From Clostridia bacterium (GTDB taxonomy: Bacteria > Bacillota > DSM-12270 > Thermacetogeniales > Thermacetogeniaceae): a stretch of DNA of 56,718 nt. Made by a program: the position numbers and the translations under genes. How positions within the stretch are numbered: the first letter of the stretch is position 1; every line of letters begins with the position of its first letter. Location of the stretch: assembly GCA_902812385.1 (NCBI GenBank), contig CADDZD010000007.1, positions 1-56,718 of the forward strand. The letters run 5' to 3'. Positions 1-56,718 of this stretch are shown here, in pieces. The notes under the pieces were generated by a model. That model made no database searches. It had not been told where the DNA came from and was given only the letters and a program-made list of their open reading frames with translations.

Positions 1-135
1 GGCAGTTGGGGTATAGATTATAGTGTTTCGCACAATAACAACGCATTTTTTGCAATCGGTATTACCAGCCCCCGTCACAGGTGGAAAGAGTTAAAAGATT
101 GGATTCTTTTTAAGTATACGGGGTGCAGGAAAACC
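1..135. other. Left-edge non-coding stretch
   Basis: This stretch lies downstream of the modE-like gene. I see no open reading frame with a ribosome binding site and no convincing hairpin followed by a T-run, so the end of the molybdate operon transcript is not located. Confidence 0.4.
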
Positions 136-489
136 CTACAAGCTTTCACCAAAATACCGCCTGAAAAGGGCAGCAAGGGCATTTTCGGCTTCCCGCTTTA
201 CCTCCTGATATCTGTTAAGCAGGTCCCTGGCTTCGGGTGTCAGGGAGGCACCGCCGCCTGATCTCCCCCCAACCTGGAAATGCAGCAGTTTAAACCCCAA
301 CCGTTGTTCCAGCCTTTTTACCAGGTTCCAGGCATGGCTATAGGACATGTTCATCCCCTCCGCAGCCGCCCTCAGAGAGCCAAGCCGGTCTACCCTGCAT
401 AGAATCTCGCAGGGGCCATCTCCGAAAGCCTTCCCCGTTGTCTCCAGCCAAATTTTATATTTCAACCTCAATCCCTTGTTTACATTCAC
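136..489 (-). CDS. modE: ModE-like molybdate-responsive regulator (winged-helix domain only)
   Basis: This 117-residue protein matches the N-terminal winged-helix DNA-binding domain of ModE. It shows the GSLRAAAEGMNMSYSHAWNL segment, then LVKRLEQRLGF and a Gly-rich wing (VGGRSGGGASLT). There is no C-terminal MOP/TOBE domain, so it is a short ModE; how it would sense molybdate is not visible. I chose GTG at 489 because GGGAGG lies 8 nt upstream; a longer reading frame from 603 would overlap the ABC ATPase gene and has no such site. It is the last gene of the molybdate transport operon. A ModE-type dyad at 3802-3825 upstream of modA suggests that it controls its own operon. Confidence 0.85.
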   Translation of the reverse strand: MNVNKGLRLKYKIWLETTGKAFGDGPCEILCRVDRLGSLRAAAEGMNMSYSHAWNLVKRLEQRLGFKLLHFQVGGRSGGGASLTPEARDLLNRYQEVKREAENALAALFRRYFGESL

Positions 490-505
490 CTTGTCAACCT
501 CCCTA

Positions 506-1321
506 TCACAGTTTTGTCCAGTAATCTGAGCAGTTGTCAGAACAAGGTGCGCAGATATCGTGCTTCTGGTAATATTCTCCAGTAAAGCCCTCAATAGCCG
601 CATAATCTGACGGTGCCTGGTTTATGTTGAGAAAAGCGGCTACTTCCGGATCCCCGGGATTGCTGAAGATACTGCTGGGCACTCCAACCTTCCTAACCGT
701 TCCATTCAAGATAATACCTACCCGATCCGCAAACAGGACAGCTTCAGCAAAATCATGGGTCACGTGGATAACGGTAAATTTGTGCTTGGTATGCAATCTC
801 CTCAGATCGCTATAAACCTTTTTTCTCGTATTCGGATCCAGGGCGCTAAAGGGCTCGTCCATGAGTAGAACCAGAGGACGAAGGATCAGCGCCCTGGCAA
901 GGGCGACCCTTTGTTGCTCACCCCCACTCAATGTTGCCGGATACCTGTTTAGGAGCTTAACGATGCCGAACATTTCCGCCAACTCCTGAACCCTTGCCTT
1001 TATGGTCGGCGAAGGAATCCTCTTCAGGCAGAGCCCGAATGCAATATTCTTGTACACATTCAGGTGAGGGAAAAGGGCGTAGTCCTGGTAAACAAAACCT
1101 AGGTTCCTCTTTTCTGGAGGAATGTGAGCAGTGTCTCTGCCAGCAAGAAATATTTTGCCTGAATCGGGCTTGTAGAACCCTGCTATCATTTCCAAAATAA
1201 CAGATTTGCCTGTACCTGTAGGGCCAAGGATCGAAAAGAATTCCCCTTGTTGAATATCCAGATTGACGTTTTCCAGTGAAAACTCCCCTAGCCTTATAGA
1301 GACATTGATTAGTTTAATCAC
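506..1321 (-). CDS. Molybdate/tungstate ABC transporter ATP-binding protein
   Basis: This is a 271-residue ABC ATPase that would power molybdate or tungstate import with the permease and binding protein upstream. Visible motifs are Walker A (GPTGTGKS, about residues 33-40), Q-loop YQDYALFP, signature LSGGEQQRVALARAL, Walker B VLLMDEPFSALD and the switch His in VTHDFAEA. It is shorter than typical ModC and lacks a clear TOBE domain, which is more like WtpC/TupC-type proteins. The last 30 residues are Cys- and Tyr-rich and look unlike the family. The GTG start at 1321 has GGGAGG 8 nt upstream. The assignment to molybdate rests on the neighbouring ModA-like and ModE-like genes. Confidence 0.85.
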   Translation of the reverse strand: MIKLINVSIRLGEFSLENVNLDIQQGEFFSILGPTGTGKSVILEMIAGFYKPDSGKIFLAGRDTAHIPPEKRNLGFVYQDYALFPHLNVYKNIAFGLCLKRIPSPTIKARVQELAEMFGIVKLLNRYPATLSGGEQQRVALARALILRPLVLLMDEPFSALDPNTRKKVYSDLRRLHTKHKFTVIHVTHDFAEAVLFADRVGIILNGTVRKVGVPSSIFSNPGDPEVAAFLNINQAPSDYAAIEGFTGEYYQKHDICAPCSDNCSDYWTKL

Positions 1322-1369
1322 AGCAAGAGCCTCCCGGTTTCAAGGATCATCAACTCACCCTGCAACAGC

Positions 1370-2110
1370 TTAAGTAGAAACGGGGCAAAATCTGTTTAGC
1401 CCCATAATTCTTGCGGGCCCGGCAATAGTAGTTCCGTAAAAGAGTTTCGGCTTCTTCATCTGCAAGAGGGAGTCGATACTTCCATTCACCACTGTGCTCC
1501 CTGTAGCTAGAATTAGATCGCACCAAGCATCGACCTCGTCCAGGTCACACTCACCACCACTTTCTATACAAACCCCGTTGATCTCTTTCCCGATATTATT
1601 GGGATCAAGGTCAAAGACCCTGATCTGATAATTGCGAGCAAGCTGTTCTACCATGGCGGGTTGCAATCCGATTACAGCAATACGTGGCTTTCCATACTCG
1701 GAAGCTATCTTTTTAACCAGCTTGGAACTGCATATTCCAGGCCCCTTATCCTTACAGTGAATGGTATTGGTTATGGCACCTCTCATTCGTAGAACAGCAT
1801 TCAGGGCTGCAATAATAGCCCCGCGGCGGTAATTGTCGGTAGGTGGCAGGGCAAAGACCTCTTTCAGTGTCCCATCAAAGCTGCCCGGGAGATCGGTATA
1901 AGCCTGTCCTGCATGCCCCTTTACCATCGCATACATCAGGCTCTCCTTCCCCTTTTGAAGCGGGAAGTCGTTCCTGCCGGGGTCACCGATAGCGTCCCGG
2001 GCTGTGAGCACCTTGCAGGATATCTGAATACAGCTAGCGGCCAGCTCCGGGTCATCCAGGATCTTCTGGATAGCAGGCTCCAATGTCCTAAAAATTCCCG
2101 GTATTGCCAA
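1370..2110 (-). CDS. DUF364 / putative heavy-metal-chelation Rossmann-like protein
   Basis: This 246-residue protein resembles the DUF364 family, annotated as putative heavy-metal chelation domain proteins. The C-terminal half looks Rossmann-like (RIAVIGLQPAMVEQL, then VFDLDPNNIG, then DLILATGSTVVNGS) and ends in the family-like GTTIAGPARIMGLNRFCP. The N-terminal half contains NYRRGAIIAALNAVL. The TTG start at 2110 has GGGAGG 8 nt upstream, and the gene overlaps the end of the permease gene by 23 nt. Its place inside a molybdate ABC operon, between permease and ATPase, suggests a part in molybdenum or tungsten handling. That is an inference; no biochemical role can be read from the sequence. 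Confidence 0.7.
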   Translation of the reverse strand: MAIPGIFRTLEPAIQKILDDPELAASCIQISCKVLTARDAIGDPGRNDFPLQKGKESLMYAMVKGHAGQAYTDLPGSFDGTLKEVFALPPTDNYRRGAIIAALNAVLRMRGAITNTIHCKDKGPGICSSKLVKKIASEYGKPRIAVIGLQPAMVEQLARNYQIRVFDLDPNNIGKEINGVCIESGGECDLDEVDAWCDLILATGSTVVNGSIDSLLQMKKPKLFYGTTIAGPARIMGLNRFCPVST

Positions 2111-2897
2111 TATGTTTTCCTCCCAATTTGTTGAAAATATAAAGCGAAATCACAGAGATGATGATCAACAGGTCGGCGACCGCCATAGCGGCATCCAAAT
2201 CCCCCGTAGAAAGGTTCAAGAAGAGGGACACGGGAAGGGTTTCTGTGCGAAACCGTGTCGCTCCCGCGATCATGAGGGCGCCGCCGAACTCCCCTAGTGC
2301 CCTGGTCCAGGTGGTGACCGTTCCGGCAATGAGCCCGTTTCTGGAGAGGGGAAGGGTGACCTTTAGAAACGCCGCGAACGGAGTGCATCCCAGGGTTCTG
2401 GCCACAAATTCCAGGCGACGGTCTACTGATAAAATAGTAGAGTGCAGGACCCGTGTCATGTAAGGCAGGTTTACAAACAATTGGGCGGTAATAATCCCCT
2501 TCGTCGTGAACACAAAAGACAACCCAAGTCTCTCAAGCCAGCCCCCGAAAGCGGTGGAACCAAAGAGAAGCAGCAGGCAGAAGCCTGACACAATGTGAGG
2601 CAGCGCAAGGGGAATATCAAGCAGCGTATTTAAGATCCCTTTCAAGGGAAACTCTACCCTGGCCAGAGAGTAAGCTACAGGGATGGCGATAATAAGGCAG
2701 AGCATAGTCGAAATAATAGAAGTATATAAGCTGAGTTTGATTGCGAACTGTATTTCTGCGGATACCAGGGACTTCCCGATGTGGGGAAGCCCTTTTGCCA
2801 GTACTATCATTAGGGTGGCCAGGATAAAAGCTGCCGTCAGATATGTAATGGTCGCTGTGATGATTTGAAATCTTTCGACTGGAAATTGCTTTTGCAC
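2088..2897 (-). CDS. Molybdate/tungstate ABC transporter permease
   Basis: This 269-residue membrane protein has about six hydrophobic segments. It carries the cytoplasmic EAA-like loop of binding-protein-dependent permeases (FVARTLGCTPFAAFLKVTLP) and the region LGEFGGALMIAG seen in ModB/CysT-type permeases. It lies 3 nt after modA, with a GTG start at 2897 and GGAGGG 10 nt upstream. It overlaps the following DUF364 gene, which points to translational coupling. It probably forms the membrane channel of the molybdate importer with the ATPase at 506-1321. Confidence 0.88.
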   Translation of the reverse strand: MQKQFPVERFQIITATITYLTAAFILATLMIVLAKGLPHIGKSLVSAEIQFAIKLSLYTSIISTMLCLIIAIPVAYSLARVEFPLKGILNTLLDIPLALPHIVSGFCLLLLFGSTAFGGWLERLGLSFVFTTKGIITAQLFVNLPYMTRVLHSTILSVDRRLEFVARTLGCTPFAAFLKVTLPLSRNGLIAGTVTTWTRALGEFGGALMIAGATRFRTETLPVSLFLNLSTGDLDAAMAVADLLIIISVISLYIFNKLGGKHIGNTGNF

Positions 2898-2900
2898 TAC

Positions 2901-3719
2901 TTAATTGCCCTCCAGTGCTGGTTTGAAACCCCATTTTTTCCATACTGCCATGGCCTTCTCTGATGTAACAAAATCCATGAATTGTGTCGCGGCTTCCGGC
3001 TGTTGGGAGAATTTCAGGGAGGCCACAGGAACAGTTTTAATATATTGCTTCATTTCCGGGACGGAAACCGCCTCTATCTTGTCATCGCCTACTAGGTTGT
3101 CTTCCCAGATGATGGCCGCGTCCGCCTGCTGTAAGGCAAGGTAGGTGAAAAGTTCGCTCACATTAGCTGTCCGGACGACTACGTTCGGTTCCACCTCTTC
3201 CAAAAGTCCCTGATCCTTTAATATCTTGTCAGCAACCTTTCCAATCGGGCAGGACTGCGGGTCCCCAAGAGCAACTTTGACGCCCTGTTTTGCCATATCC
3301 TGCAACGATTTGATCCCCGCCGGGTTGCCTTTGGGTACGGCCAGCACGGGAATGTGTAATACCACCGGCTTCTGCAACTTTACTTTTCCCTTTTCCGTAA
3401 GCGGCTGCAATTCCGCCACATCACCTGGCATAAATACATCCCCTTTTTCTGTCGTGAGAATCTGGGCTGTGCATTGTGCACTGCCGCCGAAAGACAATTC
3501 AACCATAATGCCTGTTTCTTCCTGGAACATTTTACCCAGCTCATCCATGGGCTTGCGCAAGCCGGCGCCGCAGTAAACCAGTATGCTCTTACCCTCAACA
3601 CCCTGCTTCCCGTTATCTCCTGGAGTTCCTGATGTGGTTGCAAGATTCTGTTGCGAACCACAGCCCGCCGTCAACAAAGCAACCGCCAACAGAATATAGA
3701 GCCTTGACCATTTAAACAT
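2901..3719 (-). CDS. modA: Molybdate-binding lipoprotein ModA
   Basis: This 272-residue extracellular substrate-binding lipoprotein has a signal peptide with lipobox LLTAGC (Cys20). The mature part has the ModA fold pattern: ILVYCGAGLRKPMDELG, an oxyanion-site region ELSFGGSAQCTAQI, then LGDPQSCPIGKVAD and a late AAIIWEDNLVG segment. It would capture molybdate or tungstate outside the cell and deliver it to the permease encoded 3 nt downstream. It is the first gene of the operon. A ModE-type operator lies about 80-105 nt upstream. The metal supply fits the three molybdenum hydroxylase large subunits encoded in this window. Confidence 0.88.
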   Translation of the reverse strand: MFKWSRLYILLAVALLTAGCGSQQNLATTSGTPGDNGKQGVEGKSILVYCGAGLRKPMDELGKMFQEETGIMVELSFGGSAQCTAQILTTEKGDVFMPGDVAELQPLTEKGKVKLQKPVVLHIPVLAVPKGNPAGIKSLQDMAKQGVKVALGDPQSCPIGKVADKILKDQGLLEEVEPNVVVRTANVSELFTYLALQQADAAIIWEDNLVGDDKIEAVSVPEMKQYIKTVPVASLKFSQQPEAATQFMDFVTSEKAMAVWKKWGFKPALEGN

Positions 3720-3801
3720 TCAGGATCTCCTCTCTCAATCTTTTGAAGCTATTCTGTAAAAAAAGGTTTTTGGGCATGCTCGACCTAGCCCACTCTTAGG
3801 G

Positions 3802-3825
3802 CGTTATGCTTGTGTTTGTATAACG
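3802..3825 (-). promoter_or_regulatory. ModE-type operator upstream of modA
   Basis: Read on the minus strand the site is CGTTATAC, eight bases, then GCATAACG. From memory, the E. coli modA operator has the same half-sites and 8-nt spacing (CGTTATAT, 8 nt, ACATAACG). A weak promoter overlaps it on the minus strand: TTGCCT (3842-3847), 18 nt, then TTATAC (3818-3823). That layout would let ModE block RNA polymerase. Confidence 0.75.
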
Positions 3826-4192
3826 ATGGGGTAAAAAATTGAGGCAAGACATTACGGTCATATTACCAGCCAGATTTTGACTTCAGCTCTAATTTTGGCT
3901 TTCCCCATTTGCTCATTACCTTATTTTAATGTAAGGTTAGTATGTCATTAACTTCTTTTCTTACTCATAAATGTGAAGAGGATAACCCTGCCCGTATTAC
4001 AAGTGTATCCGAACATTGGTTTTAAGGCTACATGAAATTGTCAAGGTATATCGCCGTATCTATAAGGCACGAATCTTTCATGCTAAATCTCGATGATTGC
4101 TTCTCCACTCCTAAAATTAATCTTGCAAACGAAAGATGACAGGGTCACCTCGCACATATTATAGATAACTGCCTGGTTTATTGGTAAGTTAA
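3826..4192. other. Intergenic region between the methyltransferase gene and modA
   Basis: This is the end of the long xanthine dehydrogenase operon and the leader of the modA operon. Apart from the ModE-type site and weak promoter next to modA, I see no gene, no T-tailed hairpin and no riboswitch I recognise. Confidence 0.4.
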
Positions 4193-5005
4193 TCAGGAGC
4201 CGAAAAGGCCCTTACGGTAAGCCTTCAAATAGTTCATCATGAACTGATCCAACCCGAGCAAGGCCTGAGAAGCATAAATTAAGCTCATCATCTGTTTATC
4301 GGTTGGATCCAGGATATAGGAATCCATCCCACTTCCCATAGTCAGAATAGTAAATGCCTGATTGAGCAACCTGCGGTTGGGCAGTCCGTAGGAGATGTTG
4401 CTTAAGCCACAGATGGTATGCACATCTGGATATTTATCCTTTATATACTGGATCGTCTGGAGAACCTCTTGACCGGCCTGATTACTGACACTAATAGGTT
4501 TAACAAGAGGATCAAAATATATATCCTGTGCAGGTACGCCCTCGTCGAGAAGTTGCGGGAGTAACTTATCGACGATGGCAATTCTTTTTTCAGCAGTGTC
4601 AGGAATGCCGGAGTCATCCATCAACAACGCAACAACTTTAGCGTTATATTCCAAAACAAGAGGGAGAACCTGGCTGAATCTTTCTTTTTCAGCCGTAATC
4701 GAGTTAATCATAGGCTTAGTTGTTTTTTTGTGCAATTTCAGCCCCACCTTGAGTGCTTTTGGGTTGGGACTGTCTATGCATAGAGGTGTATCTTCGACCA
4801 CTTCCTGTACAATATTTACGAGCCATTCCATAATCTGTTCTTCTTCTGTAACAAAGTTGCCACAGTTGATATCAATGTAATGGGCACCGGCCTGTACCTG
4901 ATTCCTAGCAATTTTTTTAATTGCTTCCGCATCCCGAGCGGTTACTGCTTCCTTGATGTCTTTGCGGCTTGTGTTAATTAATTCACCCACGATTAAAAAT
5001 GACAT
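4193..5005 (-). CDS. Methyltetrahydrofolate:corrinoid methyltransferase (AcsE/MtgA-like)
   Basis: This 270-residue pterin-binding TIM-barrel protein belongs to the family that moves methyl groups between corrinoid proteins and tetrahydrofolate (AcsE of acetogens, MtgA of glycine-betaine users). Matching segments are the start FLIVGELINTSRK, the barrel strand AGAHYIDINCG, LCIDSPNPKAL, KPMINSITAEKERF and ICGLSNISYGLPNRR. I chose ATG at 5005 because AAGGTG lies 6 nt upstream; the longer frame adds seven poorly supported residues. It is the last gene after an xdh operon that also holds an MtmB-like methyltransferase and a corrinoid protein. It could pass a methyl group from that corrinoid to tetrahydrofolate and the Wood-Ljungdahl pathway. 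The direction is an inference. Confidence 0.85.
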   Translation of the reverse strand: MSFLIVGELINTSRKDIKEAVTARDAEAIKKIARNQVQAGAHYIDINCGNFVTEEEQIMEWLVNIVQEVVEDTPLCIDSPNPKALKVGLKLHKKTTKPMINSITAEKERFSQVLPLVLEYNAKVVALLMDDSGIPDTAEKRIAIVDKLLPQLLDEGVPAQDIYFDPLVKPISVSNQAGQEVLQTIQYIKDKYPDVHTICGLSNISYGLPNRRLLNQAFTILTMGSGMDSYILDPTDKQMMSLIYASQALLGLDQFMMNYLKAYRKGLFGS

Positions 5006-5127
5006 ATGAATCACCTTCTTAAACAAATATTCAGTTCATTTTGGAATGCTCACTTTTAATACATTTCAAGGTAAGGCCATCTTAAGACCGTGTTTTTTGT
5101 TCACTGGTGGCCGCGCCAGTATAATTT

Positions 5128-5979
5128 TTAGCACGTTAACTCGTATAAAGCCTCGTATAGGAGGGAACAGCACATCTCTCTCCGGTACTCCGCCGAGGCC
5201 CTGATGTCCGAAATAGGATCGCAGAACTCCCTGGCTTTTGACGCAATCTCTTTAATTGCTTGCTGGTCCAATTTTTTTTGCTCGAGCAGCCTTTCTAGCT
5301 CAACTGCTCTCCTTACCACCGGCCCTACAGCCCCGAATGCAACTCCTGGGTTACTGCATTTCTTTGTCTCAGGGTCAAACCCGAACTTTACGGCTACACT
5401 GGCTATAGATATGGCTAGCGACTTTCGCTGCCCCAGCTTTCTATATAGGCACCTCTCTTCAGGCTTCATTTTCTTGACAACAATGCTGGTTAATAGCTCA
5501 TCAGGCCTCTTCAGGGTCTTCCCCGGGCCAGCAAGAAATTCTTGCAGTTTCATCTCTCTCTCACCATTAACCGAACTTAGCACAACCTTCGCTCCAAGAG
5601 CAACCAGCGGTGGAACAGAATCGGCCGCTGGAGATGCGTTTACAATATTGCCACCTAAAGTTCCTGTATTTCTTATTTGTGGCGAGCCCACTGTCCTACA
5701 CCCCTGCACAAGGAGAGGTAAATAATTGTTAGTCAGTTCGGAATCCACAACATCTCCATGAGTAACAAGCGATCCCAGGATGATGTTTTCCTCATCTTCT
5801 TTAATCTCGCTTAGCTCCTTGAGACCTGAGAGATCGACAATCTTCTTTGGGGCGAGCATCCCCTTTTTCATTCTGACTAGCAGGTCGGTACCACCAGCCA
5901 AAGGGGTCGCTCCACTGGCAACAGCCGCCAGGGCCTCGGCAAGATTGCTGGGCCTTATCAGTTCAAAAGCCTTTAACAT
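5128..5979 (-). CDS. Xanthine dehydrogenase-type FAD-binding subunit
   Basis: This 283-residue protein is the medium, FAD-binding subunit of a xanthine dehydrogenase/CO-dehydrogenase-type molybdenum hydroxylase. It shows the two flavin-binding motifs, PLAGGTDLL near residues 26-34 and TLGGNIVNASPAADSVPPL near residue 107, followed by a CO_deh_flav_C-like C-terminal half. It would pass electrons from the iron-sulfur subunit to NAD or another acceptor. The gene starts 17 nt after the molybdenum subunit (GGGAGG 7 nt before ATG). The gene order is 2Fe-2S, Mo, FAD. It is the only FAD subunit in the window, although there are three molybdenum subunits. Confidence 0.9.
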   Translation of the reverse strand: MLKAFELIRPSNLAEALAAVASGATPLAGGTDLLVRMKKGMLAPKKIVDLSGLKELSEIKEDEENIILGSLVTHGDVVDSELTNNYLPLLVQGCRTVGSPQIRNTGTLGGNIVNASPAADSVPPLVALGAKVVLSSVNGEREMKLQEFLAGPGKTLKRPDELLTSIVVKKMKPEERCLYRKLGQRKSLAISIASVAVKFGFDPETKKCSNPGVAFGAVGPVVRRAVELERLLEQKKLDQQAIKEIASKAREFCDPISDIRASAEYRREMCCSLLYEALYELTC

Positions 5980-5996
5980 GCTGACACCTCCCTTTA

Positions 5997-8276
5997 CTAA
6001 GAGCGCAGAAGATCGAATTCCTTCTTAGCCATAAAATAGATATCCTCGGGAGTTGCTGGGATCTTAGTGATGCTAATCCCCAAGGCGTTTTTGATAGCAT
6101 TGATAACGGCAGGAGTGATCGGGTTGCATACCGCTTCACCGATACCTTTGGCTCCGAAAGGACCCGATACTTCATATTTTTCCACCGGAACAGTCTCAAT
6201 CTCAGGAGCATCCTGGGCAGTTGGAATGATATAGGTTGAAAGGTCCTTGTTCATATACTGTCCATCGACTTGCCGGATTTCTTCCATCAAGGCATATCCC
6301 ATCCCCATGACCGTACCTCCCTCTGCCTGTCCCTCCAAACCCTGCCTGTTAATAATGCGACCGGCATCGGGACTGACTACCGCCTTTAACACGCTGACCT
6401 CACCCGTCAGGACATTTACTTCAACCAGTGCCATTTCAGATATATAACTGTAGATGAAATGCGGCAGGCCAAGAGCCTCTTTAAACTCCAGGTCGGCTGT
6501 AGGCCAGTCAAACCTGGAGTAGCACTCCAGGAAACGGTTTTCTTTGCTCAATCGTTCAGCAATTTCAGCATAGGTAACCTTTAAATCGGAATCTTTAACA
6601 GCGACACAATGCGGTCTTAATTCCAAAGAATCCGGGGGCACTCCCAGCATCCTGGAGGCTTCTGCAAAAAGATTTGCTTTCATCTTATTGCCAGCCTCGA
6701 TAATAGCCCTCCCTCCGGTATAGGTAGTGCGGGAAGCGCTCGTGCTCCCTGAGTCCGGGGTACTTCTGGTATCTCCAATCTCCAGTTCAATATCCTCCGG
6801 GTTACAACATAAGACCTCGGAAGCAATCATGACAAAGGCAGTACCGTTTCCCTGCCCAATGTCCGGGCAGCCTATCTTCAAAGTAAATTTGCCGCCGGGC
6901 AGGAGAATAATCGTGGCCGCGCCGTAATCCGGGAAGAAGGAGCCAAGGCCACATCCCTGGTGAGAACATGCAAGACCTATTCCCCTCTTCAGATAAGGCC
7001 TATCGGTTTTAAGGTAATATCCCTTATTTTTCCAGAGGTCATGGTTTTTCAAGGTTTCTAGAGTCTCAGCTATCCCTACACTGGGTGAAGGTATGTGGCC
7101 TAGGTTGGCACTCTGGTGATTCCGCAATGCATTCTTCAACCTGAGTTCCAGAGGGTCAATCCCGAGCTTCTTGCTGATCAGATCCAACTGACACTCGATG
7201 GCAAAGGTAGCCTGCGTAGCACCGAAGCCTCTGAAGGCTGAACCTATACAATTGTTGGTATATACACTGAAACCTTCCAGATCGGTATGTGGGACGTAAT
7301 AAGGGCCGCTAGCATGTTCCACAGCAAGTTTCATAATTGCGGATCCCAGGCACGTATAGGGCCCATTATCGGCGATAATCCTTGCCTTATTCGCTAGCAA
7401 TTTCCCGTCCTTGGTTACACCTGTCTTCAGGGTAATTTTCATCGGCAGTCTTTTTTGACCGGCAATTAGGGACTCTTCGCGGTTCCAGACGATCTTCACC
7501 GGGCGGCCAGTCTTTAAAGTCCCCAGGGCAAGCAGGATCTGGGCTGTTATTTCGTCTTTACCCCCGAATCCGCCGCCAATGTAGTGAGCAATGACGCGGA
7601 TCTTTTCCATCGGGTAATTCAAGGAACGGGCAATCTGAATGATATCCCGGTTCGGGTATTGGGAGCCTGCAAACACGGTGATATTACCGTCTTCGTCGAT
7701 GGTTGCCACTCCACCCTCGGTTTCCAAGAATGTGTGCATCTGTCTCGGGGTATAGTAGGTCTCTTCAACTATCAGGTCGGCTTCTCTAAAACCCTTTTCG
7801 ACATCTCCTTTGGTGATCCTCACATGTTCAATAATGTTCCCTTTTTCATGCACCTTGACATCAGTCTGAAGGGCATCTTCCATATCGGAAACCACCGGGA
7901 GCGGCTCGTAATCTACTTCGATGAGATCAAGAGCGTTATATGCACACTCCTTGCTCTCTGCAAGGACAAGAGCTACAGAATCCCCCAGATACCTAACCTT
8001 GTCCTTGCACAAGACCGGCTGGTCCTGGTTGATAATTCCGAAAGCATTTAATCCAGGAACATCCTTGTGTGTGAGAACGGCTACAACCCCTTGAGAGGCT
8101 TCGGCTCTGCTAGTGTAAATCCCCTTGATCAAGGCATGGGGATAACGGCTTCTTAAGACGGCTCCCCAGAGCATGTTTGGAAAAACGCGATCTGTCACAT
8201 ACTTCGCCACGCCTGTTGCCTTGTCGCGACCATCGATACGGGGAAATGCCTTTCCGACCCACCTGAATTCTGACAC
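5997..8276 (-). CDS. Xanthine dehydrogenase-type molybdenum-binding subunit (copy 1)
   Basis: This 759-residue large subunit holds the molybdopterin-binding domains. Visible landmarks are the start GKAFPRIDGRDKATGVAKY, the GGGFGGKDE loop, the substrate-pocket segment AFRGFGATQ, the Mo-cofactor loop GQGNGTAF and GPFGAKGIGEA near the C-terminus, which carries the catalytic Glu of the family. It would hydroxylate a purine or related N-heterocycle. The GTG start at 8276 overlaps the stop of the 2Fe-2S gene by one base (TAGTG). Substrate specificity cannot be set from sequence; the neighbouring BMP transporter, SsnA and MtmB-like genes point to a purine, possibly after removal of a methyl group. 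Confidence 0.92.
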   Translation of the reverse strand: MSEFRWVGKAFPRIDGRDKATGVAKYVTDRVFPNMLWGAVLRSRYPHALIKGIYTSRAEASQGVVAVLTHKDVPGLNAFGIINQDQPVLCKDKVRYLGDSVALVLAESKECAYNALDLIEVDYEPLPVVSDMEDALQTDVKVHEKGNIIEHVRITKGDVEKGFREADLIVEETYYTPRQMHTFLETEGGVATIDEDGNITVFAGSQYPNRDIIQIARSLNYPMEKIRVIAHYIGGGFGGKDEITAQILLALGTLKTGRPVKIVWNREESLIAGQKRLPMKITLKTGVTKDGKLLANKARIIADNGPYTCLGSAIMKLAVEHASGPYYVPHTDLEGFSVYTNNCIGSAFRGFGATQATFAIECQLDLISKKLGIDPLELRLKNALRNHQSANLGHIPSPSVGIAETLETLKNHDLWKNKGYYLKTDRPYLKRGIGLACSHQGCGLGSFFPDYGAATIILLPGGKFTLKIGCPDIGQGNGTAFVMIASEVLCCNPEDIELEIGDTRSTPDSGSTSASRTTYTGGRAIIEAGNKMKANLFAEASRMLGVPPDSLELRPHCVAVKDSDLKVTYAEIAERLSKENRFLECYSRFDWPTADLEFKEALGLPHFIYSYISEMALVEVNVLTGEVSVLKAVVSPDAGRIINRQGLEGQAEGGTVMGMGYALMEEIRQVDGQYMNKDLSTYIIPTAQDAPEIETVPVEKYEVSGPFGAKGIGEAVCNPITPAVINAIKNALGISITKIPATPEDIYFMAKKEFDLLRS

Positions 8277-8770
8277 TAGGATTCACCTCCTGCATCCTTT
8301 GTTTTACCATTCCTTGCGGCAAGCTTAATGGCTTTTATAATCTTGGCATAACCTGTACAGCGGCATAGGTTTCCGGATATAGCGGTCTTGATTTCTTCAT
8401 CTGATGGGTTGCCGTTCTTTAACAACAGACTTTTGGCAGACAGTATCATGCCTGGAGTACAGTAGCCACACTGAATGGCACCGGTTTCTATAAAGCTGGC
8501 TTGCAGCGGGTCCAACGAACCATCCCTGCTTAAGCCTTCGATAGTAGTCACTTCTTTACCTTCCACCTGGGAGATCAACACCAAGCAGGAATTAACTGCT
8601 TTGCCATTCAGAAGAACCGTACATGCCCCACATTCGCCATGTCCGCAGCCTTCTTTGGTTCCGGTTAATCCAAAAACATCTCTAATCACTTCGAGAAGTG
8701 TTAGATTGGGATTGACGGTGATACTTTCATGATCACCATTTAAGGTAAAATTAACCGTAACCTTTTCCAT
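8276..8770 (-). CDS. Xanthine dehydrogenase-type 2Fe-2S subunit
   Basis: This 164-residue small subunit carries two [2Fe-2S] clusters. The N-terminal plant-ferredoxin-like cluster motif is CGHGECGACTVLLNGK with a later Cys in NSCL. The C-terminal cluster motif is CGYCTPGM, then CRCTGY. It relays electrons from the molybdenum site to the FAD subunit. The gene starts 61 nt after a hairpin at 8832-8861 and overlaps the molybdenum subunit gene by one base. Length and motif spacing are normal for the family. Confidence 0.93.
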   Translation of the reverse strand: MEKVTVNFTLNGDHESITVNPNLTLLEVIRDVFGLTGTKEGCGHGECGACTVLLNGKAVNSCLVLISQVEGKEVTTIEGLSRDGSLDPLQASFIETGAIQCGYCTPGMILSAKSLLLKNGNPSDEEIKTAISGNLCRCTGYAKIIKAIKLAARNGKTKDAGGES

Positions 8771-8831
8771 GCGGTTACCCCCTTAAATTTCTTTAACACC
8801 ATTCCATTGTCGACAAGTAAAATTTCATGCC

Positions 8832-8861
8832 CGGGCTGCTGACTAAAAAGACAGCAGCCCG
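8832..8861 (-). terminator. Hairpin between the MtmB-like gene and the xdh genes
   Basis: Perfect 10-bp arms (CGGGCTGCTG and CAGCAGCCCG) enclose a 10-nt loop. On the minus strand no strong T-run follows, so it is more likely partial termination or an RNA-processing/stability element than a full terminator. It could set the ratio of methyltransferase to xdh message. Confidence 0.5.
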
Positions 8862-8925
8862 ATTCTTATTTTACTCCCATTTATTAAGCATAGGTGGTAG
8901 AAATTGTCTAGGCCGGCATTGAACC

Positions 8926-10317
8926 CTAGGACACTACGCCATCAGGAGGCATAGGAATACCCAGATTGATGGCGTATTCTCTCATTCTAAGATACATTTC
9001 TAGATATTCCTCGGTAGGTTCCAATGTCTTTACATTAAAGCACTCCGGGAAGCTCTTACCCTTGGGCGGGTTTCTTAATTCTTTCTCGTATTTCGGTAAG
9101 ACTTCATTTATTATTTCGTTGGCTTTCTCAGCACTGAGCCCGGCCGAACCTTTGAACACCGCCGAGCTATACCAGGCCTCGAAGGGCGTGAGGTGGTTCT
9201 TGTGCCTTCCACCACCCGATCTTGGACTGATGGTGAACTCCAGACCGGAAACTCCTGCTGCAACAAATCCGGCAATTGTTTCAAGGAAGAACATTTCGGT
9301 GCACGGTCCGGAAACCTGGTTGATTGTCTTGTTCATAAGAATATTGGTGTTCCTGGAGATCGCCTGACTGGCAATAGTTTGCGCCCACAACGCATGGCGC
9401 CCACAGTTTCCCGCATAGCGGAGATCATAGGTCGGAGAACCTGCCAGATGGGTACCGTGGAAATAATACTGCAACAAGTCAGTTGCAACGGAAGCCAATG
9501 CGCTTCCCTCGGGGCCACCCGTATATCCACCGATCATAGTCGGCGATTCCGTCCTTACATAATGCCCATATTCATGGGCAACAATCGTTTTATGCAGGTT
9601 GACATAGTTTATTTTCATTGAAGCCGGGTTTAAACACAACACGATCTGCGGCGGCTTATATGATGCAAAGCCGGCTAGAAAGCCATATTCAGTACTGCTG
9701 CTAGCCACTATGGCGTTGCCGATACCGACGCGGCCTGCTCTCCACTGGGCCTCTTTCCTCAGCCGCGCTTCGTAAATACCTGCAAAGCTTTCGTAAGGGC
9801 TATTCGCCAATAAAGGGCAGTCCATCACCGTATCAAGCGAAGGCCCCTCTTGGCCATCCACCAGGCGGCTCATCAAGATCCCCTGTGCTACGGGAACATA
9901 GTACTCTTCGTTCATTTGGATTGACAATGGTCCGAAATATACCGGGGGTTGCCCGTCGCTCGGCCTTCTTGCTTTGACAGTTACCTGCTCGCTACCCTCG
10001 CCGATAGTAAAACTAGATGGTACCTGTTTTAAACTCCTCAGCAGTTCCTCCTCGCTGACCTTTACGATAGTTTCTGTATCTACGCAGAGAAAACCAAGTC
10101 GTAAGGCAGCTTCCAGTCCGGCCTGATAGAACCTGTCAGCAAGTTCCATATCTTCGTTAACTGGTTTACTGGTATCACATGTTTTCTCTAAATTATATTT
10201 TTTCAAGATTTCATTCAGGGTCTTCGGAACAATTTCATAGTCCCATTCCTTCACTGTACATCTTTCACCTGTTCTGGTCTTTTCCAATGTTCTTAAAACT
10301 CTAACTGCTGAACTCAA
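8926..10317 (-). CDS. MtmB-family corrinoid methyltransferase without pyrrolysine (copy 1)
   Basis: This 463-residue protein resembles monomethylamine:corrinoid methyltransferase MtmB (458 residues) along its length. Shared landmarks are TVKEWDYEIVPKT near the start, the AGRVGIGNA segment, IGGYTGGPEG, SGPCTEM and the C-terminal PPKGKSFPECFNVKT. MtmB carries an in-frame amber codon for pyrrolysine at position 202. Here the frame is open, and the aligned residue is Ala202 (in RVGIGNA). It should therefore use a different chemistry or substrate from methylamine transfer, as MtgB does in the MttB superfamily. The TTG start has GGGAGGG upstream. The cognate corrinoid gene lies 15 nt upstream and xdh genes follow. 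A methylated purine substrate is my inference. Confidence 0.85.
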   Translation of the reverse strand: MSSAVRVLRTLEKTRTGERCTVKEWDYEIVPKTLNEILKKYNLEKTCDTSKPVNEDMELADRFYQAGLEAALRLGFLCVDTETIVKVSEEELLRSLKQVPSSFTIGEGSEQVTVKARRPSDGQPPVYFGPLSIQMNEEYYVPVAQGILMSRLVDGQEGPSLDTVMDCPLLANSPYESFAGIYEARLRKEAQWRAGRVGIGNAIVASSSTEYGFLAGFASYKPPQIVLCLNPASMKINYVNLHKTIVAHEYGHYVRTESPTMIGGYTGGPEGSALASVATDLLQYYFHGTHLAGSPTYDLRYAGNCGRHALWAQTIASQAISRNTNILMNKTINQVSGPCTEMFFLETIAGFVAAGVSGLEFTISPRSGGGRHKNHLTPFEAWYSSAVFKGSAGLSAEKANEIINEVLPKYEKELRNPPKGKSFPECFNVKTLEPTEEYLEMYLRMREYAINLGIPMPPDGVVS

Positions 10318-10332
10318 CCCTGATCCCTCCCA

Positions 10333-11001
10333 TTAGTCGCCAATTATGATCTCGGTTATTTTATCTTGCTTCATTAATTCTTTGCACACTTTCACTGCGC
10401 CAACAGCTGTTCTAGAATAACCATCCGCGCCAATTTCTCTTGCCCACTCGGGCTCAATCGGCCCTCCACCGACAATAATCTTGTACTTTGACCTTAAGCC
10501 ATCCTTTTCCAATCTTTCTATAAACTCTTGAATATAATAGGCAGAAGTCGTAAGCAGGGATGAAAGAGCTATTATGTCTGCCTTATTTGCTTCAGCCTCT
10601 TCGACAAATTTGTTGTTGTTAACGTCAACACCCAGGTCAATGACATTGAATCCGTTTACGGCAAGCTGTGTCGCTACTAAATTTTTTCCGATGTCATGAA
10701 GGTCGCCCTTGACCGTTCCAATAACCACTGTACCTTCTAGTGCGCTTTTGTCGCTTTCCATATAAGGGGTCAATTTGTTTATCAAAAGTTTCATGGCTTC
10801 GCCGCCGGCCATAAGCTCCGGCAGAAAAGCTTCGAGGTTTTCGAAAGCCTCTCCTAATTTATTTAATCCATCCACTCCCCCTTTCTGAATGGCATCGATA
10901 GGGTTGATTTTGTTGGCGATAACTTCATCGGCAAGCTTTTCAATCTCTTCCCTTTGCCCATATCTGACTGCTTCTGAAATCCTGTTAAAAATATCTCCCA
11001 T
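10333..11001 (-). CDS. Methyltransferase corrinoid protein, MtmC/MttC-like (copy 1)
   Basis: This 222-residue protein carries cobalamin as the methyl carrier. The N-terminal helical cap domain (about residues 1-85) contains FLPELMAGGEAMK. The B12-binding Rossmann domain follows, with the axial-ligand motif DLHDIGKN (His102) and the later SSLLTTS and VGGGP loops. It would accept a methyl group from the MtmB-like protein encoded 15 nt downstream and hand it to a methyltransferase such as the one at 4193-5005. AGGAG precedes the ATG. A perfect dyad at 11047-11065 lies upstream in the leader. Confidence 0.92.
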   Translation of the reverse strand: MGDIFNRISEAVRYGQREEIEKLADEVIANKINPIDAIQKGGVDGLNKLGEAFENLEAFLPELMAGGEAMKLLINKLTPYMESDKSALEGTVVIGTVKGDLHDIGKNLVATQLAVNGFNVIDLGVDVNNNKFVEEAEANKADIIALSSLLTTSAYYIQEFIERLEKDGLRSKYKIIVGGGPIEPEWAREIGADGYSRTAVGAVKVCKELMKQDKITEIIIGD

Positions 11002-11046
11002 GCAATCCCACTCCTTTTTTTAATATTTAACACAGTTAGCTTAAAT

Positions 11047-11065
11047 TGTTTCATATTATGAAACA
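11047..11065. promoter_or_regulatory. Perfect dyad upstream of the corrinoid gene
   Basis: TGTTTCATA, one base, then TATGAAACA form a perfect 19-bp palindrome about 46 nt before the corrinoid gene. It looks like a regulator binding site or a short hairpin. It differs from the TATCA-N3-TGATA sites, and its protein is unknown. Confidence 0.4.
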
Positions 11066-11132
11066 TAGTTGCTTAACAGTAATATTTAAAAAACATATTG
11101 TTAAACCTTCCCCAATCCACAATATGTCTAAT

Positions 11133-12458
11133 TTAAAACCGTTCCCACAACCGGGCTGCTAATTCCCGGGCCTTGGCAGCAATTGCCTCTTCATCCAGAT
11201 AAAGCAGCTCTCGTCCCCGCATGAGAACTTTTCCACCTATAATCGTTGTATCCACCAGGGCTCCGTTGAATCCGAAAAGCAGGTGGCCAAACCAGTTATC
11301 TGCATTTAGGGGGGTCGGACTCTTATAGTTTACAAGGATAATATCGGCGTATGCCCCCGGTTCCAACCGGCCCACGGGATGAGTGTAAAACTTTGACAGA
11401 ATAATGCTGTTTTTGTCAAAAGCCATTGCAGGTACTTCCACCCAGCCGCTACTGGGATTCCCGGAAGCGTGCTTGCGCAACAAGTTTGCCACTTTTAACG
11501 ATTCAAACATGTCGCTGGTATAACCATCTGTTCCAAGCCCGACCGGTACTCCTGCCGCCAGCAAATCACCAACCGGAGAACAGCCCACCGCATTGCTCAT
11601 ATTGGATTCTGGGTTGTGTACGACCATGGTTCCGGTTTCCTTCAGAATGGAAATCTCTCTTTCTGTTATATGAACACAGTGAGCAGCTATGGTTTTTGGA
11701 CCCAAGATACCATGATCCGCCAGGCGTTCCACCACACGCTTGCCGGAACGTTCAAGGGCGTTTTCCACATCCTCTGTTCCCTCTGCAACGTGGATATGAA
11801 AGCCGCTATCCACATCTGCTTCGGCCTCCCTACAGGCCGCGAGGGTTGCGTCAGACAGGGTTAAGGAAGCATGCAGGCCAAAGGTGGCTGATAAAAGGCC
11901 TTCCTTTCCCCGGTACTTTTTTATAGCTGTGATATTTTCTTCAATACCCTGACGCATTATTTCCTCGCCGTCACGGTCAGAAACCTCGTAGGACAGGCAG
12001 GTCCGCACACCCGTTTCTTCTGCTGCCCTAGCGATGATCTCCAGGCTACCCTGTACGGCGTGGGGACTGGCATGGTGATCTACGATTGTTGTCGTACCGC
12101 TCTTGATACAATCCAACAGAGGAACAAGGGCGCTGTAGTATACGTCTTCAAGGGTCAGGGCCTTATCCAGGCGCCACCAGAGCCGCTGCAATATTTCAAT
12201 AAAATTGCCCGGCGGTGGATCCTTCAGGGCCATCCCTCTGGCGAAAGTGCTGTAAAGGTGCATGTGGGTGTTGGTCATCCCGGGCATGATCAACATACCC
12301 CTGGCATCAAGCCACTCTGCCTCAGGATAACGCGCCTTGAGTTCATGGGTGGGCCCGACATCAACAATGAGAGCACCGCTAATGGCTACTGCGCCATCAT
12401 TTTGATACGGCGACCCAGGGACCAGGGATAATAGCGGGCCATTCCCGACCAGCAGCAT
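11133..12458 (-). CDS. ssnA: SsnA-type amidohydrolase
   Basis: This 441-residue metal-dependent amidohydrolase resembles E. coli SsnA along its length. Landmarks are the metal motif MPGMTNTHMHLYSTFARG, LWWRLDKALT, SGTTTIVDHHASP, FHIHVAEG, VHNPESNMSNAVG, the Asp in LGTDGYTSDMFE and the C-terminal SPTPLNADNWFGHLLFG. SsnA belongs to the E. coli anaerobic urate/purine gene set, and its superfamily relatives deaminate or hydrolyse cyclic C-N bonds. The start has GGAGGG 5 nt upstream. It lies between the BMP transporter and the corrinoid gene, so it probably acts on the imported substrate or a ring product. The exact reaction is not deducible. Confidence 0.85.
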   Translation of the reverse strand: MLLVGNGPLLSLVPGSPYQNDGAVAISGALIVDVGPTHELKARYPEAEWLDARGMLIMPGMTNTHMHLYSTFARGMALKDPPPGNFIEILQRLWWRLDKALTLEDVYYSALVPLLDCIKSGTTTIVDHHASPHAVQGSLEIIARAAEETGVRTCLSYEVSDRDGEEIMRQGIEENITAIKKYRGKEGLLSATFGLHASLTLSDATLAACREAEADVDSGFHIHVAEGTEDVENALERSGKRVVERLADHGILGPKTIAAHCVHITEREISILKETGTMVVHNPESNMSNAVGCSPVGDLLAAGVPVGLGTDGYTSDMFESLKVANLLRKHASGNPSSGWVEVPAMAFDKNSIILSKFYTHPVGRLEPGAYADIILVNYKSPTPLNADNWFGHLLFGFNGALVDTTIIGGKVLMRGRELLYLDEEAIAAKARELAARLWERF

Positions 12459-12512
12459 GTAATCCCTCCTTTCATTACTACATTAAAATTTTGGGTAAAA
12501 AGATTTTACTCA

Positions 12513-12550
12513 GGAGACAGTTCTGAAAAAATCAGAACCATCCCCTGTAA
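12513..12550 (-). terminator. Hairpin after the first BMP lipoprotein gene
   Basis: Imperfect arms pair around a T-rich loop: on the minus strand CAGGGGATGGTTCTGA, TTTTTT, then CAGAACTGTCTCCTG. A T-containing stretch follows. It probably terminates part of the transporter transcript before ssnA. Confidence 0.5.
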
Positions 12551-12579
12551 AAAACTATTTCTTTAGCTGTTTTTTGGCC

Positions 12580-13698
12580 TCATTGCGGAAGCTTCCCTTC
12601 CACGCCTTCAACAAGCCAGTTCATGCCCCAGATATCGTCATCCGAGAGCCTTTCTCCCTCTTTCACACGTATCTGACCATTCTGGTCTTTAATTGGTCCT
12701 GTAAAGACATCCCATTTTTGTGATTCCATAAGGGCCTTTTTCTCTTCAACCAACTTTTTGGCATCTTCCGGAACCATGGGCCCGTAAGGAGCCAGATTTA
12801 AGAACCCGGGGACTTCCAGGCCTTTAAATATCCGTTGGCTTTTCCAGGTACCATCCAAAACGGCCTGAACTTCTGGCGCGAATATCTTGGTCCAGTCCCA
12901 GTACAGGGATGTGATGGCTGCTTTAGGAGCAAAAGAAGTCATATCGTTATCATATCCAATGCCGTATTTCCCTCGTTCTGCTGCTGCAATGAGCCCCTGG
13001 GGGGTATCCTGGTGCATGGAAATGATATCGGCCCCCGCATCCAAGAGGCTCTTTGCCGCCTCTTTTTCTACAGCCGGGTCATACCAGGTATTCGTCCAGA
13101 CGACCTTTACTACCGCTTTGGGATTAACAGACTTGACCCCCAGTGTAAAAGCATTTATACCACTTAAACACGCAGGAACAGGATATGCTGCTGTGTAACC
13201 GATAATGTTGGACTTGGTGATCTTTCCTGCTAAAATACCGGAGAGGTATCTTAACTGGTACATTTTCCCGAAATAGGTGGATACATTAGGTGCAGTTTTG
13301 GTCCCGACACAGTGAATAAATTTGACATCGGGGTATTTTTTCGCAACCTCGTGGACGGCATCCTGGTACCCAAAACTTGAAGCTATGATTAATTTATAGC
13401 CCTGTTCACACAGTTGCGTAAAGGTACGTGCAGAGTCACTGCCTTCCGGAATATTTTCTACTGCGGTAAACTGAACATCCGGAAATTCTTTCATAAGCTG
13501 TTTTCTGGCATTTTCTTGAGTTGTGGCCCATCCAAAATCGTCCTTTGCGCCAGGATAGACAAAGGCTACTTTGAGTTTTTCCTTCTTTTCTCCCTGTCCG
13601 GAATTAGTCTGTTTGCTGCCACAACCGGCTGCCAGAAGTCCTAGACATAAAATCAGCAAGGGAACCAGGATAACTTTAAACCGAAACCACCTCTTCAT
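12580..13698 (-). CDS. BMP-family substrate-binding lipoprotein (copy 1)
   Basis: This 372-residue lipoprotein belongs to the basic membrane protein family, whose members bind purine nucleosides or purines for ABC import. A signal peptide with lipobox LLAAGC leads into KLKVAFVYPGAKDDFGWATT, the typical BMP opening. Further landmarks are EGSDSARTF, ITKSNIIGYTAAYPVP and KGLEVPGFLNLAPYG. I chose ATG at 13698 because GGGAGG lies 8 nt upstream; an upstream frame adds 18 residues without a signal peptide. It is encoded last in an ATPase-permease-permease-BMP set. A paralogue lies at 20583-21695. Confidence 0.92.
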   Translation of the reverse strand: MKRWFRFKVILVPLLILCLGLLAAGCGSKQTNSGQGEKKEKLKVAFVYPGAKDDFGWATTQENARKQLMKEFPDVQFTAVENIPEGSDSARTFTQLCEQGYKLIIASSFGYQDAVHEVAKKYPDVKFIHCVGTKTAPNVSTYFGKMYQLRYLSGILAGKITKSNIIGYTAAYPVPACLSGINAFTLGVKSVNPKAVVKVVWTNTWYDPAVEKEAAKSLLDAGADIISMHQDTPQGLIAAAERGKYGIGYDNDMTSFAPKAAITSLYWDWTKIFAPEVQAVLDGTWKSQRIFKGLEVPGFLNLAPYGPMVPEDAKKLVEEKKALMESQKWDVFTGPIKDQNGQIRVKEGERLSDDDIWGMNWLVEGVEGKLPQ

Positions 13699-13794
13699 AA
13701 TATTTACCTCCCAGTATAATTTATTGAAATAATAAACTTTCCGCCAAAGCATTGATCTACGTCAGAACAGAGAGGCACGTGCCCTTCCGCAGTT

Positions 13795-14733
13795 TTACCG
13801 CTCTTCGCGCTCGTAGGGAAGTCCTAAAGCACTCGGGGCTCCAATTCGTTTTCGCACTGTTTCACGTGTAGCCCAATAGAGCACAATCACTGTTAAAATG
13901 TAAGGCAGCATTTTCAAAAAGAATGATGGTATCCTGACAATGTTTAAAGCCTGCAACCGGAATACCGAAGCTTCTACACCACCAAAAATGTAGGCTCCCA
14001 ATAAAGCACGCAGAGGATTCCATGTAGCGAAAATCACGAGGGCAACCGCAATCCACCCCCTCCCTGCCGTCATATTTTCAAGCCACGTAGAGGTGTAAAC
14101 CAAAGAAAGATAAGCTCCTCCTAAACCTGCCAGCATCCCCCCTATGACTACATACAAATAACGAAATGCAAATACATTAACGCCCACAGCGTCGGCAGCG
14201 GCGGGGTTTTCTCCCACGGCACGCAACCTTAAGCCATGTTTTGTTTTATAGATCAAGAACCAAAAGGTTAAAACCAGTATGATACTCAAATAAACCAGGA
14301 TATCATTTTGAAAAAGTGCAGAGCCAATGAAGGGGATCTTGCTTAAAACCGGGATTGATATTTTGTTAAAAGTAACCGGAGCTTGCATACCGATCATAGG
14401 CTTGCCCATAAAAGCGCTCAGGCCGGTACCCAGAATGGTCAAAGCAAGTCCACTGACAACCTGATTTACTCGCAAGGAAATAGACATTAAAGCATGTACC
14501 AAACTTAAACAGCCCCCTGCAAGCATTGCTGCGATAATTCCAAGCCACGGGTCATGGGTTTTAAAAGATACCAGGAATCCCGCAACAGCGCCGATCATCA
14601 TCATCCCCTCCACTCCGAGGTTCAAAACGCCTGCTTTTTCAGTCAATAACTCTCCCAGACTGGCATAGAGTATAGGGGTTCCCGCAATAATCGTTGCTGA
14701 TAAAACTGCCGTCAGGATGGAATACAGATCCAT
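13795..14733 (-). CDS. BMP-type ABC transporter permease 2 (copy 1, YufQ-like)
   Basis: This 312-residue permease of the BPD_transp_2 (branched-chain/sugar type) family has multiple hydrophobic segments. Family marks include TPILYASLGELLTEKAGVLN, NLGVEGMMMIGA, GLRLRAVGENPAAADAVGVN and AGRGWIAVALVIFATWNP. It pairs with the 362-residue permease encoded 3 nt upstream to form the channel of the BMP importer. The paralogue at 21873-22808 is clearly related along its length. Confidence 0.92.
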   Translation of the reverse strand: MDLYSILTAVLSATIIAGTPILYASLGELLTEKAGVLNLGVEGMMMIGAVAGFLVSFKTHDPWLGIIAAMLAGGCLSLVHALMSISLRVNQVVSGLALTILGTGLSAFMGKPMIGMQAPVTFNKISIPVLSKIPFIGSALFQNDILVYLSIILVLTFWFLIYKTKHGLRLRAVGENPAAADAVGVNVFAFRYLYVVIGGMLAGLGGAYLSLVYTSTWLENMTAGRGWIAVALVIFATWNPLRALLGAYIFGGVEASVFRLQALNIVRIPSFFLKMLPYILTVIVLYWATRETVRKRIGAPSALGLPYEREER

Positions 14734-14736
14734 TGG

Positions 14737-15825
14737 CTAGTTCCCCCTCCGCTCATATCTTAGTCTGAATCTTGCAATAAACTCTCCCGCCAGAACAAAA
14801 AACAGAATGGCTCCCTGCAACATGGAAACTATTGCTGCCGGGACACCGATCGTCTGAGCGGCATATCCCCCTACCAACAAGCTGCTGAAAAGAAAAGAGA
14901 CAATGACAACAGCTAGAGGGTTTAACTTTCCCAAAATAGCAACCAGAATAGCTGTGTACCCGTAGCCCGGGGAAATACTTTGTTGCAGCCGTCCCAAAAC
15001 ACCTGCCACCTCTGCCATGCCAGCAAGACCAGCCAACCCCCCACTGACAAGCATGACAAGCATGATGTTGCGTACGATATTAATCCCGGCGTACTTGGCC
15101 GCACTTTCACTTTCACCTGTAACTCTTATCTCATATCCCCAGCGGGTGCGTGTTAACACCAGGTACAAAACTATGGCAAATACAAGGCCAAGAAATATCC
15201 CCATATGAATCCGGGACCCTGGGAGGGTGGGTAGCATAGCCGAAACGGGAAACTTTGGAGTTATTGGCTGGTTGAAGCTGGCAGGATCGCTCCAAGGCCC
15301 GAATACAAGGTAATTAACCCATAAAATCGCAATATAATTTAACATCAAGGTGGTAATAATCTCATTAACCCCAGCCCGTGCACGCATTATTCCCGGAATA
15401 AGACTCCATATAGCCCCTCCCACAAAACCGGCCAGCAACATAGCCGGAATCATAATACCGGAAGGTAAACGGGGGAAGTACAATGCTATTGCAGTCGCAG
15501 CACAGGCCCCCATGTAAATCTGGCCTTCTGCACCGATATTCCAGAGCAACATACGAAAAGCCAGGGCGACCCCTAACCCTGACAGCATTAAGGGAATTGA
15601 CTTCACAATTGTCTCTGAGATACCATAAGCTGAACCAAAGGAACTCTCAAACATAAATTGGTAGACTTCTAAAGGATCAAAACTGTTAATCCGGATGAAA
15701 ATGGCGCCAACCGCTAAAGCGAGAATGATTGAAATTATCAGCACAATTAAATAGGAAAGAGGTGAAATGCTTAATTTCTTTTCGAATCTTAAAATCCCAT
15801 TTTTCTTCTCAAATACACTTAGCAT
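14737..15825 (-). CDS. BMP-type ABC transporter permease 1 (copy 1, YufP-like)
   Basis: This 362-residue permease has an N-terminal cytoplasmic stretch (FEKKLSISPLS) and then many membrane segments. Typical motifs are AFRMLLWNIGAEGQIYMGA, RAGVNEIITTLMLNYIA, TGESESAAKYAGIN and the late PGYGYTAILVAILGKLNP. Its gene overlaps the ATPase gene by 7 nt and is followed 3 nt later by permease 2, so the set is translationally coupled. It imports a nucleoside or nucleobase-like solute by family precedent. Confidence 0.92.
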   Translation of the reverse strand: MLSVFEKKNGILRFEKKLSISPLSYLIVLIISIILALAVGAIFIRINSFDPLEVYQFMFESSFGSAYGISETIVKSIPLMLSGLGVALAFRMLLWNIGAEGQIYMGACAATAIALYFPRLPSGIMIPAMLLAGFVGGAIWSLIPGIMRARAGVNEIITTLMLNYIAILWVNYLVFGPWSDPASFNQPITPKFPVSAMLPTLPGSRIHMGIFLGLVFAIVLYLVLTRTRWGYEIRVTGESESAAKYAGINIVRNIMLVMLVSGGLAGLAGMAEVAGVLGRLQQSISPGYGYTAILVAILGKLNPLAVVIVSFLFSSLLVGGYAAQTIGVPAAIVSMLQGAILFFVLAGEFIARFRLRYERRGN

Positions 15826-17345
15826 GCGATTTCCCCTCCCCGGTCTACCCCGGCCATCAGCAAACCGATCTTCCTTAAATCTGCATCTTTTGCAGGTATG
15901 ATTCCCATGATTCTACCCTCGTATATGACTGCAATTCTATCGGCAAGTTTAAAAATTTCATCCAGGTCCTCGGAAATCATTAAAATTGCCGCACCTTTGG
16001 CTCTTTGTGCTAAAAGGACATGGTGAATAAACTCTACGGCGCTGACATCAAGCCCCCGCGTGGGATAGACAGCAACGATCAGTTTCGGGGAAGAATGAAC
16101 CTCTCTCGAAAGCAACAATCTTTGCAAATGTCCCCCAGACATTGTTTTTACTGGGCAATATAGATCTGAGATTTTGATCTCAAACTCTTCAATCAGGGAT
16201 TCCGCCCTTTTTCTTATTGACAACCAGTCGAGAAAAGATCCTTTCAAAAAAGGACCTTTTCTATAGCTTTTTAATATGATGTTATCTAAAATATTCAAAT
16301 TGGGTACCAGCCCCATCCCCAACCTGTCTTCAGGAATAAAAGCCACACCAGCATCAATTATTTCCTGCGCTGGACGATTGGTCATGTTTTTGCCCAAGAT
16401 GAAGATTTCCCCAGATTCGGTAAGCCTCAGACCATTAATTACTTCGGTCAATTCACGCTGCCCATTACCGGCAACCCCAGCTATTCCCACAATTTCCCCT
16501 TCATGAACAGAGAGTGAAAAATTCCTCAAGGCGGGGTAACCTTTATCGTTAAGAGCATTAACATTTTTTAACTCCAAGACCACCCCCCCCGGAGAAAAAT
16601 CCTCCGTTTTCTTTACTTCCGGCATCTCTCGCCCCACCATTAATTTCGTCAACTCGTGAATGTCCGTCTTCTCTTTTTCGACAGTGGCCACAGATTTGCC
16701 GTTTCGCAATACCGTAATTCTATCAGCTACACTCATGACTTCATTTAATTTATGGGTAATAAGAATAACGGCTTTCCCGTCCTGGGCAATCTGCTGTAGC
16801 ACCTTAAACAATTCCTCGGCTTCCTGGGGAGTGAGTACAGCCGTGGGTTCATCGAGTATGAGAATATCCGCACCTTGATAGAGAATTTTTATAATTTCCA
16901 CCCTTTGTTGCTCACCAATGGAAAGCTGCCACACTTTGGCCTTGGTATCAACTTTCAGGCCGTACTTTTTTGAAAAATTTTTGATATTTTTTTCAACCCT
17001 GTCCATGTCTAATATAAAACCGGCATCGTTTGAACCCAACAGTATATTTTCAGCGACAGTAAAGGGACGTACCAGCCGAAAATGTTGGTGGACCATACCA
17101 ATTCCCATATTGATTGCATCTCTTGGAGAACTAAAAGACACCTTTTTCCCCTTAATAAAAATTTCTCCTTCATCAGCCCTATATAAACCGCAAAGAATGC
17201 TCATCAAGGTGGTTTTACCCGCCCCGTTTTCGCCGAGCAAGGCATGCACTTCGCCAGCATTTACCTTAAAGTTTACCCTTTCATTGGCTAAAACCCCTGG
17301 AAACCGCTTTGTAATATTCCTCATCTCAACAGTTGCCTGTTCCAT
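15819..17345 (-). CDS. BMP-type ABC transporter duplicated ATPase (copy 1, YufO-like)
   Basis: This 508-residue protein has two ABC ATPase domains in tandem. Domain 1 has Walker A GENGAGKT, signature LSIGEQQRVEI and Walker B ILILDEPTAVLTPQE. Domain 2 has a degenerate P-loop (GVAGNGQRELTEV), a modified signature MSGGHLQRLLLSRE and GLDVS. This is the pattern of nucleoside and sugar importers (YufO, RbsA type). It is the first gene of the operon that runs down to the methyltransferase at 4193. A -24/-12 promoter lies at 17702-17717, about 360 nt upstream. Confidence 0.92.
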   Translation of the reverse strand: MEQATVEMRNITKRFPGVLANERVNFKVNAGEVHALLGENGAGKTTLMSILCGLYRADEGEIFIKGKKVSFSSPRDAINMGIGMVHQHFRLVRPFTVAENILLGSNDAGFILDMDRVEKNIKNFSKKYGLKVDTKAKVWQLSIGEQQRVEIIKILYQGADILILDEPTAVLTPQEAEELFKVLQQIAQDGKAVILITHKLNEVMSVADRITVLRNGKSVATVEKEKTDIHELTKLMVGREMPEVKKTEDFSPGGVVLELKNVNALNDKGYPALRNFSLSVHEGEIVGIAGVAGNGQRELTEVINGLRLTESGEIFILGKNMTNRPAQEIIDAGVAFIPEDRLGMGLVPNLNILDNIILKSYRKGPFLKGSFLDWLSIRKRAESLIEEFEIKISDLYCPVKTMSGGHLQRLLLSREVHSSPKLIVAVYPTRGLDVSAVEFIHHVLLAQRAKGAAILMISEDLDEIFKLADRIAVIYEGRIMGIIPAKDADLRKIGLLMAGVDRGGEIAC

Positions 17346-17701
17346 CTCTTCTTACTGCCCTCCCAGGATCAGGATCGAAAACATTTCACAGGAAAATGTT
17401 GCGCATTAAGTATTAATGTTTCTAAGTCATGGATAAAAAAAGATATATAATATACGAATGCTAAAGCGAGTGGATAGTTAGCCGATTGGAGTGTTCTTAA
17501 TAGTGGAGTGAAGTGGAGTGAAATTATAAAGAAATAGCCTATAAAACGTTTACCTTGATGAGTTTTAGTTGCATTATGTTAAATATTAATTCTCAACTTT
17601 CCTGAAATACTCCTTTTATTACTCTAGTATTTTTGTTCAATATATCGTCGTGAGGTAACAAACGTCTATAATTTCACTCCCCGTTATTTTAGAAGCAAGA
17701 A

Positions 17702-17717
17702 GCAAGATCTATGCCAA
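17702..17717 (-). promoter_or_regulatory. Sigma-54 (-24/-12) promoter for the first BMP operon
   Basis: On the minus strand the sequence is TTGGCATAGATCTTGC. The GG and GC elements are exactly 10 nt apart, as sigma-54 promoters need. The same 16 bases occur at 48727-48742 upstream of glyA. The start site would be near 17690, leaving a leader of about 345 nt before the ATPase gene. Confidence 0.8.
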
Positions 17718-17779
17718 AACTTAACACAAGGTGATTTATACGCTCTGTAGCCGCTTTCCTTTCGAAAGGCTCTATAATT

Positions 17780-17792
17780 TATCAATATGATA
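17780..17792. promoter_or_regulatory. TATCA-N3-TGATA dyad, putative enhancer site
   Basis: TATCAATATGATA lies about 65-75 nt upstream of the -24 element of the 17.7-kb promoter, a usual place for a sigma-54 activator site. The same dyad recurs at 17936, 17957, 48795 and 48950. The likely protein is the YgeV-like activator at 48975-50759. Confidence 0.6.
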
Positions 17793-17857
17793 GCCAATTG
17801 GAACATACTTTTGTTGTACTGTTATAGATCCTCATTATTAATTACGGTAAAAAGTTT

Positions 17858-17886
17858 AAAAAAAGCTGCCCTTTGGGCAGCTTCTC
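17858..17886 (-). terminator. Rho-independent terminator after the second MtmB-like gene
   Basis: On the minus strand GAAGCTGCCC, a short loop, then GGGCAGCTTTTTTTAA. The stem plus T-run is a clear intrinsic terminator. It closes the two-gene corrinoid/methyltransferase unit that runs from 20185 and insulates it from the sigma-54 operon downstream. Confidence 0.85.
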
Positions 17887-17935
17887 GGAAACAATACACG
17901 TTCTTTAAGCATTTATCCATATTGCTTTGAATGTT

Positions 17936-17969
17936 TATCAATATGATATACCAGTATATCATATTGATA
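17936..17969. promoter_or_regulatory. Perfect 15-bp inverted repeat holding two TATCA-N3-TGATA dyads
   Basis: TATCAATATGATA starts at 17936 and TATCATATTGATA at 17957. Together they form a perfect inverted repeat with 15-bp arms around CCAG. The element lies about 220-255 nt upstream of the 17.7-kb -24 element, within reach of a looping enhancer protein. It could also form a DNA cruciform or RNA hairpin, but the repeated dyad points to protein binding. Confidence 0.6.
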
Positions 17970-18071
17970 TCTCAGGGCCTGCTTTTTGCAGGAGAGAAAT
18001 CACATTCAGTATAATACAGTCTTTCACGGCGGTTTTTAACTTATTATACCGTCTAACACGACTGACAATTT

Positions 18072-19472
18072 TTAGAGCTCTTCGTATACCTTGTCCAGAG
18101 GCATTCCTAAGTCAATGAGTTCTTTCCTGATGTCCAGATAAAGCTTATGGTACTCCGGTGAAGGTCTCATTTCTTTCAGATCAAAGCATTCCAGAACACT
18201 CTTGCCTTTCGGCGGGTTGCTCAAGCGCTCTTCATACTTGGGAAGAACCTTCTTGGCAATTTCATTGGCTTGCTTACGGGTCATTCCCGCACAGGATTTA
18301 AATACCTCACCGCACCACCAGGCTTCCATCGGCGTGAGATAATCCGTTAGCTTACCGCCTGCTGACCTTGGCTGTGTGGTCTTCGAGGCGCCTGATACAC
18401 AATGGTTCATTAAACCAATCGCCGCCTCATACATGAACATGTCAGTACACGGGCCACCGGTTTCGTTGACGATCTTGTTGCGGATCAGGTTGGTGTTTCT
18501 GCTAACAGCCTGAATAGCCACGCTGTTGGCCCAGAGAGCCTTGCGACCACAGTTCCCGAGCAACTGAATATCATAAACGTAGGAACTCGTGTAGTCGCTA
18601 TCAAGGATAGTGGCAATGAGCAGGTCAACGGCTATGTTGGCTAATGCTGCGCCTTCCGGCGGTCCCGCGTAACCACCGATGTAAGAGAATCCGCCTGCCC
18701 GGATGCGCATATTATTATTTATAGCCATCATAACCCGGTGAAAAACTGCGAAATTGGTTTTCAGTTCTACGGGGCAAAGGGCCATTGTCACATTGCCGGG
18801 TCCTCCTATGGCGGAGGCACCTCCTAAATGGCCATACTCAGTGACCGCTCCTGCGATACCGGTGTTGGCCATACCAGGCCGGCCGGCTCGCCAGAGAGCC
18901 TCGCGCCTCAACTCTGCCTCATAACCGCCCATCAGCGTCTCGTAGGGGGTCCCGGAACGGATTTTCCTGCCATAAACCGTTGCAAGGGAAGGCCCGTGAA
19001 GAACGTCAACCAATTTTTTATATTTAACGATACCTTCAACGATTGGTACATATAATTCCTCTGATACAACAATTCCCAGAGATGCAGCCAGTAATGGAGG
19101 AGTCGGATCCTCGGGTTTCCTCGCCTTGAGTATAACCTGGTCGCTTCCGTTTCCCAAAGTGATTTCCTTCGGCTTATGCTTTAATGTGTCGATCAATTCC
19201 TCCTCTGTAATCTTGATGATTCTCTCTGTCTCAACGTTGAGCATCCCCAGTTCCAACGCCAGTTCCCAACCGGCTCTAAAAAACTGATCGGCCAGATCGT
19301 CATCGCAGTTGATCGGGTTTTCCAGATCGCAGGTTTTTTCAAGCCCGTATTTCTTCAGTATGGCTCTGATTGTTTGCGGTATAACCTTGGTATCCCAATC
19401 CTTAACCGAACAGATGGGTCCGTTATAGGCCCGGTCAAGACTCCTCAATATCTTCTCAGTTCTCAATGACAT
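18072..19472 (-). CDS. MtmB-family corrinoid methyltransferase without pyrrolysine (copy 2)
   Basis: This 466-residue protein is the second MtmB-family member and is related along its length to copy 1 at 8926-10317. Shared landmarks are SVKDWDTKVIPQT, the AGRPGMANTG segment, IGGYAGPPEG, GGPCTDM and NPPKGKSVLECFDLKE. Pyl202 of methanogen MtmB aligns with Thr204 here; there is no in-frame amber codon. I chose ATG at 19472 because GGAG lies 8 nt upstream; GTG at 19481 lies inside that site. The corrinoid gene is immediately upstream and an intrinsic terminator follows. It differs from copy 1 at the Pyl position and around it, so the two probably have different substrates. Confidence 0.85.
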   Translation of the reverse strand: MSLRTEKILRSLDRAYNGPICSVKDWDTKVIPQTIRAILKKYGLEKTCDLENPINCDDDLADQFFRAGWELALELGMLNVETERIIKITEEELIDTLKHKPKEITLGNGSDQVILKARKPEDPTPPLLAASLGIVVSEELYVPIVEGIVKYKKLVDVLHGPSLATVYGRKIRSGTPYETLMGGYEAELRREALWRAGRPGMANTGIAGAVTEYGHLGGASAIGGPGNVTMALCPVELKTNFAVFHRVMMAINNNMRIRAGGFSYIGGYAGPPEGAALANIAVDLLIATILDSDYTSSYVYDIQLLGNCGRKALWANSVAIQAVSRNTNLIRNKIVNETGGPCTDMFMYEAAIGLMNHCVSGASKTTQPRSAGGKLTDYLTPMEAWWCGEVFKSCAGMTRKQANEIAKKVLPKYEERLSNPPKGKSVLECFDLKEMRPSPEYHKLYLDIRKELIDLGMPLDKVYEEL

Positions 19473-19483
19473 CGAGTTCACTC

Positions 19484-20185
19484 CTAACTTTGATAATATT
19501 CAAGAATGACCGGTTCAAAAGTTCCCGGAGTTTGTCCGGATCTAACCAATCTCTTGCATACCTCCACTGCATCTGTTGCGGTATACCCGTGCCCGTCGGC
19601 TTTGATTTTTATTGTCCAGTCAGCGGTTACCGGACCACCGCCCACCACGTAGTAATACTTGCCCCTAAGACCCGAATCAACTAAGTACTGAACTATATCT
19701 TGCTGATAAGGCATTGATGTAGTCAATAACGTTGACGCGGCTATAATCGTTGCACCTATTTCCTCAGCTTTTTGAACAAAAGTCTTCGGCTCAACGTTAA
19801 TGCCGAGATCGTAAACTTCAAAACCATTGACGGCTAATAGTGCTGCAACGATGTTTTTACCAATATCATGCAGGTCCCCCGATACTGTACCGATTACAAC
19901 CTTACCAAGTTGAGCACTACTATCCGCATTTTCCTCCTTCAGAGCTTTTGAAAGCACGTCAAAGACCGCTTTCATCGCATCACCGGCCAGGATTAATTCC
20001 GGTAAATACGCTTCGCCGGAGTTGAACTTTGACCCAATTATATCCAGACCTTTAGCCGCTCCATTTTGGATAGCTTCTATGGCCGGGATTCCTGCATCCA
20101 GCGCTTCCTGCGCCACTTTTGCCGCTTGTTCGACGTCGCACTCGACAATGGCATTGCATAAACGTTCTAGAATTTGTTCTTTCAT
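19484..20185 (-). CDS. Methyltransferase corrinoid protein, MtmC/MttC-like (copy 2)
   Basis: This 233-residue corrinoid protein has the helical cap domain (YLPELILAGDAMK at about residues 60-72) and the B12 domain with axial-ligand motif DLHDIGKN (His106). SGDLHDIGKNIVAALLAVNG and the later VVGGGPVTADW match the family. It would be the methyl acceptor for the MtmB-like protein encoded just downstream. GGAGG precedes the ATG. The leader of about 340 nt has no promoter I can assign with confidence. Confidence 0.92.
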   Translation of the reverse strand: MKEQILERLCNAIVECDVEQAAKVAQEALDAGIPAIEAIQNGAAKGLDIIGSKFNSGEAYLPELILAGDAMKAVFDVLSKALKEENADSSAQLGKVVIGTVSGDLHDIGKNIVAALLAVNGFEVYDLGINVEPKTFVQKAEEIGATIIAASTLLTTSMPYQQDIVQYLVDSGLRGKYYYVVGGGPVTADWTIKIKADGHGYTATDAVEVCKRLVRSGQTPGTFEPVILEYYQS

Positions 20186-20528
20186 AGAAATTTACTCCTC
20201 CTTATATTGAATTCGTTCTGCCAATTCTCTTTTATTGATAAACAACCATCCAATTTCGTCATTGTGATGCGCGACTCCCCTCCTTTTGTTAAACAAATCC
20301 GTTGCCTTTTTTAGTCATACTTAGAATAATTTTTTTGTCGATCGTTGATAGTTCTTAGAAGTTAATTCAATTATTTTAAAAACTATACCTTTAATTATCT
20401 CTACAAAAAAATTACCGAAAAATATGTTTATCATTATCGTTTTTGTACATTTATACAAGTCGTTTTTGAAAAGCAACTGCCTCTTTAACTGTAGATCCCT
20501 ACCGTGCATGCCCGGCGCACCAAAATAG
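20186..20528. other. AT-rich leader of the corrinoid/methyltransferase unit
   Basis: No gene is visible. The stretch holds partial versions of the TATCA/TGATA element (near 20230-20245 and 20429-20440) but no complete dyad, and no promoter with good spacing on the minus strand. A TTGG followed at N10 by TC instead of GC lies close to the start codon (20210-20223) and is not convincing. Confidence 0.35.
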
Positions 20529-20559
20529 TGGTCACAGCACTCAAAATGCTGTGACCACG
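20529..20559 (-). terminator. Strong hairpin after the second BMP lipoprotein gene
   Basis: Perfect 12-bp arms (GTGGTCACAGCA and TGCTGTGACCAC) enclose a 7-nt loop about 24 nt after the stop codon. Only a weak T-run (CTATTTTGG) follows on the minus strand. It is the likely end, or 3' protective hairpin, of the long purine transcript. Confidence 0.65.
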
Positions 20560-20582
20560 AAAATGTATATTAACAACGACAC

Positions 20583-21695
20583 CTATAGCTTGCCTTCTAT
20601 GTTGTCCAGTAACCAGTTACATTTGACCAGTTCTGCATCGCTAATCTTCTGCCCTTCACCGACTATTGTTTTACCTTTATTGTCTTTAATCGGGCCTTTA
20701 AAAACGGTCAATTCGCCTTTCGATAACTTGTCCTTGGTTTCCTCTATCAATTTCTTAACATCGGCAGGAACCAACTTGTCATTCAGCGGAGCAATGGTTG
20801 ATGCCCCCTCCTTTGCGCTGGCCCAAATAGCTTTTCCCTTCCAATTCCCATCGTGATATGCCTTGACCTCTTGTACATAGATGGGGCCCCAATTCCATGT
20901 AAACGAAGTCAGGTTAGCCTGTGGCGCAAAATGCCTCATATCTGCATGGTACCCTATACTGTATATACCTCGTTCCTGGGCCGCCTGCTGTACTGCCGGG
21001 CTGTCCTGGTATTGGGCCAAAACGTCAGCCTTCTCATCTGCCAGGCTTAAAGCCGCCTCTTTTTCTTTTGCCGGGTCATACCAGGTACTTGTCCAGAGCA
21101 GTTTCACTTTAGCATTTGGATTCACTGCTTTAACACCCATGGCAAAACCATCAATTGCCCTTACAACGCAAGGAATGGGGTTGGCCGCAACATAACCAAT
21201 GATATTGGTCTTGGTCATTTTCCCTGCAACCATTCCAGTCAGATAAGTTCCTTCATATTCCCGGATATCATAAGTTGAAACATTCGGAGCAACTTCTAAA
21301 CCGGTTGCATGCAAGAAGTATATGTCAGGAAATTCCTTGGCCAGTTTTTTCACAGTGTCCCCATAGTTAAAACTAGTAGCTACAATCACTTTTGCTCCTT
21401 GTTGTATGAGTTGGCGCATTACTCTTTCAGAATCACTACCTGCCGGTACGTTTTGAACAAATATGGTTTCAACATAGGGTAATTGTTTTTCCAAATATAG
21501 TCTACCATTATTATGAGATGTATTCCAGCCTCCGTCAGTAACAGGTCCGATAAACACAAAACCGACTTTTAGCTTATCTTTTCCTTGATTTTGATTCCCG
21601 GGTACAGAGGTCTGTTTAGAACCGCAACCTGCCGTAAACAATGTGATAGCTATTAACAAGAAAGCTACCACTACAAATAATCTCTTTGTTTTCAT
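20583..21695 (-). CDS. BMP-family substrate-binding lipoprotein (copy 2)
   Basis: This 370-residue lipoprotein has lipobox LFTAGC followed by the BMP domain, opening with KLKVGFVFIGPVTDGGWNTS and continuing with AGSDSERVMRQL and MTKTNIIGYVAANPIP. By family it binds nucleosides or purine-like solutes. I chose ATG at 21695, preceded by GAGGGGGAA; the longer frame has no signal peptide at its start. It ends the second ABC set (ATPase, permease, permease, BMP). It differs enough from copy 1 for a distinct ligand to be plausible. Confidence 0.92.
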   Translation of the reverse strand: MKTKRLFVVVAFLLIAITLFTAGCGSKQTSVPGNQNQGKDKLKVGFVFIGPVTDGGWNTSHNNGRLYLEKQLPYVETIFVQNVPAGSDSERVMRQLIQQGAKVIVATSFNYGDTVKKLAKEFPDIYFLHATGLEVAPNVSTYDIREYEGTYLTGMVAGKMTKTNIIGYVAANPIPCVVRAIDGFAMGVKAVNPNAKVKLLWTSTWYDPAKEKEAALSLADEKADVLAQYQDSPAVQQAAQERGIYSIGYHADMRHFAPQANLTSFTWNWGPIYVQEVKAYHDGNWKGKAIWASAKEGASTIAPLNDKLVPADVKKLIEETKDKLSKGELTVFKGPIKDNKGKTIVGEGQKISDAELVKCNWLLDNIEGKL

Positions 21696-21872
21696 ACAAA
21701 TTCCCCCTCGTGTGATTTTTGATACCCCGTTCTGAAAACCCACTTTTAACGCTCAGACCACTAGAATCATGTAGTTTTATTTATCCATCCCCCTTCCTGC
21801 GTGTTTCGCCTATACAGAGGATTAATTATTTATATGCTTGTCTTGAGTAATCCCCCCTTTAGAATTGTATTG

Positions 21873-22808
21873 TTATCTTTCTTCACGGTCGTATGGAATA
21901 GTTAAAGCTTTTGGCATCAAATTTTTTGCCATCTGTGACCTTGCTGTTATGATAATGAGGACAATTATTGTTATTAGATAGGGCAACATTCTCATGAAGT
22001 ATGGAGAAATACCTATGCCTCTGGCCTGAAATTTAAACCCTAAAACGTCGACACCACCAAAAATAAGGGCACCTAAAGCGGCACGTACCGGGTTCCAGGT
22101 GGCGAATATAACCAAAACGATGGCGATCCACCCTCTTCCAGCCGACATATTCTCTAACCAGGAGGGTGCATAAGCAAGGGAAAGGTATGCACCTGCTAAT
22201 CCGGCGAACATACTTCCCAAACATACATAAAAGTAACGTACTGCAAATACATTTATACCCAGTGCGTCTGCAGCAGCGGGGTTCTCACCTACAGCTCGCA
22301 AATTCAGGCCTTCCCGTGTCCGGTAAATAACAAACCAGGACAAAGGCACTAACAAGTAGAGAACATAAACTAGCATGTCGTGATTAAATAGTACATGACC
22401 CAAGATAGGAATCTTTGATAATACCGGTACAGGTATCTTATGAAATATAACAGGCGAGGCCTGCCCAATCATCGACTTTCCTAAAAAAGCGCTTAAACCG
22501 GTCCCAAAAATTGTCAGGACAAGACCTGTGACCACTTGGCTCGCCCGGAGAGTAATTGTAATAAACGAAAAGATCAGACCAAATAACAGCGACACAGCTA
22601 CTGTCGCGAGAATCCCCAGTAACAGGCTTTGCGAATTGACCGCAGTGTAAAAGCCTGTTGCTGCACCTACAAGCATGATGCCTTCCACACCGAGGTTTAA
22701 GACACCAGACCTTTCAGCAAAGATTTCCCCTAGCGCTGCGTACAGAATTGGTGTGGCTGATATAATTGCAGCGTGCAAAGTAGCCGTCAACAGTGTCACC
22801 ATCTCCAT
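21873..22808 (-). CDS. BMP-type ABC transporter permease 2 (copy 2)
   Basis: This 311-residue BPD_transp_2 permease carries TPILYAALGEIFAERSGVLN, NLGVEGIMLVGA, GLNLRAVGENPAAADALGIN and AGRGWIAIVLVIFATWNP. The ATG at 22808 overlaps the upstream stop as TGATG and matches the start of the paralogue at 14733, so I prefer it to the ATG four codons earlier. It forms the transmembrane channel with the permease encoded upstream. Confidence 0.92.
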   Translation of the reverse strand: MEMVTLLTATLHAAIISATPILYAALGEIFAERSGVLNLGVEGIMLVGAATGFYTAVNSQSLLLGILATVAVSLLFGLIFSFITITLRASQVVTGLVLTIFGTGLSAFLGKSMIGQASPVIFHKIPVPVLSKIPILGHVLFNHDMLVYVLYLLVPLSWFVIYRTREGLNLRAVGENPAAADALGINVFAVRYFYVCLGSMFAGLAGAYLSLAYAPSWLENMSAGRGWIAIVLVIFATWNPVRAALGALIFGGVDVLGFKFQARGIGISPYFMRMLPYLITIIVLIIITARSQMAKNLMPKALTIPYDREER

Positions 22809-23902
22809 CAGACCCCGCATCCCCTTCTGTGGATTTTGATTCTGTACTGTGTCAATATATCTCCCCCAAGCACGAATAAGAGAATTGCTCCTTGCAACAT
22901 AGTCACAATGGACTCAGGCAAACCTACCATCTGTAAGGCGTAGCCCCCATTGTTTAATCCTCCAAATATAATTGCTACTAAAAGGATAACCAACGGGTTC
23001 AACCTGCTCAGCCAAGCGATAATTATAGCAGTATAACCGTAGCCGGGTGAAATATTATGCTGAAGCCTGCCTATGATACCACAAACCTCTCCCATACCCG
23101 CCAATCCTGCCAATCCTCCGCTGATGATCATAACCAGCAGCATGTTCTTTGCAATGTTGATACCTGCAGTACGGGCAACCTGTGTGTTTTCGCCAATCAG
23201 TCTTATTTCATACCCCCAGGTCGTCTTCCAGATAATTATCCATAAAATTATCGCGGCGAGTATAGCGAGAATAAGACCGGCATGAATCCTTGTCCCCGGG
23301 TAAACCGGTAGCATGGCTGATTGGGGGAAAACTTTGGAATACGGTAGAAATCCTTTAGGATCTTTCCAGGGGCCAAATATAAAGTAGTCGACCCAGAGGA
23401 TTGCCACATAATTCAGAAGAAGAGTTGTAAGGGTCTCATTGACGCCAATGAAAACCTTTAGAGCGGCGGGAACAAACCCCCATAAGGCACCACCCAAGAA
23501 TCCGGCGGTCAACACCAGTGTTAACATTAAAGGAGTAGGCAGGTCATGGAAAAACAATGCGACCCCGGTAGCCATAAAAGCACCGAAATAAAGCTGGCCT
23601 TCGGCACCGATATTCCATAACCCCATTTTAAAGGCCAAACTAACTCCTAATCCTGTTAACATCAAGGGGATCGCATGTACGATAGTCTCGGTAAAATTAT
23701 ATGTGTTTCCAAAAGCCCCATTAAGGAGGATTCCGTATATTTCGACAGGGTTGTAACCAAGCAGCGCTAAAAAGAGACCACCGAGCAGCAACACCAGTAT
23801 CACGGAAACAACCGGAACTATTAAATATGTAACCGGTGGTACAGACAGTCTTTTCTCAAACCGGATGCATTTGCCCTCGTTTAATTTGTCTAAGATATAC
23901 AT
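22808..23902 (-). CDS. BMP-type ABC transporter permease 1 (copy 2)
   Basis: This 364-residue permease carries AFKMGLWNIGAEGQLYFGA, GVNETLTTLLLNYVAILWV, IGENTQVARTAGIN and PGYGYTAIIIAWLSRLNP. I chose ATG at 23902 because GGAGGG lies 5 nt upstream; it overlaps the ATPase gene by 13 nt. It is the larger of the two membrane subunits of the second BMP importer. Confidence 0.92.
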   Translation of the reverse strand: MYILDKLNEGKCIRFEKRLSVPPVTYLIVPVVSVILVLLLGGLFLALLGYNPVEIYGILLNGAFGNTYNFTETIVHAIPLMLTGLGVSLAFKMGLWNIGAEGQLYFGAFMATGVALFFHDLPTPLMLTLVLTAGFLGGALWGFVPAALKVFIGVNETLTTLLLNYVAILWVDYFIFGPWKDPKGFLPYSKVFPQSAMLPVYPGTRIHAGLILAILAAIILWIIIWKTTWGYEIRLIGENTQVARTAGINIAKNMLLVMIISGGLAGLAGMGEVCGIIGRLQHNISPGYGYTAIIIAWLSRLNPLVILLVAIIFGGLNNGGYALQMVGLPESIVTMLQGAILLFVLGGDILTQYRIKIHRRGCGV

Positions 23903-25410
23903 TCTTTCCCTCCACCACACATCATTAACCCTATTTGCTCAATAGAAGCCTTACCCGGTACAACTATACCCGTAATTTTCCCCTCGTAAATTACCGCAAT
24001 CCTATCGGCGAGATTAAGTAGCTCATCTAGATCCTCGGAGATTAATAGTATTCCTGTTCCCTGTTCTTTCTGACTTAATAAGATTTGGTGTACGGCGTGG
24101 GTAGCTCCCAAATCTAGACCTCGACAGGGATAGGCCGCCACGAGTAAACTCGGTTTTTTGGAAGTCTCTCTTGCAAACAAAAGCTTTTGCTGGTTCCCAC
24201 CTGACATCAATTTGACTGGACTGAACACGCCTGCAGTTTTAATATCAAAATCCTTTACAATCTTTTCCGCATTCTTTCTTAAATGCTTCCAGTTAAGAAA
24301 TCCTCTTCTACTGTTTTCACTGTCCCTATACGTTTTAACTATCAAGTTTTCTATAACATTAAAGTTTTGCGCAAGGCCCATACCCACGCGATCTTCCGGT
24401 ACTATTGCAACTCCGGCGTTGATAATATCTCCTGGTTTGCAGTTGGTTAAATTCTTACCGTTAATCTTCATGCTTCCCGCAAGAGTTGGTCTTAATCCCG
24501 CTATAACTTCAACAAGTTCTTTCTGGCCGTTACCAGCAACTCCGGCTATTCCTAAAATCTCCCCCTTCCGGACACAAACTGAAAGACCTGATAAAGCCTC
24601 CATACCCCTGTCGTTTAGCGCTTTAATGCCCGTTAATTCCAGGACATTTTCTTCAGACATCACACAGCGCCGGCTTAACACTTTCGGAATTTCTCTACCC
24701 ACCATAATCCTGGCTAGTTCCTGCCGGGTTATGTCTTTTTTTAACATTGTCGCAACCGATTTACCGCCTCTAAGAACAGTGATTCGGTCGGCAATCTCCA
24801 TTACCTCATTCAGCTTATGGGTAATAATAATAACCGTCTTGCCTTCTTGAGCCATGTTTCGCAATGACGAAAATAAATCGACAACCTCCTGGGGTGTTAA
24901 GACAGCAGTTGGTTCATCAAGAATCAATAACCCTACTTTTCGATAAAGCATTTTCAATATTTCCACCCTCTGCCTTTCCCCAACAGAGAGTTGCCAAATC
25001 TCAGCTTTAGGATCTATGTTCAGTCCGTACTTTTTTGAAAAATTGCCTATTGCTTCATGAATCTCTTGGATATTAAGAAACCTGTGAATATCGTTCAACC
25101 CAAGAATTACATTTTCAGATACAGTCAAAGAGTCAACCAGACGGAAGTTCTGGTGAACCATCCCTATACCGCTTTTAATCGCATCCCTTGGAGATGCGAA
25201 GGTTACCTTTTTGCCGCTAATAACTATTTCTCCGGAATCAGGTTTATACAAACCTGTTAGAATATTCATTAGGGTAGTCTTACCGGCACCATTTTCTCCG
25301 AGTAAAGCATGAATTTCCCCTCTGTTGACCATGAGATTCACATTATCATTAGCCAGCACGCCAAAAAAGGATTTGGTTATCCCACGCATTTCTAAAATAA
25401 GCTCGTTCAT
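23890..25410 (-). CDS. BMP-type ABC transporter duplicated ATPase (copy 2)
   Basis: This 506-residue tandem ATPase shows domain 1 Walker A GENGAGKT, signature LSVGERQRVEI and Walker B LLILDEPTAVLTPQE. Domain 2 has a degenerate P-loop (GVAGNGQKELVEV) and signature MSGGNQQKLLFARE. It leads the second nucleoside/purine importer set. No -24/-12 promoter is visible in the 128 nt upstream, so it is probably co-transcribed with the molybdenum hydroxylase gene before it. Confidence 0.92.
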   Translation of the reverse strand: MNELILEMRGITKSFFGVLANDNVNLMVNRGEIHALLGENGAGKTTLMNILTGLYKPDSGEIVISGKKVTFASPRDAIKSGIGMVHQNFRLVDSLTVSENVILGLNDIHRFLNIQEIHEAIGNFSKKYGLNIDPKAEIWQLSVGERQRVEILKMLYRKVGLLILDEPTAVLTPQEVVDLFSSLRNMAQEGKTVIIITHKLNEVMEIADRITVLRGGKSVATMLKKDITRQELARIMVGREIPKVLSRRCVMSEENVLELTGIKALNDRGMEALSGLSVCVRKGEILGIAGVAGNGQKELVEVIAGLRPTLAGSMKINGKNLTNCKPGDIINAGVAIVPEDRVGMGLAQNFNVIENLIVKTYRDSENSRRGFLNWKHLRKNAEKIVKDFDIKTAGVFSPVKLMSGGNQQKLLFARETSKKPSLLVAAYPCRGLDLGATHAVHQILLSQKEQGTGILLISEDLDELLNLADRIAVIYEGKITGIVVPGKASIEQIGLMMCGGGKECIS

Positions 25411-25538
25411 TTTTCCATAACCCCTAAATATTTCAATTTAATATCCATGGTACTTTGTAACAAAGCATTCCGATGTGAACTTTAAAACTAAATTCTTACG
25501 CGTTTCCCAAAAATGATCGACATATTGCACAAACCCAT

Positions 25539-27806
25539 TTAGATATTGTTACCTTGCTGTTGTATGCCGGCAAATACTCTCTCCGCAGTTGCCGGTAGGT
25601 GTCTGATTCTGACTCCCACGGCGTCGTATATTGCATTGATAACTGCAGGAGTTATAGCAGTGGATAAAGCCTCAGCTATGCCTTTGGCCCCAAAAGGACC
25701 CGTCTTTTCGAGTTCCTCTACGGGGTACACTGCTATATCTGGACAATCCAGTGAAGTGGGAATTATATAGGTATCATAGTTACCTGTCAGAATATACCCG
25801 TCCTTTATCACTCCTTTTTCCATGATGGCATAACCCATTCCCATGACGGTGCCTCCTTCGGCCTGCCCTTCCAGCCCCTGGATGTTAATAACTCTCCCTG
25901 CATCGGGTATGCAAACAGATTCCAGAACTTCCACATACCCTGTACAGGTGTCTACCTCTACTAAAGCTATTTGAGTCACGGTTCCAAAAACAACGCATGG
26001 AAGACCCTCAAGACCTTCCACATCCTTATCCGCCGTTGGCATATCAAAATAGCCTGATCCTTTTATTGTTATTCTTTGCTTTTCCGCTAATAGGGCCAAT
26101 TCCGGAATAGACATCTGCCCTTTCTTACTGCAGACCTTATATTCATCAAAATAAACCTCGGCTGCCGGAACCTCCCAGTATTTCGAGACAAACTGTATTA
26201 TCTTGTGTTTTATTTCTTCGGCTGCCAACAGGATAGCATTGCCGCCCGCATAAATAGTTCTTGAAGCGGCTGTAATTCCGGAATCTGGGGTACACGATGA
26301 ATCGCCCATTATCACTTTGACCCTGCTAATTGGACAATGCAATAACTCCGCCGCCATCTGAGCAAAGGCTATATGATTGCCCTGTCCTATCTCCGGGCAA
26401 CCGATGAAAACCAGGTAATCACCCGCACCTGTCAGGGTGATATCTGCGGCACTGTAATCCGGAATTCCCCGGCCCAGCCCCACACCCTTAATTGAAGTAG
26501 CAATACCGACTCCGCGTTTCTTCCAAGGCTTTGTGACCTCTTTTTTTATCACTTCACGCCTGCGCCATAGTTCGGTTTCCTTCGCCTTAAGCAAGGTTGG
26601 TATTACGCCCATGGTCGTTGATAATGTATTGCCAAGCGGGCCTTTATCTCCTGTAACCAAGCCGTTCTTTAATCTTATTTCTAACGGATCTAACCCCAAT
26701 TCCCCGGCAATTATATCCATTTGGCTTTCCATGGCAAAAGTTATTTGAGGAACTCCAAAACCTCTCATCGCGGAACATGGGCTGTTGTTTGTATGAACGC
26801 AATACCCCGTAACTTCTAAATTAGGAACACGGTAAGCACCACATGCATGCCCTATAACATTGGTCAGGACAGGCCCTCCCAATCCTGCATAAGCTCCGGT
26901 ATCTGTTACTACTTCTACCTTATTTGCCAGCAAGGTACCGTCTTTCTTTACAGCGGTCTTCATGTTTATAAACATGGGATGCCGTTTCCAGCTAGTTCTA
27001 TTTGATTCTTCCCTTGTATTGACCACTTTGACTGGCCTTCCGGCTTTTAGTGCCATTACTGCAAGCTGGGGTTGGATAGTAAGATCGTCCTTCCCCCCGA
27101 ATGCCCCGCCAACCGGATTGGAGATAATCCTGATTTTTTCTTGGGGAATTCTCAGAACAGCGCTAAGCTGCCTTTGGTCCTGGGAGGGATACTGGGACCC
27201 GCACCAGATTGTTAAATGTCCTTCTTTATACTCGGCAACTCCGCCCTCCACCTCCAAATATACCGGAAACTGAACAGGGACATAATAGTCTCTTTCAACA
27301 ATCAAATACGCTTCTTTAAATGCTGCATCCACATCTCCATTTTTCACATGAGCCTGCAAAAGCACATTTCCTTTATCGTGTATTCCGGGAGCTTCAGCTT
27401 TAAGCGCTTCTCGAGGGTCGAATATCCCGGGAAGCTCTTCATACTTTACTCTGATACTAGCTGCTGCTTGTTCAGCAATCTCCCTCGTTTCAGCAACAAC
27501 GCCTGCTATAGGATCTCCTTCATATCTAACCCTATCCTCACAGAAAACAGGTTGGTCAGGAATGGCTATCCCATACCCGTTTAAACCCGGAACATCTTTA
27601 TATGTTACAACCGCAATAACGCCAGGTAACCTCTCAACCTCTGTTGTATCTATTTCTAAAATTCTGGCATGGGGTATCCCCGCCCGCACAATTTTTCCCC
27701 ATACCATATCAGGAAAGGTCAAATCTGTCATGTATTTGGTTCTACCCGTTGCCTTTTCCCATGCATCTTCTCTCACAACCGGCTTTCCAACCCACTTAAA
27801 CTTCAT
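25539..27806 (-). CDS. Xanthine dehydrogenase-type molybdenum-binding subunit (copy 2, without partner subunits nearby)
   Basis: This 755-residue large subunit resembles copy 1 along its length. Landmarks are GKPVVREDAWEKATGRTKYM, GGAFGGKDD, AMRGFGVPQ, the Mo-cofactor loop GQGNHIAF and the catalytic-Glu region GPFGAKGIAEA. It would hydroxylate a purine or related ring. No 2Fe-2S or FAD subunit gene lies next to it, so it must borrow partners (8276-8770 and 5128-5979) or use another electron relay. A 44-codon frame lies just upstream, and a deaminase gene precedes that. Confidence 0.9.
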   Translation of the reverse strand: MKFKWVGKPVVREDAWEKATGRTKYMTDLTFPDMVWGKIVRAGIPHARILEIDTTEVERLPGVIAVVTYKDVPGLNGYGIAIPDQPVFCEDRVRYEGDPIAGVVAETREIAEQAAASIRVKYEELPGIFDPREALKAEAPGIHDKGNVLLQAHVKNGDVDAAFKEAYLIVERDYYVPVQFPVYLEVEGGVAEYKEGHLTIWCGSQYPSQDQRQLSAVLRIPQEKIRIISNPVGGAFGGKDDLTIQPQLAVMALKAGRPVKVVNTREESNRTSWKRHPMFINMKTAVKKDGTLLANKVEVVTDTGAYAGLGGPVLTNVIGHACGAYRVPNLEVTGYCVHTNNSPCSAMRGFGVPQITFAMESQMDIIAGELGLDPLEIRLKNGLVTGDKGPLGNTLSTTMGVIPTLLKAKETELWRRREVIKKEVTKPWKKRGVGIATSIKGVGLGRGIPDYSAADITLTGAGDYLVFIGCPEIGQGNHIAFAQMAAELLHCPISRVKVIMGDSSCTPDSGITAASRTIYAGGNAILLAAEEIKHKIIQFVSKYWEVPAAEVYFDEYKVCSKKGQMSIPELALLAEKQRITIKGSGYFDMPTADKDVEGLEGLPCVVFGTVTQIALVEVDTCTGYVEVLESVCIPDAGRVINIQGLEGQAEGGTVMGMGYAIMEKGVIKDGYILTGNYDTYIIPTSLDCPDIAVYPVEELEKTGPFGAKGIAEALSTAITPAVINAIYDAVGVRIRHLPATAERVFAGIQQQGNNI

Positions 27807-27836
27807 AGACCCTCACCCATCCGTTTTTTATTTAAA

Positions 27837-27971
27837 CTATTCCTCCTTGCCCACCACGGTAAAATTCACTAGTTTTGCCGGGTATACTCCCGCTGTACAA
27901 TATGCGGTTGATTTGAAAGTGAAAAACCGCACCGGAGTCACGTGTTTCCCAGGCACATCCACTTTTACCAT
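27837..27971 (-). CDS. Small ORF upstream of molybdenum hydroxylase copy 2
   Basis: This 44-codon frame starts with ATG and ends 30 nt before the hydroxylase gene. The product runs MVKVDVPGKHVTPVRFF and ends LVNFTVVGKEE; I recognise no family. Its ribosome site is weak (AGGA about 14 nt upstream). A comparable frame precedes the other stand-alone hydroxylase gene at 37762 and ends in a similar VMGKEGED tail. That is the main reason for taking it seriously. It may be a small conserved protein, a leader peptide or chance. Confidence 0.4.
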   Translation of the reverse strand: MVKVDVPGKHVTPVRFFTFKSTAYCTAGVYPAKLVNFTVVGKEE

Positions 27972-27987
27972 CTAATAGTTATCATTC

Positions 27988-29349
27988 CTAAAACCTGTTA
28001 TAAACCTTGGCTACTTCTTGGGCAGCCTGTTCTTTAATTATCTCTTCGTCTACCCCTGTTAATTTGCCATCCTTGCAAACTATTTTGCCGTTAATAATAG
28101 TAAAATCTACAGGTCGGCTATAACCAACAGTGGCAAGAAAAGCGGCGGGATCCAACAATGCCCCCACCAGTTCAAGCCTGCTTACATTAATCATAAACAG
28201 GTCCGCGGCCTTTCCCACAGAAATTGAGCCAATGTCGTTTCTGCCAAGTAATTTAGCGCTGCCTACAGTAGCAAGCTTTAGAATTTGATACCCTGTAGGC
28301 GCCTTATTGCTTGAATTTAACCGGTGCAACAAGTATCCAATTTTAATGTCCGCCATTAAGTTCGAAGCATCGTTGCTTCCACAACCGTCCACAGCCAGAC
28401 CAACCGGAACATTTTTCTCCAACATCTGCGGTATCTTAGCAATCCCGGAGGATATCTTCATATTTGACACAGGGCAATGGGCCACGCCGGTCTGTGTTTG
28501 GCTCAGAATGTCAATCTCTTCATCAGTAAAGTGAATACCATGTGCATACCAAACATCGCTACCTACCCAACCGCAATCCTCCGCCCAAGCCAACGGTCTT
28601 TTACCGTAGGTCTCCAAGCAATATTTTTCCTCATCTAGAGTTTCCGCCAGATGGGTATGCAGCCTAACCTTTTTGTCCCTTGCTAATTTTGCTGATTCAA
28701 TCATAACATCTGAATCCACCGAAAAAGGAGAACAGGGCGCTAAAACAACCTGTCTCATGGAGAATTCTCCCGGGTCGTGATATCGTTCAACAACCCTTAA
28801 GCTGTCTTCCAAAACTTCGTCTAAGGTTTCTACCAGATCATCGGGGGGCAGGCCGCCTTCTTTTTTACCCCTGGTGAAACAGCTTCTACCTGCGTGGAAA
28901 CGAAGGCCAAGAGCCTCGGCTGCCTCAAACTGCCGATCAATCATATTTCTGCCCTTCCCTCGCGGAAAAGCAAAATGGTGGTCAAACATTGTCGTACCAC
29001 CGTACTTAATAAATTCTCCCATGGCCACCATCGAACTATAGTAAAGGTAATCAGGAGTGACGTTTGTCCATACATTATAAAGAAACAGCAACCAGTCAAA
29101 GAGTTCAAATGCCTGAATTTGCGGTATGTTACGGCTGAAAGCCTGCAGCAAATGGTGATGGCTGTTAACTAAACCGGGGTAAACAAACATCTCTTGGGCG
29201 TTGATGACCTCGGCATTATCCGCGGCAAGGTCTTCCCCAAGTGCAACTATTTTTGAGCCGTCGATCAAAATACTCTGCCCGGTAAGGACCCTGTCTTCCG
29301 TATCACAGGTAACAATTGCCCTTGCGTTTTTAATTAATAATTTAGACAT
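27988..29349 (-). CDS. Amidohydrolase, 8-oxoguanine deaminase-like
   Basis: This 453-residue metal-dependent deaminase of the TRZ/ATZ/8-oxoguanine deaminase group shows the metal motif YPGLVNSHHHLLQAFSRN, GGTTMFDHHFAFP, LAPCSPFSVD, RLHTHLAET, YAHGIHFTDEE, CPVSNMKISSG and the Asp in LAVDGCGSND. Members deaminate 8-oxoguanine, guanine-like rings or s-triazines. In this purine context it probably converts an amino-purine to an oxo-purine before hydroxylation. GGGGAGG lies 5 nt before the ATG. The exact substrate is uncertain. Confidence 0.8.
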   Translation of the reverse strand: MSKLLIKNARAIVTCDTEDRVLTGQSILIDGSKIVALGEDLAADNAEVINAQEMFVYPGLVNSHHHLLQAFSRNIPQIQAFELFDWLLFLYNVWTNVTPDYLYYSSMVAMGEFIKYGGTTMFDHHFAFPRGKGRNMIDRQFEAAEALGLRFHAGRSCFTRGKKEGGLPPDDLVETLDEVLEDSLRVVERYHDPGEFSMRQVVLAPCSPFSVDSDVMIESAKLARDKKVRLHTHLAETLDEEKYCLETYGKRPLAWAEDCGWVGSDVWYAHGIHFTDEEIDILSQTQTGVAHCPVSNMKISSGIAKIPQMLEKNVPVGLAVDGCGSNDASNLMADIKIGYLLHRLNSSNKAPTGYQILKLATVGSAKLLGRNDIGSISVGKAADLFMINVSRLELVGALLDPAAFLATVGYSRPVDFTIINGKIVCKDGKLTGVDEEIIKEQAAQEVAKVYNRF

Positions 29350-29576
29350 TTTAACCTCCCCTTTAGTTTTATGTAGTAGCTGAACACACTATATTATCAA
29401 ATCAAAGAACCAGAAGCCGCATGGACCAAGGGTTTCAGGGAATACGTTTTTAGAGGTGTGTACATATAATTGATTAAGAAAAGCTATCCAAAGATCTTCG
29501 GGGAACTAATATCAAATCCAGGCATCATTGTGGCGATATCATTTTAAGAGCCTGTCTTTGGGAGGAATATAGTACT

Positions 29577-31172
29577 CTACCTGTTTTCGAAATTTATCAG
29601 CGGCAAGATTTTAAGGGCTATTTCTACATTTAAGCGATCATAGGAGTACTTTAAATTAACCCTACAAATTTTCTCAATAACTGAGATCCTATACCTTACA
29701 GTGTTGGGATGTATATACATTTTTTGTGCAGTCTCCCTATAGTTGTAGCCGCTTTCAATAAAACAGATTAATGTATCTATTAACTCAGAACTGTTATCTT
29801 TCTGTTCTAAAGGTTTCAGGTAATCCTCATAGTACCTCTCCATTTCCTGACTTACATCCGGCAATCTTAAGAGCCTGTAAAATCCGAGCCTGCTGAATAA
29901 GTAGATCTTGGGTTTTAAGTCAAGGCAGGAACCAATTTTAATAGCGTTCTTCGCCTCCTCAAAACTTTTCTTGACGTCCGAAAAGGTAGCAGGTCTTCCT
30001 ATCCCAACAATTATGTCAGGGCACCTTAAGTCCTTCATTAGTTGCCGGTAAAGCTTTTCAATTAATGGCAGATACTTCTTCTGATCGTTAGGAATAAACA
30101 GGGCAATATTGCTATTATCCAACGGGCCGAATACTATACTTTTTCCTAATATGTTTGTCACCGCACAATCAATAACTTCAACATGTTTATTATCAAAAAC
30201 ATTGACAACTTTAGGGTTAAAATTGATATAAACTACAATACCTTCTTCCGGAAGTTCAAAAGCCAATTCACCTGCTTGAAAGACAGCCTCTTCCCAGGTA
30301 TACTGGCCATTTAAAAAACATTCCAAAAAAGTCTTTCTATATTTACGTTGAACATGGATAATGGAATTTATCCTTTTAAGTTCCATAGCGCATGCCGAAG
30401 CAGCGCAATCTAGCAGGATATAATCTTCCTTAACATATTCCCTACCCCCTTTCAACAGAAGTATTTTCCCCTGAGTTTTTCCTTTTTCGATTATATCTGC
30501 TGCAAGCCACTCAAAAACCTTACCGTTTCTCTCATAATAAAAACTGTCTACGTTAAGCGAAAGTTTATTATTGTTGAATCTCTTGCGCCACTTTGGTGTC
30601 GTTACAGGAAAATCTTCAGGGATCATGTCACAAGGGTAGGCCAAAAACTGCTCATTGAATATAATTACTACACCTAACCCCGTCCACTTATAAAGTGATT
30701 TAACAACACCCATTAACCCCTCTTCATAGATGCTTTCATTAATTTCTTTATAAACTTCATCCTCGCGTTTTACTTCTTTAGTAGTTCTTGAGATTAAATT
30801 CGAGGTTATAAATTCATATATATCAGTATAGGCATATTCGTCCGGTATACTTATCAATGGGAAATTCAATTCATCAGCTGTTACTTTCATAATTTTCGGT
30901 AATTGATTATTGAAAAATCTTAATTTCATACCTAAGCCTGTTACTCTACTCCTGGCCAGATTTTTTACTACTTCTTTTTGACCGCTTTCATCATTTAACA
31001 GGCTGTATGCTGTAGTAATTACTAATTCTCCACCTTTCATGTATCTTGGTGCGTCCGGCGAATCTAAAACTGTTACAGAGGTAACCATGTTGGAAAGCCC
31101 TCTTTCACCTGCTAACACTTTTGCAGAGGAAAAAAAGGCACAAGATAACAGATCCTGTAAGCTTATTTCCAT
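29577..31172 (-). CDS. PucR-family transcriptional regulator
   Basis: This 531-residue regulator has the N-terminal PucR domain (starting MEISLQDLLSC, with LDSPDAPRYMKGGELVITT), a central GGDEF-like CdaR-type region, and a C-terminal HTH_30 domain (NYRETAQKMYIHPNTVRYR). PucR proteins control purine catabolism in Gram-positive bacteria. I chose ATG at 31172, which has AGGAGG 7 nt upstream. It lies amid the purine genes, after a MoeA-like gene, and is a second candidate controller besides the sigma-54 activator. Its operator is not known from the sequence. Confidence 0.9.
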   Translation of the reverse strand: MEISLQDLLSCAFFSSAKVLAGERGLSNMVTSVTVLDSPDAPRYMKGGELVITTAYSLLNDESGQKEVVKNLARSRVTGLGMKLRFFNNQLPKIMKVTADELNFPLISIPDEYAYTDIYEFITSNLISRTTKEVKREDEVYKEINESIYEEGLMGVVKSLYKWTGLGVVIIFNEQFLAYPCDMIPEDFPVTTPKWRKRFNNNKLSLNVDSFYYERNGKVFEWLAADIIEKGKTQGKILLLKGGREYVKEDYILLDCAASACAMELKRINSIIHVQRKYRKTFLECFLNGQYTWEEAVFQAGELAFELPEEGIVVYINFNPKVVNVFDNKHVEVIDCAVTNILGKSIVFGPLDNSNIALFIPNDQKKYLPLIEKLYRQLMKDLRCPDIIVGIGRPATFSDVKKSFEEAKNAIKIGSCLDLKPKIYLFSRLGFYRLLRLPDVSQEMERYYEDYLKPLEQKDNSSELIDTLICFIESGYNYRETAQKMYIHPNTVRYRISVIEKICRVNLKYSYDRLNVEIALKILPLINFENR

Positions 31173-31215
31173 CAAGGCACCTCCTGTATGATACTTGCTT
31201 TATTTTGGAAACCAT

Positions 31216-32256
31216 TTACCTTTCTGAGCTCGCCAAACCGAAACTACACCGCGGGTAATGGCACTCCGGGCAGCTGCGGCAAAGACCACCGTGCGCCAGG
31301 GCCACTATATCCTTCCGGGTTAATCTTTCCCCGGCTAATAATCGAGGCAGAACCAGGTCCAAGATAGTTGTGCGGAAATACATGCCACAGGCAGGTACCC
31401 CAATGACCGGTATCCTATCTTTGTAAGCAAGCAAAAACATGGCTCCGGGCAGCACGGGTGCTCCGTATTTTTCAATATATGCACCGCTCATGGCTATCCC
31501 CTGGGGTGTGACATCATCCGGATCAACCGACATACCGCCGCTTACCATAACCAGCCGATTCCCTTCTGCTATCATCTCCTCAATTAGTCGAGCAATCATT
31601 TGGGGTTCGTCCGATGCATACTTTAGATCTCGGACATGTGATCCGAGAGACTCCACTTTTTTCCGGAGGACCGGTCCAAAGGCATCTTTAACTCGCCCGG
31701 CAAAAACCTCACCGCCGGTGACAATGATTCCCACATCTAGAGATTGATACGGAATTACCCTTACGACCTTCCCCTGTTCGGCGGAAATTATTTCTACCGC
31801 TCTCACCACTTCTTCTTTGACCGCGAGTGGAATCACCTTTGTTCCGGCCAGCATATCTCCCTCTGTGACAGGAGTATTATTGGGTAAAGTAGACAAAATA
31901 ACTTCCCGAAGTTCGTTAATTGCCTCCAGAGCAGGAACATTAATTTTCAAAAGCCCTGACCTGGTAGCATAAAGGTTGACCCGGCTTTCCTTCGGCTCGG
32001 AACACCTAACCCCCTCACCGGCCACAGCCCGGCCTAAACGTATTCCGGCCTCATCCTCATGTACATCGTCTGCCTCCAGTTCCACAACATAAACTCTTTC
32101 CTTGCCGAGCTTGAGCAACTCAGGGATATCATCCTCACTTATAATATGTCCCTTCTTAAAAGCTACGCCCTTAAACTCGCCCGGAACGACTTTCGTGATA
32201 TCATGGGATAGAACCTTTCCTACTGCTTCTTCAACGGGGATTACTTGAGTCCGCAT
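31216..32256 (-). CDS. MoeA-like molybdopterin-binding protein with C-terminal Cys cluster
   Basis: This 346-residue protein contains a MoCF/MoeA-type molybdopterin-binding domain (VGIIVTGGEVFAGRVKDAFG, then VMVSGGMSVDPDDVTP). It is shorter than MoeA. The C-terminus has a Cys-rich tail, CRSCPECHYPRCSFG, that could bind a metal or cluster. Such stand-alone proteins accompany molybdenum hydroxylases in clostridia. It probably helps insert molybdenum or modify the cofactor; this is an inference. GGAGG lies 10 nt before the ATG. Confidence 0.8.
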   Translation of the reverse strand: MRTQVIPVEEAVGKVLSHDITKVVPGEFKGVAFKKGHIISEDDIPELLKLGKERVYVVELEADDVHEDEAGIRLGRAVAGEGVRCSEPKESRVNLYATRSGLLKINVPALEAINELREVILSTLPNNTPVTEGDMLAGTKVIPLAVKEEVVRAVEIISAEQGKVVRVIPYQSLDVGIIVTGGEVFAGRVKDAFGPVLRKKVESLGSHVRDLKYASDEPQMIARLIEEMIAEGNRLVMVSGGMSVDPDDVTPQGIAMSGAYIEKYGAPVLPGAMFLLAYKDRIPVIGVPACGMYFRTTILDLVLPRLLAGERLTRKDIVALAHGGLCRSCPECHYPRCSFGLASSER

Positions 32257-32383
32257 GTAAAACCAACCTCCGTTTCCTACCTGGATGCTTCCCTTATCAC
32301 GACTGCCGCCACTTTTTTGGATATCATGTTATCTCAAACGACGATATTATCCCGGTTACCGGCCAAGCTTTCCAACCCAAGAT

Positions 32384-33769
32384 CTACATCAAGATAGGTC
32401 TGTTCCGTTTCAATAATTTTCCGCTCCCCAAAGCCCCGATAAACCTCCCGTTTTCAACTATCAGTTTCCCTCTAGATATGGTTGCAACGGGAAAACCCTT
32501 GAGCGTAAAATTTTCGTACGGAGTATAATCTACATTTTCATGCAGGATTCCTTTTGTCAGGATTACCTCCTTTTCCGGATCAATAATTACGATATCGGCG
32601 TCACTGCCAATAGCAATCGTCCCTTTTTGGGGATACAATCCAAAAATCTTCGCGGGATTGGTAGACGTAATCTCAACAAACCGCCGCACACTCAATTTCC
32701 CTCTGGCTACACCAAGGCCGTAAAGAAGTGCCAGCCTTGTTTCAATTCCAGGTAAACCGCTGGGTATGTTACCGAAAAAGTCCTTCCCAAGCTCTTTTTG
32801 TCCCTTAAAATTAAAGGGGCAGTGATCGGTGGCGACAACCTGAAGTTTTCCCTTTACCAAACCATCCCACAGAACATGCTGGTGTTCCCTAGAACGTAAA
32901 GGAGGAGACAAGACATATTTCGCTCCCTGGAAATCGGGCTCCTCATACTTTTCCATTGATAAAAACAAATACTGCGGACATGTTTCAGCCATTACGGGAT
33001 ACCCCTCGTCCCGAGCCTTAACAACTTCTACAAAGGAATCCCTGCAGGTTACGTGTACAATGTATATCGGAGCTTCTACAATTCTTGCAAGCTTAATTGC
33101 CCTTCCTGTTGCCTCACCCTCTACAAATGGCGGCCTGCTCAGCGGGTGATACCTGGGCTCAATTTTTCCGGTAGCCTTGAATTCTTTCACCATGTAATCG
33201 ATCATGTAAAAGTTTTCTGCATGGACACAAACCAGCCCGCCGTAGTCCCTTGTCTTAACCAGAACCTTTATCAGTTCACCGTCATTCACCCTAAAATCGT
33301 AGGTCATGTAAAGCTTAAAACTGGGATAGCCGTCCTGAATCAGGGATGGTATTAGGGCCAGTGTCTCATCATTTATAACTGTGGGTGAAATGTGAAAGCT
33401 ATAATCGATTACGGCTTTACCTTCCGCTTCCCGGTGCCTTTTTTCAATTGCTTCCTTAAGGGATTCCCCTCTATCCTGGGTTACGAAATCAATTATGGTT
33501 GTGGTGCCACCGCAGGCCGCGGCAATCGTACCGGTAGTAAAATCATCACTGGAAACTGTTTGTCCAACATGCAAATCCAGGTGAGTATGAACATCGATCC
33601 CACCAGGGAAAAGATATTTCCCTTCAGCGTTTATTACCCGTTCGCCGTTTTTTTGCAAAACGTCTTCTATCGCAGCGATCTTTCCTTCCTTGATACCTAT
33701 GTCCTTTAAAAACACCCCTGCTTCGGTTACAATCCTGCCACCCTTAATTATAAGATCATATTTTTCCAT
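32384..33769 (-). CDS. Dihydropyrimidinase/hydantoinase-type cyclic amidase (HyuA-like)
   Basis: This 461-residue enzyme of the D-hydantoinase/dihydropyrimidinase family shows the metal motif FPGGIDVHTHLD, the carboxylated-lysine region SFKLYMTYDF, the HAEN and VHVT metal ligands and the late VATDHCPF. It hydrolyses cyclic ureides or imides to open rings. I chose ATG at 33769 because CAGGAG lies upstream at good spacing; a longer frame adds nine residues. In E. coli, hyuA lies in the anaerobic purine cluster with ygeW, ygeY and ssnA, and the same neighbours occur here. It probably opens a five- or six-membered purine breakdown product. Confidence 0.9.
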   Translation of the reverse strand: MEKYDLIIKGGRIVTEAGVFLKDIGIKEGKIAAIEDVLQKNGERVINAEGKYLFPGGIDVHTHLDLHVGQTVSSDDFTTGTIAAACGGTTTIIDFVTQDRGESLKEAIEKRHREAEGKAVIDYSFHISPTVINDETLALIPSLIQDGYPSFKLYMTYDFRVNDGELIKVLVKTRDYGGLVCVHAENFYMIDYMVKEFKATGKIEPRYHPLSRPPFVEGEATGRAIKLARIVEAPIYIVHVTCRDSFVEVVKARDEGYPVMAETCPQYLFLSMEKYEEPDFQGAKYVLSPPLRSREHQHVLWDGLVKGKLQVVATDHCPFNFKGQKELGKDFFGNIPSGLPGIETRLALLYGLGVARGKLSVRRFVEITSTNPAKIFGLYPQKGTIAIGSDADIVIIDPEKEVILTKGILHENVDYTPYENFTLKGFPVATISRGKLIVENGRFIGALGSGKLLKRNRPILM

Positions 33770-33866
33770 AATATTTTCTCCTGCCATTATAAACAAGGGT
33801 TCCTCTGGCTCCAGCTGGTATGCTGCAGCCAGAGAATTTGCTCCTGCGATAACCAGATGGCCGGGA

Positions 33867-34952
33867 TTATATTGGTATGCTCAAGGCCTTATGCTGGCAG
33901 CGGGTTACACACAAACCGCAGCCAAAACACCTCTCGGCATCGATCTCCAGTTTATCCGTTCGAGAAATCGCCTGATAGGGACAACTAGTTTCACAGATGC
34001 TGCAAAGTTTACACTTTTCATGATCTACCACCGGAACCTTTGGGTATGTCCTCAAAACCCTTTCGGATGCTTTCTTGATGGCCAGTCCTTTAATATCCTC
34101 TACGCAGGAGTAGCCATGGGAGTCGAGAAATTCATCTAATTCTCTGACAATTTTGCCGTAAACCTTCGGTCCCTGGAGAATTGCCGCGGTGCAGACCTGA
34201 ACTGCTGAGGCCCCGGCCATTAACATTTCCACCGCGTCCCGACCCGTTGTGATACCTCCTACCCCGAAAATCGGGATTTTCACCGCCCTTGCAGCATCGA
34301 ATACACAACGCAGGGCCAGAGGCTTGATAGCAGGTCCGGATAACCAACCGTAACCCTCTTTACTGCCCATATAGGGGAAGCCTGTTTCTACATCTATGCC
34401 GAAGCATGGACCAAAAGAGTTGATCATCACAAGCCCGTCCGCACCGGCTTCTTCTACTGCCAGGGCAATTTCCTGGATGTTGCTATGAGGAGACAATTTA
34501 ACGAAGACTGGTACATCCACCACATCCTTGGCTGCCTTCAAAGCATCGGTGATAGGGGATATATCGTTGCCCACATAGTGGGTAGATAGTTCCATGGCAT
34601 CGGCATAAGGTTTTACTAGTTTGGCTAATTCAGAGATTTGTTCTGCGGTGTAACCAAGCCCGATTATTACAGGAAGACCGGTTTCTCTAGCTTTTCTATA
34701 CTCGTGCTCAATCCATTGTTCTTTGGGCAGTTCTGACCACAACTCAGCATTCAGAAACCCCCCTCTGACTTCGGCCATGCAGGGTCTCGGCACATCGGCA
34801 GGTACTACCGAAACTGTCTTTGTAACAATACCTCCTGCTCCACCGGCTGCAGCGGCCTTGGCCATATCACCGTCCCTAACGGGAGGTCCGGCTGCCGGCA
34901 TAACCGGATTGCGAAATTCTATTCCGCAAATATTTACGTTTAACTTGGCCAT
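33867..34952 (-). CDS. PreA-like dihydropyrimidine dehydrogenase/dihydroorotate dehydrogenase-family Fe-S protein
   Basis: This 361-residue protein has an FMN-binding TIM barrel (starting KLNVNICGIEFRNPVMPAAG, with VKLSPHSNIQEIAL and the phosphate loop PIFGVGGITTGRDAVEMLMAG). A C-terminal two-[4Fe-4S] ferredoxin domain follows, with CKLCSICETSCP and CFGCGLCVTRC. PreA-type proteins reduce pyrimidine rings, usually with a PreT partner, which I do not see here. Next to a hydantoinase and a fused hydroxylase it could reduce a purine-derived ring before hydrolysis. The ATG has AAGGGGG 8 nt upstream. Confidence 0.85.
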   Translation of the reverse strand: MAKLNVNICGIEFRNPVMPAAGPPVRDGDMAKAAAAGGAGGIVTKTVSVVPADVPRPCMAEVRGGFLNAELWSELPKEQWIEHEYRKARETGLPVIIGLGYTAEQISELAKLVKPYADAMELSTHYVGNDISPITDALKAAKDVVDVPVFVKLSPHSNIQEIALAVEEAGADGLVMINSFGPCFGIDVETGFPYMGSKEGYGWLSGPAIKPLALRCVFDAARAVKIPIFGVGGITTGRDAVEMLMAGASAVQVCTAAILQGPKVYGKIVRELDEFLDSHGYSCVEDIKGLAIKKASERVLRTYPKVPVVDHEKCKLCSICETSCPYQAISRTDKLEIDAERCFGCGLCVTRCQHKALSIPI

Positions 34953-34981
34953 TCCAGCATCCCCCTTAAATTAATTGCTCT

Positions 34982-37762
34982 TCAACAGCACTCGCCAGAT
35001 TTCTCTTTTTCCTTTATGGCTTTCAGAACCTTTTCCGGCGTTGCTGGAATCTCGGTCAGGCGTACACCCACCGCATCATAAATCGCATTCAGAATAGCCG
35101 GCGCAGTGGGATTAACCGGGAGTTCGCCCAGCCCTTTTGCCCCAAAAGGCCCTCCGGGCTGCGGGTCCTCAATGATTAGGACCTCAATGTCAGGAACAAC
35201 ATTGCTGAAAGGAAGGTTCAGCTTCTTTAAATTATCTGTAATTACCTGCCCTTCGCTCATTTTGAACTCTTCCATTAACCCGTAACCCAGGCCCATTACG
35301 ACACACCCTTCGATCTGGCCCCGAACGTTCTGCGGGTGAATCGCCTTCCCTACTTCATGGGCGGCAATCACCTTAAGAACCTTGACTTCCCCTGTTTCCA
35401 CATCTACCTCGACAACTGCAGCCTGAGTCCCAAAGCAGTAAGCAAAGTGCACCCTGTATTTTTCCAGGTCCACACCCGGTTCGTGGTCTGCACATTTCGG
35501 GAGCGGGTAACAAACCGGCGGATCGAAATGATATGAGATTTTTGGATCCAGCCCTTGATCCAAAAGCAAGCGATAGAGTTCGACATAGCTCATTCTTCCT
35601 TCTCCAGACACGGCTCCGCCTTTGTCAAAGGCAACATCTTCCGGCTTGACACCCCACTCGGCGGCCAAAGCCTGCTTGAGCCGCTCACTTAACTGAGTGG
35701 CAGCGTAATAGACAGCGTTACCGGAAACATAAGTCTGGCGAGACGCAGTTGTCATCCCGGCATCAAGGCACAGTTCCGTATCGCTGGAAAGCACGGAAAC
35801 ACAACCTAGAGGAAAACCACCGGCTGCGGCAGCAATCTGTGCCATGGCGGTATCGGAACCCTGCCCCATATCGGTGGCCCCTGTTTTAACCAGGATTTTC
35901 CCGTCTCCGGTTAATTCAACCGAGGCTCCTGCACCGTCAGGCTTTCCGTCCCCGATACCAACATTTTTGAAGGCGCTGGCTATTCCCACGCCTATTTTCT
36001 TGCGCTCTGTGGACTTTGGCAGGTCAAGCCTTGAAAGGGCTTCCTTGACTGCTACCAGTGTTTCATCAAAAGCAACGGCCGGTTCCAGGACCTGGCCCGT
36101 GGATGTCACCTCACCCACTTTTAGGGCGTTCCGACGCCTGAATTCGATGGGGTCCATGCCCAGTTTACGTGCCAGGCGGTCAATCTGGATTTCACCGGCA
36201 AAAGCAACCTGGGTGCTGCCAAAACCTCGGAAGGCACCTCCAATGGCATTATTCGTGTAAACTCCTATGGAATCAGCTAAAACGTTGGGGACAACGTACG
36301 GCCCGGCAGCACAGACGGCTGCCCTGAAAACCACGGGTATACCCCAAGAGGCATAGGGACCTGTATCCGCAAGTATCCTGGCTTCAATGGCCACCAGTTT
36401 CCCGTCCTTTGTCGCCCCGTGCTTCATGTATATTTTTTGGGAATGCCGCTTGGTAGACTTCATGATGGATTCACGTCGCGTTACCGTCATCTTGACAGGG
36501 CGACCTGTCTTCAAAGCTCCCAGGGCAGCATGAATCTGAACAAGCGGCTCCTCTTTACCGCCGTAAGCACCGCCCGTGGCAGTAAAAATAACACGCACCC
36601 TTTCCTCCGGCACCCCTAACGCCCTGGCTATTTGAAGGCGAAAGGCATGAGAACTCTGGCTTCCGGTCCATACGGTTATTTTACCGTCTGCACCAACCTC
36701 AGCAAAGGCGGATTCCGGCTCGAGGTAGGCGTGTTCAACCATCGGGGTGAAGTAGGTATCCTCCACTATTACATCCGCCATCTCAAAGCCTTTGTGGATG
36801 TCGCCTTTTTTGACGGTCACATGGTTCACAATATTTCCATTTGGATGCAGTTTAGGTGCATCTTCGCGCAGAGCATCTTCAGGGTTGAAGATTCCTTTAA
36901 GGGGCTCCAGGGTGACCTCGACCAATTCGGCTGCTTCTTCGGCGATGGCTTCAGTTTCAGCATAAACTACAGCTACGGGATCGCCCACGTAACGGACAAC
37001 GTCTCCGGCCAAAACGGGCTGGTGCGGGATGATTCCCCCAAAAGCGTTCAAACCGGGCACATCCTTTGCGGTTAACACCTCTACTACACCTGGTAGGGCT
37101 TTAGCCTTGTCAACCTTTACTTCGATAACTTTGGCGTACGGTACATTTCCGTGGACCAGTTTACCGTAGAGCATGTTTTCGCGCCTTAAATCGTCGGCGA
37201 AAATCGGCGCTCCCGTGACCTTGGCAATGGCATCGACCCTGGGCACGGAAACCCCAACGACACCGGATGTTTCTGCCTGCTGAACGGACAACCCCGGTTG
37301 TTTCGAGGGATCCTTGAGCCAGCTTGCCGCTAAACGTATCGCCCTGAAGATACTGACATAGCCCGTACAGCGGCACAGGTTGAAATTTAGCGCCTCACGT
37401 ATTTCTTCATCCGTGGGCTCAAGGTTTCTGTCAAGTAGCCCTTTTGCAGCCATAATCATCCCAGGGGTGCAGAAACCACACTGGACAGCCCCTTCCTGAA
37501 TGAATGCAGCCTGAATTGGGTGCAGCTTTCCATTGGCTGCCAAGCCTTCAATTGTCTCAACCTTTGCCCCATCAAGGCGGGAGAGCTTGGTGACACAGGC
37601 CCGGCGGGCCTTCCCGTTGATAAGAACGGTGCAGCTACCACAGTGGCCTTCCCCGCACCCCTTTTTTGTTCCCATGAGGCCCAGGTGATCGCGCAGGTAT
37701 GCAAGCAGGGTGCCCTCAGGGTTTTCTATGGTGTACTCCTGGTTATTGATATAAAGTTTCAA
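34982..37762 (-). CDS. xdhD: XdhD-type fused 2Fe-2S/molybdenum hydroxylase
   Basis: This 926-residue protein fuses a 2Fe-2S subunit (about residues 1-155: [30 protein letters not shown]) to a molybdenum large subunit ([36 protein letters not shown]). E. coli XdhD has the same fused layout and belongs to the selenium-dependent hydroxylase set. The yqeB, yqeC and mocA genes directly upstream support that group. The Mo loop reads GQGS where the other two copies have GQGN. The TTG start has GGAGG 7 nt upstream and overlaps the end of a small reading frame as TTGA. Confidence 0.9.
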
Positions 37763-37908
37763 TCTTCACCCTCCTTCCCCATAACACGCAATGAGAATTG
37801 CTTTGTACCATCTGCTTGTTCAATCTTTTGCACCTCTCCATGAACTTTCGCTCCTAAAATAACTTCGTAGCTATTGGAATGCCGTTTACCCCTGAGCGGT
37901 GAGGAACC
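37759..37908 (-). other. Small reading frame between mocA and xdhD
   Basis: In the frame that follows the mocA stop codon there are 49 sense codons up to TGA at 37759, overlapping the xdhD start as TTGA. The product includes KRHSNSYEVILGAKVHG and ends [12 protein letters not shown]. The tail resembles that of the small frame at 27837-27971 (FTVVGKEE). The only in-frame starts are an internal GTG and later ATG/TTG codons, so it may be a short gene from GTG, a frameshifted gene or a mocA extension lost to a stop codon. I recognise no family. Confidence 0.35.
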
Positions 37909-38493
37909 TTACTGTAATTTCTTCCATAGATCCACCACCTTTTGATATTCTTCCTCGGTGTCAACATCTATGGACATTAAACCGGGGTAGCCGGTAATCG
38001 TTACCACTTCATCCCGAAATTTCTCTATCAACTGGCGTCCACCGGTGTCGCCGGCAAGTTTCACCAACTGACCTATCAGCCTGATATTGAAAATGGACGG
38101 CATCCCCGTTTCAGGTCTGACTATTAATGCCCCGGTTTTTTCAAAAACATCAATCAAACCGTTAATAAATTCTGGTGTGATCAAGGGCTGATCCCCCGCC
38201 GCGAACAGAATACCCTTTGCTTCCGGGTCAACCGCGGCCGCCCCTGTGGCAACCGAAGTCCCCAACCCTGAGGCGTACCGTGGATTATAAACACACCTTA
38301 AATTGTAAGGGCATAAGACCTGCTCGATCTCCCGTCGATGGGCACCAAGCACAACGATTACTTCACTTACTTTTGCCCGGGAAACATGATTGATGACATG
38401 CTCCAGCAGGGTTTTATCGCCGAGCTTCAGCAATTGTTTGGGCCTGCCCATGCGGCGGGAAAGACCGGCAGCCAGGATCACCGCCGAGATCAC
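37909..38493 (-). CDS. mocA: MocA-like molybdenum cofactor nucleotidyltransferase (YgfJ type)
   Basis: This 194-residue NTP-transferase-fold protein has the signature ISAVILAAGLSRRMGRPKQL at its N-terminus, then VLGAHRREIEQ and the Asp-containing FAAGDQPLITPEF. MocA transfers CMP to molybdopterin to make the dinucleotide cofactor used by xanthine dehydrogenase-type enzymes; YgfJ lies next to yqeC in E. coli. The GTG start overlaps the yqeC stop by four bases (GTGA), indicating coupling. Confidence 0.9.
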   Translation of the reverse strand: MISAVILAAGLSRRMGRPKQLLKLGDKTLLEHVINHVSRAKVSEVIVVLGAHRREIEQVLCPYNLRCVYNPRYASGLGTSVATGAAAVDPEAKGILFAAGDQPLITPEFINGLIDVFEKTGALIVRPETGMPSIFNIRLIGQLVKLAGDTGGRQLIEKFRDEVVTITGYPGLMSIDVDTEEEYQKVVDLWKKLQ

Positions 38494-39245
38494 GCAACCA
38501 CCTCCCGCACGGGATCAGGTAATAATGTTGAAGTGATCAACACTCTCCCAAACTCCGGCAGCATATGTAAGGCAATTTTTCTGGCGATTTTCTGTAGTTC
38601 AGCACTGTCTGCCTTGTTGACAACAGGGATGAATTTTATGCTCGGCGACATTTTTTTGGCCAAAAGAGCGTAGCGCTGCACAACCCGCAAAACAGTTTCT
38701 CCGGTAACCAGGCTCCCTATCTCTTGCCCGGCTATTTCGGCAGCAATGTTGCTACGATGCACGTGCTTTTCTGTCAGGGGACAGCCTAAAACATCCGCCC
38801 CTGTGACAGAAAGGATACAGGTGGTCAAGGAAGGCACGACTGGCTCATTTACCCCAGGCGCTTTAAAGGGTTTGCCCCTGGCGCCGTCGGCTTCCACCAG
38901 GATGCAATCAAACATGCGGCTCTCAAATATCAAATTGAGATTTTCCTTACTCAATCCCAATACCTTGTTCTCCTCAGTTAATGCTGTTGCCGCGCCGATC
39001 ACACAAGCCCCGGAGGGCGACTTGCCAAGCCTGGTCAACAACTCCTCTGCGTCTTGGGCCAGGATGAGCCTGCCGCAATTTACAAACTGGGTTCTGAACA
39101 TTTTGGTGGTTGTGGTTACAAGGACACGACCGCCCCTGGCCGAGCATTCGGAGGCCAGATTCAACATCAAACCGGTCTTACCCCCGGCTCCTACAAGACA
39201 GACCATTTCCTTTTCCTTTAGTTGCAAGGCATCAGATAACCTCAT
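38490..39245 (-). CDS. yqeC: YqeC-like selenium-dependent hydroxylase accessory protein
   Basis: This 251-residue protein has a P-loop near the N-terminus (CLVGAGGKTGLM) and the segments VLVTTTTKMF, LVEADGARGKPFKAP and PVVNKAD, typical of the YqeC family. YqeC and YqeB are genome-context markers of selenium-dependent molybdenum hydroxylases, in which a labile selenium is attached at the molybdenum site. I chose ATG at 39245, spaced 6 nt from AAGGG. The gene overlaps yqeB by 14 nt. The reaction is not established by sequence. Confidence 0.88.
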   Translation of the reverse strand: MRLSDALQLKEKEMVCLVGAGGKTGLMLNLASECSARGGRVLVTTTTKMFRTQFVNCGRLILAQDAEELLTRLGKSPSGACVIGAATALTEENKVLGLSKENLNLIFESRMFDCILVEADGARGKPFKAPGVNEPVVPSLTTCILSVTGADVLGCPLTEKHVHRSNIAAEIAGQEIGSLVTGETVLRVVQRYALLAKKMSPSIKFIPVVNKADSAELQKIARKIALHMLPEFGRVLITSTLLPDPVREVVA

Positions 39246-40074
39246 AACCATCCCTTACTTGAGGGGGCAACAGGCCAAACAACCTGCCCTTTCCCAGCAA
39301 GAGGATCGCCTCCAGCACCCCGCCGGCAACGGCGCGTGCTTTATCCGATATGGTGAAACAATATTCAACCCTGCCCCGCGGATCGATATCGCCTATTTTT
39401 TTACCCCTGGTGACCCAGATACCCCCTCTGATTGATCCCCTTAACACCCCCGTTATCGCAGCCTCAACCGGATGGTCATCCACAAATCCCACTACTTCTC
39501 CTGCTTTTACCAGGCTGCCGATATCAAAACGGGGGATAAAAATACCGTCGGCCGGAGCTCTAATTAAACGCTCGCTCGTATAACCGTCAATGTCACCGGG
39601 AATACCCGTATTTGGTTCCGCGCGGCCCTCCAGGATTACTCGCCCGAGGTTATGGCCCCGTTTGGTTTCTATTACGGCGTGCACATCAATTCCGGCTGTA
39701 AACCCCGGACCGAGCCCAATCACCAGCGGGGCGTCTGATATCCTGGTTCCTGTGTTTTTCTTTGCCATGATCGCGTCAACCACTACTCCCGGCTTTAATT
39801 GAAGGGCGACTTTCGCATCCGGGTCAGCCATAACCGGTATCTCTCCCTGCTTGAGCACGTCCGCCGCCTCCAGCGTATCGCTGACAAATTGAGCTGTAAC
39901 ACCTTCAACAGTGTTGAAGCCGACGTAAACAGCCTCGGCAAAGGAGACGGTGCGACGTATCACGGTTGGTTGTTCTATTTCTGTCATGACAACCCGGAAA
40001 CCACAGCGGTGTAACCGGTGTGCAATGCCTGTGGCAAGATCCCCCGCCCCTTTAATTAGCACCAGATCGCTCAA
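39232..40074 (-). CDS. yqeB: YqeB-like selenium-dependent molybdenum cofactor protein
   Basis: This 280-residue YqeB-family protein opens with VLIKGAGDLATGIAHRLHR, a Rossmann-like start, and has VIGLGPGFTAGIDVHAVIET, HNLGRVILEG and the barrel-like C-terminal segment ITGVLRGSIRGGIWV. The family is linked to maturation of selenium-containing molybdenum hydroxylases. The TTG start at 40074 follows the xdhC stop directly, with AGAGGATGG upstream. Its presence is the best evidence that at least one hydroxylase here uses selenium. Confidence 0.9.
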   Translation of the reverse strand: MSDLVLIKGAGDLATGIAHRLHRCGFRVVMTEIEQPTVIRRTVSFAEAVYVGFNTVEGVTAQFVSDTLEAADVLKQGEIPVMADPDAKVALQLKPGVVVDAIMAKKNTGTRISDAPLVIGLGPGFTAGIDVHAVIETKRGHNLGRVILEGRAEPNTGIPGDIDGYTSERLIRAPADGIFIPRFDIGSLVKAGEVVGFVDDHPVEAAITGVLRGSIRGGIWVTRGKKIGDIDPRGRVEYCFTISDKARAVAGGVLEAILLLGKGRLFGLLPPQVRDGYEVI

Positions 40075-41142
40075 CTAAACCATCCTCTCCAAAAAGACAT
40101 CCATTTCCCCGCCGCAGGCCATGCCCTCTTCTGCAGCTATATCAGCATGCAGCATTACCCGGTACACCTTTACCCCGGGGCTGTCAAAGAGCATGAGGGC
40201 CTCACTGCGCACCTCAGCTTCCCCGCAGCCGCCCCCAATGGTGCCAATGCATCTGCCATCCGGCAGCACCAACATTTTGGCTCCCGGTTTCCGCGGTGTT
40301 GACCCTTTGGTGCGGATAACAGTGGCCGCAACCAGAGGTTCTCCCCGGTTGACATACTCTAACATTCTCTCGAGCAATTCCCATTGTTCACTGTTGGAAG
40401 TTGGCGACATCGGATAGCAAGCAACGCCTCGCCGAACCTCTACAAGCTGGGCCGCAATGCTGACGGCGATTTCTTCTGGCGTTTCCGCTCCAATGTCCAG
40501 GCCAATGGGCATGTATACCCGGTCAACCCTGTCCGGGGGGTAACCGGATTCAATCAGGTGTTCTCTCACCAGCTTGATCCTCCGCCGGCTGCCGATCATG
40601 CCGACATAGCCGGGTTCGTATCGCAAAACATGCTTAAGACAGTCCAGGTCGTGTTTGTGACCTCTAGTGACGATGACTACACTGGTGCCGGGATCAATTT
40701 TTTGATATTTCAGCGCCCTAACAAAATCATCGCATATTACCTCTTTTGCACTGGGAAATCTCTCGCTGTTGGCAAAGGCCGGGCGGTCGTCGATAACCGT
40801 GATCTCATAATTCAACAGGGATGCAATTTTCACCAGCGGCTGTGCGATGTGACCACCGCCCAGCACCAGAAGGCGGGCTACAGGATGAAAACACTCTATC
40901 AAAATACGTAGAGCGCCGGCATCGCTAGCAATCTCAACTAAGCACAAATCACCTTTTTTCAAAGCCTCTTCTGCTAAACTTTTTATTTTGGCGACAAGTT
41001 GAGTGCCTTTTAATGTTCCGAATGTTCTCGATTCCGCAACTAGAATTTTCTGTCCAACCAGTTCTCGTTTTTCGGCTTCGATAATGGTTGCCAACGCAAA
41101 CTTTTCTCTTCTCTCTACGATATGTTTCAACTGCTTGTACAA
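40075..41142 (-). CDS. xdhC: XdhC/CoxI-family molybdenum cofactor maturation protein
   Basis: This 355-residue protein has an unusual order. A degenerate CoxI-like segment (KFALATIIEAEKRELVG) comes first, then the XdhC Rossmann domain (LLVLGGGHIAQPLVKIA, VTRGHKHDLD, GMIGSRRRIK). A second, well-conserved CoxI-like segment ends the protein (AATVIRTKGSTPRKPGAKML, GTIGGGCGEAEVR, GMACGGEMDVFLE). XdhC proteins bind, sulfurate and insert the molybdenum cofactor into xanthine dehydrogenases. I chose TTG at 41142 because GGAGG lies 8 nt upstream; GTG at 41151 abuts that site. Confidence 0.88.
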   Translation of the reverse strand: MYKQLKHIVERREKFALATIIEAEKRELVGQKILVAESRTFGTLKGTQLVAKIKSLAEEALKKGDLCLVEIASDAGALRILIECFHPVARLLVLGGGHIAQPLVKIASLLNYEITVIDDRPAFANSERFPSAKEVICDDFVRALKYQKIDPGTSVVIVTRGHKHDLDCLKHVLRYEPGYVGMIGSRRRIKLVREHLIESGYPPDRVDRVYMPIGLDIGAETPEEIAVSIAAQLVEVRRGVACYPMSPTSNSEQWELLERMLEYVNRGEPLVAATVIRTKGSTPRKPGAKMLVLPDGRCIGTIGGGCGEAEVRSEALMLFDSPGVKVYRVMLHADIAAEEGMACGGEMDVFLERMV

Positions 41143-41230
41143 TGGCCTCACCTCCTGGTTGCTGGAACTGTGGGATTCATATTAATTTGGGGGCCCGAGA
41201 GAATGAGTATGTTAATGCCCATTACCATTT

Positions 41231-42202
41231 TCAAGTAGAAGGTAGCACCAGGTCACTGAAGATATGGGTCCCCGTTCTCCCCTTGAAAGCCATTCTAAGG
41301 TATTCGGGTGATGTAATGATGCCCTGCTTACCCCCATGCTCAAGGAAACTTAGTACCGCCTTAATCTTGGGTAGCATACTTCCGGGAGCAAAATGTCCTT
41401 CTTCGATAAGTTTTCTTGTTTCAGTAACTGTGAGCCTGTCCAGAGGCTTCTCGTTTGGCTTCCCGTAATTCATACATACTTTTTCTACAGCGGTTGATAT
41501 GACAAACAAATCTGCCTTTAGTTCCGAAGCGAGTAGACTGGACGCATAGTCCTTGTCAATTACAGCATCAATGCCTTCCAATTTTCCCTGATTATCTCTA
41601 ATAACCGGAATTCCCCCTCCACCAGCTGCTATTACGCAGTAGCCGTTTTTTACTAGCAACTCAATGATTTCCTTTTCCACGATTTTTTTAGGGATGGGGG
41701 AGGATACAACCCTCCTGTAGCCTCTACCGGCATCATTGACAAATATCCACCTGGGATATTGTTTCTTTAAGTTGCTAACCTCGCCTTCCGTGTAAAACCT
41801 TCCGATGGGTTTTGTCGGATTTAAAAATGAAGGATCATCTTTCTCGACTTCGACCTGTGTTATAATCGTAACGGCCTTTTTGGTGATTCCTCTTTTTTGA
41901 AACTCATTATCGAGTGCCTGTTGTATTTGATAGCCGATAGAACCTTGAGTATCTGCTCCGCAATTTACCAGTGGAACGGGATGCATGTTTTCTTTTTCCT
42001 GTGCTATTTCCGATCTTCTCAAGATAAAACCGACTTGAGGACCGTTCCCGTGTGTTACTATCACTTCATAGCCATCCTCAATGATATCCACGATATGTTC
42101 TACTGTTTCGCAAATCGCCTGGTACTGGTCTTCAACCGTCTGATGTTGCTCATCCTTAATTAACGAGTTGCCTCCAATTGCAAGTACAACCAGCTTGCTC
42201 AT
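41231..42202 (-). CDS. Carbamate kinase (YqeA/ArcC type)
   Basis: This 323-residue amino-acid-kinase-fold enzyme has VVLAIGGNSLIKDE, THGNGPQVGFILRR, AAGGGGIPV and DKDYASSLLA, as in carbamate kinases. It makes ATP and carbamate (then CO2 and NH3) from carbamoyl phosphate. The YgeW-like transcarbamoylase gene is 1 nt upstream, so carbamoyl phosphate from a ureido intermediate could yield ATP here. This matches the ygeW-ygeY-yqeA group of E. coli. Confidence 0.93.
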   Translation of the reverse strand: MSKLVVLAIGGNSLIKDEQHQTVEDQYQAICETVEHIVDIIEDGYEVIVTHGNGPQVGFILRRSEIAQEKENMHPVPLVNCGADTQGSIGYQIQQALDNEFQKRGITKKAVTIITQVEVEKDDPSFLNPTKPIGRFYTEGEVSNLKKQYPRWIFVNDAGRGYRRVVSSPIPKKIVEKEIIELLVKNGYCVIAAGGGGIPVIRDNQGKLEGIDAVIDKDYASSLLASELKADLFVISTAVEKVCMNYGKPNEKPLDRLTVTETRKLIEEGHFAPGSMLPKIKAVLSFLEHGGKQGIITSPEYLRMAFKGRTGTHIFSDLVLPST

Positions 42203-42203
42203 A

Positions 42204-43187
42204 TTACCGACCGCCCATGGTCAGAGTCATCACAGCCTTTGCTGTATGTAATCTATTTTCCGCTTCATCGTAAACCACCGAGTGCGGCCCGTCGATGACA
42301 GAATCCTCCACTTCGTTTCCTCTGTCTGCGGGAAGGGCATGCATGTAGAGGACATCTTTGTTTGCGAGCTGCATCATTTTTTCCGTGCATTTCCAGCCCT
42401 GGTACTTCTGGAGCAGGTCATCGATCACTGCAGTGCTCTGGTTGGTGACCCAGCTTCCCCAGTTCTTTGGAAAAACCACATCCGCATCCCTGTAGGCTTC
42501 TTCCTGATCATGTGTAATCTTCAGTGAGCCTCCGTTTTTCTCGGCATTTTCCTTCGCCTGCTTGATAACCCACTCCGGCAGGTCATACCCTTCCGGATAG
42601 GCAAGGGTTACATCCATGCCGTACCTCGGGAAAAGGAGGACCTGAGAAACGGGAACGGAGATCGGTTTCTTGTGGGTGGTGGCATATGCCCAAATTACCG
42701 ATACTTTGGCCTTCCTGAGATCCCCGCGCTTCTCCTGCATGGTCATCAGGTCGGCTATCGCCTGGAGCGGGTGATATAAATCATCTTGCATATTAATTAC
42801 AGGCACAGTAGCCCACTTTGCCATTTCTCTCAGATACTTGTTTCCGACCTCCCAGAAGCAGTTCCTGCAGGCTATGGCATGCCCGTACCTCGACAGGATA
42901 ATTGCCGTGTCCTTGGCCACTTCACCGTGAGCAACCTGCATGGTGCTTGTGTCCAGGTAATTGGCGTGCCCTCCCAGTTGGGTGATCCCCGTCTCCATGG
43001 AATTCCTCGTCCTGGTGGACTGTTCAAAAAACATCAGAAAAATTGTTTTATCACGCAAGTAAGGTGTGGGAATGCCCATGGCGAACTTTCTTTTCAGGTC
43101 ATAAGAGACGTCTAATAAGGTATCGATCTCCTCCTTTGTCCACTCCTGCAAGGTGATAAAATGCTTCCCTCTGAAAATGGTTTGCAT
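42204..43187 (-). CDS. ygeW: YgeW-like transcarbamoylase
   Basis: This 327-residue aspartate/ornithine carbamoyltransferase-fold protein has the carbamoyl-phosphate motif EQSTRTRNSMETG and segments DDLYHPLQAIADLMT and DVTLAYPEGYDLPE. The second-substrate loop reads HALPADRG in place of ornithine transcarbamoylase HCLPR; E. coli YgeW has a similar LPAD motif. It probably cleaves a ureido compound by phosphorolysis to give carbamoyl phosphate. I chose ATG at 43187, with AAGGGAG about 10 nt upstream; the longer frame runs into ygeY. Confidence 0.88.
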   Translation of the reverse strand: MQTIFRGKHFITLQEWTKEEIDTLLDVSYDLKRKFAMGIPTPYLRDKTIFLMFFEQSTRTRNSMETGITQLGGHANYLDTSTMQVAHGEVAKDTAIILSRYGHAIACRNCFWEVGNKYLREMAKWATVPVINMQDDLYHPLQAIADLMTMQEKRGDLRKAKVSVIWAYATTHKKPISVPVSQVLLFPRYGMDVTLAYPEGYDLPEWVIKQAKENAEKNGGSLKITHDQEEAYRDADVVFPKNWGSWVTNQSTAVIDDLLQKYQGWKCTEKMMQLANKDVLYMHALPADRGNEVEDSVIDGPHSVVYDEAENRLHTAKAVMTLTMGGR

Positions 43188-43209
43188 AGCCGCATTTCTC
43201 CCTTCTTTG

Positions 43210-44430
43210 TTAACTTTCTCTGCCGACGTATTTCGCCACATATATTGACGGAACAACAGCATACATGGCTGCCGCCTTAACAAGTTCGCTCTTCAAGGTT
43301 TTTTCATTTGGAGCATGTGAGAATTCCTCATGACCGGGCCCGAAACCGATGCACGGTATTTGATACCTGCCCATGATTGACACTGCATTGGTAGAAAAGG
43401 TCCACTTATCCACCAGGGGCTCATCCTGGAACAGGCTCCGATATGCCTCAACCAAAGTCCTACAGGTAGGATGATCCTCTTCAACGACCCAGGTGGGGAA
43501 GAAAGACTCTGTGGGGTAAGACAATCCGGTATAGGAAGGCCTGCTATAGTCGTACATGGAAACCTCTGCCCCGGCCTGTTTAACCGAAGGTAAATTCCTT
43601 ATCTGTTGCAGTGCAAAGTCCCAGGTTTCGCCCCTTGTCAATCGCCTGTCTACTGAGATGGTGCAGCCGTCCGCAACCGCGCACCTTGAAGGGGAACTGA
43701 AGAAAATTTCAGATACGGTCAAGGTTCCTTTACCCAGAAAGCTGTCATCTTTCAAGTTCTCGTTTAAGGCCCTCAACTCCATCAGGATTGGAGCCATTTT
43801 GTAAATGGCGTTGTCCCCTCTTTCGGGTGCGGAGCCGTGGCAACTCATGCCATGGGTTGTTACCTTGATCTCCATCCGACCCCTCTGTCCCCGGTAGATC
43901 CTGCAGGCAGTAGGTTCAGTTATCAGGACGAACTCCGGTTTTATCTTATCCTCGTTGATGATGTACTGCCAGCAAAGCCCGTCGCAATCCTCTTCCTGCA
44001 CGGTCCCGGTCACAAGCAGCGTGTAATCACCGTCAAGTCCCATCTCTTTAATAATTTTTCCTGCATATACTGCCGAGGCCATACCACCCTTTTGGTCGCT
44101 GGCCCCCCTGCCCCCAATGAATTCCTCGTCCTCAAACCCCTGATAAGGATCGAAATCCCATAAATCCTTATCCCCGATCCCTACCGTGTCAATATGGGCA
44201 TCCATAGCCACCAGGTGCTTGCCCCTGCCGATATATCCCATGACATTTCCCATGGGATCGATTTCTACCCTGTCAAAGCCTACTTTCTGCATTTCTTCCT
44301 TGATTCGAAGAACGACTTTTTCTTCCTGACAGCTTTCGCTGGGAATGGCAATCATATCCCGCAGGAATTTTGATATGTCCTGTTTATATTTTTCCGCCCT
44401 GGCAAGCACACTGTTAAAATCAATATCCAT
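43210..44430 (-). CDS. ygeY: YgeY-like M20-family metallohydrolase
   Basis: This 406-residue M20 peptidase-like enzyme has the zinc-site motifs [13 protein letters not shown] and [14 protein letters not shown], the acid pair [25 protein letters not shown] and the late [14 protein letters not shown]. YgeY belongs to the E. coli anaerobic purine set and probably hydrolyses an N-substituted amino acid formed after ring opening. I chose ATG at 44430 because GGAGG lies 9 nt upstream; another ATG three codons earlier abuts the site. Confidence 0.88.
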
Positions 44431-44499
44431 ACTTTGCATCCTCCTTTCATTTTGAGAATTTTACTTTGACCTAAAAAATCCAGAAATACCTTCTACCAT

Positions 44500-45855
44500 T
44501 TATCGCAATTCCTTTATTCTTTGATCGTAGTATTTGATCTTGGCATATTCGTTCTCCCAGAACTCCTGCCGGCGCATGCTGTCAAGATATTCCTGAGAGT
44601 ACCCGAAGGGAAGCCAGTCTTTCTCCTTCTGGCGGAACAACCTTTCCTTACTTTCCATATCACGAAAATCGTAAATGTGGTCGGTATCAGCTTTTAAGAA
44701 GATGTCCTGCGCCCAGCGCTTGAGAACAAAATCCTCTGTCTCCAGGTAGCGTCTCTCAAGGTCTTCCAGGACCGAGGGATAACGGTCAAAACCGTCGGTG
44801 GCGATGGTAACCACGTTGTCCTCCGGCCCCAACCGCAGGTAATGAGCCATTTTGATTGCCCCCAGGATGTTGCAGATGCTGGAAACCCCGAAGAGATCGT
44901 GGAGCGTCTCAACCTGCTCCCGCGGGACACCCAGTTCCGCCAGGGCGTTAACGCCGTCCTGGATTATTTTCAGGCCGCGCACACAATCGTCATCGTGGAT
45001 CAATGCAACAAAGTCGGTGGTCAGGACGTTATGAATCAGGGTGCACATTTTATCCCCGATGCCTTCGATCCGGTGCTGCCCGCGGCCACCGGTGGCCAGG
45101 GTCGAACACTCATAGGGTTCCAGGGCTACTACCCTGCATTCGGGGAAGGTCTTCTTAATCTCATCACCGGCAGCTAGTGTTCCTGCAGATCCGGGAGCAG
45201 AAGTGAAGCAGGCGATACGGCCGTTACCGATGCCCTTGACCGCCTCAATGGCCGAATTCCCCGTTACGTAACGGTGGAAACGGTAATTCGGCATCAGTTC
45301 AAACTGGGCAAGCGGACGATTTTTGGGGTCTTTCTTTAACTCGTAGGTGCGCTGCAGGGTGAGAATCACATCGGACTCGGTTCCCGGTGTCAGGTCGAGT
45401 TTTGCCCCATATTTCCGGATCCGGTCGTAACGCTCCTTGCTCATGTTATCGGGCATGATGATGACGGCTTCATACCCCATCAGCTTGCAGATATACGCCA
45501 CCCCAATCCCGAAATTCCCCGTAGATGGACCGAGAATCGTGTGTTCACCGGGGAGAATGTTACCGTCAGCGCATCCCTCAATCAGCGTCGCATATGCCGG
45601 GCCGACTTTATGGGAGCCGGATGGGAAGTATTTTCCAAGCAAAACCACAATGTTTGCCTTGGTTCCGGTCAGTTCTTTAGGAAGAACAACTTTGCGAACC
45701 TCTCCATGCTCGTCTTTCCAGGTAATATTGAAAAGATTTAGCGGATCCAGTTCGTTGGAATCCTTCACTTCGAGCGCCTTTGCCCGGATTTCAGGGGGGA
45801 TCGTTTCCGGGTAGAGCATTTCCGAATATGTTGGTCCAAAAGGAATCTTCGCCAT
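44500..45855 (-). CDS. PLP-dependent fold-type-II enzyme (cysteine synthase/ammonia-lyase-like)
   Basis: This 451-residue enzyme has the lysine site SGSHKVGPAYATL, the phosphate or substrate loop GPSTGNFGIGVAYI, and SAPGSAGTLAAGDE. It resembles fold-type-II beta-family enzymes (cysteine synthase, threonine deaminase, diaminopropionate ammonia-lyase). It takes the place in the cluster that ygeX (diaminopropionate ammonia-lyase) holds next to ygeW and ygeY in E. coli. The sequence is not close to what I remember of YgeX (that enzyme has a different Lys motif), so I leave the symbol empty. It probably deaminates or lyses an amino-acid product of purine breakdown. GGAGG lies 8 nt before the ATG. 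Confidence 0.75.
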   Translation of the reverse strand: MAKIPFGPTYSEMLYPETIPPEIRAKALEVKDSNELDPLNLFNITWKDEHGEVRKVVLPKELTGTKANIVVLLGKYFPSGSHKVGPAYATLIEGCADGNILPGEHTILGPSTGNFGIGVAYICKLMGYEAVIIMPDNMSKERYDRIRKYGAKLDLTPGTESDVILTLQRTYELKKDPKNRPLAQFELMPNYRFHRYVTGNSAIEAVKGIGNGRIACFTSAPGSAGTLAAGDEIKKTFPECRVVALEPYECSTLATGGRGQHRIEGIGDKMCTLIHNVLTTDFVALIHDDDCVRGLKIIQDGVNALAELGVPREQVETLHDLFGVSSICNILGAIKMAHYLRLGPEDNVVTIATDGFDRYPSVLEDLERRYLETEDFVLKRWAQDIFLKADTDHIYDFRDMESKERLFRQKEKDWLPFGYSQEYLDSMRRQEFWENEYAKIKYYDQRIKELR

Positions 45856-45995
45856 CGTTTCATCCTCCAGTTGTTGATATAAGGTTAGTAATTACACCCC
45901 TCTAACCCCGGATGTTAGTGAGGCTTCATTACGAATACCCGCCGTTTAAAACCAAGAGCATTCTCATTTATGTACTCAAAGCCGGCGGATGACAG

Positions 45996-47243
45996 CTATG
46001 CCAGGCCCCGCCGCTTCAGTTCCTCAATAAGGTTATCGAGGGAAGGTTCTACTTTGATCGGTTCACCCGCCGCGGCAATGGCGTTTTGAACATCCTTAAG
46101 ACCGTTGCCGGTAACGATGACAACTACCTTCTCGTCAGCTCGAATAACGCCATTCCCAACCATGTATTTCAGGCCGGCCAACCCCGCTACTCCGGCGGGC
46201 TCGCCGAAAATTCCGCTGGTTCGACCGAGCAGGCGCATGGCGTCAAGAATATCAGCATCACTTACCGCAACCATGGTCCCACCGGAATCGCGCACTGCCC
46301 GCAGAGCTTTCTCGGGATTTCGCGGGACCCCGACCGCAATGCTGTCGGCTATGGTATTTTCCTCGGCCGGACGCCAGGCCCTGTTTTCCAGGAAGGCATC
46401 TACCAGGGGGCTACAGCCGCTTGATTGTACCCCGAGGAGCTTTGGCAATTTATCGATCCACCCGACCTGATACAGATCCTGAAATCCCTTCCAGACCCCC
46501 GCAATGGTGCAGCCGTCTCCCACTGAGACAACAACCCAATCGGGAACCTCCCAGTCCATCTGTTCCGCTATTTCAAGGGCGACAGTTTTTTTGCCCTCCA
46601 CCAGATAGGGGTTGATCGCTGCGTTACGGTTGTACCAGCCCCACCGTTCGATGGCCTCTGCCGACAGGCGAAAGGCATCATTATAAGAGCCCTGAACACT
46701 GATGACGTTGGCGCCAAAAATCAGCAACTGGGCGACCTTGCCCTGCGGTGCCCGGCCCGGTACAAAGATGAAGGTGCGCAGGCCCATAGCTGCGGCGTTG
46801 CCGGCAAGGGATGAGGCGGCATTTCCCGTTGACGAACAGGCAATGGTCGTCATATTCTCTTCAACGGCTTTGATCACAGCAATAACAGAAGCCCTGTCTT
46901 TTAAGGAAGCTGTCGGGTTCTGACCATCATCCTTGATATAAAGGTGGGGCATGCCGAGGTTCCTGGTCAGAGCCGGCGGTCGATAAAGTGGAGTCCACCC
47001 GACACGCAGGTGAGGGCGTGGCGTACTGGGCTCCACCGGAAGAAAGGGAAGATACCGGAAGATAGAGTAATCCTGGGAATGTACCACCTGCCGGCGGGGA
47101 GTATTTTTTTTGATGTTTAGATAGTCATACATCACATCCAGGATACCGTCCCTTGTTCCGCACATGGGGCAGGTATAAAGTCCCGGTGCAGCCTCCAGTT
47201 CCTTGCCACAATGAATGCAGCGCAGCCCTAAAACATTATTCAT
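45996..47243 (-). CDS. Threonine-synthase-like PLP enzyme with zinc ribbon
   Basis: This 415-residue enzyme starts with a zinc-ribbon-like CIHCGKEL and CPMCGTRD, followed by the PLP site NPTASLKDRASVIAVIKA and the phosphate loop SSTGNAASSLAGNAA. It resembles threonine synthase and its relatives such as cysteate synthase. Here, between glyA and another PLP enzyme, biosynthesis of threonine is not the obvious role; a lyase or exchange step on an amino acid from purine breakdown is possible. I chose ATG at 47243, with GAGGTG 9 nt upstream. Confidence 0.8.
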   Translation of the reverse strand: MNNVLGLRCIHCGKELEAAPGLYTCPMCGTRDGILDVMYDYLNIKKNTPRRQVVHSQDYSIFRYLPFLPVEPSTPRPHLRVGWTPLYRPPALTRNLGMPHLYIKDDGQNPTASLKDRASVIAVIKAVEENMTTIACSSTGNAASSLAGNAAAMGLRTFIFVPGRAPQGKVAQLLIFGANVISVQGSYNDAFRLSAEAIERWGWYNRNAAINPYLVEGKKTVALEIAEQMDWEVPDWVVVSVGDGCTIAGVWKGFQDLYQVGWIDKLPKLLGVQSSGCSPLVDAFLENRAWRPAEENTIADSIAVGVPRNPEKALRAVRDSGGTMVAVSDADILDAMRLLGRTSGIFGEPAGVAGLAGLKYMVGNGVIRADEKVVVIVTGNGLKDVQNAIAAAGEPIKVEPSLDNLIEELKRRGLA

Positions 47244-47404
47244 GGAACTTCTCACCTCAAAACATCGCACTGCGAAATGCCTGTTGCCGGTGACAAACCG
47301 GTTCCCGGCTCTTTAATCCCAGTAAAAACACCTTCAATCCAATGGATAATCTTGTTCCAACCTCCTTTAAAATGGAATGTGTCCCTGAAACCATGACAGA
47401 TTCT

Positions 47405-48676
47405 TTACAAAGAGGACTGGCCGGCAGCCATGCACCCTTTTGAGTAGAGGGGATAACGCTCACAAAGCTTTCGAACCAGAGCACGGGCCTCATCTCTGGC
47501 ATTTTCTTGCGTTAAAGTAATATTGATGATGTAGGCAACTTGTTTCATCGCCTCACCATCAAAGCCCCGCGTGGTCACTGCCGGAGTGCCAATCCGGATT
47601 CCGCTTGTAATAAGGGGACTTTCTGGATCAAAGGGCACCGCATTTTTGTTGACGGTGACACCGACCCCATCCAGACGCTCCTCGGCTTCCTTACCGGTGA
47701 TATTCTTGTTGCGAAGATCGACCAGCATCAGGTGGTTGTCAGTCCCTCCCGAGACAAGCTGGAACCCGTATTCAATCAACTTCTGTGCCAGGGTCCTGGC
47801 GTTGGCAATCACGTTCTTCTGGTATGTCACAAATTCCGGCTGGAGCGCCTCTTTCAATGCCACTGCCTTAGCCGCAATTACGTGCATCAGCGGGCCACCC
47901 TGGATTCCGGGGAAAACAGCCTTGTCTATGGCGGCAGCATATTTTTGCCGGCAGAGAATCATCCCGCCGCGCGGTCCCCTTAGGGTCTTATGGGTGGTAG
48001 TGGTCACAAAATCCGCGTATGGTACAGGGGATGGGTGTAACCCGGCAGCAACCAGACCCGCGATATGAGCCATATCCACCATCAGGAACGCTCCTACCCT
48101 GTCTGCAATCCGCCGGAACACCGAAAAATCGATAATTCTGGGATAGGCGCTGGCTCCGGCCACGATCATAGTGGGGCGGCGCTCCACAGCCAGTCTTGCA
48201 ACTTCGTCGTAATCGATTGTCCCGGTCTCCCGGGAAACGCCGTAATGGATAAAACGAAAGTATTTTCCGGAGATATTGACCGGGCTGCCATGGGTAAGGT
48301 GCCCACCGTGGGCCAGGTTCATGCCCAAAACGGTATCCCCGGGTTTCAACACGGCAAAATAAACGGCGGTGTTGGCCTGGGCTCCGGAATGTGGCTGAAC
48401 ATTGACATGGTCCGCTCCAAAAAGCCGTTTGGCCCTCTGGCGCGCCAGTTCCTCAACCTTATCAACGAATTCGCACCCTCCGTAATAGCGCTTGCCGGGA
48501 TAACCCTCCGCGTATTTATTGGTTAAGACGGTCCCCATAGCCTCCATTACGGCCGGACTCGCAAAGTTTTCCGAAGCAATAAGCTCTATCTTGTTGTTCT
48601 GTCTTTGGAGTTCCTGGCGGATGAGAGCTCCTATCTCTTCATCCACTTGATCAAGATGTTCCAGTTGTTCTAACAT
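47405..48676 (-). CDS. glyA: Serine hydroxymethyltransferase
   Basis: This 423-residue SHMT has the fold-type-I pattern: [31 protein letters not shown], the PLP-lysine region [14 protein letters not shown] and [17 protein letters not shown]. It interconverts glycine plus methylene-tetrahydrofolate and serine. As first gene of the purine operon it is a logical exit for glycine and one-carbon units from purine and, possibly, methyl groups. I chose ATG at 48676, 9 nt after GGAG. A -24/-12 promoter lies at 48727-48742. Confidence 0.95.
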
Positions 48677-48726
48677 GAGAAACAACTCCGAATTGGTTTT
48701 TTGGCAATTTCAGAACGAAAATTGCT

Positions 48727-48742
48727 GCAAGATCTATGCCAA
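48727..48742 (-). promoter_or_regulatory. Sigma-54 (-24/-12) promoter for the glyA-led purine operon
   Basis: On the minus strand TTGGCATAGATCTTGC, with GG and GC exactly 10 nt apart. It is identical over 16 bases, including the spacer, to the promoter at 17702-17717. Initiation would be near 48715, about 40 nt before the glyA start codon. Confidence 0.8.
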
Positions 48743-48794
48743 GCCTTCATTCAGGCCATACGGCCTTTTGGCTTTGTTCATTAACCCATACATT

Positions 48795-48807
48795 TATCAT
48801 ATTGATA
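48795..48807. promoter_or_regulatory. TATCA-N3-TGATA dyad, putative enhancer site
   Basis: TATCATATTGATA lies about 55-65 nt upstream of the -24 element of the glyA promoter, the usual place for a sigma-54 activator. It matches the 17957-17969 dyad exactly. Confidence 0.6.
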
Positions 48808-48875
48808 AACTTTCCATGCAGATACCCCATGGTTTCTTGTTCCAAAAACTCTGTCTGTTTAATCAAAAGATACAA

Positions 48876-48903
48876 GGAGTGCTGCCCGGCCGGGCAGCAC
48901 TCC
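48876..48903 (-). terminator. Perfect hairpin after the YgeV-like gene
   Basis: Arms GGAGTGCTGCCCGG and CCGGGCAGCACTCC form a 14-bp perfect self-complementary stretch. A short T-containing run (TTGTATCTTTT) follows on the minus strand. It probably ends the activator transcript before the glyA promoter. The zero-base centre means the real loop would open a few pairs. Confidence 0.65.
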
Positions 48904-48949
48904 AATGCAGAAATTATTTTAAACAAGTTATTATAATCCCTCTAAAAAT

Positions 48950-48982
48950 TATCATTATGATAAATTTATTATCTTTATGATA
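48950..48982. promoter_or_regulatory. Further TATCA-N3-TGATA dyads upstream of the glyA promoter
   Basis: TATCATTATGATA at 48950-48962 is a perfect dyad. TATCTTTATGATA at 48970-48982 has one mismatch and overlaps the stop codon of the activator gene. With 48795-48807 this makes three sites upstream of one promoter. Confidence 0.5.
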
Positions 48983-50759
48983 TATTCTCACTGGTTATCC
49001 CATAGCGCGCTATCTTACGGTAAAGGGTGGCTATACCAATTCCCAGGGCTTTCGCCGCTTTTTCCTTCCCCTCTACTGTGGTTCCAAATTCCCGCAGGCA
49101 ACGCCGAATCATCTCCCGTTCTATGGACTCGAGATTATACACTCCCCCCTCGTCTCCACCTTGAGCTTCCCTGATTTTTGCTGGTAGATGTTCCACGTCC
49201 AGGCAGGTGCCCGAAGCAATATTCATGGCGTACTCAATGACATTCTGCAACTCCCTTACATTGCCCGGCCACGAGTATTCCCACAACTTTTTGCGAAACG
49301 AATCCGACATTGTTTGAACGTTCTTATTTAACTGCTGGTTGTAGACCTGAATGAAATGTTCACACAGACTCTCCAGGTCCTCTTTCCTTTCACGCAAAGG
49401 AGCGATGGCCATGGGAATCACGTTGATCCTGTAGTAAAGATCCTGGCGGAATTCCCCCTGGGCAATCATTTGCTCCAGGTCGCGATGCGTGGCGGCAATC
49501 ACCCGAACGTCAACCGGAATGGGATTGAGCCCTCCTATGCGTTCGATCTGTCTTTCCTGCAGCACCCGTAAAATTTTTGCCTGTAAAAACAGCGGCATGT
49601 CTCCGATCTCATCCAGGAAAAGGGTGCCGTGGTTTGCCAGCTCAATCTTTCCCAGTTTTCCCCCCTTCCGGGCACCTGTAAAAGCTCCGTCTTCGTATCC
49701 AAACAACTCGCTTTCCAGAAGCGCTTCAGGAATAGCGGTACAATTAATCGCCACGAAGGGAGCATGTCGCCGGGGGCTCAGGTTATGAATCGCTCTGGCC
49801 AGCATTTCCTTGCCTGTTCCGCTCTCTCCCCTGATGAGGACGGTTGAATTGCTCGAAGCAATGATTTTTGCCCGTTCGCGAAGCTGGCGAACGGTTTCAC
49901 TCACTCCCAGGATATCGTCAACAGTATAACTGGCTTCATGTGTCGAAAAGCGGTTGACTATACGGCTGATTTCGGCGATCTGGCTCAAAGTAATAACAAT
50001 GTTTCTCTCACCCGTTTCGGTTAAAATAGGGCGGGCACGCAGGACCAGCTGTAACTGGTTCTGCCTCGGGCCTACCCGGACCTCACGCTCTAATATTTCT
50101 CCACCGTCTTTAACGGCATTTAAAATCTCTCCCGCAATCTTATGACCTAATAAGACATCAAGGGATGCGCCGGGCAACGAAATGCTGTTACGAAACAAAT
50201 GCCGGGCCACCTGATTGTAATGAAGCAATTTCCCCTTTACATCAACGGTCAGCAGCCCTTCTTCCAAACAGTCGATAATGGAGTTGAGATAGCGGTTAGA
50301 AGAAACCAGGCCATTTAAGAATTCGCGTTCCTTGAGTTTAAGGGCAATGGTTTCGGCCATTTTACCCAGAAAGGCAAGATAGGAATCTTTGCTCTCCTTC
50401 ATCATTTCAGCCTTGACCTGCGTAAAGCAGAGCAGCCCGATCACTCCAACCGTCTGAGCATTTAGATTAATGGGATAAGCAATCTCGTATTTTTCCGAGC
50501 AGCGGCCCCTTAGCCGGCAGGGCATGCACAGTTCGTGCCGTCCCGGGTTCTCGATCACGATTTCATGACCGGTGCGCAAAACCTCCCGATAAACAAAGCC
50601 CTGCCGGTTCATAGAGCTGCCGGTGCTGTTGCGATAGATACCGGTACCCGCTACCCGGATCAGGTTATTATCCGCGATCTCCACATCAATCTTCAAAACC
50701 GTGGCAATCGCTTCGGCAATCTGCTGGGCGTATTCCTGAATTTCCATTAACTCACTCAC
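48975..50759 (-). CDS. YgeV-like sigma-54-dependent activator
   Basis: This 594-residue enhancer-binding protein has four parts. An N-terminal sensory domain (about residues 1-135) carries the Cys group [14 protein letters not shown]-like segment follows (about 150-270, with [20 protein letters not shown]). The AAA+ domain has Walker A GESGTGKE, the sigma-54 contact loop GAFTGA and Walker [13 protein letters not shown]-terminal Fis-type helix-turn-helix ends it ([17 protein letters not shown]). The layout is that of E. coli YgeV, encoded beside ygeW. I chose GTG at 50759, 8 nt from GGGAGG; ATG at 50765 is too close. It lies just upstream of a -24/-12 promoter with dyad sites, its likely target. 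Confidence 0.88.
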
Positions 50760-50969
50760 GTCCATAACCTCCCGTCTGGAGTCTATCCGGCCTTTTTCCC
50801 TTACGGCAGGATACACGATCACGGGCATTTTCAAACAGAGATTTTCTCCGCCGGCCGTTCCGAAACCTTTTTAATTTTTTCTGCCATATTATATAAAAAA
50901 CGGCTACAAAGGCCTGGCGGATGCTCTGGGGATCAGGTGCGCGGGATTGGCCCGTCCTGTTACGGCCAT

Positions 50970-52013
50970 CTAATGGCAATCCGGGCAGGTGAACCGGCCA
51001 TCCCGGTCGGGGATCAAGCAGCGTGCAGCCTGCCCGCAGATCGGGCAGGGAGGAGGATCAACCTCTTCGGTAACAGGATTATACACCAGTGTCTGCTCCA
51101 AGATCTTTTTCTTATGCTGAATTTTGACCCTGGCAAAAACGCATGGCAGGTGGTATGCCACCAGGTGGTCCAGCCTCAAATCGATATCAACCTGATAACG
51201 CCCCCGCGTATCGTCGATACGGCGGCGCCGGTCTTCCATCGTCGCAGCCAGTTGCTTCTCCAGTCGCTCTTTTCTGGCCGGGTCAATTGTGGTCCTTAGT
51301 TTACGCCTTATTTCTGCTTCGGTACTCTCGTAGTAGCCGCACACCTTGGCAAGTTCCTTCTCTTGCAGTTTGGCAGCCTCTTTGCAAAGAGGTACAGCCC
51401 TTTCCCGGACCAGTTTTTCTACTTCCCGGCAGGCCACCTGATACAGGCAACTCAGGGGAGACAGCGGTGCCGAGGCAATCCGGTAATCAGGCTGCTCTTG
51501 AAAAAAGAGCGAATTGACCTGCTTTTCGAAACCCTGCGTGGCTATCGCCTGGTAACCATCCACAATAACAGGGAGTATTTCCTCTGTTTTTTCAAAGGAG
51601 CGGAAAATGCCTCTGAAATAAAAGCCATAAAAAATATTTTCTGCCACCCAGTGGGTGTCAAGCCGGGGAGGACGACACTGCAGGTAATCGATCTGGTCGT
51701 GAATCTTCTGCTCCAGGGAGCGTGGCGCTGAAGGGAGTTCACCGGACCAGTACAACACTGTTTGCTTGCCGTAATCTGCCGCTAAACGCACGATCATATC
51801 GAGCAGGGAACTACCATGAGTAATAAAAATACTACCCGGCGTCTCCTGCGCCACTTCATAATCAAAGGCCAGGAGCATCTCCTCTCTCCCGAAAACAGGC
51901 ACCAGAGACTCCGGCAGGAGAACCTCAGCCAGGGCATAACCCGGCTGTTCGACCACCGCCCCCACCCGCTCCAAATAAGCAACAACAAAATCGGACACTG
52001 AACTATCATTCAT
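50970..52013 (-). CDS. Zinc-ribbon protein paired with a SNF2 helicase, unknown function
   Basis: This 347-residue protein has no recognised name. It has a central charged, probably coiled-coil stretch (about residues 205-270) and a C-terminal zinc-ribbon-like CPICGQAARC with TCPDCH. The ATG at 52013 lies inside the end of the helicase gene (8-nt overlap), with GGGGAG upstream, so the two are co-translated. It is probably an adaptor or nucleic-acid-binding partner of the helicase. Nothing links it to purine breakdown. Confidence 0.7.
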   Translation of the reverse strand: MNDSSVSDFVVAYLERVGAVVEQPGYALAEVLLPESLVPVFGREEMLLAFDYEVAQETPGSIFITHGSSLLDMIVRLAADYGKQTVLYWSGELPSAPRSLEQKIHDQIDYLQCRPPRLDTHWVAENIFYGFYFRGIFRSFEKTEEILPVIVDGYQAIATQGFEKQVNSLFFQEQPDYRIASAPLSPLSCLYQVACREVEKLVRERAVPLCKEAAKLQEKELAKVCGYYESTEAEIRRKLRTTIDPARKERLEKQLAATMEDRRRRIDDTRGRYQVDIDLRLDHLVAYHLPCVFARVKIQHKKKILEQTLVYNPVTEEVDPPPCPICGQAARCLIPDRDGRFTCPDCH

Positions 52014-53907
52014 CTGGCAGCAACTCCCCCAGCAAGCGCTCATCCAGCTCTTTGACCGCCTGATAATGTTTTTTCGCCTCGATTAATTGCTCACCCAGGT
52101 GATCCAGGCGCCGGCGTAGATCTGTCTCATCTGTGGCCTGTGCCCAGATATCCATCACCAGCTCTTCAAAATCCTTCTTCTGATCCAGGTTGCCCAGGAT
52201 CATGTCCAATTCTCCGACTACAAGCTGGAACATGTTGATTTTGGCGTCCAGCAATTCCAAAATATATGCCTCAACTGTGCCTGCCGCCGATAAATTGAAT
52301 ATCCGGACATCACGTTCCTGCCCCAGCCTGTGAATCCTGCCGATCCGCTGTTCAATGCGCATGGGATTCCATGGCAAATCGTAGTTAACCAGATGCGAAC
52401 AAAACTGGAGATTACGCCCCTCGCTGCCCGTCTCCGTCGAAACCAGGATCCGGGCATCACTGGCAAATAATCGCACCTGCTCCTCCTTTTCCTGGCGGCG
52501 CATGTTGCCGTGCAACTCGGCGACGGAGAAACCGTTCTCTCGCAGCCACCTGGCGAGGAACGCCTGGGTTTCTAAATAGCAGGTAAAAATAATCACCTTT
52601 TCATCGAACTGTCGCAAGAGTTTGAGAAGGATCTCCGCTTTGGCCCTCCCTTTTACCTCCCGGGCCTGGGATGCCAGGGTAATCAGGACACGCCGCAATA
52701 CCTCCGGGTAAACCTGGTTTTCCGCCATTTTCTCCAGGGTAGGGATGACCGCCTCGATGCTGCTCCCGATCTCCCGCTGCAGGGTGCGCAAAATAAACTG
52801 GTTGACCCCGTCTTTCATGCCTGTTAAACCAGGAGTATAATAGCCACGCACAAAGCTGCTTAAGCGGTTATAAAAAGCCATTTCGTCATCGCTCAAAGAG
52901 AGTTCGATGATGTCGGCCCTGCGGCGGCTGCGGATGGCGCTGGTTTCACTGCGTCGGTTACGCACCATGACCTCCCGCACCAAACGCTTCAAGTCATCAG
53001 CGTTTTTCGGTTTCAGCGGGTCACCACGGGTAATATACTTCCTCTTAAATGAAGCGGCGGTTTCCAGCTGCCCCGGCTGGAGCAGGGTAATCAGGTTGAA
53101 CAGCTCTTCCAGGTCATTTTCTACCGGGGTGGCAGTAAGCAGCAGGATATACTTTTTCTTTAACTGGCTGACGAGCCGGTAGGCCTGAGTACGCCGGTTT
53201 TTCAGGTGGTGGGCTTCATCGACGATCACCATGTCGAACTCGGCAGCCAGAACCTCATCCCGGTGGGTTTCCCGCTTCGCCGTATCCAGCGAGGCAATAA
53301 TGCGCGGAAACTCCGTCCAGGGATGGGGATGTGACTTGAACGCCTGATTATCATAACTGATGAAATCCAGGTTGAATTTTGTCTGCATCTCCTGTTGCCA
53401 CTGCTCCACCAGAGATGGCGGGGTCAATACAAGGACACGGCGGACCAACCCGCGCATCAGGTATTCCATCAAGATCAGGCCGGCCTCTATGGTCTTGCCC
53501 ATCCCTACCTCGTCACACAAGAGGGCACGTCCCCGCAAGTTTTTTAGAACATGGCGGACTGTAGCGAGCTGGTAGTCCAGGGGTTCGATGCCCCGGACCA
53601 CTTTCAGGGACAACAGTGTATCGAACCCGGGGCTCAGGGAAACGGCCAGGGCCTGCCTGCGCAGGTACAAATCCGAAGCTCGGCCGTGCTTGCCTTGAGC
53701 CATTTGATCCAGGATCACCTGGTCTTCCGCCGGCGAAAAGTTTACCTGCACCACCACGCCAGGAACGATCTCCAGCCTGCTGTGCTCCGGAGTGGCGAGC
53801 ATATTCCGGGAAGATGCCGTCGAATTTTCGGGCGACGCCACCCCTTGCCGGGCTCCGGGTATTTCCTCATGGGTGGATAAATTCTTTTTACGACGCGGGC
53901 TCACCAT
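52006..53907 (-). CDS. SNF2/RapA-type DEAH helicase-like ATPase
   Basis: This 633-residue superfamily-2 ATPase has motif I DEVGMGKTIEAGL, motif II VIVDEAHHLKN, motif III LLTATPVEND, motif IV/V region LVSTETGSEGRNLQF and motif VI RIEQRIGRIHRLGQ. These are SNF2-family marks, with RapA/HepA-like spacing. It moves on DNA or remodels protein-DNA complexes such as RNA polymerase. The Shine-Dalgarno site is weak, so the start could be slightly different. The gene is coupled to the zinc-ribbon gene downstream. Confidence 0.88.
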   Translation of the reverse strand: MVSPRRKKNLSTHEEIPGARQGVASPENSTASSRNMLATPEHSRLEIVPGVVVQVNFSPAEDQVILDQMAQGKHGRASDLYLRRQALAVSLSPGFDTLLSLKVVRGIEPLDYQLATVRHVLKNLRGRALLCDEVGMGKTIEAGLILMEYLMRGLVRRVLVLTPPSLVEQWQQEMQTKFNLDFISYDNQAFKSHPHPWTEFPRIIASLDTAKRETHRDEVLAAEFDMVIVDEAHHLKNRRTQAYRLVSQLKKKYILLLTATPVENDLEELFNLITLLQPGQLETAASFKRKYITRGDPLKPKNADDLKRLVREVMVRNRRSETSAIRSRRRADIIELSLSDDEMAFYNRLSSFVRGYYTPGLTGMKDGVNQFILRTLQREIGSSIEAVIPTLEKMAENQVYPEVLRRVLITLASQAREVKGRAKAEILLKLLRQFDEKVIIFTCYLETQAFLARWLRENGFSVAELHGNMRRQEKEEQVRLFASDARILVSTETGSEGRNLQFCSHLVNYDLPWNPMRIEQRIGRIHRLGQERDVRIFNLSAAGTVEAYILELLDAKINMFQLVVGELDMILGNLDQKKDFEELVMDIWAQATDETDLRRRLDHLGEQLIEAKKHYQAVKELDERLLGELLPDE

Positions 53908-54032
53908 CGATCACCACATTTTCTGCCTGAAGCTTTCGGTGTTGCTTCCTTCTAAAGGGTTTTCCAGGATGATAACAGAAATCATAACTGATAGTCGCAA
54001 ACAGGGAGTTCATACCACCCCTTCTAACAGGA

Positions 54033-54241
54033 TTATGTTCTCGCTCGCTTACCGATCTCCTCTTTATTCACTGTTGCCAAAAGAATAATAGAGAGCATGA
54101 TTGAGTGTTTGGACATAGAACCCCTGCTGCCTTCACTCTGGTGCAGCTTCTCTCTATCCATTATTGTCCACCTCTTTGAATACCCGATTTATGTCCCTGA
54201 TCCCATCCTCATTGGAAACGTACCCGACGGAGGGGCTCAGG
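54033..54241 (-). pseudogene. Decayed GGDEF-domain fragment
   Basis: Conceptual translation on the minus strand gives LSPSVGYVSNEDGIRDINRVF, then KEVDNNG, a stop codon (TAG at 54154-54156), REKLHQSEGS and more. This resembles the end of a diguanylate cyclase domain and the linker after it. The domain start and catalytic GGDEF motif are missing and a stop interrupts it, so it is a remnant. Confidence 0.55.
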
Positions 54242-54258
54242 TGCAGTTGCGGATGTTA

Positions 54259-54465
54259 TTATGATCGAGCCTTCCCGCCGTTCTGTTCCAGATCCAGGGT
54301 GATGGGTATAAGATAGGCAAAGCTCTTGCCCGTTCCGGTTCCCGCCTCCGCCAGCAGGTTAGTCTCGTGCAGCAAGGCCCTCTCCACCATCAGGGCCATC
54401 GAGAACTGCTGCTCCCGCACCTCATAGTGAAGCAGTTTTTCGGGCGGCGTTTCCCGAAAGATTTT
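54259..54465 (-). pseudogene. Decayed DinG-type helicase fragment
   Basis: An open stretch between two stops, without a good start codon, encodes FRETPPEKLLHYEVREQQF and the Walker A segment LLAEAGTGTGKSFAYLIP. This matches the N-terminal P-loop region of DinG-family DNA helicases. The rest of the roughly 700-residue enzyme is absent, so this is a remnant. Confidence 0.7.
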
Positions 54466-54536
54466 TTATGATCCCTGGTTAGAACAAAGGCCGTCGTCAT
54501 AGCCACTGGGTAGAGGTTAATCCACGGGCACTTCAT

Positions 54537-55424
54537 TTATTGGATCGAGAACTTCATAAAACCTCCGACAGGGGTTGAGCGGATCTTTCTCTTGGCACAC
54601 AAGTAAGAAAGAAAAGCAGATATTGTTGCAAGTATCAGATAATACTGCGTCGTGTTCAAAGGCAAGGCAAACGCATCAACAATTCGTGATAAAATCTCTT
54701 CCCTGCTCTGCGGTGTTCGCACAATTTCCAGAATAAAATTAATAATTTTACAGAGCCACTCCCGGTTGCTGTTGACCGTCTCCTTTAAATTCCGGAGATG
54801 GCCTCCATGAGATAAAACAGCCTGTTCAAAACCTGCATCCCGGAGAAAATCGAGCGTTTCCAAGTGGCTACCGACATCCGCCAGGTAATGAAATTGAAAT
54901 TTTTTCATAATTTCAGGAGCAATGAGACTGTCCCCCAGGAAAGCAATCCCATCCGGAGTCACTATGCCGTTGTGACCCATGGTATGTCCCTTCAAATCAA
55001 CGACTTGAAATGCAATCCCGTCAATGAACAGCCTCCCCGCATCTAAAACGTCGGTCACCACGGAAGGAGAGGCCATCAAAAACTTATTTTTAAGGGCAGG
55101 AGGAGGATGGGCAGAATAGAGGGCAAATGGTGCAAGGATCGGGTTCTGAATGATTGGAGCATCCAGTGCGGATGCGAAGATGCGGCAACGACTCCGTTCC
55201 TGGATCAGGCGGTTGCCTGCACAGTGGTCTGCGTGGAAATGGGTATTGAAGATGCCGCGCACCCTGATTCCCCCTTCCTTTAACAGCTCCCAAAGGGTTG
55301 CGGCACTTTTCTGGCTGGAGCCCGTATCTATCAGTAAACAGGAACGGTCGTCGAAGAGATATACTCCGATGATGCTTGGACCATCAATGTAGTAAGTGTT
55401 TCCGGCCAGGCGCTGCAGTTTCAA
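54537..55424 (-). CDS. MBL-fold metallo-hydrolase under a glycine riboswitch
   Basis: This 295-residue protein of the metallo-beta-lactamase fold has the metal motif NTHFHADHCAGN, then DLKGHTMGHNG and the Asp-containing FLGDSLI. The C-terminal quarter (LSRIVDAFALPLNTTQYYL) is probably helical. Fold members hydrolyse thioesters, lactones or other esters; the substrate is unknown. The TTG start is preceded by a purine-rich site. A tandem glycine riboswitch with a terminator lies upstream, so expression should rise with glycine. Glycine is an end product of purine breakdown, which may be the link. Confidence 0.85.
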   Translation of the reverse strand: MKLQRLAGNTYYIDGPSIIGVYLFDDRSCLLIDTGSSQKSAATLWELLKEGGIRVRGIFNTHFHADHCAGNRLIQERSRCRIFASALDAPIIQNPILAPFALYSAHPPPALKNKFLMASPSVVTDVLDAGRLFIDGIAFQVVDLKGHTMGHNGIVTPDGIAFLGDSLIAPEIMKKFQFHYLADVGSHLETLDFLRDAGFEQAVLSHGGHLRNLKETVNSNREWLCKIINFILEIVRTPQSREEILSRIVDAFALPLNTTQYYLILATISAFLSYLCAKRKIRSTPVGGFMKFSIQ

Positions 55425-55479
55425 TACCCTCTTCCTACTCCCCTCAATTGTTTTTCACTTTGTGCTGTTGCGCAAAAAA

Positions 55480-55710
55480 CAGAGCATGAGAATATATAAT
55501 CCCCATGCTCTGTACCTTACCTGAGAGATTCACCCGGCAACCAGGCTTGCCCCTTCGGTGTGCCGCCACTTTCCAGAGCTAGTCGGAATACGGTCCTTCC
55601 ACCTGAAAGGTTCGTTAATATCAATATCATCGGGCATGATATCAACTTTCTTCTTCGGTATGAGGGAAATCTTTAGGCACCACCATTTCTCCCGTATTCT
55701 TCATCCACGA
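55480..55710 (-). ncRNA. Tandem glycine riboswitch with terminator platform
   Basis: On the minus strand, aptamer 2 has the conserved blocks AGCTCTGGAAAG, CACCGAAGGGGCAAGCC and GAATCTCTCAGGTAA. Upstream, a first aptamer is recognisable from GGGAGAAATGGTGG, ACCGAAGAAGAAAGTT and CTTTCAGGTGGAAGGACCG. A terminator stem follows: ACAGAGCATG, loop, CATGCTCTGT and six Ts (55474-55514). In this class glycine usually prevents terminator formation, so the MBL gene downstream would be switched on by glycine. Confidence 0.85.
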
Positions 55711-55740
55711 TTCTATAAATTGTCAGCTGTTCTTAGGCGT

Positions 55741-55770
55741 ATTATATGGCAACAAAAAGAAATCTGTCAA
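55741..55770 (-). promoter_or_regulatory. Sigma-70-type promoter for the glycine riboswitch transcript
   Basis: On the minus strand TTGACA, 18 nt, TATAAT: both hexamers are full consensus. Transcription would start near 55734, just before the first aptamer. Confidence 0.85.
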
Positions 55771-55959
55771 CATTGTAGCACACCGGTCGCTGTTTTTCTG
55801 CTTGATTCCAAGGCACCAATTTTGATAATATGAGTGCCATACCCGGCCTGCAGCGGGCGGCAGCCGAACGATTCGTTAAATTATTTGGGCGGCAACCACC
55901 AAAATAAGGCGCAAGTGAAAAAATAAAGAACCGCATCTGCCTGCGGTTCCTGAATTTTC

Positions 55960-56035
55960 TGGTGCGCCATGAGGGAATCGAACCCCCAACCTCCTGATTA
56001 AGAGTCAGTTGCTCTACCAGTTGAGCTAATGGCGC
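55960..56035 (-). tRNA. tRNA-Lys (CTT anticodon)
   Basis: The cloverleaf folds from GCGCCAT at 56035 to its pairing arm, with D-loop TAGCTCAACTGGTAGAGC, anticodon loop CTCTTAA, T-arm GGGGGTTCGATTCCC and an encoded CCA. The anticodon CTT reads AAG (Lys). Confidence 0.93.
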
Positions 56036-56055
56036 ATTATTTATTTCATTATCAA

Positions 56056-56130
56056 TGGCTGGGGCGGGAGGATTCGAACCTCCGGATGCAGGATCCAAAG
56101 TCCCGTGCCTTACCGCTTGGCTACGCCCCA
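56056..56130 (-). tRNA. tRNA-Gln (TTG anticodon)
   Basis: The cloverleaf has acceptor TGGGGCG, D-arm AGCCAAGCGGTAAGGC, anticodon TTG within GACTTTGGATCC, T-arm GGAGGTTCGAATCCTCC and an encoded CCA. It reads CAA (Gln). Confidence 0.93.
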
Positions 56131-56142
56131 ATTCAATCAAAT

Positions 56143-56219
56143 TGGGGTGGGAGATGGGACTTGAACCCACGACCCTCAGGGCCACAACCTGATGCTCTAT
56201 CCAACTGAGCTACTCCCAC
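56143..56219 (-). tRNA. tRNA-His (GTG anticodon)
   Basis: The cloverleaf has acceptor GTGGGAG, D-arm AGCTCAGTTGGATAGAGC, anticodon GTG within GGTTGTGGCCC, T-arm GTGGGTTCAAGTCCCAT and an encoded CCA. A G at 56220 can serve as the extra G(-1) of tRNA-His opposite C73. Confidence 0.93.
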
Positions 56220-56243
56220 CACGAATTACAAGGAGCAATATTA

Positions 56244-56272
56244 ATTTTAAACTCCAAAACGGGCATTGTCAA
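56244..56272 (-). promoter_or_regulatory. Promoter of the tRNA cluster
   Basis: On the minus strand TTGACA, 17 nt, TAAAAT. It lies about 25 nt before the first tRNA (His), as expected for a stable-RNA promoter. Confidence 0.8.
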
Positions 56273-56349
56273 GCGCTGATCGGGCATCGCAAATGGGCGG
56301 CTGATACCGGTTTCTGCATCCTGCAGTGAAGGCACTTCGGACTTTTACA

Positions 56350-56580
56350 TTATACCACATTTGCGACACCCCTGCTGCATTTTTTCACTCGCTCCGGGCC
56401 GTCCCGGAACCGTTTTTTTTTGGCTTCCTCCTCCCGGTACATTTCCCGGTCGGCAAACCTGAGCAGGGCCTCTATTCCCGGTGGGTCCTCGCCGGGCTCC
56501 CACAAGGCTTCCCCAATGCTGAGACCGAGCTTGTGGGCCGTTTCGTCGGAAGCGTTACCACTCCTGTGCCGCCGCAGCAT
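56350..56580 (-). pseudogene. Truncated GGDEF-domain fragment
   Basis: The frame encodes 76 residues including LGLSIGEALWEPGEDPPG and LLRFADREMYREEEAKKKRF, the last third of a diguanylate cyclase domain. The catalytic GGDEF motif and the earlier part are missing, and an in-frame stop lies upstream. It is probably a remnant. A second, different GGDEF remnant lies at 54033-54241. The last 138 bases of the window hold nothing I recognise. Confidence 0.6.
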
Positions 56581-56718
56581 AAATAGTGTTTTTTTCAGGG
56601 CAGACGATCACGCCGCCTCCGGCGGCACCAACAGAGAAGCGAAAAAGCGGTTTATCCTTGCAGGCGCAGCGACCTACGGAGGTTGTTACTCGCCCTTGAC
56701 GAAGGAGCAGCTAACGGC

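Follow-up and report, generated by a model that had tools for sequence, protein, structure and literature searches.

A tandem glycine riboswitch directly precedes the gene of an MBL-fold hydrolase tied to glycine cleavage

In the 56,718-nucleotide stretch of DNA analysed here (the window), an ordinary tandem glycine riboswitch stands in an unusual place, directly before the gene of an MBL-fold hydrolase (MBL, for metallo-beta-lactamase), and its target is a conserved enzyme with ties to glycine cleavage. Glycine cleavage relies on four textbook proteins together with lipoylation enzymes. We consider it likely that the riboswitch is a transcriptional ON switch for the MBL gene, that the MBL protein is an accessory of glycine cleavage, and that the gcv genes have been lost from this spot (or the leader relocated to it).

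Anatomy of the leader

The leader occupies 55425-55770 on the minus strand, from the start of a promoter-like site to the base before the TTG of the MBL gene. The putative promoter (TTGACA-18-TATAAT, 55741..55770, minus) agrees with the consensus at 12 of 12 positions, as a consensus match only. It is followed by glycine riboswitch aptamer 1 (55581..55704, minus; RF00504, 50.5 bits with the cut-off at 32, and E = 1.8e-7 in the Rfam scan of the entire window), by aptamer 2 (55500..55586, minus; RF00504, 46.9 bits against the cut-off of 32) and by a predicted intrinsic terminator (55479..55513, minus) made of a 15-pair stem and a T run (-22.3 kcal/mol, z -8.2). Aptamer 2 is absent from the whole-window Rfam list and passes the RF00504 cut-off only when scanned alone. 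With both adjacent aptamers above the Rfam gathering score of RF00504, the computed membership is that of a tandem riboswitch, and a chance or partial riboswitch is ruled out. This bears out the first-pass annotation, which had placed a tandem glycine riboswitch before an MBL gene and named the hydrolase as the first gene after the terminator: its interval, 55425-55770, proved exact, and on the minus strand no other ORF of at least 80 aa stands between the terminator and the MBL frame (54537..55424, minus; 295 aa, TTG start; Pfam PF00753 Lactamase_B, 68 bits against 22.7).

The aptamers are not evident from fold energies alone (z -1.8 for aptamer 1 alone, -0.05 for aptamer 2 alone and -2.45 for the whole leader, against -8.2 for the terminator stem), whereas covariance models do reveal them. 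Within a 2.6-kb scan the leader's promoter and terminator were the best of their kind, such matches being common in general (6 promoter-like sites versus 2.8 expected, and 5 terminator-like sites versus 3.5 expected). The 5' arm of the terminator includes ACAGAGC, a sequence that serves the aptamer 2 P1 stem as its 3' strand, and the terminator and the closed P1 are mutually exclusive structures. When unconstrained, the leader folds into the terminator (-80); when the 3' arm of the terminator is barred, it folds into both canonical aptamers with P1 closed (-61.6). Such a computed anatomy has the layout usual for what would be a glycine ON switch, glycine binding and the ON direction being presumed. 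Since three tRNA genes and a terminator-like hairpin (55951-55926) lie upstream, the leader appears to be a separate unit. The direct riboswitch-MBL arrangement is found about 1 kb from the contig end, in a draft assembly.

The hydrolase clade and glycine-cleavage operons

Relatives of the hydrolase were sought in the same taxonomic family, in 398 genomes drawn from the phylum and in the 63 genomes of the class of genome G251. At E<=1e-62 there were 36 loci, the window included, and gcv genes were mapped in all 36. In 32 of them, same-strand gcv, lpd or lplA genes lay upstream of the MBL gene, 27 of these linked loci having gcv genes in view and 28 having the MBL gene right after lplA. In five linked loci nothing beyond lplA, lpd or glyA is seen, and in four of the five the contig ends just upstream (G297, G443, G414 and G416). 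G442 has 6.8 kb of other genes upstream of its lplA-MBL pair, with no gcv match, and a riboswitch-led gcv operon on another contig. The MBL gene follows gcvPB in G412 and G413, where neither lpd nor lplA is matched in between, and follows lpd in G274. It begins less than 250 bases from the contig end in G445 and G447, and in G368 none of gcv, lpd and lplA is its neighbour, and the tree described below places it outside the clade. The window's own copy has no adjoining gcv gene, only the riboswitch. An orphan MBL gene with no link to glycine was also considered and is ruled out by the gcv-operon context of the relatives.

At the G442 locus (C85; L147 2307-10912) the lplA-MBL pair comes after zinc-uptake-like genes on one strand, read by eye as ABC transporter parts, a Fur-type regulator and two GTP-binding metal chaperones.

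Lower-scoring relatives had gcv genes in view in none of the 36 mapped (26 and 10 more, most of the 10 with 1.5 kb of flank), a count that leaves out two matches, G079:C34 and G338:C25. Three lower-scoring relatives (L102, L103 and L105, from G338, G203 and G079) adjoin folD, and this folD-linked second MBL paralogue forms a side branch inside the clade; because these side-branch paralogues adjoin folD, a one-carbon link is suggested. A scan of named genomes returned nine relatives, none of them close, a viral scan returned one, and the class of G094 yielded no further MBL loci. A 60-row tree, from which L067 was dropped for its long branch and in which L060 has a 5'-overlong ORF, split 38 rows (34 clade members, three folD-linked relatives and the window) from the 22 others at 99/90, and grouped the window with G015 (95/81) and then with a paralogue on contig C3 of the window's own genome (100/99). 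This second MBL, 58% identical, closes a gcv operon that is headed by a riboswitch. By sequence, the window's MBL is thereby assigned to a clade of glycine-cleavage operon genes. As its close relatives mostly end a glycine-breakdown operon, the hydrolase is probably a helper, so far unstudied, of glycine breakdown.

The same operons invite another reading, in which the MBL serves lipoate metabolism and not glycine cleavage as such, for example by freeing lipoate from lipoyl-lysine for the neighbouring LplA ligase. The 28 linked loci (of 32) in which lplA immediately precedes the MBL gene speak for it, as does the G442 pair, which stands apart from the gcv operon of that genome. We nevertheless think it unlikely, given the genomes in which the MBL gene follows gcvPB or lpd (G412 and G413, and G274), the three side-branch members that adjoin folD, and a riboswitch of a class that senses glycine.

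Computed co-occurrence agreed with a role in glycine cleavage. Canonical gcvPB was present in 40 of the 63 genomes of the class of G251 (best matches 3e-189 to 1e-283), and the MBL (E<=1e-62) was found in 31 of these 40 genomes versus none of the 23 without canonical gcvPB, two of which have divergent gcvPB only (Fisher p 4e-10, with related species that are not independent and several genomes that are incomplete). Since no MBL match was found in the other 9 of the 40 canonical-gcvPB genomes of this class, the MBL is dispensable.

Distribution of the riboswitch link

A glycine riboswitch heads the MBL-bearing gcv operon in G000:C3 (the paralogue's operon) and in G015:C8. In another class, in G251 and G179, it lies directly before folD (C11:33117-33225 and C53:18296-18402, respectively), at the head of folD-gcvT-...-lplA-MBL. 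None of the 31 other MBL loci scanned (a set that excludes L101 and L159) reaches the Rfam glycine riboswitch cut-off; several of these stretches stop short of the operon start, and those of G251 and G179 end just before the leader. By whole genome, a glycine riboswitch was present somewhere in 13 of 33 searched. Among the loci examined, only the window has the riboswitch directly before the MBL gene. The comparative search for riboswitches before this MBL family, proposed in the first-pass annotation, gave riboswitch-headed MBL-bearing operons in G000:C3, G015, G251 and G179, and the direct arrangement in the window only. The suggestion that the hydrolase may act in glycine or one-carbon handling gains support from context (the ends of gcv-lpd-lplA operons, the co-occurrence with gcvPB and the folD side branch). 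The view that the riboswitch has an unusual kind of target does not: the MBL clade consists of glycine-cleavage operon genes, and it is the gcv partners that are missing at this spot.

Locus history and related tandem units

The surroundings of the MBL gene were compared with those in its nearest relatives. In G015:C8 the order is riboswitch-gcvT-gcvH-gcvPA-gcvPB-lpd-lplA-MBL-sigma54-glyA. In the window it is riboswitch-MBL-(helicase relic, SNF2 helicase, second ORF)-sigma54-glyA, with the sigma-54 activator at 48975..50834 (minus; matched best in NCBIfam by PrdR, at 400.8 bits where the cut-off is 795) and glyA, for serine hydroxymethyltransferase, at 47405..48685 (minus; NF000586 above cut-off), following the sigma-54 activator as in G015. 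In G000:C3 it is glyA-riboswitch-gcvT-gcvH-gcvPA-gcvPB-lpd-lplA-TIGR01440-sdaAB-sdaAA-(sigma54 relic)-MBL. The window's glyA region adjoins genes read by eye as purine catabolism. The simplest account of the window locus that we infer from these orders is that gcv genes once separating the leader from the MBL gene have been lost, with leader relocation as the alternative.

Several features of the neighbourhood are recorded here in their own right. The helicase relic, DinG-like by eye (EAGTGTGKSFAYLIPI), lies at 54250-54540 (minus), just after the MBL gene, and is followed by the SNF2 helicase ORF (52006-53907), whose best curated match, DISARM DrmD, is below cut-off. The sigma-54 activator is found beside glyA and a threonine-synthase-like gene. 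A relic of the same activator (L034 2456-2787), with 77-87% identity to window 48975-50834, lies between sdaAA and the MBL paralogue.

Glycine riboswitches occurred in 9 of the 20 genomes of the same taxonomic family, order- and class-level searches having returned the same 20. A pattern search of the fetched loci gave 12 different tandem units, of which 11 were aligned (L049 was excluded for an internal insertion); the ten units compared with the window's come from the same family, four of them from the window's own genome. The consensus of the 11 units has 52 pairs, 21 of them changed on both sides in some sequence, and the conserved aptamer pairing is supported by this covariation among relatives. 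The window unit has no broken P1 or P3a pair and one broken P2 pair, in aptamer 1; this aptamer also has an 8-base P3b insert and two loop positions unlike all ten compared units. Identity of the window riboswitch was 73% to that of G015 and 68-78% across all ten units, a range that does not mark a G015-like leader as its source.

Leaders of this kind stand before gcvT in G000 (C3, C17 and C21), G010, G012, G014, G015:C8, G016 and G019. Others, judged by eye where no profile named the gene, lead a divergent gcvP operon (the second site of G000:C21) and a glycine-reductase-like operon (G017), and one lies before a thioredoxin-reductase-like gene, again by eye (G015:C296). The tandem leader at G013:C105:2822-3046 (L046, L113 1421-2839) directly precedes a PocR-domain AraC-type regulator; in G014 an ORF resembling this regulator comes after lplA (L117 10779-11999). 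Tandem units in series occur at G000:C21:32674-32781 and C25:14-380 (L036, L037) and at G014:C23:25204-25729 (L044, L048), C25 and G014 having two units each. The G000:C21 unit leads divergent gcvPA and gcvPB together with genes for an NAD-kinase-like and a RiPP-type radical SAM protein and with a permease-like ORF (L036 9928-17906), and divergent gcvPB (about 40% identity) is found near riboswitches also in G442:C77, G436:C128 and G410:C182. The draft genome G000 has three riboswitch-led gcv operons, on contigs C3, C17 and C21 (L034, L035 and L036); the proteins of the C17 and C21 operons are 82-95% identical to those of C3, and only C3 among the three contigs has an MBL match.

The comparison with G015 also lends itself to a more sceptical interpretation, namely that the locus is a deletion scar, loss of the gcv genes having left the riboswitch next to the MBL gene by chance, with no selected regulation. 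Consistently with it, G015 has riboswitch-gcv-MBL-sigma54-glyA while in the window gcv is absent and the helicase relic and the SNF2 helicase separate MBL from the sigma-54 gene, and aptamer 1 has its odd bases. We regard such a scar as quite improbable, because the promoter match, both aptamers, the terminator and the MBL frame are all intact and no P1 or P3a pair of the unit is broken.

The two aptamer 1 loop bases unlike those of the ten relatives could equally be taken as the mark of a variant riboswitch of the glycine class with another ligand, and RF03166, a two-aptamer model of a variant, does span both aptamers (55708-55506). Its score (58.3 bits) misses the gathering score of 110, however, both aptamers pass the ordinary glycine cut-off, and the clade of the target has ties to glycine cleavage, all of which make another ligand very improbable.

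The hydrolase protein

The MBL is a full-length protein of its fold, and all 35 of the clade members aligned share its metal ligands (H62, H64, D66, H67, H147, D165 and H206, that is, HxHxDH plus a later His, Asp and His). Among solved structures the nearest by sequence are weak matches (best E 1.1e-6). An AlphaFold2 model from six sequences reached a pLDDT of 88.7, and a single-sequence fold was poor (42.4). The six-sequence model has the MBL fold with a helical C-terminal part, like TTHA1429 (2zo4), LACTB2 (4ad9), PqsE and the Burkholderia structures 5u8o, 5i0p and 6ao1, and the fold match is near full length (VIA Z 26.2 for 5u8o, 25.5 for 2zo4, 22.7 for 4ad9 and about 22 for PqsE). Identity to these solved structures is only 15-20%, from which no common function can be inferred, and the structural matches point to no substrate. 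PqsE has thioesterase activity. Our leading guess as to substrate is a by-product of lipoyl-H-protein or folate chemistry, either a thioester or a formyl compound, which the enzyme would hydrolyse; this guess is tentative and on balance doubtful; S-formylmycothiol offers a precedent, which we do not count as evidence.

The weak profile matches to antibiotic beta-lactamases and to standard glyoxalase II count for little, since the curated cut-offs were missed in all of the best 25 of 32 NCBIfam rows (38.5 bits against 240 for the subclass B3 metallo-beta-lactamase model NF033105, and 49.5 against 200.8 for glyoxalase II, TIGR03413 / GSH_gloB) and the operon context is also against both, leaving either identity extremely improbable.

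Proposed mechanism and significance

In the mechanism that we propose, RNA polymerase would start at the promoter at 55770-55741 and make aptamers 1 and 2. With glycine bound, the aptamer 2 P1 stem (GCUCUG/CAGAGC) would stay closed and deny the terminator its 5' arm, allowing read-through into the MBL gene, and without glycine the terminator would form; promoter use, glycine binding and the ON direction are what we infer from the leader. The MBL enzyme would be an accessory of the glycine cleavage system, the clade members mostly ending gcvT-H-PA-PB-lpd-lplA operons, and the loss of the gcv genes here, or a move of the leader, would have brought the leader against the MBL gene. A bolder proposal extends this to the whole clade, as an undescribed, dedicated and glycine-induced glycine cleavage accessory that has its own riboswitch here and that, for example, clears S-formyl groups or dead-end thioesters from the dihydrolipoyl arm of H-protein, or repairs formyl-folate; we find it plausible, though we lean slightly against it.

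In three families of one phylum the MBL is frequently the last gene of the operon; it also goes together with gcvPB and can have a glycine sensor of its own. This pattern points to a missing step of glycine cleavage, for instance one that repairs, detoxifies or recycles a cofactor. An arrangement with the riboswitch alone splits the hydrolase from the gcv genes, so that the glycine link could be tested with one short RNA and one protein. In the literature searched, with all bioRxiv preprints and most subscription papers outside the search, there was no description of this conserved hydrolase and no report of a glycine riboswitch or glycine cleavage paired with a metallo-beta-lactamase or MBL protein, and papers joining the glycine cleavage system, lipoate-protein ligase and metallo-beta-lactamase were, by their titles, none about this operon.

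Comparison with known systems

According to PMC6944388, glycine riboswitch contexts include gcv and transport, and context predicts ON or OFF switching. A gcvT-gcvH-gcvPA-gcvPB-lpd-lplA operon appears for Thermacetogenium phaeum in PMC12674515, in whose text the term 'lactamase' was not found, and the order given there is that of G000:C3, G015 and many MBL-bearing operons. The gcv operon of G019 closes with sdaAB-sdaAA, and no MBL match is in view there. The model of the glycine-GGAnGA riboswitch (RF03166) aligns over both window aptamers and falls below its gathering score (58.3 against 110). Compared with the gcv type of RF00504, the window leader differs in that its first gene encodes an MBL hydrolase and not gcvT, and in the two loop bases and the P3b insert of aptamer 1. 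It resembles that type in having two aptamers above the cut-off, a terminator that overlaps aptamer 2 P1 and a target tied to glycine cleavage.
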